A stretch of DNA of 25,857 nt from a virus. A program made the translations under genes and the position numbers. The notes beneath the pieces are model-generated. The model was not told where the DNA came from. It saw only the letters and a list, made by a program, of their open reading frames with translations, and did not search any database. How positions within the stretch are numbered: the first letter of the stretch is position 1; each line of letters begins with the position of its first letter. Positions 1-25,857 of this stretch are shown piece by piece. The stretch is taken from IMG/VR virus record IMGVR_UViG_3300025890_000138, positions 1 through 25,857 of that record, one strand, 5' to 3'.

Positions 1-449
1 ACATTGGTTCCCGTCGCCAACGCACCGATACCAACAGAACGGGTGCCCGAAGCTAACGCATCAAGGCCAATGGCTATCGCATCTGTGCCCGTGGCACTCG
101 GACCATTAAAACTTGAAGTAGTTTGCGTAACAAAATTTGCGTCGTATAAAGGGCTTACGTCTTCCGCAGCCGCAGTAATAAAGACTTCCGCATTTCCGCT
201 TAAAGAAATCGCAGAGCCACCACTGGAACTTTCACTCGGAGTTCGAGTTAATGTAGTGCCCGAGGTGGTATAAGTCCCAAGCCCAATTTCCCAATTTACG
301 CCATCTTGGATCGTATACCGCGTTATCGCCCCTGTGGTTAAACCCGCAGCGGTGAAACTTTGGTAGCCTGAAAGAGCAGAACCCAGAGTTATAGTACCAG
401 CACCCGTGGTGCTGGTGGACATTTTTGCCCTGTTCTTTAAAACAGCCAT
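1..449 (-). CDS. Tail-fibre-like protein with YadA-type head repeats, partial (3' end outside window)
   Basis: This gene enters from 449 leftward and leaves the window still open after 149 codons. The N-terminus MAVLKNRAKMSTSTTG, followed by a compact Gly/Thr/Ser-rich domain (about residues 15-95, with NWEIGLGTY and VFITAAAED), is the virion-attachment end I know from many phage fibre proteins. Residues about 118-149 (DAIAIGLDALASG, RSVGIGALATG) match the 14-residue collagen-binding head repeat of YadA-like trimeric adhesins (Hep_Hag type), which usually forms a trimeric beta-roll. The start at 449 lies 12 bases past the preceding stop and has a weak ribosome site; a second ATG at 422 follows AGGG. 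Likely role: receptor-binding or fibre subunit at the tail tip. The receptor-binding C-terminus is not visible. Confidence 0.85.
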   Translation of the reverse strand, partial: MAVLKNRAKMSTSTTGAGTITLGSALSGYQSFTAAGLTTGAITRYTIQDGVNWEIGLGTYTTSGTTLTRTPSESSSGGSAISLSGNAEVFITAAAEDVSPLYDANFVTQTTSSFNGPSATGTDAIAIGLDALASGTRSVGIGALATGTN

Positions 450-461
450 TGTCGCACTCGC

Positions 462-911
462 TTATGCTATGCGGATAATTGCGTTACTCGCGTCCGCCGT
501 TGGGAAAACAATCTGGAAATCTCCAGCCGATGAGGCTTTATCCGAACCGAAGTCCAAAATCACGACGGAGTTAGTTGTTCCAGAGCCTGCTCCCGCAGTC
601 GTATTATATATCAAAGCACCACGCGCCGTAATCGTAGCCGACGTAAACGTAAGATCAGAGAAGTCTGTCAACGCCGTAGTGCCCGACGATGTGGGCGTTA
701 CATTCACCAACGTTCCGCCACCCGCGCTATATGTGCCTGAGTTACTAACCTCGTTTGAGCTTGTGTAAGCAGTTGTAGCTGCGTTAAACGAAGCGTTGTT
801 GTCATACAAAGCGAGCTTAAATGTGTCGCCCGTTCCGTTCGTAAAGTTGTGCGTAGCGGTCATCAATTCTTTCTTGAAAGACGTACACATGTAGTTTCCA
901 CTAAAGGCCAT
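462..911 (-). CDS. Virion structural protein, hypothetical (149 aa)
   Basis: A 149-residue protein rich in Thr, Ser, Gly and Ala, with no Cys-based or catalytic motif. The opening MAFSGNYMCTSFKKEL and the following HNFTNGTGDTFKLALYDN are a pattern I recognise from many marine phage genomes, where it lies beside fibre or connector genes and is annotated only as structural or hypothetical. The beta-rich composition and repeated aromatic-Thr pattern fit an all-beta virion component. The start is well supported: AAGGAG sits 7 bases before ATG. It lies 3 bases after the stop of the upstream gene and 12 bases before the fibre-like gene, so it probably contributes to the tail tip or fibre attachment (inference). 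Confidence 0.88.
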   Translation of the reverse strand: MAFSGNYMCTSFKKELMTATHNFTNGTGDTFKLALYDNNASFNAATTAYTSSNEVSNSGTYSAGGGTLVNVTPTSSGTTALTDFSDLTFTSATITARGALIYNTTAGAGSGTTNSVVILDFGSDKASSAGDFQIVFPTADASNAIIRIA

Positions 912-1208
912 TTAAAGTCTCCTTATCAATTCTGCCAGTTCAGGGTTGCCAGCATCTTTAATCGCATTATACACAGTTGTCCTATCGCTGTGAATAGCTT
1001 GTCTCAGGTAGTACGCAATGACTGTTTCCACATGACGGGAAAAAGCCTTTGCTTGTTCTTGGATCGCTGGATGGGCAGAATCAGATATCGAAATAATCTT
1101 TTCTACACATTGCTCTGCAAGCTCGTCTGGGTTAAACCCACGATTGCTTGTTGTTCGTACCGATACTACCGCGTCTTTGCGGGGTAAGTCAAATGCTGCT
1201 AGTGTCAT
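912..1208 (-). CDS. Hypothetical small phage protein (98 aa)
   Basis: A 98-residue mostly helical protein with no motif I can assign. The C-terminal half (about residues 45-98: HPAIQEQAKAFSRHVETVI, then YYLRQAIHSDRTTVYNAIKDAG) looks like three or four amphipathic helices. I recognise the type from connector-tail regions of marine phages, always without function. The ATG overlaps the TGA of the upstream adaptor gene in an ATGA junction, and AAGGG lies 7 bases before it, so the start is firm. Translational coupling to the adaptor suggests a comparable copy number and a role in head completion or tail assembly (inference). Confidence 0.85.
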   Translation of the reverse strand: MTLAAFDLPRKDAVVSVRTTSNRGFNPDELAEQCVEKIISISDSAHPAIQEQAKAFSRHVETVIAYYLRQAIHSDRTTVYNAIKDAGNPELAELIRRL

Positions 1209-1864
1209 TGTTTCGCCCTTATAACTTTACCCGTGCGATATTCGTCCGTAGTTTCCTTGGCCTCACCCAAAAGTTTAATACCCAGTATCGATTCTTGAAA
1301 CCTCTGCGTATACATCTGCATAACGTCGGGCTCGCCCTTCATGTAAATGTACGCCTCTATTAATGCCCCATACAGCAAAGCCATTTCAGCGTTCTCGCTC
1401 AACCAAGTTGAGTCGTTGTCTGTACCCGCAGTTATACTTTGAGGTCGATAAAAATAATGAAGCTCCGCCGTATACGCCGCGTTAGGCGTCGGGGCCATCA
1501 AAAAGTTATCAACATCGAACTGGCAATAATACTTCGGCTCCCCCGTAGTCGTGGGATCCGGGGTGTACGTCTGCACAAAGCTCGGATCTTTAAACTCTAC
1601 AAAAAACTTGTCGCCGTTCGATCCAGTCATACTTAACGAAAACGGAGCAAGAAAGTCCGCTGGCACTTTAATGTATTGAGCAGCGGCACTCCCCGAGTTA
1701 GTTGTGGCAGTAGCGTTTTTCCGGAACAAACTTAACTGTACACTTTTAAGTATTCGCTCCTCAGACAGACGAATAAACAACGGTATGTTCGTTACATACC
1801 CTGTTTCTTCATACTCAGTATAATCTTTAATAGCCTGCTTTAGCTGCCCATATGTCATCGTCAT
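1205..1864 (-). CDS. SU10-type head-tail adaptor protein
   Basis: The 219-residue sequence matches the phage adaptor family typified by podovirus SU10. The N-terminal MTYGQLKQAIKDYTE is followed by NIPLFIRLSEERILKSVQL (about residues 27-45), VPADFLAPFSL (residues 67-77), GEPKYYCQFD, APTPNAAYTAELHYFYRP (about residues 123-140) and a C-terminal helix with GEPDVMQMYTQRFQESI. In that family the protein forms a ring under the portal and joins head to tail. The start at 1864 overlaps the upstream TGA (ATGA) and has GGAG 8 bases upstream; a second in-frame ATG lies 6 bases later. Length is normal for the family. The fold assignment rests on remembered family sequence, not on a search. Confidence 0.85.
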   Translation of the reverse strand: MTMTYGQLKQAIKDYTEYEETGYVTNIPLFIRLSEERILKSVQLSLFRKNATATTNSGSAAAQYIKVPADFLAPFSLSMTGSNGDKFFVEFKDPSFVQTYTPDPTTTGEPKYYCQFDVDNFLMAPTPNAAYTAELHYFYRPQSITAGTDNDSTWLSENAEMALLYGALIEAYIYMKGEPDVMQMYTQRFQESILGIKLLGEAKETTDEYRTGKVIRAKQ

Positions 1865-2184
1865 GTGTTGATCTCCACTGTGCCTACCGAACCCACAGCT
1901 ACTAAGTTGTTGGGCGGAGACAAGCCTTCTTGGTAGTTAAACCCCACCGGATTCCATCCCCACTGTAGAGCGCGTTGTTCCGCCAGATCACTTTCCGGTC
2001 TCGGGTTGCGCAAGGCTTGCGGATCAGGGCCAACTCTCGGAGGATATAGTTGCGGGTGCTTCGGCTCGAACTCCTCTGGCCCAACCAACGCACCCGTCCA
2101 CTCCTGCTTCATGTCCCGCAAACGATAACGAAACCCGGACCTGTCCGAAATACCCCAAGCGTTTTTGTTAGAAGCAAATGACAT
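1861..2184 (-). CDS. Zinc-ribbon-like phage protein lacking the cysteines (107 aa)
   Basis: A 107-residue protein with the order SDRSGFRYRLRDMKQEWTG, then EEFEPKHPQLYPP, then DPQALRNPRPE. It belongs to a small family seen in connector regions of myo- and podoviruses. Some members read CxxCGF...VCPxC at the equivalent sites and so look like a zinc ribbon; here the four Cys positions are Ser, Ser, Gly and Glu or Phe. Aromatic and Pro-rich C-terminal segments (WGWNPVGFNYQEG) remain. The start overlaps the upstream stop as TAATG, and the stop overlaps the adaptor start as ATGA, so it is tightly coupled to two probable connector genes. Function is unknown; a small structural or assembly role is inferred from position. 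Confidence 0.85.
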   Translation of the reverse strand: MSFASNKNAWGISDRSGFRYRLRDMKQEWTGALVGPEEFEPKHPQLYPPRVGPDPQALRNPRPESDLAEQRALQWGWNPVGFNYQEGLSPPNNLVAVGSVGTVEINT

Positions 2185-2849
2185 TAGACCCTCAAATATC
2201 TAGCACTAGGTTGTAATTTCAACGGAACTCGGTCCTCGTCTTCTTCCGCGGCACGTTGAAACTCTTCTTCGTACACCGCTTTTAATATCTGTATCCGTTC
2301 CGGAGCACGTTTCATAGAAAGGTAGTAGGATAAACCAGCAACCATACAAGGATAAAAACGGAAAGGCATATCAGTAGTGTTGACCAACGCATCGGCATCC
2401 TCGATCCTTTGAACATAATAGTAGATCAACTGATCCGTAGAGTTTTCAGGTGTTTGCCACAAAGTTATAATGGGGTCGATCTGCCTATTGAAGTAAAACT
2501 GTGACGGACGGCCTTGATCAGTCTTGTTCGGAAACGTCAGATAATCGCCGCGACTAATACGCTCGACTTCGTAATCCGTCCCATCCCTGCGTAAGACCAT
2601 CTCCAACATGCCAACGACATCCGCCGTCAACGTGTAGGTGGATGTGCCCTGCACCAAGTTGGTCGTTCCTTGCGCCACGGTCCAGAGGTTTAAACCTCTG
2701 TTCGCCCAGTCCGCAAACATCAGGTTCAGAGACCGACGTGCTGTCCGAGCATCATACCCAGTGCGAACTTCTAGTCCACACCGCTCATACGCCTCCTCAA
2801 TTATCTCACCGACATCGAGGTTAAAATCTCTTGATCCTGAAGTTGTCAT
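2184..2849 (-). CDS. Head-to-tail connector-like protein (221 aa)
   Basis: A 221-residue protein opening with FNLDVGEIIEEAYERCG (about residues 9-25), then DARTARRSLNLMFADWANRGL and NLWTVAQGT. It continues with YTLTADVVGMLEM, a short beta-rich middle, TLWQTPENSTDQLIYYYVQR (about residues 129-148), and PFRFYPCMVAGLSYYLS near residue 170. This helix-strand-helix plan is shared with the P22 gp4-like accessory connector proteins that bind beneath the portal. The C-terminal EEDEDRVPLKLQPSARYLRV is typical of the phage family. The ribosome site is weak; the start lies 3 bases after the previous stop and the stop overlaps the next start as TAATG. A structural connector role is likely; the exact P22 gp4 relationship is inferred. 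Confidence 0.82.
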   Translation of the reverse strand: MTTSGSRDFNLDVGEIIEEAYERCGLEVRTGYDARTARRSLNLMFADWANRGLNLWTVAQGTTNLVQGTSTYTLTADVVGMLEMVLRRDGTDYEVERISRGDYLTFPNKTDQGRPSQFYFNRQIDPIITLWQTPENSTDQLIYYYVQRIEDADALVNTTDMPFRFYPCMVAGLSYYLSMKRAPERIQILKAVYEEEFQRAAEEDEDRVPLKLQPSARYLRV

Positions 2850-2852
2850 TAT

Positions 2853-3059
2853 CTACACCATCTTTGTGTCACGAACACCGCGACCCGACATTACACAGCC
2901 GCCATTTTTGTAACCTTTGTTTATCATACCACCCTTTGCCTTTTTCGCGGTCTTTCCTGCATTGACAAAGTCTTGGTCACTAGGCGCACCCTTGTCGCCT
3001 TTTTTACGCATAGGCTTTCCGCTTTTTCGGCGGTTGTGTATATTCTCGTATAGACTCAT
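2853..3059 (-). CDS. Small basic Lys/Gly-rich phage protein (68 aa)
   Basis: A 68-residue very basic protein: MSLYENIHNRRKSGKPMRKK, then GDKGAPSDQDFVNAGKTAKK, ending in a glycine-rich tail with GRGVRDTKMV. Short Lys-rich proteins of this kind, beginning MSLYxNI and ending in Gly/Arg/Lys repeats, are common between structural genes of marine phages and have no established function; nucleic-acid binding inside the head is a reasonable guess. I chose the ATG at 3059 over upstream starts because it lies one base after the TGA of the preceding gene (TGATATG) and follows AGGGG about 10 bases upstream. Confidence 0.8.
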   Translation of the reverse strand: MSLYENIHNRRKSGKPMRKKGDKGAPSDQDFVNAGKTAKKAKGGMINKGYKNGGCVMSGRGVRDTKMV

Positions 3060-3060
3060 A

Positions 3061-3300
3061 TCATTTTTCCCCTCTGGTGGCGTGGATATCTGGAACGGCA
3101 TTGATGTTCTGCTTATGCTCATTATATTTTGCACTCCGTACTAAAAAATCCTGCCACATTGGTTTAATCATGTCATAGTTTGCACCGACCCTGTAGGTAA
3201 TCACCGCGGTGTCCGCTTTAAGTTGATACAGTTGCAACGCACCCCAGCATAACAGACCAATGGTAATTACAGACGCTAAGTTATTAAAATCGACTTTCAT
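3061..3300 (-). CDS. Small single-span membrane protein (79 aa)
   Basis: A 79-residue protein with a short N-terminal part (MKVDFNNLAS), one hydrophobic segment at about residues 9-25 (SVITIGLLCWGALQLYQL), then a polar helical domain with VGANYDMIKPMWQDFLV and a charged tail. That is the plan of small phage inner-membrane proteins, including some holin- or XhlA-like lysis accessories, but nothing specific identifies it. The gene sits among connector genes rather than in the lysis block, which argues against a holin. The ATG at 3300 overlaps the preceding TAA as TAATG; the codon two positions earlier is only TTG. Confidence 0.8.
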   Translation of the reverse strand: MKVDFNNLASVITIGLLCWGALQLYQLKADTAVITYRVGANYDMIKPMWQDFLVRSAKYNEHKQNINAVPDIHATRGEK

Positions 3301-3545
3301 TACCAAGCCTTACATGACCAATACTTGGCCTTTAATTTATCTAATGTACCCTTATCACAACCATGACGGGCCCTAAACGACTTGCGCCGTTTAGGATTAG
3401 ATTTTTTGATGGACATCTTGGCATCGCCAAAACGAATGATTTTTTCTTTGCCCTTGGCACATGCTTTAACAACAGACTTTTTTCCGCCAGATATCTGACG
3501 TTTGGGCTTGTTGCACTTCATCTTGGCTTTATCAATTTTAGCCAT
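3300..3545 (-). CDS. Small Lys-rich protein of a recurrent marine-phage family (81 aa)
   Basis: An 81-residue basic protein: MAKIDKAKMKCNKPKRQ, then SVVKACAKGKEKIIRFGDAK, then KRRKSFRARHGCDKG and KLKAKYWSCKAW. I recognise the frame MAKxDKxKMKCNKPxR...KACxxGKEKIIRFG...KSFxARH...YWxxKxW from cyanophages and other marine phages, always uncharacterised. Here it carries five Cys (in MKCN, KACA, HGCD, WSCK plus spacing), more than I expect for the family, which might allow metal binding. The start follows a GGGCGGA-type ribosome site with 3 bases of spacing. The stop overlaps the next start as TAATG. DNA binding or capsid-internal roles are plausible but unproven. Confidence 0.85.
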   Translation of the reverse strand: MAKIDKAKMKCNKPKRQISGGKKSVVKACAKGKEKIIRFGDAKMSIKKSNPKRRKSFRARHGCDKGTLDKLKAKYWSCKAW

Positions 3546-3554
3546 GAGTCCGCC

Positions 3555-3836
3555 CTATGCTAAAAGGATAGTTAGCTCAGTCCCCGCGCCTGTAAGCGCA
3601 GAAACGTAAACCCCAGAAGTGAACAACATTCCATTCTCAGGAATGTATATCTCATTCATACCTATGGGAAACTTCTGCGTTAACATTGTTGCTCCCCCAT
3701 TACCATTAGTAAGAGTAAACGAACCTGCCGCAGTAGCGTATATGTTTACGGCCTGAAGTCGGGATCTCGACGGCCCTATAAGAGCCGCCGCTGAACCTTG
3801 CGCATAATTATACGCTGTAATGTCTGAGCCAGCCAT
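3555..3836 (-). CDS. Hypothetical virion protein (93 aa)
   Basis: A 93-residue neutral protein of mostly beta-type composition: RLQAVNIYATAAGSFTLTNG, then IGMNEIYIPENGMLFTSGVY, ending in TILLA. Alternating hydrophobic and Gly/Thr residues suggest a small beta-sandwich such as a decoration or tail-surface protein. No motif gives a function. The start is well supported by AGGGGG 7 bases upstream of ATG, and it follows the preceding gene by 12 bases. It and its upstream neighbour share Ala/Thr/Gly richness and sit just after the capsid terminator, so they may form the first genes of the connector-tail transcript. Confidence 0.85.
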   Translation of the reverse strand: MAGSDITAYNYAQGSAAALIGPSRSRLQAVNIYATAAGSFTLTNGNGGATMLTQKFPIGMNEIYIPENGMLFTSGVYVSALTGAGTELTILLA

Positions 3837-3848
3837 GTGTGAACCCCC

Positions 3849-4319
3849 TTATGGACGGATTACAGTGTTGTAAGCCTGCGCATACAGAATAGTAATCACA
3901 GCTACACCCGCGGTGGTCGCTACGCTGTTCGTAACGGTCAGCTTTAGATCAGCCGTTCCTGTGTTAGCCCACTCCCCTGTACCACCGCCTTGTGTGGTTA
4001 CAGTCTTGAGCCCCGCAGTTGTACCTGTGGCAAGCGTGTTAAGAATTGTAGATGCCCCGCCAACGGTATCACCAACGCTCAAGTTAGTGGTGGCATTCGC
4101 AGCCGTAGACAAGTCTACGATACAATCAATAATCTTGGAGTTTGCTGGAATAACCATGTCGGTTGCGCCTGCTGCAATCGCTCCACCGGAAAGATCCATT
4201 GTGTGTGTTTGCATCATTACAACGTAGCCTACGTTAGCGATGTTCTCGCCTACAGTAGTTCCTGTTGTATTTCGGATGTTCCCTGCCCGGATTGGGCCTG
4301 AAAAAGTTGAGTTAGCCAT
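3849..4319 (-). CDS. Hypothetical virion protein, Ala/Thr/Gly-rich (156 aa)
   Basis: The 156-residue product begins MANSTFSGPIRAGNIRN and continues with VGYVVMMQTHTMDLS, VIPANSKIIDCIVDLS and AVITILYAQAYNTVIRP. The content is strongly beta-prone and low in charge. It resembles small virion proteins coded next to capsid genes in marine phages, for which no exact role is known. I moved the start from an upstream in-frame codon to the ATG at 4319, because AGGAGA lies 5 bases before it and homologues I remember begin MANSTF. It is the first gene after the capsid-gene terminator, 160 bases from the capsid stop. Confidence 0.87.
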   Translation of the reverse strand: MANSTFSGPIRAGNIRNTTGTTVGENIANVGYVVMMQTHTMDLSGGAIAAGATDMVIPANSKIIDCIVDLSTAANATTNLSVGDTVGGASTILNTLATGTTAGLKTVTTQGGGTGEWANTGTADLKLTVTNSVATTAGVAVITILYAQAYNTVIRP

Positions 4320-4394
4320 GAAGATCTCCTGTCTTGGCAAATGTCAGCCGCACCGTGCGACTGTCAGGGATACCAGAACAATACATGACATTTG

Positions 4395-4426
4395 AACAAA
4401 AAGAAAGGGGCTACCGAAGTAGCCCC
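4395..4426 (-). terminator. Intrinsic terminator after the major capsid gene
   Basis: Read leftward, GGGGCTAC-TTCG-GTAGCCCC forms a perfect 8-bp stem (4407-4426) closed by a UUCG tetraloop and followed by TTTCTTTTTG. This is a textbook rho-independent terminator, 53 bases past the capsid stop codon. It is the only strong intrinsic terminator I see inside the leftward operon. Partial read-through would give more capsid than tail transcript, as at the T7 terminator after gene 10. Confidence 0.9.
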
Positions 4427-4479
4427 AGTCTAACAGGGAGGAGGTATGAAAAGTACCTACCTCAGTAACATAGCACAGT

Positions 4480-5391
4480 TTAGGCTCCGGGGGAACCGTA
4501 AACACAACGTGGGTCTGAGAACCCAAAGCTGTAGCGCTCACGAGCTTTGAACCGCATGTTTCCGGTATCAAAGTCGGCTTCCATGTTTGTTGACAAAGCA
4601 GAACGCTCAAAGTGGATCATACCACGAGGTGCGTCAGTCATAACAAAGAAGTGATCCGGGTCAGTGAAGAAGTCGTTGACGGCATAGCCTTCAGGCAACA
4701 TCCCCATAGACCGGATTGCGTTTGTGTCGTTGTCCGCTGTACCTACGCGTAGGTTTGAAACCATCAAACGCTCTGCAACGAATTGCAGTTGACGTGGGAT
4801 AAGAAGTTTCGTGCCGCGTAGAGCAACTTTCAAACCGCGCTCATCAACAAAACCAGCGATATTGATAAGGGCATCTTCAAGAGATGTCTCGTTCAAATCT
4901 GCTGCTGTTGCTGGAGTGTTGGCAAACGTACCACCGTTAGTAAGAGGGTGGTTAGTTGCACACAATGCAACGCCGTCACCGCCTGCGTTCGCACCACCTG
5001 TAAAGGCGTTGTTGAGAACCGCAGCAGCTTTAACCTGCTTTGTGTGTGCCATTGAGCGAGCCAACGCACGAGTGTAACGCGAACCAAGACGATCATACAG
5101 ATTGTCTTCGATAGCTTCCTCTGTTATAGAGAAGGCCAACGCGATAGTTTCGTGGTTGTAACGAGCAGTGTATGCTTCGTTAGCGTCGTCAAAGTTGACC
5201 GCAGAACCTTCCGATTTGGTTGGTGCCGCTCCGAACCCACTCAACATTACTTCCTCTTCGAATGCTCGATCAGAAGATTCTGTTGTGTAGATCTCTGCGT
5301 GTTGGTTTTCGTACTTGTTGTACTCCATACCAAACAGCGCGTTGAGGCCCGGTTCTAGCTCTTTCGCTAGTTGTGCGCGAGAAATAGCCAT
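4480..5391 (-). CDS. Major capsid protein
   Basis: A 303-residue protein starting MAISRAQLAKELEPGLNALF. It contains EVMLSGFGAAPTKSEGSAV, then YNHETIALAFSITEEAIEDN (about residues 77-96), YTRALARSMAHTKQVKAAAV, ATNHPLTNGG, a LLIPRQLQFVAERLM segment (about residues 196-210) and MRFKARERYSFGFSDPR near the C-terminus. These are the hallmarks of the HK97-fold capsid proteins of the Mu-gpT-like group in marine phages: an N-arm, E-loop-like region, helix-rich P-domain and a final beta strand. No protease or long propeptide is evident, consistent with a separate scaffold gene upstream. GGGGG lies 8 bases before ATG, and a strong terminator follows the gene. Confidence 0.92.
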   Translation of the reverse strand: MAISRAQLAKELEPGLNALFGMEYNKYENQHAEIYTTESSDRAFEEEVMLSGFGAAPTKSEGSAVNFDDANEAYTARYNHETIALAFSITEEAIEDNLYDRLGSRYTRALARSMAHTKQVKAAAVLNNAFTGGANAGGDGVALCATNHPLTNGGTFANTPATAADLNETSLEDALINIAGFVDERGLKVALRGTKLLIPRQLQFVAERLMVSNLRVGTADNDTNAIRSMGMLPEGYAVNDFFTDPDHFFVMTDAPRGMIHFERSALSTNMEADFDTGNMRFKARERYSFGFSDPRCVYGSPGA

Positions 5392-5403
5392 TCTTTAGAC
5401 CCC

Positions 5404-6039
5404 CTATACGCCAGTAGTTGACGGAGTACCAGCAACAATCGCGCCATTGGCGGAATTGAAACTGTTATTCAGTCGAACGATTAACGGGATGCCAGCAGCA
5501 GTGAAATCGCTGTTCTCCGGGTCGTCTTGGATACCGACGATACGAAGTTGCAATGCTGCGGTGGCGGCGATTGTGCCGACAGCTAACTTAGCGGACGAGA
5601 TACCTGTGGCTGTTACGCCAGATGTAGCTGTTCCAAAGTTTGCATTTGCAAACACATGACCGCGAGCAGTTGCTTCACTGGTTAATGAAGCGTCTGATGC
5701 GATAATAAATGTCTGCATTGGGTTGTCATACACGAAGGCTACGACGGGATGATTAGAATCCGCGCCAGAACCGGGCCAGTGATTTGAGAAAATCTTCTCA
5801 CCAGTGGTAGACGAAACGTATTCGCAACCCCAGAAAACACCTAATAAACCTACGGTTCCACCAGCAGCCGCGCCAACAATATCAATAAAGCCTGTTGACA
5901 GCGGAATTACGGGAGAACCTTGGTAAATCGCGTTTGTGTTCCCATAGGCGATGCGATACTCGGTCATACCAGTGGTGTTTGCAGCCTGACCGACTACACC
6001 AATCGGACGAAGTCCGAAGGCACCGTTAGTATTTGCCAT
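5404..6039 (-). CDS. Head decoration or minor capsid protein (211 aa)
   Basis: The N-terminus MANTNGAFGLRPIGVVGQA is characteristic of a phage structural protein encoded directly before or after the capsid gene in many marine phages. Further segments are YRIAYGNTNAIYQGSPVIPL, GVFWGCEYVS, PVVAFVYDNPMQTFIIASDA and RIVGIQDDPENSDFTAAGIP. The order (an OB- or beta-tulip-like first part, then a beta domain ending with LIVRLNNSFN) suggests a capsid surface or stabilising protein. AAGGA lies 8 bases upstream of the start. The gene is 12 bases from the capsid gene, so the pair are probably made together. The specific decoration role is inferred from position and family memory. Confidence 0.85.
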   Translation of the reverse strand: MANTNGAFGLRPIGVVGQAANTTGMTEYRIAYGNTNAIYQGSPVIPLSTGFIDIVGAAAGGTVGLLGVFWGCEYVSSTTGEKIFSNHWPGSGADSNHPVVAFVYDNPMQTFIIASDASLTSEATARGHVFANANFGTATSGVTATGISSAKLAVGTIAATAALQLRIVGIQDDPENSDFTAAGIPLIVRLNNSFNSANGAIVAGTPSTTGV

Positions 6040-6059
6040 AGTAGCAATCCTTCTATAAG

Positions 6060-6518
6060 TTAATCGGAGTCTCTACGAGATCCCCCGAATGATACACGAC
6101 TACGCCTATCGTTACTGATAGGCATGGAAGGATGTGACTCCTTCATAAGATCCTGATCAACGGCAGTCATTTGTTCGCGGGTTCTGCCCCCGTAATATGC
6201 AGTTCTTTCTGCTACTGTTTCTTCAGGTATACGGCACAACATCAATCCGCCTTGACCAATCACCCCCTCATAACGACCATCGTCAATAGTCGGGGCTTCA
6301 TAATCAGGATACTCATCTTTACGGACGGGTTCCCATCCTTCTCGCAGCTTGGCGTTGACATTCATTTTGTCTTCTTCGCCGCGCATTGAAACGCGTATCC
6401 AACGATGCACATATCCATCTGGTGGAGTAGGTGCCTCAAGGTGACTGGGCGGTGCCCATGGTTTTCTGCGCGATTCTGTTTCTCGCGTGTTATTTTTGCG
6501 GGGTGTTCTGTCAGCCAT
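6060..6518 (-). CDS. Hypothetical capsid-region protein (152 aa)
   Basis: A charged 152-residue protein with a disordered basic N-terminus (about residues 1-25: RTPRKNNTRETESRRKPWAP), then PDGYVHRWIRVSMRGEEDKM, LREGWEPVRKDEYPD, GVIGQGGLMLCRIPEETVAE and a Ser/Arg tail. I know this arrangement (YxxRWIRxxxxGxxDxxNVxxKLREGWEPV) as a common uncharacterised protein between scaffold and capsid genes. A role in the procapsid or internal head is plausible. The start lies 4 bases after the scaffold-like stop, and AAGGA within the end of that gene serves as its ribosome site. Confidence 0.87.
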   Translation of the reverse strand: MADRTPRKNNTRETESRRKPWAPPSHLEAPTPPDGYVHRWIRVSMRGEEDKMNVNAKLREGWEPVRKDEYPDYEAPTIDDGRYEGVIGQGGLMLCRIPEETVAERTAYYGGRTREQMTAVDQDLMKESHPSMPISNDRRSRVSFGGSRRDSD

Positions 6519-6522
6519 GATC

Positions 6523-7434
6523 TCAATCCTTTACAAATTTAGCGTATTCTTCAAGTGGAACGCCAAGCGACTTTGAAATCGCGACTTGAGAAGGCGTCAG
6601 TTTCACCGACCTGCGCCCCGATTTAGTGCTGCGGGATGCGGAAGAAGCAGCGGATGCGACCTGACTTCTTTCCCCCGTTTTCTTAGCCGTCTGAAACTTG
6701 TGTGGAAACTCCACACGCAACCGACGATCTATTTCAGTATAATACTCATTGCTCTCCGGGTCAAACCCCTCATCTTCGATAAGGGTAGCGTGGATAGCAT
6801 ATGTGGCAGAAGTAAGCATTCGATCAGACCCAAACCACTCGTTCTTCTGCGCCCAAGCCTCGGCTTTAGGATCCGGTTTTGGTGCAGGAGGTGGGGCAGA
6901 AGGAGCCGCGGCGGGAGCAGCTTGCTGCTGGACGGGCTGTTTTGCCTCGCGCTCTACCCTAGCTTTAGCCTGCCTATGGCGTTCCATTTCAGAGTTCAAC
7001 CGAGAAAGTTTTTCTTGAGCTTCCAGTTGCTTGTCACTGTCGCCTCGGTCCGCAGCATCTTTGTACGCTATCTTTGCCGCGCTCATTTCGATGTTAAGAC
7101 GGTTCCCGTACTCTTGGACATAACCTCGGTCCAAAAGTTTTAAACGGTCCTTCATCTTCTTGTTTTCTTCCATCAACTGAGAAGTCAGGCGAAGCGCTTC
7201 CTGTTTATCGCGCTCTTCCTTACGGTACTTATCTGTTAATTTCTTGATTCGATTCTGAACGTTTTTACTGTAATCGGTAAGCTCTTCGTCAGAACCTGTG
7301 TTTTCAGATTCTTCTTCCACAATTACTTCTGGTTGATCTTCTACAGGTTCAGCAGATTGGACTTCCTCTTCTGAAGCCTCGTCCTCAATGACTACCTCAA
7401 TCTCTTCTTCAATTTCTTCAGACGTGTTTGACAT
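6523..7434 (-). CDS. Capsid scaffolding-like protein
   Basis: The 303-residue product has the layout of phage scaffolds. An acidic N-terminus (about residues 1-55, poly Glu/Asp with Val) precedes a long charged coiled-coil (about 55-165: VQNRIKKLTDKYRKEERDKQ through EMERHRQAKARVEREAK). An Ala/Pro-rich linker (about 168-190), a folded part with AWAQKNEWFGSDRMLTSATY (about 195-215) and EGFDPESNEYYTEIDRRLR follow, ending in a basic helical C-terminus. The last 25 residues hold LTPSQVAISKSLGVPLEEYA, a helix-turn-helix type end that may bind the coat protein. The gene sits just before the capsid cluster. I chose ATG 7434, with GGAG 7 bases upstream; the ATG one codon earlier is equally possible. 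It overlaps the co-chaperonin stop by 17 bases. Confidence 0.85.
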   Translation of the reverse strand: MSNTSEEIEEEIEVVIEDEASEEEVQSAEPVEDQPEVIVEEESENTGSDEELTDYSKNVQNRIKKLTDKYRKEERDKQEALRLTSQLMEENKKMKDRLKLLDRGYVQEYGNRLNIEMSAAKIAYKDAADRGDSDKQLEAQEKLSRLNSEMERHRQAKARVEREAKQPVQQQAAPAAAPSAPPPAPKPDPKAEAWAQKNEWFGSDRMLTSATYAIHATLIEDEGFDPESNEYYTEIDRRLRVEFPHKFQTAKKTGERSQVASAASSASRSTKSGRRSVKLTPSQVAISKSLGVPLEEYAKFVKD

Positions 7435-7894
7435 CATCGGGCTCCAATATTGTTGCAATCACCTCGTCATCGTTAATGATGCGAACTTCTCCCCCATCGA
7501 TCTTAAATCGAGAACCAGAATATCGACCAATGCAAACCCACTGTCCCTCCTCACACCAAGCAGAGCCGTACTTTTTATCGCTATAAGCCAGTGGTCCCAG
7601 TTTAAGAACATATGCTACAACTGTAGCAACAGTTTCTCTTTCCCGAACCTCGTCGGGAAGGTGCAATCCGCCTTTTGTTTTCAGAGTACCTTGATACGGC
7701 ATTACCAATATTCGCCATCCTGTGGGCTGTGGTAATCGTTCAAGAAGGGATTTATCAAGAAGCGAAGGCTCTAGCACTCGGTCTTGAGTATCTACATACG
7801 CGCTACCAACCTCGGAAGAAGCAGACGATGAGTCCACCTTTTCTTTGTTCATTTTCTGCGCGACATGATCAGGAAGATATAATGTCTTCGACAT
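7418..7894 (-). CDS. Phage GroES-like co-chaperonin
   Basis: Residues about 57-152 follow the Cpn10 fold: PTGWRILVMPYQGTLKTKGG (first strand and start of the mobile loop), LHLPDEVRERETVATVVAYV, a region corresponding to the roof, EGQWVCIGRYSGSRFKIDGG and VRIINDDEVIATIL. The YSGSRFKIDGGEVRIINDDEVIA segment is the classic co-chaperonin C-terminal half. An extra N-terminus of about 55 Ser/Glu-rich residues is not part of GroES. Phage co-chaperonins such as T4 gp31 replace host GroES for folding the major capsid protein; location in the head operon next to the scaffold fits. The start overlaps the preceding gene by 26 bases and has only a weak ribosome site. Confidence 0.9.
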   Translation of the reverse strand: MSKTLYLPDHVAQKMNKEKVDSSSASSEVGSAYVDTQDRVLEPSLLDKSLLERLPQPTGWRILVMPYQGTLKTKGGLHLPDEVRERETVATVVAYVLKLGPLAYSDKKYGSAWCEEGQWVCIGRYSGSRFKIDGGEVRIINDDEVIATILEPDDVKHV

Positions 7895-8081
7895 CGTCAG
7901 CGTTATTCTCCAGCAGGGACTTTATTTCTTCTCTGGCAAAAGAGAGTCCCCGTACCTCTCCCACCATCATCTTATAAGTCTCCCAGTCTTTGGCAGACCC
8001 GTTGACTAATGAACGCCCAATATCATTTTCACGCTCTCTCAACAACCTATACACATGTTTCGCAAAGTCAACAACATCCAT
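7869..8081 (-). CDS. Hypothetical small helical protein (70 aa)
   Basis: A 70-residue charged helical protein: MDVVDFAKHVYRLLRERENDI, then SAKDWETYKMMVGEVRGLSF and REEIKSLLENNADDVEDI. I recognise MDxVDFAKHxY...NGSxxxxExYxxxVGxxxGLxxAxxEI as a recurrent phage protein with no function, found next to scaffold or GroES genes. The start overlaps the previous stop as TAATG and the end overlaps the co-chaperonin start by 26 bases. An assembly helper or head-binding helix bundle is conceivable, but nothing in the sequence proves it. Confidence 0.85.
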   Translation of the reverse strand: MDVVDFAKHVYRLLRERENDIGRSLVNGSAKDWETYKMMVGEVRGLSFAREEIKSLLENNADDVEDIISS

Positions 8082-8440
8082 TATAGGTTATCCCTGTATT
8101 CCTCTTGTAAGTCGGATGTAATCGGACCACCCTCTACCCACTCGCTACATGTGCTTTCGCTCATACATGAAAACTTTAGCAATTGGCAATACCCAAGATC
8201 CCCAGAGTCGTCTCCAATGCAAGCAAGCATGTCCTCTGTTTGATTATACATTCCACAGTTTCCGCACTCCTCGTCCGTAGTGGCGGGGCCGTAGTTGTAT
8301 TCTGCAATCGCAATGTCTTTGTTTTCTTGGTTTAACTCTTCATCTTGCGTTGGGAGCGGACAACTCTTGCCGTCGTCATCGCTCTCCATTTTATCTACAG
8401 GCATTCCGTCAGGAAGCACACTGATCATAATTGTTGTCAT
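8081..8440 (-). CDS. Cys-rich, possibly metal-binding protein (119 aa)
   Basis: From ATG 8440 the product is 119 residues. After a charged N-terminus come seven Cys: C27, then a cluster C59-x2-C62-x11-C74-x10-C85-x6-C92-x5-C98 with Trp at 101, in the frame CGNCGMYN...LACIG...GYCQLLKFSCMSESTCSEWVEGGPI. The arrangement CxxC...C...C followed by a Cys-x-x-Trp ending resembles high-potential iron-sulfur proteins (four Cys on one 4Fe-4S cluster), though spacings differ and there are two extra Cys. I also recognise this frame as an uncharacterised marine phage protein. ATG 8440 has GGAAAG 8 bases upstream; a GTG three codons earlier has no such site. It is coupled to its downstream gene by TAATG. 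Confidence 0.82.
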   Translation of the reverse strand: MTTIMISVLPDGMPVDKMESDDDGKSCPLPTQDEELNQENKDIAIAEYNYGPATTDEECGNCGMYNQTEDMLACIGDDSGDLGYCQLLKFSCMSESTCSEWVEGGPITSDLQEEYRDNL

Positions 8441-8519
8441 TGGTAGCACTTTCCACGTTTAGAATTGTCACGGACATCAAAAGATACGGGAGGTCTTACG
8501 AGATTTGGGCCTTTTCCCT
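8437..8519 (-). other. Out-of-frame 3' extension of the 8749 gene
   Basis: Minus-strand +1 frame relative to the gene starting at 8749, from the GGGAAAAGG run to a TGA at 8439-8437 that overlaps the next ATG. It encodes GPNLVRPPVSFDVRDNSKRG then KCYQ. Over the 12 codons shared with the end of the gene at 8774, five bases differ and four of the five changes are synonymous (Pro to Ser is the exception), which is what selection on this frame would leave. Confidence 0.7.
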
Positions 8520-8749
8520 TTAACACCGCCAGTGTCCATATAAAATCCAGCGTTTTGCCCTCCCGTCGATTTTGGGGTTACACTAGCCGGGCGATCCTTA
8601 GTGCCATGTTTGGTTTGAAAAACTAACGGGCCAGCGGGTTTAGCCAAGTTAGGAGTCTTAGGGTCGTTAGGAATGGACTTAGCGGCTCGCGTAGATGCAG
8701 ACTTTTTTCGCAACTTGCGGAGTTGAGAGGCTTTTTTTAATCTAGGCAT
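8477..8749 (-). CDS. Small basic protein, 90 aa, probably frameshifted near its 3' end
   Basis: The open frame codes 90 residues: a Lys/Arg/Ser-rich N-terminus (PRLKKASQLRKLRKKSAS), LVFQTKHGTKDRPASV, and GFYMDTGGVKGK, then an unusually basic ending RPKSRKTSRIF. In the +1 frame the DNA instead continues GPNLVRPPVSFDVRDNSKRG and KCYQ. This copies the C-terminus of the upstream neighbour (DVRDNPKRGKCY), and its stop overlaps the next start as ATGA, as elsewhere in this operon. So the true product probably ends at 8437 (103 residues), reached by a one-base difference in the AAAA run at 8512-8515 or by +1 frameshifting. ATG 8749 follows AAAGGAA with 6 bases of spacing. Confidence 0.8.
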   Translation of the reverse strand: MPRLKKASQLRKLRKKSASTRAAKSIPNDPKTPNLAKPAGPLVFQTKHGTKDRPASVTPKSTGGQNAGFYMDTGGVKGKRPKSRKTSRIF

Positions 8750-8773
8750 GAGGGGTTCCTTTCTAGGATAGGG

Positions 8774-9277
8774 TTAGTAACACTTCCCACGTTTAGGGTT
8801 ATCACGGACATCGGCAGCGCGAACTTCGCCCCCTGATCTAAAGCTGCCCTCAAAGTTCTCAAGAGTTCCCTTACCATTTTTACGGGTACTAAACATGGGG
8901 GGTAACATTCTATTGGGCGGCGGTTTTCCAACAGGCAATTTCTTGGTGCCTAGTTTTTTAGACATGTTTCTTTTGTACGGCATTTGAAAGGTTTTTGTAC
9001 CACCCATCGAAGTGGGCATGTCCGGATCTTTGGGTATCTTTGGGGTCTTTGGAGCGACCTTAGGAGCGACCTTACCACCGCGTCTATATTTTTCTTTATC
9101 CATGTCCTCAAAGATCTCCGGATTTTTACGCAGAAGTTTTTCTACCTCTTGCGACATAAATTGTTGTTTGCCAGCGTTTGGACTTTTAGTGCCGCCCATA
9201 GCCTCATATGCAGACTCGCCTTCCATAAAACGACGTAGTTGCTCTTTCGTAAACGACTTCTTTTTCTTCTTAGCCAT
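8774..9277 (-). CDS. Basic Lys/Pro-rich hypothetical protein (167 aa)
   Basis: A strongly basic 167-residue protein opening MAKKKKKSFTKEQLRRFMEG. It is followed by a helix with SQEVEKLLRKNPEIFEDM (about residues 42-59), a Lys/Pro repeat region (VAPKVAPKTPKIPKDPDMP, about 70-88), GGTKTFQMPYKRNM, and a C-terminus EVRAADVRDNPKRGKCY. The low-complexity basic make-up suggests nucleic-acid contact or disorder. Its C-terminal 12 residues are repeated out of frame at the end of the next gene, so the two genes probably share an ancestral tail. The start overlaps the endolysin stop by 8 bases. Function is unknown. Confidence 0.83.
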   Translation of the reverse strand: MAKKKKKSFTKEQLRRFMEGESAYEAMGGTKSPNAGKQQFMSQEVEKLLRKNPEIFEDMDKEKYRRGGKVAPKVAPKTPKIPKDPDMPTSMGGTKTFQMPYKRNMSKKLGTKKLPVGKPPPNRMLPPMFSTRKNGKGTLENFEGSFRSGGEVRAADVRDNPKRGKCY

Positions 9278-9815
9278 CTAAAAGCTCCAGTGCTTTCTCA
9301 AGAGTTTCTTTGTTACGACGAGACCAACCTTTGCCGTATACCGCATAGTCTTTTAGAGAGCGGTAAAAACCTTCACGCCCGTCGTAGTATTTGTGCAAGA
9401 TGTCTTTTGGATCGAAGTCATGCACTGCTGCTACGGTCTTTGGGCCAATGGCCCCATCTGCGGTCGCCCCGACCACGCGCTGTAATATTTTAGCTGCACG
9501 TCCCGGCCCGGCATTCACACAAAGGTCCACGCAACTAACGTCAACGCCCGAAGGGAGATCGTCCCCCTTGACCGCATCCCAGTAGTTTTTCTTGTACAAA
9601 GGTTTCACATCTTCTTTCGTTAGCTTACGCATAACGTCTTTCGGAGCAGGCTTGCCAGTGTATCGCGCCCAGTTGTACGCCGTAACACCCAGCATGGTAC
9701 TGCCATCATTACCGTGACCATCACCTTTTTTGTTTCCAGAATCCCTAGTGTCATCCGTAAATCCACCTTCGTGGTGGATCAGCATTTCAAAGAACGCTTC
9801 CCAGTTCTTTTTCAT
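9270..9815 (-). CDS. Endolysin, GH108-type muramidase with C-terminal peptidoglycan-binding domain
   Basis: From ATG 9815 the product is 181 residues. Residues about 5-20 (WEAFFEMLIHHEGGFTDD) carry the Glu-Gly-Gly motif whose Glu (E16) is the predicted catalytic acid of the glycosyl hydrolase 108 (lysozyme-like) family. STMLGVTAYNWARYTG and VKPLYKKNYWDAVKGDDL follow, then SCVDLCVNAGPGRAAKILQR. The C-terminal part (VGATADGAIGPKTVAAV, then HKYYDGREGFYRSL) is the peptidoglycan-binding domain usual in this family. It cleaves the murein glycan at lysis. No signal peptide is seen, so it would need the adjacent holin. I chose 9815 because AAGGAAG precedes it and it lies one base after the holin stop; the longer upstream frame is not supported. 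Confidence 0.92.
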   Translation of the reverse strand: MKKNWEAFFEMLIHHEGGFTDDTRDSGNKKGDGHGNDGSTMLGVTAYNWARYTGKPAPKDVMRKLTKEDVKPLYKKNYWDAVKGDDLPSGVDVSCVDLCVNAGPGRAAKILQRVVGATADGAIGPKTVAAVHDFDPKDILHKYYDGREGFYRSLKDYAVYGKGWSRRNKETLEKALELLDG

Positions 9816-9816
9816 G

Positions 9817-10206
9817 TCACTTCCTTTTAAAAAATGATTGCGCTCCGCGCACACCAAAACTGGCTGAAATTGCAATTCCAAGGCTATAAAAATACCAGTC
9901 CGGTGCCTTGTTAAGCTGCTCAAACCCACGATCAACCCAACCTTCCGCGCCCGGAATCCAACATAAAATCAAGGGGATAGACAAGATAATTACAAAATAT
10001 TCGTCCTTCCAGCTTGTTTTTGCGCCTTCAGCCATGACTCGTTCCCAGTCGGCAACGCTTGTTTCTTTTGACAATAATATCTGGGCCTTCGCCTTCGCCT
10101 CGGTTAACTTTAGCTCCGCCTCTGCGGACTGTTTATCTGCTTTGCCTTGTAGCCAACTACCCGCAAGATTTGCTAACGGCCCTAATGCAGCGGTAAAAAT
10201 ACTCAT
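9817..10206 (-). CDS. Holin, 3-TM gene-transfer-agent type
   Basis: A 129-residue membrane protein. The N-terminus (MSIFTAALGPLANLAGSWLQ) is short and amphipathic. A Lys/Glu/Ala-rich helix (about 22-55) precedes TSWKDEYFVIILSIPLILCW (hydrophobic segment about residues 70-84), then WYFYSLGIAISASFGVRGA (about 106-122) and a basic end (FFKRK). The order matches the family annotated as 3-TM holins for gene-transfer-agent release, common in alphaproteobacteria and their phages, including the WKDEY motif before the first hydrophobic segment. It permeabilises the inner membrane so the endolysin encoded next can reach murein. Start and stop are coupled to its neighbours (ATGA upstream, one base downstream). 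Confidence 0.87.
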   Translation of the reverse strand: MSIFTAALGPLANLAGSWLQGKADKQSAEAELKLTEAKAKAQILLSKETSVADWERVMAEGAKTSWKDEYFVIILSIPLILCWIPGAEGWVDRGFEQLNKAPDWYFYSLGIAISASFGVRGAQSFFKRK

Positions 10207-10391
10207 TTCTCAGACCCCAGCCAAACGGCGAACGCTCCTGTAAGCGCCCCAGAACAAATTGATATCATTGCACTTTGTTGCGTTGACAAGTCGTCAAGGC
10301 TCATCCCCCACTCTAAAACGCGAATGTACATTACCGTCATCACCAACATCATCAGACGTGGCATGATCTTCCAAGCAAGAACTTTTTCCAT
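10203..10391 (-). CDS. Small two-span membrane protein, holin-like or lysis-associated (62 aa)
   Basis: A 62-residue protein with two hydrophobic segments (about residues 10-24, IMPRLMMLVMTVMYIRV, and 43-58, ISICSGALTGAFAVWLG) joined by a short polar loop (EWGMSLDDLSTQQS). I know closely similar small proteins (AWKIxPRLMML...GALTGAFAVW) from marine phages directly upstream of the holin-endolysin pair. It may be a second holin, an antiholin or another lysis regulator; the sequence does not say which. The start is one base after the preceding TAA, and the stop overlaps the holin start as ATGA. Confidence 0.82.
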   Translation of the reverse strand: MEKVLAWKIMPRLMMLVMTVMYIRVLEWGMSLDDLSTQQSAMISICSGALTGAFAVWLGSEK

Positions 10392-10392
10392 G

Positions 10393-10650
10393 TTAAACCT
10401 CTATGTTCACATTGGTTCCTTCAGGCTTAGAGCCCGTAGTCTTAACGCCGAACTTATCATAACTTTCCTGTAAATCAAATCGCTGCTTTGCCAAAGCCTC
10501 TAAATGACTGTGGTTGGCCCTATGCGCCTTCTCCACCCGCTGCTCCACAAGGTGCGTTTCTATGCGCTCACGAGCCCGTGTTTGAGCGTGTATGTCACTG
10601 CCTACATTAAAAGGCATGTTTTGACTTACACCCCGAACGCCATCTGCCAT
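10393..10650 (-). CDS. Hypothetical helical protein (85 aa)
   Basis: An 85-residue charged protein with a polar N-terminus (ADGVRGVSQNMPFNVGSD) and one long helix (IHAQTRARERIETHLVEQRV, continuing to about residue 65) ending in a Gly/Lys-rich tail with KPEGTNVNIEV. Charge and heptad-like spacing suggest a helical bundle or short coiled coil. It lies between the membrane-anchored gene and the lysis membrane gene, coupled by TAATG to the former. I do not recognise a specific family. Confidence 0.8.
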   Translation of the reverse strand: MADGVRGVSQNMPFNVGSDIHAQTRARERIETHLVEQRVEKAHRANHSHLEALAKQRFDLQESYDKFGVKTTGSKPEGTNVNIEV

Positions 10651-11093
10651 TAGATTTTTCCTTGTTTTGCTAAAATGACAACAACAGTGATCCCCAACAT
10701 TATTGCTACAATAATCGTAGAACCTCCATAAATAACTATACGCTCAACTAGCTTGGCTTTACGTTTCTTTTCCGCTTCTGCTTTTGCCTTACGGTCTTTC
10801 CTTGCCTGCACTCGTATAGCTTGCAATTCGCCCCACGCACTAAAACCTCTGGTTGAAATAACAATCTGACGAAGCTCCTCCTCCGCATCTTTGGCCCTTT
10901 GTAAATTCACAAACGTCTCCATCGCATTTTCATCCGATCCTGAGAACAAGCTGTTTTTCTTTTTTTCATGGGCAGCGCGTAAATCATCAACCCCGTCAAA
11001 AAATTCACCAATTTGCTTGGTTACATTAACGAGTTCCCTGCCTGCGGAAACCGCGGATTTTACCGCCGCGAATGCTGTAAATGGATCCATCAT
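10650..11093 (-). CDS. Membrane-anchored coiled-coil protein (147 aa)
   Basis: A 147-residue protein: MMDPFTAFAAVKSAVSAGRE, a helical charged region with IGEFFDGVDDLRAAHEKKKN (about 28-47), TFVNLQRAKDAEEELRQIV, GFSAWGELQAIRVQARKDRK, a basic Lys/Ala/Glu stretch, and a C-terminal hydrophobic segment (IIVAIMLGITVVVILA, about 124-141). I remember the frame MDPF(S/T)A...FFDxxDDxRxAHEKKK from phages as an unassigned membrane protein. I prefer ATG 11093, which overlaps the TGA of the small ORF upstream as ATGA; AAGGAG sits 12 bases before it, rather distant. Membrane anchoring at the C-terminus and the lysis-side location hint at a lysis or infection-related role. Confidence 0.82.
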   Translation of the reverse strand: MMDPFTAFAAVKSAVSAGRELVNVTKQIGEFFDGVDDLRAAHEKKKNSLFSGSDENAMETFVNLQRAKDAEEELRQIVISTRGFSAWGELQAIRVQARKDRKAKAEAEKKRKAKLVERIVIYGGSTIIVAIMLGITVVVILAKQGKI

Positions 11094-11254
11094 GTTACAC
11101 GAAAGCTCCTTGGACAATAATACTCGGGGCTAACGCGGTACACACGTTTGGGGTACTCGTTACGACACTGGTAGTGACACGCTTTATAGAACCAGCTACC
11201 GTACCCGTTCACAAAAACGTGCCCGTATCCTACGAATACAAGCACACACAACAC
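11090..11254 (-). CDS. Short Cys/Tyr-rich ORF, probable secreted or membrane protein (54 aa)
   Basis: An ORF of 54 codons starting GTG at 11254, one base into the preceding TAG, with GGAG 7 bases upstream. Its TGA overlaps the next ATG (ATGA). The product begins MLCVLVFVGYGHVFVNG, a short hydrophobic stretch that could be a signal or anchor, and continues YGSWFYKACHYQCRNEYPKR then VSPEYYCPRSFRVT. The three Cys in the body (CHYQC, YYC) and many Tyr look like a small disulfide-bonded domain. The double overlap with both neighbours, in the style of this operon, is the main support; I know no named family, though similar short Cys-rich phage proteins with KxCxYxC...CP ends come to mind. Confidence 0.62.
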   Translation of the reverse strand: MLCVLVFVGYGHVFVNGYGSWFYKACHYQCRNEYPKRVYRVSPEYYCPRSFRVT

Positions 11255-11451
11255 TAGAACACTCCGACAAACCTCTGAGGTCGGGCTATCGGACTAAACC
11301 TTTTATTAACCGTACCGCCAGAAGAATATTTACGTTTACCCGCTTTGCTTAAAGCAATAGCAACCGCCTGTTTTTGCGGTTTTCCAGCAGCCATTTCTGT
11401 CTTGATGTTTTGACTGACAACACCTTGTGATTTGCCTGATTTTAAGGGCAT
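11254..11451 (-). CDS. Small basic phage protein of the PQKQAVAIALS family (65 aa)
   Basis: A 65-residue protein: MPLKSGKSQGVVSQNIKTEM, then AAGKPQKQAVAIALSKAGKR, then a basic, Gly-rich end. The pattern PLKSGKS...ISxNIxxxMxxGKPQKQAVAIALSKA is a very common short phage protein, usually near portal or scaffold genes, with unknown function. The helix KQAVAIALSKA probably folds over the first one to form a tiny two-helix domain. The start overlaps the portal stop as TAATG, with GGAGGGG just upstream. The GTG of the next small ORF overlaps its own TAG. Confidence 0.87.
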   Translation of the reverse strand: MPLKSGKSQGVVSQNIKTEMAAGKPQKQAVAIALSKAGKRKYSSGGTVNKRFSPIARPQRFVGVF

Positions 11452-13934
11452 TATCCCCTCCGTTGCATAGCCATTTGCTGGATCTCAGCATTAACAGCAA
11501 TCCGCTCTCTGTTAACCGCATTGCGGTCATCGGCAATCTCTTCCTGCAAGTCCATGCGAGCGTTGTCTAAACGATCACGCTGCTCGACCTTGTTCATCTC
11601 TAACTCAAGTTTAGCAGCATCATTCACGGCATCCTGCCCTTGTTTCTGCTTACGCAACTCTAGCTCCTGCATCCGAATAGCTACTAACGGATCAGGCTCG
11701 TTCGGGTTCTCAGGCATTAAACGAGCCATTACGTCCGCCATAATCTTCTGTTGGTACAGTACGACTAGGTTCTCAACTTCCTGTTGATTCTGCAAGTCTT
11801 GCTGCAATTGTTTTTCATACTCTTGCACCGATCCTTGGCTGACCGCGCCTACATTTGCCATCATCTTAGCCCCGCTTAACGCTTGCTTGACCTCGTCCAT
11901 AGCCTGCTTCTTCGCAAGCATACTGACGTGCTCCTGAATATGAGACATAAACGATCCCATGATCTGTGGAGACGTTGCCACGATAGGCGTCTTCATAAAC
12001 ATAATGTGGATCTCGATGTGTACTTCGTGATTCTGCTCTGGGAATGCGCGTAGAATTTCGCCCATAAGAGCTTTGGCATTCTCCATGGCGGGATCCATCG
12101 GTTGAGGTTCTTGGGGTGGGGGCAAGATCTCATCAATGTTCTGGACCTCAAGCGCTTGGTACATCCTACGGTATGCAGCGTGAAGGTTGTGCATCTGTGG
12201 ATTAGACTGAGCCAGTTGGAGTTGAGTCTGAGCCAGCGTAACGCGTTGCGCCATGGAGAATATGTTCGGATCACTGACAGGCAAGACATCAATCTTGTCG
12301 TCGAAATCCTGTTGCTTAATCGCAGCCGAACCACCCGCAACCTCATATGGGTATTCAGGAGGCATGTTTTCTTTAAAAATGCGAGCTAATAAACGAAACT
12401 CAGTCTTTTGCGAATAGTGCAAACGTTTGTGGATCGCGGACATAACCTTCATGCCACGTTCCAACATCGCTACTGTCGTACCAACAGGCGTTTCTCCGCT
12501 CATGTTGTTTATTTGCTGATCAGCGATAGAAATGAACCTACGTCCATCCTCGATCAAACCACCCAGCAGTTGCGCCAAAGTCCCCGAAGGTTCTTTGTAT
12601 GGCAATGGGATTAATGAGTCCCGTATGTTGCCACCGGGCGCATCTATGTCCCGCCATTCCCCGGGTTGCAAAGGCTCATCATCGTTCCGAACCCGAACCC
12701 CTCTCGCCTTGAATCCTGCTGGGAGATTCGCCAAAGTTCCCGCATCAATAAGTTGACGTAGAATACTTGTAGCGGCACGACCAAGGCCCCCTATCATGTG
12801 GATCAAACCAAAACCGTAAAACCCTAGACCCGGTAGAAACTTGTAATGCACAAAATACGGACGCTTCTTACGAAGTGGATCCATCTCTGCATAGTTCCTG
12901 CGGATAGCTAAGATCTGATTACTGTCTTTGTCTATCGTCACAATATAAGGGAGCTTGATACCCGTGGGCTCGCCCATGGGATCTGCATCCTCAAAACCCT
13001 CAATGTCGAGATCGCAGTGCATCTCTAAAATAGTTCTGATATCGTCTGTATAGCCCCGTGAGATGCCTTGTAGTTTATTTACCTTCTGATCCACCTCATC
13101 TTCGTCTGGGTCTCCAGAGCCTGATAAATCAACGTCCATGTACGCACCAGATACTTGCATCTTACGCACATCGTTATCGGTCATCTTTAAAACGTGTGTC
13201 ACACGAGGAGCCGTCGCCAAATCAGTAGCAGAATACGACACCACTAAATCTTGTGCAGGTAAAAACTCTGCTACAGCGCGACCTTTCAACGGATCAAAAT
13301 ACACTTTCTTAAAGGTCGAACCAGACAAGGGAAGGTAAAACAGCATCTGATCCATGCCCGGATCATACTCTTCCATCTCTTCCATGATCTGGTAGTTCAT
13401 GTAATGCTTGACGCGCTGGGCCTGATCCTCGCGCTTCTGGTCCTGCAAACCAATAACTTGAGTGCGAACTGGACCTCCAGCAGGGAGCATTTCCTTGTAC
13501 GCCTGCGCTTGGAACTGCGTAACGCTTTCAGTAATTAACGGGTGCGTAACCCCACTAGCGCCTTCAAACGGCTGAGACCGCTCTTCAGAGTTGATACCAA
13601 GAAGATCAAGACCCTTTGTATACGTCTCTTCCCACTCGCTACGAGAGTCGTAATCCTCTTCATAGAGGCCCACAAGCTCGCTACTAATTTCCCCAAGAAC
13701 GCCATCATCTAAAAACTCCGCAAGGTTAGCGTCGTGATCAATTATCTCAACCTCAACGTCCTGATCTTCCATTTCAGACATGGCTTGCACAATCGCTCCG
13801 CCTTGTCCGTCGTCAATTACCTCGGCACCCCCAGTGAAATCTACTGGGCTGGGCACGTCCACTTCGACATCAGGAAGACCCTCTGTGCTGTCTAAGTCTA
13901 GGCCCGGTACAACCATGTTTGGTGGTAATGCCAT
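11451..13934 (-). CDS. Portal protein, P22-like
   Basis: An 827-residue protein with an acidic N-terminus (about 1-80) and a Tyr/Glu/Asp-rich entry (ELVGLYEEDYDSRSEWEETY). RSQPFEGASGVTHPLITESV (about 118-137) lies in the helical part, and FLPAQDLVVSYSATDLATAP in the wing-like region. FLPGLGFYGFGLIHMIGGLG (about 369-388) and ISIADQQINNMSGETPVGTT (about 471-490), followed by a MLERGMKVMSAIHKRLHYSQ helix, lead to the core. A long Gln/Glu/Arg-rich coiled coil (about 690-827) probably forms a barrel. In P22-like phages the portal is a dodecamer at one vertex, with the barrel extending into the capsid. It directly follows the terminase (TGATG overlap). AGTGTCGGGAG-like sequence within the terminase 3' end (GGGAG, 8 bases before ATG) serves as ribosome site. 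Confidence 0.93.
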   Translation of the reverse strand: MALPPNMVVPGLDLDSTEGLPDVEVDVPSPVDFTGGAEVIDDGQGGAIVQAMSEMEDQDVEVEIIDHDANLAEFLDDGVLGEISSELVGLYEEDYDSRSEWEETYTKGLDLLGINSEERSQPFEGASGVTHPLITESVTQFQAQAYKEMLPAGGPVRTQVIGLQDQKREDQAQRVKHYMNYQIMEEMEEYDPGMDQMLFYLPLSGSTFKKVYFDPLKGRAVAEFLPAQDLVVSYSATDLATAPRVTHVLKMTDNDVRKMQVSGAYMDVDLSGSGDPDEDEVDQKVNKLQGISRGYTDDIRTILEMHCDLDIEGFEDADPMGEPTGIKLPYIVTIDKDSNQILAIRRNYAEMDPLRKKRPYFVHYKFLPGLGFYGFGLIHMIGGLGRAATSILRQLIDAGTLANLPAGFKARGVRVRNDDEPLQPGEWRDIDAPGGNIRDSLIPLPYKEPSGTLAQLLGGLIEDGRRFISIADQQINNMSGETPVGTTVAMLERGMKVMSAIHKRLHYSQKTEFRLLARIFKENMPPEYPYEVAGGSAAIKQQDFDDKIDVLPVSDPNIFSMAQRVTLAQTQLQLAQSNPQMHNLHAAYRRMYQALEVQNIDEILPPPQEPQPMDPAMENAKALMGEILRAFPEQNHEVHIEIHIMFMKTPIVATSPQIMGSFMSHIQEHVSMLAKKQAMDEVKQALSGAKMMANVGAVSQGSVQEYEKQLQQDLQNQQEVENLVVLYQQKIMADVMARLMPENPNEPDPLVAIRMQELELRKQKQGQDAVNDAAKLELEMNKVEQRDRLDNARMDLQEEIADDRNAVNRERIAVNAEIQQMAMQRRG

Positions 13935-13949
13935 CAGTAATACTCCCGT
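13931..13949. repeat. 19-bp direct repeat, copy 1 (terminase/portal junction)
   Basis: On the minus strand ACGGGAGTATTACTGATGG covers the last codons of terminase, its TGA, the portal ribosome site and the portal ATG. The identical 19 bases occur again at 23096-23114, where they form the ribosome site and ATG of the giant gene. Chance identity of 19 bases within this window is very unlikely. Confidence 0.9.
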
Positions 13950-15400
13950 TTACGAGGTGCGTACAAGCTATCCTCTTCCTCTTCTCCCCGCAAAGAAAGG
14001 AAACCTCCTTGCCGAAAGCGCATCAGTGCCAACGTCATGCTATCACAAAAGTCATCGTGATCGCCATTAGGAAATGAAACTACTTCTTCCACCACCTCGT
14101 CCGCAAATTTTTCATGCATAGGTGCCCACACTATTCCCGCTTCAAACAACGGAGCGACCATGTGCATTCTCGTTACCTTATCATTTCCCTTGCCCGGTGA
14201 AAAGCCCAGCGCTGGAATACCGCGAAGCCGCAACTCGTCAATGAGCGGTGTGCCCGTCGCTTTCGCTTCGACCACAACCATGTCTGGCTCCCAGTATTCG
14301 TGCTCTTCATAGGCAACCTCCTTTAGTTCAGGAAAGTTCCAACGCCCCCTACGGGCGTCCATAAGTATAATGTTATCAGGGCCACCGTCGTCAGGCGTAA
14401 ATACCCCCCAAGTAGTTATGGCAGAATAGTCCGCAGTTTCTTTTTTAGAGAACGCCGTGTCGTATGCCTGCACAATATACTTGATTGCGGGTATCTGCTC
14501 TCGATCCCAGTCTTGCCACCACTCACGCTTTACAATCGCACTCTCAGATGCCGTGGGGTTCTGCTGCCACTGAGCGTTCCACTTGCCCACAGGCAAAGAG
14601 GCTTTGATCGACAGTAGCGCCGACTTATCCCAAAACTCAGGCCACAACGGCTTGTCGCTGGGTAGAATTGCAGGGAACTCAACAACCTCCCACTGATCCG
14701 CCATTACATCGCCGCCTTGTGCAGCCATCAAACGACCAGTCAAATCTTTCTTACCCCAGCGCGTCATAACTAAGATAATCGCCCCACCCGGCTGCAAACG
14801 CTGTCGAGGACCAGATGTGTACCACTCATACGCATTGTCAAACGCACTTTCACTCAAGGCGTCCTGTTCCGAGTGAGGGTCATCAATTATAAAAAGATCC
14901 GCACCACGGCCCGTAACAGCCGCGCCAACACCCGCAGCAAAGTATTCACCGCCCTTGTCCGTCTGCCATTTGCCAGCCCCCTTGTTATCTTCCTTCAAGT
15001 TCGTATCTGGAAAGATTTCTTTGTACGCGGGATCGTCGATTAAGTCCCGAACCTTACGACCAAACCTGACCGCAAGTTCCGTGTTGTGCGTAGCCTGAAT
15101 AATCTTGAGCTTTGGGTTGCGACCCAGAAACCACGCAGGCATCAAAAAACTAGCAAACTCTGACTTAGAGTGACGCGGGGGCATATTAATTATAAGCCGC
15201 TTGAGTTCCCCTCGTGCAACGCGTTCAAGTTTTTCGGAGATCACCCGATGGTGACGACCCTCGATAAAATTCTCATACACATGATGCGCAAACGGCATGA
15301 ACTTTTCCGACGCTACTTCGCGCAAGTCCAGCTTCTTCTTCGCTTCCGTAAGCGATAGAATTTCTTTTAACGCTTCTTCCGGAAGAGCCTGTAGGTTCAT
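13934..15400 (-). CDS. terL: Terminase large subunit (packaging ATPase-nuclease)
   Basis: A 488-residue terminase. The ATPase part has MPPRHSKSEFASFL (residues 73-86, a degenerate P-loop in which PPRHSKSE is the nucleotide-binding motif), the Walker B-type LFIIDDPHS (169-177) and VMTRWGKKDLTGRL (211-224), the coupling motif. The nuclease part has QAYDTAFSKK (Asp 313), VVVEAKATGTPLIDE (Glu 378) and NGDHDDFCDSMTLALMRF (Asp 449-450), the acidic triad of an RNase H-like fold. The enzyme translocates DNA into the procapsid through the portal and cuts concatemers. The start overlaps the preceding TGA (ATGA); no strong ribosome site is seen. A small terminase is not recognisable in the window. Confidence 0.96.
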   Translation of the reverse strand: MNLQALPEEALKEILSLTEAKKKLDLREVASEKFMPFAHHVYENFIEGRHHRVISEKLERVARGELKRLIINMPPRHSKSEFASFLMPAWFLGRNPKLKIIQATHNTELAVRFGRKVRDLIDDPAYKEIFPDTNLKEDNKGAGKWQTDKGGEYFAAGVGAAVTGRGADLFIIDDPHSEQDALSESAFDNAYEWYTSGPRQRLQPGGAIILVMTRWGKKDLTGRLMAAQGGDVMADQWEVVEFPAILPSDKPLWPEFWDKSALLSIKASLPVGKWNAQWQQNPTASESAIVKREWWQDWDREQIPAIKYIVQAYDTAFSKKETADYSAITTWGVFTPDDGGPDNIILMDARRGRWNFPELKEVAYEEHEYWEPDMVVVEAKATGTPLIDELRLRGIPALGFSPGKGNDKVTRMHMVAPLFEAGIVWAPMHEKFADEVVEEVVSFPNGDHDDFCDSMTLALMRFRQGGFLSLRGEEEEDSLYAPRKREYY

Positions 15401-16440
15401 GACATCATATTCTGTGGGCGTCTCTGATACGGAGTTCCGTACATAAACGGATACATCTGTTGGTCTTTCATCGCCGCCTGAGTGCCCATAATGCCTCGTT
15501 GGGCGGGTCTAGGCTGTCCGAAGTTAGGAGGCAACTGTGTGGGCTGTGTCAGCGCCTGCCCTGTGGGTCTAGCCATAGGCTGGTCTAACGCAGAGGGTAA
15601 ACGTACAAAAGGAACCTTCCCCGGCGCTGTGGGCGCGGCTGGTGTTGTAGCCGCCGGGTCTACTCCTACGGCTTCCGCTGAAACCGGAGACGGGCTGTCG
15701 TCCCTGTCCCGACTTGGCTCGGGCACAGGAGTTGGTTTGATTAGATCAGATCCAAGCCCCTGATAATCTGCCATCCGATCTCCAGAGTACCGAAGAGGAC
15801 TCCCTGATGCGTCTAACCCTAAAGAACCAACCAACTGGTCGTTCTCGTCGTACACCGGGACATACTGCGCAGCATCGGCACCCTTAAACAAATCCGTGCC
15901 GAACAAACCTTTTGTCTGGTAGTCCCCTTGTTGCAGCAATTGTTCCGCAACCTTGCGGTCTTCCGCAGCACCTAGATACTGTGATGCTCCGTACAGCAAA
16001 CCAGCCCCGGGGATAACCGCGCCCAACAGACCACCAATGACCATGTCTTTTGTGTTCATCGGGTCATACTGTGATTGTGACATCGCAGTTAATTGGTCTG
16101 CGTTTAAGGACTCTATGCCCCCAACATATCCGTACTTACGAGCGTCTTGGGCGGCTTGACCCGGCGTTGTTGTTGGCTGCACCTTTGCCAACTCTTCAGC
16201 GCGAGTGTCCCCAACAACTTTACGAGCCTGTTCTTGCGAACTACCACCAGAAGAAGTCCCGAAGTTTCCTGAGTATGTAGATGCTCCAGAACCTTTGCTC
16301 GCAATGTTTAAGGATGCACCAGCTTGGATGTTGTTAGCGTTACTGATCTGTGGATTGGACGCCATGATCTCCGCAACAGATGTGTTATTCTTTTCAGCTA
16401 TCTCGCTGAGTGTGTCTCCACTCTGAATTGTATATGCCAT
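15397..16440 (-). CDS. LysM-domain protein with hydrophobic middle (347 aa)
   Basis: Residues 1-47 are a LysM domain (MAYTIQSGDTLSEIAEKNNT, AEIMASNPQISNANNIQAG, then SLNI), which binds GlcNAc-containing glycans such as murein. A Ser/Gly linker leads to a helical part (QARKVVGDTRAEELAK), then GLLGAVIPGAGLLYGASQYL (about residues 136-156, hydrophobic and Gly-rich), and a Pro/Gln/Thr-rich low-complexity C-terminus (about 245-347). No catalytic motif is visible. The same three-part plan, LysM then hydrophobic then Pro-rich, is found in the much larger gene just upstream, so the two may be related or function together in the virion. The start overlaps the upstream TAA (TAATG) and the stop overlaps the terminase ATG. 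Confidence 0.85.
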   Translation of the reverse strand: MAYTIQSGDTLSEIAEKNNTSVAEIMASNPQISNANNIQAGASLNIASKGSGASTYSGNFGTSSGGSSQEQARKVVGDTRAEELAKVQPTTTPGQAAQDARKYGYVGGIESLNADQLTAMSQSQYDPMNTKDMVIGGLLGAVIPGAGLLYGASQYLGAAEDRKVAEQLLQQGDYQTKGLFGTDLFKGADAAQYVPVYDENDQLVGSLGLDASGSPLRYSGDRMADYQGLGSDLIKPTPVPEPSRDRDDSPSPVSAEAVGVDPAATTPAAPTAPGKVPFVRLPSALDQPMARPTGQALTQPTQLPPNFGQPRPAQRGIMGTQAAMKDQQMYPFMYGTPYQRRPQNMMS

Positions 16441-19400
16441 TATTTTCTACCTAATCCGCCTATACCCTGATTTATAACAGGTTGAGGCTGTTGTGGGAAG
16501 GGTGGTCGTACAACGGGTTGTTGTGGGTTAAATGCAGGCGCTTCAGGCATTTCCATCTCATATGGATTAAAAGGACCAGCCGAAGTAGGCATTGTGACAT
16601 ATGAGCCCAAAGGACGCCCTGTCGAACCAAAACTTAAAATAGGTTGACCAAACTGATCCAACTCCACAGCAGGGCCCCCAGCAATCGGGGTCGCATCGTC
16701 CCGAGTAAACGGATCAAACCGTGGGGCCTCGTACACTGGTTGAGTAGGAGGCGGCTGATACGCAGTGGCTGGCGGCTGATATGGCTGCTGTGCTTGTGCT
16801 TGTGCTTGTGCTTGTGGCTGCACTGTCCCCGTCCCGGGAGGACCGTAGTCAGGATAAGTGACCTCGTCCTCTTCTCCACCAACAGGCCCCGCTCCAAACG
16901 GCACATACGCCGCCGACCTACGAGCATCCGTTATACGAGCCAACTCCGATTGCTCAAACCGTGTTTGCTGCACCTCGTTTACCAACGCTTGCGCGTTATC
17001 CGCTGTGTATCCTCGTGTGACCAAGTCCGCAACCAATGCATCCTCCGCAACGTTCTGGTCTAGCTGCGTGTTGATATAAGTTGTGGCCCCTTGCGCAAAG
17101 TCTAACTGCGTTTGCGTAATATCAAATGCCGACGTTACCTCACCTAGCTGCGTCTCAAGCGATGCCGCGTTGGCCTGCTCTTTTGCCAAAGTCTGCTCTA
17201 ACGCTGCGCGTTGCTCTTCTGTTAACTGCTGTAATGCTTGGCTATCGCCCAACTGAGACTCCAGACCCAGAATATTCTCTTGTGCCGTGGTTAAATTACC
17301 CTGCAAGGTTTCCGTAAGCGTCGTGCTCGCCGTTAACTCTGCTTTCGTTTCATTAAGCTGCTTCTCAATGTTATTGCGCTCTGTTGTTCGAGAACCCAAT
17401 TGGTCTGTAAGGCTTTGCACATCATTCTGTGACGTTGTTAGATCGTTTTGTAAATCTAGTTTCTCAGCGTCAGTAAGCTCTTGTAACGCAGTGGCATCCG
17501 TTAACGTTTCTTTTAACGAATCCACATTTGCCTGCGCCGTATCTAATTGATTTCCAAGAGTGTTTATCTCCGCGTTAGACGCGTCCAAATTAGTTTGCAG
17601 CGTGTTGGCTAACGTTACCGTGTTGCTTAACTTAGTTTTTGTATCGTTCAAACTAACTTGAAGGTTGTCTCTTTCCTTAGTGCGAGCCGACAAACTTTGA
17701 GTAAGGGCTCGTGCATTTTCCCGCGCCGTGTCTAAATTAGCAGCAATCGTATCTTTTTCAGTCTGTGTAGCAGTCAACGAGTTGTTAGCTGCCTCCAGTT
17801 GCCCCTCCAACGCCGTTACTGATTCCTTTGCAGTACCTAACTGCCCGGTCAAACTGCTAACATCCTGATTAGCTGCGCCCAAATCCGTAGTTAATGTGGT
17901 AATCGCCTCGGCTTGGTTCCCAATTGTTGTTTCCTGAGTACCAATTGTGGACTGTGCCGCCGTGAGATCCGCCTTTAACGTGTCACGCTGTCCCTCTAAC
18001 TTCGTAATATCCGACAGCAGAGACGTGGCTTCCTTCTGGGCCGCATCCAACTGTCCAGCCAGCGCAGCTTTCTGCTCCGCCGTTGCCGTCTGAGAGTTTT
18101 GCGCAGCCTCCAACTGATTGGACAAGCTCGAAACGTCGTTCGTCGCAGTGGTAAGTTGCCCCTGCAAACTTTCAATCGTAGCGTTTGCGGTATCGACTTC
18201 CAACCCCAAGGATTCAATCGACTTGGAACTGGATTTTTGCAGATTAGAGAGATCACTTTCCGCGGAAGTCAGTTTTTTCTGTAACTCGTTCTTCGCAGCC
18301 TCTTCTATACCCAAGGAATCCGATAACGTCTGCACCTCAAGGTTCGCAGCCTCTAGCGATGCCTCGGCGGCGGCTAGATCTGCGTCCGATATGGTCTGAT
18401 TTTCTTTTTGAGACGCAATTTCTTTCTCCAACGCCGTAACATCAGCCATAGTTTCGTTTAGCTCAGTCGTCATACTACTAATAGTGCTGTTTGCGGTCTG
18501 TAGTTGCGTGTTTAAGTTTTCCGCTAACGCCGCACTAGACCCCGATGCCTCTAATGCAGCGGTTAAATTCGTGTTCGCCGTGCCCAATTCGGTGGTTAAG
18601 GTCGCAACCTCCTTGGTTAACACCTCTTTCTGAGACGTTAAGTCAGTGACTTGTGTGTTAGCCGCAGTTAGTTGTTTGTTAGCTGCTTCTAATTGCGTGT
18701 TACTTGAGGTCAGGGACTCCTGAAGAGTATCTCGCTCCTTTGTCCGCTCGTCTAACGTACCCTGTAGACTATCCCGCTCGCCTATCGCCGTGCTTAAATC
18801 GCCATCCAACCCAGTCTTGGCGTCTTCCAAAGCCTTAATTTCCGAGTTTAGGGACGTAATCGTCTCCGCACTGGTCTCCACACTAGCCGAAGCCGTGTCT
18901 AACTCGTCTTGCTTGGCTAATACAGCGTCTTCTGCCGCCTTAACGTCTGCTGCTAGCCCCGTAATCTCTTCGTTCTTAAACTTGATGTCTTCATTTAACT
19001 TCGTAACCACCTTGTCCGCCGCCTCAGTCGCAGCTTCCGCGGTCCCTACGTCGGTATTCAACCCCTCTATCGTAGAGTTTAGGGTCGAAACCTTATCATT
19101 CGCAGAATCAAGGCTCGATTGTAGATCCGTAATCGTACTATTGGCAGAACCAAGGTCCGAGGTCAGAGATGTAACGTTCTGTTCCGCAGTTGCACGGGTT
19201 TTAGTCTCCGCCTCCAACGCTGTTTGCGTCTCACCAAGCGTCTTTTCTACACCTGCAAGCTCCTCCTTCTTAGCAGAAAGCTCCCCGCTTAACTGTTCCT
19301 GCTTGGCAATCGCCGTAGCCGCAGCCTCAGAGTCCAAATCACGGTTGCTTGTCATCTCAATTAAGTCCGCTTCAACCGCTGATAGCTCGTTCGTTAGGGA

Positions 19401-22400
19401 TGTAACCTCCGATTGCAACGAAGTCTGACTGCCCGTTAAATCCCGAACCTCTTTAATCTGATCCGCAAACATCGCGTCGTTGTATACAGACAAATCCGAG
19501 TCCAAATACTCAGCGTAATTACCAAGATCCTGCATCGAAACGCCAAAGTCTTCTTCCGCCTTGAGCATCGTATCCAGATCAATGTAACCCTTGGTCAAGT
19601 AATCGCCCAGAAGACGCTTCTCCCATGCCGCATCCGAAGCCGTGATCTGCTGGTAGTGCTCGTTAATCTCAAACGGACTGACCCCAAACTCCTGCTCAAC
19701 CTGCTTCGCCAAGTCCATGTCAATCGAACCAGTCAGATAAAACGCCTCATCCAACTGCGTCTTCCACTCAGGCTTCGTAGCCACAACCGTCTCTTCAGTC
19801 GTGGTCTCCGGATCAGTAACACTGTACACAGACGAATTGTCCGCAACGTAAACCTTACCACTGTCGTTATCTATAACGCCGTCGTACCCAGATTCCGCAA
19901 CCTTCTGTACATCCGCACCAGTCAAAGTAACGTTGCCGTTCTGCTGAAACTCGCTGATCAACGCATCTGCCCGACTAGATCCAAGAACCTCGGTCAACGT
20001 CTCTTTGCCCTTGGGCGTTCCAATGCTCTCAATCGTCAAAGGATTCTGAACATCCAAGTACACAGGAACAGCGTCCTTGCTTGGATTTGCCGAAAACGTA
20101 ATCGCACCACGATCACGGTACATAATAGCTGGATCACCAGCGCCAGTCTTAATGACCGTGTCCTGAAACGCACTGTTCGCAGCCATACCCTCAATGGTCA
20201 TCTGCGGAGCGTCCGTCATGGCGTTGATCGTGTTCGTGCCAGTCAAGTTGCCAAACACACCCGATATCTGCTCAATCGTATAACCACGGTCCAGCAGCGC
20301 ACCAATCCGTTCAGGCGACATCTCACCCGTCACGATGCCACCGTCAGACTCCTCAATCATCGCAATCTCAGTGTCCGAGTAGCCGTTGGCCTTCAAACCA
20401 TCGACCATGCTCTTCGTCATCCGAGCACCACCAGATATCGCACCACCAACAATCCCGCCCATTACCGCGGCGTCCACCGTTCCGTCAAACATCCCGCGGT
20501 TCGGATCCCAAATACCCTGCGCCGTTAAGTTGTTTAGCGTCTGGTTCAGACCCTCTTGTCCGCCTTCCGCAATAATGTCCGTGAAAAATTCTGCAACCTG
20601 ACTACCAAACTGCGGAGGAACAAAGCCCAACGCACGAGCAACAGGTATACCTTCTAACGTACCAATAAGAGTCGCGTACCCCGTACCTTGGAGCGCTATC
20701 GCATCTGCTTTTTCTGGAGTATACAGTTGACCAGTGGCAGGATCTGTTTGTTTTAATGTGAACGCATACGCTTCGTCATACATCGAACCCGCGTTAACCA
20801 ACGCACCGCCCGTCGCCGCAAAAGTAGCCGCTAACGCAGGAGCCGCCGCTGGACCCGCCAAAACAGCAGGAGCCGAAAGCGCAATAAACGCTAACGCACT
20901 GCCAAAACCGTTACCTACCTGATACGCAAACGAATCTTCCGCGCCGGGCTTGCCCACAAGCTCAGAGCCTTTCTCCTTGATCGTGTCAGCAAGCTGCCCC
21001 CAATAGGTCTCATCAACTGTAATGCCAGCAGCTTCCATCGCCGCGTTGTGCTGCTCCGTTGCGTTGATTATACGCTGCTGCTCGTTCTGAATGCGACCCT
21101 GTAACATCGAAGCGTTCATCGTAACGCTACGACCCGGCGCTACCTCCACTTCAACTTCAAAATTCTCCAAATACTCCACAGGATCCATTGCCGAAATCAA
21201 ACCACGAGCAATGTTTTCGTCCGACATCAAATCGTTCATAACCGATTGATACTTGGACTTGATATCCCCAGCGTCCGTTAATGTCTGCACCAAGGCTTCT
21301 ACCGTCGCAGCCGCGTCTGCCTTCTGAACAGCACCCATACCCGTCGCTCCAGAAGCAATAGTATTAACTACGCCTGTGCCAATCCCCTTTGCAAAATCCG
21401 TCGCAGAATCACCAAGCGTCCGACCCGACGGATCCTCAATAACAACACCCGCACGGTTGCCCGGGGTCCTCGGCGCTGGGGCCTCCCCAACCTGTGACGC
21501 CGCTGCAAACGCAGCCTTGTTATCAGCAGCAGCCGTGAAATTCATCGGAGAAAGAGCCTGAACCTCCTCCGAAATCTCCATGTCCGGTACGCCGTCCTTG
21601 TTCTCATCCAAGAACATCTCGCCGCCAAACATTAAAGCATCGACCTGCGCCTCAAACTCAACCGTGCGCGGAGTATAACCAGCTTCCAGTACAGTCAACG
21701 ATTGCCGCATCATATTGTCATCAACCGACGTGCCCGGAACCGAAGATATACGCTGACCATCAGGCGCAAAAACGGACATCAAACCGCTCTCGTCGTCGTA
21801 CTCAACACTATAAGGCGTGTCCTTGTACGTCGTCGCGTTCAAAACCTCCGTAATGCTCGGAGCCTCAAAAACGTTCGAGCCAGTTACAAGGTTACGAGTA
21901 AGTATCGGGTCACCATATTCCCCCGTGTACCGCGCCTCGGTAATCATATTACCAACCTTAATCGCTGTCCCCGCTCCAGCAACAGGCTCCACATCCCCAT
22001 CCACATTGGTGGTCACAACTTCGTAATTCTCAGGATTTGAACGATCCACAATCTTTACGTCGTTCGATGTCGCCTCCGCAGGAGTGTCAAACGCATTCCC
22101 GTAACTGTCCAAAACCTTACGCTCACCGTCAACAAACGTCAGATCATAATACTGATCCTTGTCCGACGCACTCTCCTGCGCCGTGTCAACAGACTCCCAA
22201 CTAGGCGTACTATACGAAATAGGAGGAAGACCCTCGTCACCAACGTAAATCCGAACCAAATCATCCTGCTGGTTCGTGTCTATCCGGTAATTACTAGGAT
22301 CCTCATACGACGCTACCTTGCGGTTAATAACAATGTCCGAAGCCGCCGCCTCCTCAATGTTATCAAACTTCTGACCAGCCTTGTCCGCAACAAACGCCTT

Positions 22401-23099
22401 ACCACCCTCAATAACAACATCCAACGATGATCCGGGTTTCGAGGTGCCAGAATCAATAGCCGCGAAACTCGGAACCGTGTAGTTACCACCACTAGGCGCA
22501 GGCTCACTGCCAATGTACTGCTTGTCTAAATCCCCGCGCTCGTTACTCGTAATGATCCAATTCGACGGGTTATTCCAAGACTCCTGACGACCATACTGAA
22601 CATCCGCGTTGTCACGAGCCGACTTCGTACCATGAGGATTACCAAACTGATCGTAATAGTTGCCGTCAACCGTAACCGCATTAGTCGGGGTCTTCTCGTC
22701 AAACACACTCTGAGGCAACCCAGCATACACATTACTCGTGTCCCCAGAAGTGGTGCCCGGAATAGTCAAAGTCTGACCAACCGAAATGTTGTTCACGTCC
22801 GATAACGCTATCCCACTCGCATTCGCTATCGCCGCAACCGTCGTACCATTGTCCAAGGCTATCTGACCAAGAGTGTTCCCACTCGAAACCTTGTAACTCG
22901 TGTCCGCTGGCGCATTGTAGTTGTCCTCGAACCCTTTGTCCGCCTGACCCGCCGCATAATTAGACGCCGCCGCCGAACCTTCGTTCCGAGCTATCGTCGC
23001 AGCAGTTCGGTCTATGTAGTCTTGGTCCTTCTCTTTAGCACCAGTGCCCATTGCGATATCGTTAGCTACGCTTTCGAACAAATCAGAAAGCCATCCCAT
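16440..23099 (-). CDS. Giant LysM / degenerate ART-like / coiled-coil protein (2219 aa)
   Basis: Order of parts: charged N-terminus; LysM at about residues 68-114 (YKVSSGNTLGQIALDN...GQTLTIP); three ~85-residue repeats (~145-376); a Ca-loop-like DENKDGVPDMEI (498-509); Gly/Ala-rich hydrophobic segments (~729-770 and 869-894) around AEGGQEGLNQTL; an ADP-ribosyltransferase-like part (~975-1094: DPAIMYRDRGAITFSANP, VYLDVQNPLTIES, SGYDGVID); two FGVS repeats (~1120-1200); about 800 residues of heptad coiled coil (~1214-2017); a Pro/Gln-rich C-terminus with (QA)4. No signal peptide, nuclease or protease motif is evident. ATG 23099 follows GGGAG with 8 bases of spacing; a TTG six codons earlier lacks one. 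Possibly a virion-internal entry/effector protein or fibre; position before terL does not suit an ordinary tape measure. Confidence 0.9.
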   Translation of the reverse strand: MGWLSDLFESVANDIAMGTGAKEKDQDYIDRTAATIARNEGSAAASNYAAGQADKGFEDNYNAPADTSYKVSSGNTLGQIALDNGTTVAAIANASGIALSDVNNISVGQTLTIPGTTSGDTSNVYAGLPQSVFDEKTPTNAVTVDGNYYDQFGNPHGTKSARDNADVQYGRQESWNNPSNWIITSNERGDLDKQYIGSEPAPSGGNYTVPSFAAIDSGTSKPGSSLDVVIEGGKAFVADKAGQKFDNIEEAAASDIVINRKVASYEDPSNYRIDTNQQDDLVRIYVGDEGLPPISYSTPSWESVDTAQESASDKDQYYDLTFVDGERKVLDSYGNAFDTPAEATSNDVKIVDRSNPENYEVVTTNVDGDVEPVAGAGTAIKVGNMITEARYTGEYGDPILTRNLVTGSNVFEAPSITEVLNATTYKDTPYSVEYDDESGLMSVFAPDGQRISSVPGTSVDDNMMRQSLTVLEAGYTPRTVEFEAQVDALMFGGEMFLDENKDGVPDMEISEEVQALSPMNFTAAADNKAAFAAASQVGEAPAPRTPGNRAGVVIEDPSGRTLGDSATDFAKGIGTGVVNTIASGATGMGAVQKADAAATVEALVQTLTDAGDIKSKYQSVMNDLMSDENIARGLISAMDPVEYLENFEVEVEVAPGRSVTMNASMLQGRIQNEQQRIINATEQHNAAMEAAGITVDETYWGQLADTIKEKGSELVGKPGAEDSFAYQVGNGFGSALAFIALSAPAVLAGPAAAPALAATFAATGGALVNAGSMYDEAYAFTLKQTDPATGQLYTPEKADAIALQGTGYATLIGTLEGIPVARALGFVPPQFGSQVAEFFTDIIAEGGQEGLNQTLNNLTAQGIWDPNRGMFDGTVDAAVMGGIVGGAISGGARMTKSMVDGLKANGYSDTEIAMIEESDGGIVTGEMSPERIGALLDRGYTIEQISGVFGNLTGTNTINAMTDAPQMTIEGMAANSAFQDTVIKTGAGDPAIMYRDRGAITFSANPSKDAVPVYLDVQNPLTIESIGTPKGKETLTEVLGSSRADALISEFQQNGNVTLTGADVQKVAESGYDGVIDNDSGKVYVADNSSVYSVTDPETTTEETVVATKPEWKTQLDEAFYLTGSIDMDLAKQVEQEFGVSPFEINEHYQQITASDAAWEKRLLGDYLTKGYIDLDTMLKAEEDFGVSMQDLGNYAEYLDSDLSVYNDAMFADQIKEVRDLTGSQTSLQSEVTSLTNELSAVEADLIEMTSNRDLDSEAAATAIAKQEQLSGELSAKKEELAGVEKTLGETQTALEAETKTRATAEQNVTSLTSDLGSANSTITDLQSSLDSANDKVSTLNSTIEGLNTDVGTAEAATEAADKVVTKLNEDIKFKNEEITGLAADVKAAEDAVLAKQDELDTASASVETSAETITSLNSEIKALEDAKTGLDGDLSTAIGERDSLQGTLDERTKERDTLQESLTSSNTQLEAANKQLTAANTQVTDLTSQKEVLTKEVATLTTELGTANTNLTAALEASGSSAALAENLNTQLQTANSTISSMTTELNETMADVTALEKEIASQKENQTISDADLAAAEASLEAANLEVQTLSDSLGIEEAAKNELQKKLTSAESDLSNLQKSSSKSIESLGLEVDTANATIESLQGQLTTATNDVSSLSNQLEAAQNSQTATAEQKAALAGQLDAAQKEATSLLSDITKLEGQRDTLKADLTAAQSTIGTQETTIGNQAEAITTLTTDLGAANQDVSSLTGQLGTAKESVTALEGQLEAANNSLTATQTEKDTIAANLDTARENARALTQSLSARTKERDNLQVSLNDTKTKLSNTVTLANTLQTNLDASNAEINTLGNQLDTAQANVDSLKETLTDATALQELTDAEKLDLQNDLTTSQNDVQSLTDQLGSRTTERNNIEKQLNETKAELTASTTLTETLQGNLTTAQENILGLESQLGDSQALQQLTEEQRAALEQTLAKEQANAASLETQLGEVTSAFDITQTQLDFAQGATTYINTQLDQNVAEDALVADLVTRGYTADNAQALVNEVQQTRFEQSELARITDARRSAAYVPFGAGPVGGEEDEVTYPDYGPPGTGTVQPQAQAQAQAQQPYQPPATAYQPPPTQPVYEAPRFDPFTRDDATPIAGGPAVELDQFGQPILSFGSTGRPLGSYVTMPTSAGPFNPYEMEMPEAPAFNPQQPVVRPPFPQQPQPVINQGIGGLGRK
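16791..16814. repeat. Hexanucleotide repeat (TGCTTG)x4 in the giant gene
   Basis: Four perfect 6-bp units on the plus strand code (QA)4 near the C-terminus of the giant protein, inside a Pro/Gln-rich region. Such runs can change length by slippage. It is a coding low-complexity tract, not a regulatory array. Confidence 0.85.
17190..17735 (-). repeat. Two degenerate tandem repeats of 98 and 84 residues in the coiled coil
   Basis: Copy 1 (17735-17442) and copy 2 (17441-17190) of the giant gene align without gaps over their first ~64 residues: LSARTKERDNLQVSLNDTK against LGSRTTERNNIEKQLNETK, and LANTLQTNLDASNAEINTL against LTETLQGNLTTAQENILGL. Copy 2 then lacks 14 residues, exactly two heptads. 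This implies the coiled coil grew by duplication and changed length in register. Confidence 0.7.
21975..22667 (-). repeat. Three degenerate ~85-residue repeats in the giant protein
   Basis: Three units share an (E/D)G...DxxGxxF...A...DV...NP(S/E)NYxIxT...DD(L/V) pattern: NNPSNWIITSNERGDLDKQY, YEDPSNYRIDTNQQDDLVRI and RSNPENYEVVTTNVDGDVEP. Each probably forms a small beta domain. They lie between the LysM and the hydrophobic middle. Confidence 0.7.
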
Positions 23100-23114
23100 C
23101 AGTAATACTCCCGT
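23096..23114. repeat. 19-bp direct repeat, copy 2 (start of giant gene)
   Basis: Identical to 13931-13949. Here it supplies GGGAG and the ATG of the giant gene; there the same bases serve the portal gene and end the terminase gene. Confidence 0.9.
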
Positions 23115-23279
23115 CAACCGAATTATGCATGTTTATATCAGCTTTTTTTGAACTTGGCGAGTACGGTTTAGTTTGCAATGAAATTACCCCCGCGATTTTT
23201 AGAGGGGGTAGGGGTCCCAATGGAAAAATACCCGAGTGAATTTACAAAACCAATAATATAGAAGGCCGCAGTTCCCTTG

Positions 23280-23301
23280 CACCCCCCGAAAAAGGGGGGT
23301 G
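23280..23301. other. GC-rich inverted repeat
   Basis: CACCCCCC-GAAAAA-GGGGGGTG is a perfect 8-bp stem with a 6-base loop. Read leftward the loop is TTTTTC and no T-run follows the stem, so it is not a classical terminator in either direction. It overlaps the G-run block. Confidence 0.7.
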
Positions 23302-23317
23302 GGGTCGGGGCGCGGGG
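23294..23317 (+). other. G-quadruplex-type sequence
   Basis: Four G runs of 6, 4, 4 and 4, separated by loops of 1 (T), 2 (TC) and 3 (CGC) bases on the plus strand. This meets the usual definition of a stable parallel quadruplex with at least four tetrads. It lies in the control region between the divergent gene blocks. Confidence 0.75.
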
Positions 23318-23395
23318 CCGCGCCACGCCGCGCTGCGGCGCAGTAACCCCCAGCAATGCTGCGGTGCAGCGGTCAGCAGCTAGCCATTTTATTTT

Positions 23396-23406
23396 ATAAA
23401 ACTTGT
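23396..23406 (+). promoter_or_regulatory. ATAAAACTTGT element, copy 1
   Basis: First of four copies of this 11-mer in the rightward region. It lies 104 bases before the first rightward gene, after a GC-rich block. It could be an A-rich upstream element plus a CTTGT-type -35 box, or a phage-specific site. Confidence 0.6.
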
Positions 23407-23426
23407 AATTAATTGTGTTTTACCTG

Positions 23427-23464
23427 TTGACAATCCCAATTCCATGCCCCATAACTATGTTATG
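23427..23464 (+). promoter_or_regulatory. Sigma70-like promoter with palindromic operator over the -10 box
   Basis: TTGACA (23427-23432), 17 bases, CATAAC (23450-23455; four of six matches to TATAAT). The perfect palindrome CATAAC-TAT-GTTATG (23450-23464) covers the -10 box, where a dimeric repressor would block initiation. It drives rightward transcription toward the gene at 23510. The promoter call is good; the operator role is inferred from position and symmetry. Confidence 0.65.
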
Positions 23465-23488
23465 GCCCTTCACTGGGAGGGGCCAGTG
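23464..23488 (+). other. Two mutually exclusive leader hairpins
   Basis: In the leader of the first rightward gene, GGCCC (23464-23468) can pair with GGGCC (23480-23484), or CACTGG (23471-23476) with CCAGTG (23483-23488). The two cannot form together. They lie 8 bases before the AGAAAGGAAA ribosome site. Confidence 0.5.
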
Positions 23489-23509
23489 TTCAACTAGAAA
23501 GGAAAGAAC

Positions 23510-23743
23510 ATGACAGCCAAAGCAACGCAACTAGGCCGGATCGCTGAGATCGAAGCCCAAATCAAATCGCTTACAAAAGAGCGTGATGAGCTTCGCGCCG
23601 ATAGCGTAGCGTTCGGTTATGCGCGGTGGGAATACACCGTGCGGATGAGCGCCCCGTCGCTGGCATGGTGGAAAGAAAACCGCCCCAGCGTTTGGCATAA
23701 GTATGCCAAGCAAACTCGCGTCAAGAAATTCGTCGCGGTATAA
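23510..23743 (+). CDS. Hypothetical early-region protein (77 aa)
   Basis: A 77-residue protein with a helical N-terminal half (GRIAEIEAQIKSLTKERDEL, residues 9-28, heptad-like) and an aromatic, basic C-terminal half (WEYTVRMSAPSLAWWKENRP, then WHKYAKQTRVKKF). Four Trp in a short stretch and a basic end suggest protein or nucleic-acid binding. I recognise no family. It is the first rightward gene after the sigma70-like promoter. The start follows AGAAAGGAAA (23496-23505), the leader shared by most genes of this block, and a GC hairpin follows the stop. Confidence 0.85.
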   Translation: MTAKATQLGRIAEIEAQIKSLTKERDELRADSVAFGYARWEYTVRMSAPSLAWWKENRPSVWHKYAKQTRVKKFVAV

Positions 23744-23750
23744 CTCAACA

Positions 23751-23766
23751 GGGGGCTGCGGCCCCC
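23751..23766 (+). terminator. GC hairpin after the first rightward gene
   Basis: GGGGGC-TGCG-GCCCCC, a 6-bp perfect stem, lies 7 bases after the TAA. No T-run follows, so it may only slow polymerase or protect mRNA ends rather than terminate. Confidence 0.5.
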
Positions 23767-23791
23767 ACCTCTCAACAAGAAAGGAAATAAC

Positions 23792-24127
23792 ATGGCCTTA
23801 CATTATGACATTAAAGACGTGAAGGCGGACTGGAATGATGACGCCATTTGGCCCATCACAAACGCTTTAATCTGGGGCACCATGTCAGTTGCTATGAATA
23901 GCATCACTGAGAAAGACTGGCGCGAGTTTTACACCCGCTGCCACATGATCGAGACCATTCACGGGGCGTGGTTATTCTATGACCACAAACCACGGTTCAT
24001 CACCCCCGATGACGTTCAGTCCCACATCGGGCTGCACACAAACGCTAGCCAGATGACGAATGCACGGTTCAAAACCAGCATTGATAAGCGGCTGCGACAG
24101 CAGGCTGTTGAGTTGCTGCGTAAATAA
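23792..24127 (+). CDS. Hypothetical protein, aromatic-rich (111 aa)
   Basis: A 111-residue protein with many Trp, Tyr and His: YDIKDVKADWNDDAIWPITN (about residues 5-24), a helical ALIWGTMSVAMNSITEKDWR, then FYTRCHMIETIHGAWLFYD and FITPDDVQSHIGLHTNAS, ending in a basic helix (RFKTSIDKRLRQQAVELLRK). The fold is probably alpha-helical. No family is recognised. The start follows CTCAACAAGAAAGGAAATAAC, the shared leader. Its stop codon overlaps the second ATAAAACTTGT element, so the next promoter-like element sits at its very end. Confidence 0.85.
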   Translation: MALHYDIKDVKADWNDDAIWPITNALIWGTMSVAMNSITEKDWREFYTRCHMIETIHGAWLFYDHKPRFITPDDVQSHIGLHTNASQMTNARFKTSIDKRLRQQAVELLRK

Positions 24128-24134
24128 AACTTGT
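24124..24134 (+). promoter_or_regulatory. ATAAAACTTGT element, copy 2
   Basis: Overlaps the TAA of the gene ending at 24127 and lies 54 bases before the next ATG. A TACAAG with four of six -10 matches follows the CTTGTG at 18-base spacing, inside the next hairpin. Confidence 0.6.
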
Positions 24135-24136
24135 GT

Positions 24137-24163
24137 CCCCCTTGTGCATGGTGTACAAGGGGG
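24137..24163 (+). other. Long leader hairpin
   Basis: CCCCCTTGTGCA-TGG-TGTACAAGGGGG, a 12-bp stem with one G-U pair and a 3-base loop. It lies between the ATAAAACTTGT element and the ribosome site. It could end the upstream transcript or structure the new leader; no T-run follows. Confidence 0.6.
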
Positions 24164-24187
24164 TATCTCAATTAGAAAGGAAAAGAG

Positions 24188-24397
24188 ATGGAAAATTTTG
24201 AACACACATTGCGCAACTTGGTTTGGCAGTTGATTGAAGAAAAAGTCAAAGCTGAGATTGAAAGCGAAGTTAGAGTGCAGCTACACACCAATACTTCAGA
24301 GCAACTCACCTATGAGTCCGATGAGTTCTCAGAGAAAGTTAATGAGTTGATATCGGATTACTTCACCTACAACGTGAGTGTATCCATTGACCACTGA
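24188..24397 (+). CDS. Hypothetical acidic helical protein (69 aa)
   Basis: A 69-residue acidic protein: MENFEHTLRNLVWQLIEEKV, continuing as a charged amphipathic helix, then RVQLHTNTSEQLTYES and FSEKVNELISDYFTYNVSVS. Helix-rich, soluble, pI low; no motif. It follows the shared leader (AGAAAGGAAA at 24174-24183, 4 bases before ATG) and a long hairpin. Its last codons overlap the start of a short membrane ORF in another frame. Function is unknown. Confidence 0.85.
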   Translation: MENFEHTLRNLVWQLIEEKVKAEIESEVRVQLHTNTSEQLTYESDEFSEKVNELISDYFTYNVSVSIDH

Positions 24398-24521
24398 GAT
24401 CAGAAAACAAAACAGGGTCCGGCTTATCGGCTGGGCCCTGTTATTATTTGGCTGGGTGCTGGTGCTGCTAATATTCATCACCGCTATCCAGTGTTTTGCA
24501 ACAGGCTTATGCTTTAACTAA
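24387..24521 (+). CDS. Short single-span membrane ORF (44 aa), overlapping a hairpin
   Basis: From TTG 24387 (or GTG 24378) the frame codes MTTEIRKQNRVRLIG, then a strongly hydrophobic segment (WALLLFGWVLVLLIFITAI), then QCFATGLCFN. A basic residue cluster before the hydrophobic stretch fits a N-in membrane anchor, and the stop at 24519-24521 abuts the next gene's leader, as in tightly packed phage regions. Against it: no ATG, only GTGAG as a weak ribosome site, and overlap with a terminator-like hairpin. Support is composition and position only. Confidence 0.45.
   Translation: MTTEIRKQNRVRLIGWALLLFGWVLVLLIFITAIQCFATGLCFN
24411..24442 (+). terminator. Terminator-like hairpin
   Basis: AACAGGGTCC (24411-24420) pairs with GGGCCCTGTT (24433-24442), 10 bp with one G-U pair and a 12-base loop, followed by ATTATTT. 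It may end the transcript of the gene before it. It lies wholly inside the short membrane ORF at 24387-24521. Confidence 0.55.
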
Positions 24522-24534
24522 GAAAGGAAACAAT

Positions 24535-24819
24535 ATGCCTAGAACAACATTCGGAAAAACTCGCAAGTCAGAGCAGCCATACGCTACATACGTTAGCCCC
24601 TATGGCTGGACATGGAAAGTCTTGAAGACTTACAAGCACTCGAGCGCCGAACGCAGCGACCCCTATGCACGGTGGTTTGTTGCGGCAACGTCACCCCACA
24701 TGCCCGACGGGCAATATGAGATGGGCGATACATACGCCAGCGAAGTGACGCGCAACGGTGCGCTGATCGACGCCGACCCCGCATGGATGGATGAATACGG
24801 CGCACCAGTCATAGGATAA
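24535..24819 (+). CDS. Hypothetical protein (94 aa)
   Basis: A 94-residue protein: MPRTTFGKTRKSEQPYATYV, then PYGWTWKVLKTYKHSSAERS, DPYARWFVAATSPHMPDGQY and EMGDTYASEVTRNGALIDAD. The aromatic, Gly-containing middle (YGWTWKVLKTY, ARWFVAAT) suggests a small beta-rich domain; many phage small proteins with 'YGWxWxVLKxY...PxARWF' are uncharacterised. ATG 24535 is chosen over upstream codons because it follows AGAAAGGAAA by 4 bases. The gene sits in the accessory block between a membrane ORF and a hairpin-rich gap. Function is unknown. Confidence 0.87.
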   Translation: MPRTTFGKTRKSEQPYATYVSPYGWTWKVLKTYKHSSAERSDPYARWFVAATSPHMPDGQYEMGDTYASEVTRNGALIDADPAWMDEYGAPVIG

Positions 24820-24868
24820 CGAACCCCCCGCTCGAGGGATATCGGGCACTTTCCTTTCACTGAGAATG

Positions 24869-24900
24869 ACGGGCCCGGGTGCGAAAGCGCTCGGGCCCGT
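24869..24900 (+). other. Strong hairpin with GNRA tetraloop
   Basis: ACGGGCCCGGGTGC and GCGCTCGGGCCCGT form a 14-bp stem with two G-U pairs, closed by a GAAA loop. It lies 50 bases after the preceding stop and has no T-run. A structured RNA end or mRNA stabiliser is as likely as a terminator. Confidence 0.65.
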
Positions 24901-24902
24901 TG

Positions 24903-24930
24903 GCGCAGGGCGCAGGGCGCAGGGCGCAGG
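24903..24930 (+). repeat. Tandem GCGCAGG repeat, four copies
   Basis: Four perfect 7-bp units directly after the GNRA hairpin. A 23-bp stretch of this block is also present in the second array at 25563-25602, in the same place relative to the ATAAAACTTGT element. Confidence 0.85.
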
Positions 24931-24970
24931 CCCTCGCTTCGCTCGGGAAAATTTGTCAAGCCGCAGGACG

Positions 24971-24991
24971 AAAGTGACGCTACGTCACTTT
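24971..24991. promoter_or_regulatory. Perfect 21-bp palindrome upstream of the third ATAAAACTTGT
   Basis: AAAGTGACG-CTA-CGTCACTTT: 9-bp arms with a 3-base centre, immediately before TGAAATAAAACTTGT. Operator-like symmetry at an upstream position fits a regulator of the promoter element; as RNA it would be a short hairpin with a TTT end. Confidence 0.55.
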
Positions 24992-24994
24992 GAA

Positions 24995-25005
24995 ATAAAA
25001 CTTGT
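24995..25005 (+). promoter_or_regulatory. ATAAAACTTGT element, copy 3
   Basis: Follows the palindrome; then TTGACT and, 17 bases on, AATCAT or nearby TGCAAT as a weak -10. The gene starts at 25076 after the hairpin at 25039-25056. Confidence 0.6.
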
Positions 25006-25038
25006 TGACTGCTTGGTTGCTGTGTGCAATCATGAGTT

Positions 25039-25056
25039 ATAGGCAATCCCGCCTAT
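25039..25056 (+). other. Leader hairpin
   Basis: ATAGGC-AATCCC-GCCTAT, a perfect 6-bp stem, directly before TCTCAATAAGGAAAG. Such a hairpin before the ribosome site is repeated in this block. Confidence 0.6.
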
Positions 25057-25075
25057 CTCAATAAGGAAAGAGACA

Positions 25076-25291
25076 ATGAGAAAATCTTATGTTCAAGAGC
25101 ACACGCTCACAGTTTTGGTTGAGATCGATCTTGGTGAAATCGGCACCATGATCGATAGTCTAAACGAATTAGACACCGAACAAGCCGGATCTTACCGCGT
25201 TCGGGAATTGATCGGCAAGCTGAAAAGCCTACGCCGCGAAACTGCGGATGACGCGCGTCGTGAGTTCGAGCGCTTGGCACAACAATCTTAA
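25076..25291 (+). CDS. Hypothetical helical protein (71 aa)
   Basis: A 71-residue protein starting MRKSYVQEHTLTVLVEIDLG, then MIDSLNELDTEQAGSYRVRE and LIGKLKSLRRETADDARREF. A short beta-strand-like start is followed by charged helices, so a small alpha/beta domain is likely. No family is recognised. Its leader differs from the others (ATAAGGAAAGAGACA instead of AGAAAGGAAA). A strong terminator follows the stop by 8 bases. Confidence 0.85.
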   Translation: MRKSYVQEHTLTVLVEIDLGEIGTMIDSLNELDTEQAGSYRVRELIGKLKSLRRETADDARREFERLAQQS

Positions 25292-25298
25292 TAGGAGG

Positions 25299-25324
25299 CG
25301 GGGGGCTTGGCCCCCCGATTTTTT
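25299..25324 (+). terminator. Intrinsic terminator, also between an SD and the next start codon
   Basis: CGGGGGGC-TTG-GCCCCCCG (25299-25317), an 8-bp stem with a 3-base loop, followed by ATTTTTT (25318-25324): a classical rho-independent terminator. AGGAGG ends at 25298, directly before the stem, and the next ATG starts at 25325, 7 bases after it. Confidence 0.88.
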
Positions 25325-25516
25325 ATGACACATGGATCACCAGCAGATCGCGGCGGGGCCGACGCCTACTACGGCAGACAGATAGACCCCCACTACTGGC
25401 CCGATGGAACATACCACGGGGCGCGGGTCGAGCGGGACAAGATGACCCGCACCCAGATCGAAGAATACTTATCCGCCTACGAAGAACAAGATTTTTTCAA
25501 AGATTGGGGCGACTAA
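25325..25516 (+). CDS. Hypothetical protein (63 aa)
   Basis: A 63-residue polar protein: MTHGSPADRGGADAYYGRQI, then DPHYWPDGTYHGARVERDKM and TRTQIEEYLSAYEEQDFFKD. A Gly-rich, Tyr/Trp-containing first half (GRQIDPHYWPDGTYHG) and a helical acidic C-terminus are visible. The frame ADAYYGR...P.....G is a recurrent phage small-protein feature without known function. Immediately upstream is the T-run of a terminator; AGGAGG lies before that hairpin, so translation could use it when the stem is folded. An upstream TTG (25307) lies inside the hairpin and is unlikely. Confidence 0.7.
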   Translation: MTHGSPADRGGADAYYGRQIDPHYWPDGTYHGARVERDKMTRTQIEEYLSAYEEQDFFKDWGD

Positions 25517-25519
25517 GCT

Positions 25520-25557
25520 GGGGGCTTCGGCCCCCTTATGCTTTCATAAAAGCATAA
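25520..25557 (+). terminator. Double hairpin terminator region
   Basis: First, GGGGGC-TTCG-GCCCCC (25520-25535) with a UUCG loop, 4 bases after the stop; then TTATGCTTT-CATA-AAAGCATAA (25536-25557), a perfect 9-bp AT-rich stem. The first is followed by TTATGCTTT, a modest T tract. Together they look like a strong transcript end. Confidence 0.75.
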
Positions 25558-25562
25558 CACGG

Positions 25563-25602
25563 GGCCGCAGGCCCGCAGGGCGCAGGGCGCAGGCCCGCAG
25601 GC
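25563..25602 (+). repeat. Tandem CGCAGG-based repeat, second array
   Basis: Five CGCAGG units of slightly varied 7-8 bp spacing, sharing a 23-bp identical segment with the array at 24903-24930. It again lies just before an ATAAAACTTGT element. Confidence 0.8.
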
Positions 25603-25610
25603 TACATGAA

Positions 25611-25621
25611 ATAAAACTTGT
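25611..25621 (+). promoter_or_regulatory. ATAAAACTTGT element, copy 4
   Basis: Shares the preceding TGA with copy 3 (TGAAATAAAACTTGT). CTTGTA, 17 bases, TATTCT (four of six -10 matches) fits a weak sigma70 promoter; the gene starts 57 bases later. Confidence 0.62.
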
Positions 25622-25677
25622 AACCGGCGCACAATCTGTTATTCTAAACACGTTCAATTAGAAAGGAAACAAACACC

Positions 25678-25857
25678 ATGAAAAGCGCAATCATCTACAA
25701 CGGGCCTAGCCTCTTGGATGGTCAACCCATTGTCGTCATCGCGACATATTCAAACCGCAACACCAAAACGGGAACGGTCGTGCAAACTTATATATTATGC
25801 CGCGACACAAACCCGCTCGAAGCAAGCAAAACGGGCGCGGATTTCTCTATTTGCGGC
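25678..25857 (+). CDS. Hypothetical protein, partial at right edge
   Basis: The frame is open to the end of the window (60 codons). It begins MKSAIIYNGPSLLDGQPIVV, then IATYSNRNTKTGTVVQTYIL and CRDTNPLEASKTGADFSICG. I recognise GPSxLDGxPIVVIxT...NTKTGxxxQTxIL...PxEAxKTGxDxSxCG as a widespread phage protein, usually continuing with a CPxR-like second Cys pair that would lie beyond the edge; its function is not established. The start follows TCAATTAGAAAGGAAAC, the shared leader, with a longer gap of 8 bases to ATG. A promoter-like ATAAAACTTGT is 57 bases upstream. Confidence 0.82.
   Translation, partial: MKSAIIYNGPSLLDGQPIVVIATYSNRNTKTGTVVQTYILCRDTNPLEASKTGADFSICG

Follow-up and report, generated by a model that had tools for sequence, protein, structure and literature searches.

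The 25,857 bases analysed here, which we call the window, form a viral record from a marine tailed phage and carry genes for an endolysin, a terminase, a portal, a GroES-like protein and the major head protein. The terminase is about 58-60% identical to those of phage 023Pt_psg01 and Pelagibacter phage HTVC027P, by this measure the nearest cultured or deposited relatives, and the gene order in the structural blocks of these two phages resembles that of the window. The GroES-like co-chaperonin gene (phrog_3188; 7418-7894, minus strand) lies within the structural block and is also present in HTVC027P, 023Pt_psg01 and phage DSL-LC04. There is also a very large ORF on the minus strand at 16440-23117, which begins with TTG, encodes 2225 aa and has a LysM-like stretch close to its beginning as well as long coiled-coil-like repeats.

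The locus discussed below comprises three consecutive genes, for proteins of 167, 90 and 119 aa, and two copies of a short tail sequence (Table 1). A comparison of the 167-aa protein with solved structures gave no significant match.

Table 1. Features of the small-gene locus, listed in the direction of transcription
Feature	Positions	Strand	Remarks
167-aa basic gene, intact, C-terminus GGEVRAADVRDNPKRGKCY	8774..9277	-	Homologue in relatives lies directly 5' of the 119-aa gene
Tail copy A, 39 nt including TAA	8774..8812	-	In-frame end of the 167-aa gene
Segment missing in relatives	8479..8811	-	From BLAST breakpoints and repeat offset of 334
Intergenic leader CCCTATCCTAGAAAGGAACCCCTC	8750..8773	-	Shine-Dalgarno-like AAGGAA, -5.6 kcal/mol
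Orphan 90-aa basic gene	8477..8749	-	Codon usage indicates coding in +0; L002 has the only other copy found
Tail copy B (DVRDNSKRGKCYQ)	8440..8478	-	+1 relative to the 90-aa ORF; adjoins and overlaps the 119-aa gene start
119-aa gene	8081..8440	-	Relatives in at least 80 viral contigs

The 90-aa ORF ends in KSRKTSRIF, with an AAAA run at 8515-8512 and a TTT codon (8482-8480) immediately before the TGA stop at 8479-8477. Its +1 frame reads GPNLVRPPVSFDVRDNSKRGKCYQ and closes with a TGA (8439-8437) that overlaps the ATG (8440-8438) of the 119-aa gene. All of this had been described in an earlier sequence-only reading and is confirmed, as is the statement that the +1 tail repeats the C-terminus of the neighbouring protein. 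That reading took the arrangement for a frameshift in a small basic gene, arising from a sequencing or assembly error in the AAAA run, from a real mutation or from a programmed +1 shift; it did not recognise that the region is an insertion relative to its relatives.

Codon usage assigns the 90-aa ORF as a whole to the +0 frame, and likewise its last 20 codons with a posterior of 0.987, but does not discriminate between the frames when limited to the 12 codons that begin at the AAAA run and end at the stop. Searches for relatives of the 90-aa gene among phages and genomes and in three scans of viral contigs found none besides that in a second contig, L002, and a looser fourth scan for the C-terminus gave only chance matches, none with a comparable reading frame. 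PHROGs and Pfam gave nothing significant. Two apparent similarities were set aside: that of the RKTSRIF ending to DSL-LC04 tails (KKTRIC and KKTKIY) fails a shuffle test, with 623 and 255 of 2000 shuffles as good, and that of residues 25-33 (SIPNDPKTP) to the 167-aa family, with a phmmer E of 0.005 against a tiny set, was not taken as homology.

The repeat of the neighbour's C-terminus is a repeat of DNA. The tail sequence GATGTCCGTGA... is present at 8812 and again at 8478, an offset of 334 nt, and the copies are identical at 32 of 38 positions. In 200 shuffles of the region in 2-mer blocks the best value was 26/38 (mean 22.4), so the repeat is not due to chance; the two copies are of common descent. 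Over 38 nt copy A matches the single tail of L007-L010 exactly. In copy B the ancestral TAA, which the relatives keep as their stop, has become CAA, and three of its four changes relative to L011 are synonymous in the tail frame, as would fit a degree of earlier selection on it.

Relatives of the 119-aa protein number at least 80 in viral contigs, and in 44 contigs the gene directly 5' of the 119-aa gene ends in one in-frame copy of the tail, as DVR-N--RGK-Y or a close variant such as the DVRYSNKGKCY of L066-L068. The stop and start codons overlap as TAATG or TGATG at the start of the 119-aa gene in all 44. The sequence-only reading had proposed a comparison with relatives at this position, and they carry the tail in frame, on whatever gene stands before the 119-aa gene. 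Among all loci fetched, two tail copies are found only in the window and L002. These contigs are not identical: in an ungapped alignment of 7,513 nt L002 differs from the window at 10 positions (99.87% identity), and it has the same homopolymer runs, stop and tail. Seven of the 10 differences are within 70 nt of the portal gene (12981-13050, minus strand), perhaps a small recombination tract.

L003-L006 have a 119-aa protein identical to that of the window, but in them the homologue of the 167-aa gene adjoins the 119-aa gene with nothing between. BLAST alignments of relatives (L003-L012 and others) break exactly at 8774 and 8478, and L003 and L005 match the window at 98-99% on both flanks, their alignments ending at 8774 and resuming at 8478. 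The insertion unit is thus 334 nt, comprising the leader with AAGGAA, the 90-aa ORF and one extra copy of the tail; its ends are ambiguous inside the repeat, 8811-8478 being equivalent to 8773-8440.

We think it probable, at about 85%, that a small-gene cassette lies between the 167-aa and 119-aa genes, and was either acquired by the lineage of the window or lost from its relatives through recombination at the tail. The cassette consists of the 90-aa ORF with its own leader, flanked by two copies of a 38-nt sequence encoding the conserved C-terminal tail DVRDN(P/S)KRGKCY, which would serve as a short boundary homology joining otherwise unrelated small genes during recombination. Most likely translation of the 167-aa gene ends at copy A, and that of the 90-aa gene starts from its own Shine-Dalgarno-like leader and terminates at the TGA at 8479-8477, while copy B, now part of the leader of the 119-aa gene, would be a relict from which no protein tail is made. 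As the overlap of stop and start ahead of the 119-aa gene is lost and the Shine-Dalgarno sequence of that gene is weak, its expression may have changed. There is then no need for a frameshift in a conserved gene, because the 167-aa gene, the counterpart of the tail-bearing gene of relatives, keeps copy A intact and copy B is the far boundary of the insertion. Of the proposed frameshift the out-of-frame tail is thus real, but it need not come from a break in a conserved gene.

The six sites at which copies A and B differ bear on the mechanism. At these sites the cassette-free but otherwise near-identical L003-L006 read A-A-A-B-B-A, the upstream half being A-like and the downstream half B-like, as predicted by recombination between tail copies. 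The last of the six sites is the TAA stop, and CAA is confined to copy B in the window and in L002, so that a single exchange inside the tail, with a later change in copy B, would account for the pattern. With six sites only, this is suggestive of the single tail of L003-L006 being a recombinant of the two copies. As to direction, the many more distant relatives that are also cassette-free favour gain in the lineage of the window over loss in L003-L006.

Two histories remain for the reading frame, as the junction may have been out of frame from the outset, or an in-frame tail may have been lost later by a 1-nt indel. The second is a sub-case of the cassette explanation, of which we would give it a minor share: the inserted gene would once have ended in an in-frame tail, and a later 1-nt indel within 8533-8478 would have cut its end back to RKTSRIF, with the tail surviving as a pseudogene fragment. 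The tail abuts the 119-aa gene and is in frame in 44 of 44 tail-bearing relatives, the tail of Island3 gp68 (see below) is also in frame, and the loss of the stop in copy B fits relaxed selection. However the searches of phages and genomes and the three scans of viral contigs found no 90-aa relative with an in-frame tail, and the spacing from GG to DVRDN would exceed that of the relatives (about 4-6 residues). The real mutation of the earlier reading is thus tenable, if doubtful, as an indel following insertion, and is unneeded as a frameshift in a conserved gene.

In our view it is very improbable that programmed +1 frameshifting takes place at UUU_UGA, adding the DVRDN tail to a minor product and restoring coupling by termination at the start of the 119-aa gene. 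A UUU before UGA does permit re-pairing of Phe-tRNA, the product would be RIF-DVRDNSKRGKCYQ with its UGA overlapping the next AUG, which is the coupling seen in relatives, and the 119-aa gene has a weak Shine-Dalgarno sequence (-3.3 kcal/mol against a random mean of -2.8). Those energies also led us to reject the idea that copy B is retained as a strong Shine-Dalgarno sequence for that gene. Against a programmed shift, there is no Shine-Dalgarno-like motif just upstream of UUU_UGA, where the sequence is the pyrimidine-rich CUCCCGUAUC; the stop context is UGAU and not the weak UGAC, and U at +4 is reported to reduce readthrough (PMC5289835); folding downstream is no better than in shuffles (z = 0.59); the site is conserved in just two near-identical contigs, the window and L002; and the stop/start arrangement follows automatically from the insertion breakpoint. 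At the +1 sites of prfB there is an SD-like element a few nt upstream, followed by CUUU and UGAC (PMC12421855). The window resembles these in having a codon ending in UU before UGA, but it is without the SD-like element and without CUU, has UGAU for UGAC, and is not conserved.

A slighter prospect still is that GG-VR-DVRDN-KRGKCY is a functional, swappable tag, which low-level +1 slippage at UUU_UGA would still append to the 90-aa protein, so restoring coupling to the next gene. Least probable of all is a homopolymer error in sequencing or assembly: homopolymers (AAAA and TTTT) are indeed adjacent, but L002 carries the same runs, stop and tail despite its 10 differences from the window, so an isolated assembly error cannot explain the structure, and a duplication is no 1-nt error.

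There is a near-exact precedent for the arrangement in mycobacteriophage Island3 when set against Brujita. Island3 gene 68, an orphan gene of 85 residues, is an insertion relative to Brujita and follows another small gene; the 3' end of gene 68 is a repeat of that of its upstream neighbour, with 60 bp shared and the last 18 residues similar, and the single copy in Brujita is a recombinant of the two copies in Island3 (PMC3029335). Both cases thus have an orphan insert, a repeated gene end and a recombinant single copy in a close relative. They differ in that the inserted gene of Island3 reads in frame through the second tail, whereas in the window this tail is in the +1 frame and beyond the stop of the inserted gene; the in-frame tail is a feature of the Island3 example and not of the mechanism, and the window lacks it. 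The window also represents a different phage group with a different sequence, and the tail at its slot is common to several protein bodies. The gene-sized mosaicism of tailed phages, with conserved boundary sequences and morons, is similar in that an insertion the size of a gene separates neighbours that adjoin each other in relatives, and there is homology at the boundaries. However conserved boundary sequences lie between genes, while the boundary in the window is inside coding sequence, in a C-terminal tail.

The slot itself, that of the gene at 8774-9277 (minus strand) in the window, is generally mosaic on comparison across L003-L071, as the tail GG-VR-DVRDN-KRGK-Y follows several unrelated small protein bodies there, in seven clusters. 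In L026 and L039 (the ORF ending at 5001) two bodies are fused in frame near an internal GGEVR, which suggests recombination at the tail in other lineages. Other small basic proteins of the window, encoded at 2853-3134 and 11254-11451 on the minus strand, likewise have GG close to the C-terminus (KNGGCVMSGRGVRDTKMV and SSGGTVNKRFSPIARPQRFVGVF). That at 11254-11451 and one from DSL-LC04 (L093:7667-7918) have similar beginnings, MPLK-G-SQ...AIA-SKAGK, and differing GG-containing C-terminal tails.

This locus illustrates a trap in the detection of frameshifts, since a duplicated gene end beside an inserted gene mimics a frameshift until relatives are aligned. It also adds a clear case of recombination at a repeat inside a coding end, with near-identical cassette-free relatives available, and points to a slot at which one conserved C-terminal tail joins several unrelated small proteins. 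We thus see in the window ordinary phage mosaicism, in a fresh instance for which Island3 and Brujita provide the published precedent.

Follow-up and report, generated by a model that had tools for sequence, protein, structure and literature searches.

The window (the whole 25,857-nt stretch of IMG/VR record IMGVR_UViG_3300025890_000138 analyzed here) is a genome fragment from a marine phage which, judged by its terminase, is related to the HTVC023P-type pelagiphages. Its TerL is 52-60% identical at the amino acid level to those of HTVC027P, HTVC023P and 023Pt_psg01, whereas the window and eight related records have a GC content of 46-51%, against 35-36% in HTVC027P and 023Pt_psg01. A TerL search of bacterial genomes returned one contig of a Maricaulis MAG (78%) and one of a Saprospiraceae MAG (60%); in the examined stretch of the Maricaulis contig nothing matched the early genes. 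The last part of the window carries rightward transcription units, whose genes and associated features are collected in Table 1.

The 11-mer ATAAAACTTGT is found in four exact copies, all on the + strand and one per rightward unit, with the ACTTGT of each copy located 59-109 nt from the downstream gene; both the number of copies and their placement upstream of rightward genes, as given in a first-pass annotation of this DNA, were thus reproduced by the window scan. When up to one mismatch was allowed, 5 matches were obtained against 0.64 expected, a number reached by 0/100 shuffles. Copies 3 and 4 have TGAAATAAAACTTGT in common, and P3 and P4 hold identical 14-15-mers. These two are also the only copies preceded by GC arrays; the annotation had recorded arrays ahead of two copies. 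Arrays of at least 3 units, on the forward strand only, are present in 13/14 P3 orthologues and 31/37 P4 orthologues; the two strands have comparable quadruplex potential (18 and 14 of 37), and the fold z-score averages a modest -1.5 over 19 arrays.

The hairpin that had been described as part of the repeated block adjoins the 11-mer downstream at copy 2 only, the hairpins of copies 1 and 3 being placed differently and none being seen at copy 4. At P1 the sequence of the palindrome shifts among relatives while its pairing is kept (as read from a listing of 35 distinct relatives), and by eye other hairpins occupy in relatives the place of the one directly upstream of copy 3. An Rfam search of positions 23000-25857 gave no match up to E 1.

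Table 1. Features of the region containing the four 11-mer copies (window positions; promoters are candidates)
Feature	Position	Strand	Basis or remark
Copy 1 of ATAAAACTTGT (P1)	23396-23406	+	exact match; ~25 nt upstream of -35
P1 core promoter: TTGACA (23427-23432), spacer 17 nt, weak -10 CATAAC (23450-23455)	23427-23455	+	sequence; orthologues
P1 palindrome CCATAAC-TAT-GTTATGG over -10	23449-23465	+	listing of 35 distinct relatives
Transcription unit 1: genes 23510-23743 and 23792-24127	23510-24127	+	
Copy 2 of ATAAAACTTGT (P2)	24124-24134	+	exact match; start within last codons of preceding gene
TTGT-N7-TTGT repeat at P2	start 24131	+	sequence
P2 core promoter: -35 TTGTGT, spacer 17 nt, -10 TACAAG	24131-24159	+	orthologue -10 counts
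P2 hairpin, contains -35 edge and -10	24133-24166	+	covariation in relatives
Transcription unit 2: genes 24188-24397 and 24535-24819, plus 44-aa membrane-like ORF 24387-24521 (by eye)	24188-24819	+	
GC array GGCGCAG x4.1 upstream of P3	24902-24930	+	repeat detection
Hairpin AAAGTGACG-CTA-CGTCACTTT directly upstream of copy 3	24971-24991	+	sequence
Copy 3 of ATAAAACTTGT (P3)	24995-25005	+	exact match; final T = first base of -35
P3 core promoter: TTGACT, spacer 17 nt, AATCAT preceded by TG	25005-25033	+	promoter scan; orthologues
P3 leader hairpin ATAGGC-AATCCC-GCCTAT ahead of ribosome-binding site	25039-25056	+	sequence; similar hairpins in relatives
Transcription unit 3: genes 25076-25291 and 25325-25516	25076-25516	+	
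GC array CCGCAGGC x5 upstream of P4	25565-25602	+	repeat detection
Copy 4 of ATAAAACTTGT (P4)	25611-25621	+	exact match
P4 core promoter: -35 TTGTAA, spacer 16 nt, -10 TATTCT	25618-25645	+	orthologue -10 counts
Transcription unit 4: start of 226-aa gene, family phrog_2554, runs off window	25678-25857	+	

Relatives carry the core ACTTG[TC] at the four corresponding boundaries as well. Among non-redundant orthologous upstream regions it was found in 12/19 at P1, 21/26 at P2, 5/15 at P3 and 31/37 at P4, against shuffle means of 1.2-1.9, whereas control boundaries inside operons had it in 0/3 and 0/10; in held-out relatives it was present at P4 in 28/37. TTGAC is found in 17/19 of the P1 and 12/15 of the P3 orthologues. 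A -10-like hexamer stands at a spacer of 17 in 16/20 motif-bearing P2 orthologues (shuffle maximum 4) and at a spacer of 16-17 in 28/30 P4 orthologues (shuffle maximum 10), and the expected spacing was seen again in held-out relatives (11/13 at P2, 22/28 at P4), so that in relatives both P2 and P4 display the sigma70-type arrangement of a -10 hexamer 16-18 nt from the -35. A strict -10 test at spacer 17 gave 0/12 scored relatives for P1, whose -10 is weak in every one of them, and 2/12 for P3. As for the window itself, its P2 -10 TACAAG has no final T and its P4 -10 TATTCT agrees at 4/6 positions; a generic promoter scan reports only P3 among P1-P4, and promoter-like sites in the window are not above shuffles (2 vs 3.0).

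The composite of ACTTGY and a -10 gave 12 matches in the early regions of nine records and 9 elsewhere, with 5 in the reversed-sequence control. It is concentrated in the ~2-kb early region, and this confinement fits a set of early-gene promoters, not a genome-wide one. The first-pass annotation had named a lack of enrichment in the rest of the genome as evidence against its proposal, which was seen in part: the motif clusters in the ~2-kb early region and is near background outside it. A 15-mer scan of viral contigs returned at least 119 loci, and among the matches listed 3 come from close relatives in which the motif lies at early boundaries; an over-specific genome pattern had 1 match in 17 records. 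The ACTTGY promoter set was not seen in the named isolates HTVC027P, 023Pt_psg01, CRP-118 and CRP-403.

We consider it quite probable that the four copies belong to host-sigma70-type promoters P1-P4, one per rightward unit, in which TTGT would in addition be a half-site read by a regulator. Occurrence, orthologous conservation, spacing, the 11-bp repeat and covariation are observed; host sigma70 use, the regulator, early timing and the part played by the P2 hairpin are what we infer. The promoter role proposed in the first-pass annotation is supported by the conservation and the -35/-10 geometry found in relatives. P1-P4 would be placed where the early arm of a marine phage begins. The 11-mer would consist of an A-rich tract, probably an upstream contact for the alpha subunit of the polymerase, and of CTTGT behind it. 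In P2 and P4 the -35 hexamer would begin with the TTGT of the 11-mer, the -10 lying 16-17 nt further on; at P3 the last T of the 11-mer would be the first base of the -35 TTGACT, and at P1 the 11-mer stands ~25 nt upstream of TTGACA. The -35/-10 pair at 16-18 nt, the A-rich upstream tract and the site ahead of early units are features alike to those of host sigma70 (RpoD) promoters in phages without their own polymerase, although here the -35 at P2 and P4 is TTGT/TTGC and not TTGACA, there is one promoter per short unit, and the P2 promoter coincides with a hairpin.

The regulator part of this reading comes from a tandem repeat. When 256 4-mers at 32 lags were ranked jointly in P1, P3 and P4, TTGT at lag 11 was first (0.42/0.53/0.35; next 4-mer 0.08), and it was first again in the held-out sets (0.27/0.44/0.27; next 0.067); the head-to-tail half-sites at 11 bp that mark OmpR/PhoB-type boxes are present in both. 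The 7-nt spacers inside TTGT-N7-TTGT are of many different sequences. The 11-bp repeat, equal to one helical turn, is shared by three separate promoter families within the clade, and TTGY-N7-TTGY occurs 78 times in 609 kb elsewhere in the genomes (0.13/kb) versus 9 times in 15 kb on the early strand. Within the window it is exact at P2 only, with a lag of 10 at P1, TTGT-N7-TTGG at P3 and none at P4. The over-representation of TTGT-N7-TTGT suggests a putative tandem operator; because the 11-mer is kept at varying distances from the -35, and because three independent promoter families repeat TTGT at 11 bp, TTGT may also be the half-site of an operator lying on a single face of the helix and recognized by a regulator of the early promoters. 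Such a regulator might be encoded by the phage or by the host. The 77-aa first early protein has a predicted structure of a helix plus beta-alpha-alpha-beta (pLDDT 89), and a PDB fold search with this model for a DNA-binding fold gave no match at E <= 0.001.

The consensus of the lambda CII site is TTGC-N6-TTGC, which was found in 0/97 non-redundant sequences. TTG-type direct repeats around the -35 are shared with the CII sites, whereas the spacing is 11 here and 10 for CII. The excerpted text of PMC3335776 describes the CII sites as direct repeats straddling the -35. Boxes of the OmpR/PhoB family, such as those of CtrA (PMC9437464) and PhoP (PMC3335776), have, in the excerpts of these papers, the same 4-N7-4 head-to-tail geometry with an 11-bp repeat over the -35, although the half-site here is TTGT and the CtrA consensus is not enriched (3/97 sequences). 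CtrA boxes TTAA-N7-TTAA, which occur in alphaproteobacterial phages according to the excerpt of PMC9437464, were rejected as a candidate, with 2/19, 0/26, 0/15 and 1/37 at P1-P4 (shuffle maximum 1-2) and none in the window.

A simpler explanation would be plain sigma70 promoters only, the 11-mer being an A-rich upstream element plus the -35 and the 11-bp spacing of TTGT a by-product of shared ancestry, with no regulator; we find it rather doubtful, though still a serious contender. The core is fully accounted for by the promoter geometry of P2 and P4, a second half-site is missing from P4 of the window, and shuffle contrasts overstate significance because shuffles do not keep relatedness. However, a single combination of 4-mer and lag outranks all others in three promoter families that are not homologous, and does so again in held-out data; the spacer sequences differ widely. 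The second TTGT at P4 has a -10 at the right distance in 0/18, which argues against this explanation and led us to reject tandem overlapping promoters as the source of the second TTGT.

The P2 hairpin likely belongs to the 3' end of the message from the preceding unit. Its pairs were counted in 17 of 24 distinct P2 rows, leaving out L269 (coding match), L277, L258 and the window's own row (other stem lengths) and L218, L255 and L271 (same 37 nt); 95.7% of cells were paired, with 22 double changes versus 7.0 in shuffled data (0/500), and slid controls collapse. Among held-out relatives, whose rows are distinct but partly near-identical, 19/19 passed the hairpin test, but the folds of L351 and L417 are weak and 17/19 were counted. 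Under the preferred reading the P2 promoter would be superposed on a covarying RNA hairpin closing the upstream message, so that one unit would end and the next begin within a single stretch of ~35 bp. Alternatively, the palindromes that cover P1 and P2 might be operators of fast-evolving repressors and not RNA hairpins: both include the -10, and their symmetry stays while the sequence differs between lineages. This seems unlikely to us, since at P2 G-U pairs are frequent (7/17 at one pair, 13 cells in total) and stem length varies, as expected for RNA.

It had also been claimed that a whole block is conserved between different genes, possibly as a mobile cassette. With ACTTGT as the anchor, identity among the four cassettes is 0.11-0.37 over 46 nt downstream and 0.19-0.34 over 32 nt upstream, the level of random pairs from the region (0.25, 99th percentile 0.41); within-genome likeness is thus limited to a ~14-nt core and the claim was not confirmed. 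A gapped version of the comparison was useless because random pairs averaged 0.76. Orthologous cassettes (gene <90% aa identity), in contrast, are 0.43-0.63 identical downstream, and the same gene boundaries carry cassettes in relatives. Identical 14-15-mers and similar GC arrays at P3 and P4 would suit the copying of a mobile or duplicated promoter cassette from gene to gene, but cassettes are syntenic with orthologous genes and unlike one another within the genome beyond the core, which makes such copying very improbable. Least credible of all are promoters of a phage-encoded single-subunit RNA polymerase, which the identical word repeated ahead of genes, as in T7-like phages, would favor, since a sigma70 -10 is present at fixed spacing and T7-type polymerase (PF00940) was found in 0/16 related records (mostly fragments, one of 57.9 kb, the window's own record left out) and in neither 023Pt_psg01 nor HTVC027P, the positive control CRP-118 giving 1. 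The phage-specific promoter of the first-pass annotation finds no support in that sense; in the sense of a regulator it is possible.

Within the collection searched, as far as its titles and excerpts go, the 11-mer string matched only papers with unrelated titles, and nothing on the motif was found under phage promoter/hairpin overlap, CII-type repeats or Roseobacter phage promoters. The word "promoter" is absent from the main text of PMC9599517 and PMC12753301; in the excerpt of the latter, on the infection transcriptome of HTVC027P, all early expressed genes are of unknown function and only hypothesised to initiate phage transcription.

For a large, little-studied marine phage clade we would tentatively propose, at not quite even confidence, that early genes are under a tandem TTGT-N7-TTGT operator over the -35 of host-type promoters with a putative regulator, and that unit boundaries are compressed, the -35 and -10 lying on the opposing arms of the hairpin with which the preceding message ends. 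The conserved promoter/operator map would provide candidate start sites for the related marine clade together with a bait sequence for the putative regulator, and the promoter-inside-hairpin layout would offer a clean case for how one short DNA stretch may serve RNA structure and promoter together.

The 11-mer (core ACTTGT) was recovered as four exact matches at the positions given in the first-pass annotation, all on the plus strand, and 5 matches were obtained with up to one mismatch against 0.64 expected. Each copy does stand ahead of a rightward gene, the distance from ACTTGT to the following rightward start being 109, 59, 76 and 62 nt, and the GC arrays described before two of the copies precede copies 3 and 4 only. 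Judging from gene spacing, the copies head four units: 23510 and 23792; 24188 and 24535, with a 44-aa ORF (read by eye) between them; 25076 and 25325; and 25678 onward. The proposed promoters at copies 1 to 4 are termed P1 to P4.

Features of the window and their coordinates
Feature	Position	Strand	Remark
Structural genes	left 23 kb	minus	
Portal	11451-13934	minus	
Terminase large subunit	13934-15400	minus	
Transglycosylase-like gene	left 23 kb	minus	
2225-aa protein	left 23 kb	minus	LysM domain
Direct-repeat block	23177-23262		gap between 2225-aa gene and P1
11-mer copies 1 to 4	23396, 24124, 24995, 25611	plus	
Small rightward genes	right end of window	plus	
First early protein (77 aa)	23510-23743	plus	
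P2 hairpin	24133-24166		longer stem; -10 TACAAG in 3' arm
44-codon ORF	24387-24521		TTG start overlaps preceding stop
GC arrays	24902-24930 and 25565-25602		strand-specific, 7-8-bp units; across the clade only before P3 and P4
SD-hairpin-ATG element	25290-25327		
226-aa gene (phrog_2554)	25678 onward	plus	5' part only

Upstream regions of the orthologues of 23510 (P1), 24535 (P2), 25076 (P3) and 25678 (P4) were collected from related loci (L124-L282) and the window, and thinned to <90% identity; in the window, P2 stands ahead of 24188, one gene earlier. The motif ACTTG[TC] was present in 12/19 (P1), 21/26 (P2), 5/15 (P3) and 31/37 (P4) of these regions, and in 0/3 and 0/10 at within-operon control boundaries. 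Taking as starting point the ACTTG[TC] that comes first within the final 80 nt, and calling -10-like any hexamer with A2, T6 and at least 4/6 matches, we found such a hexamer at spacer 17 in 16/20 P2 sequences and at spacer 16 or 17 in 28/30 P4 sequences, while shuffled downstream stretches gave maxima of 4 (P2) and 10 (P4) over spacers 16-18. TTGAC is the apparent -35 at P1 (17/19) and P3 (12/15); mean match to TATAAT at P3 is highest at spacer 17, and the -10s of P1 and P3 are weak, the strict test being passed by 0/12 and 2/12. The -10 spacing at P2 and P4, together with TTGAC at P1 and P3, places the 11-mer as the predicted -35 itself at P2 and P4; at P3 (ACTTGTTGACT) the 11-mer abuts the -35, and at P1 it lies some 25 nt ahead of it. 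Its A-rich tract would fit a proximal UP element. A held-out set (loci L311-L433, obtained by two more scans with divergent 226-aa relatives and purged of sequences ≥90% similar to the first set) gave ACTTG[TC] in 5/15, 13/18, 7/9 and 28/37 at P1 to P4, with a -10 at spacer 17 in 11/13 (P2) and at 16-17 in 22/28 (P4). Across nine records, the composite of ACTTG[TC] plus -10 had 12 matches in early regions and 9 elsewhere, the reversed-sequence control giving 5.

The first-pass annotation had proposed either a mobile promoter cassette or a phage-specific promoter, on the grounds that a whole block was conserved between different genes. Ungapped comparison anchored on ACTTGT did not bear this out: the window's four cassettes share the A-rich 8 nt (identity 0.62-1.00), but are 0.11-0.37 identical over the 46 nt downstream and 0.19-0.34 over the 32 nt upstream, compared with 0.25 between random pairs. 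In relatives with <90% amino acid identity in the gene concerned, orthologous cassettes are, by contrast, 0.43-0.63 identical downstream. The same gene families follow the cassettes in relatives. Mobility is thus rejected, and by sequence comparison, on which all functional statements here rest, the 11-mer is a real, conserved promoter element.

All 256 4-mers were scanned at lags 4-35 and ranked by their minimum fraction across P1, P3 and P4. TTGT at lag 11 ranked first (0.42, 0.53 and 0.35; next 4-mer 0.08), with many different sequences in the 7-nt spacer, and did so again in the held-out sets (0.27, 0.44 and 0.27; next 0.067). The second TTGT half-site at P4 had a -10 of its own in 0/18. 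In nine records, the density of TTGY-N7-TTGY is 0.60/kb in the early region (early strand) versus 0.13/kb elsewhere. Within the window the exact form is found at P2 only (24131); P1 has TTGT-N6-TTGT, P3 TTGT-N7-TTGG and P4 none. In 8/26 P2 relatives (such as L241 and L229) a second TTGT lies 33 bp, or three turns, past the first, just beyond the -10. Phage promoters are indeed subject to host regulators in hosts of this class, CtrA binding to sites in several alphaproteobacterial phages (PMC9437464). Neither the CtrA consensus (TTAA-N7-TTAA) nor that of CII (TTGC-N6-TTGC) is enriched here (3/97 and 0/97 sequences).

In 23/24 distinct P2 sequences a strong hairpin begins at the -35 TTGT or immediately behind it, and the -10 falls at or within the 3' arm; the exception, L269, is a coding match. 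Of the distinct held-out sequences, 17/19 fold alike. When 17 distinct sequences sharing one length were compared, 95.7% of cells were paired, double-sided changes numbered 22 cells versus 7.0 shuffled (0/500), and the covariation score was 0.375 versus 0.163, falling to ≤0.053 when the partner was slid 1-3 columns. Pairs with a double change (4 vs 2.9; 69/500) and further pair types (10 vs 9.1; 186/500) were unremarkable. RNA is favoured because G-U pairs are frequent (7/17 at one pair), and the hairpin most likely forms in the upstream message, at its 3' end, given its place directly after the previous stop codon and ahead of the expected P2 start. The -10 of P1 is covered by a palindrome that likewise changes in sequence and keeps its pairing in the relatives listed.

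The GC arrays are old and strand-specific: three or more CGCA-type units, confined to the forward strand, precede P3 in 13/14 relatives and P4 in 31/37, versus 0/19 at P1 and 0/26 at P2. The P4 array has a period of 8 (58 intervals) or 7 (25 intervals), its last unit starting a median 21 nt before ACTTG[TC]. The word TTAAC is present in 21/37 P4 upstream regions of relatives (shuffle mean 6.8, maximum 12), in many of them after the -10 and before the ribosome-binding site.

The 25,857-base window, from an IMG/VR virus record, has at least 599 terminase relatives in the viral collection; the closest named phages are 023Pt_psg01 (60.5%), HTVC027P (57.7%) and HTVC023P (52.0%) by terminase, and Roseobacter phages CRP-118 and CRP-403 by the 226-aa gene. 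Homologues of the 226-aa protein (L079:7248-7925 in a related locus) occur in phages of Mycobacterium, Klebsiella, Gordonia and Roseobacter (148 records), and a 490-aa helicase (phrog_62; L079:1313-2782) is encoded beyond the right end of the window, on the opposite strand from the early genes. The first early protein is modelled as a 32-residue helix and, after it, a beta-alpha-alpha-beta unit with the conserved motif APSLAWWKE; a fold search with the model gave no match. The product of the 44-codon ORF, read by eye, would be small, hydrophobic and membrane-like. A search of 16 related records, one of them 57.9 kb long, found no PF00940 polymerase; 023Pt_psg01 and HTVC027P had none either, while CRP-118, the positive control, matched. 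Since the records searched are mostly fragmentary and do not include that of the window itself, absence of such a polymerase is likely rather than proven.

In the SD-hairpin-ATG element, a perfect GC hairpin with a U-tract, shaped like an intrinsic terminator, stands between the ribosome-binding site GGAGG and an ATG that follows directly. The plan recurs with changed stems in 15 of the 17 distinct sequences listed upstream of the gene, and a similar one precedes the 226-aa gene in a sub-lineage without P4 (for example L266, L268, L282, L329, L331); the strict form has 2 matches in 13 records (the window and record G008). Such a hairpin could bring the SD near the AUG while also acting as a terminator. 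The direct-repeat block contains two repeats (AATGAAATTACCCCCG... and AATGGAAAAATACCCG...) and a -10-like CAATAATATAG, and has 28 distinct versions in relatives, at most one per record beyond chance matches; the block could represent another rightward promoter with a site for an activator, or an origin of replication.

Taken as promoters, the 11-mer sites would be a variation on a known type, made more interesting by two features: the repeat at 11 bp and the overlap of promoter and hairpin.
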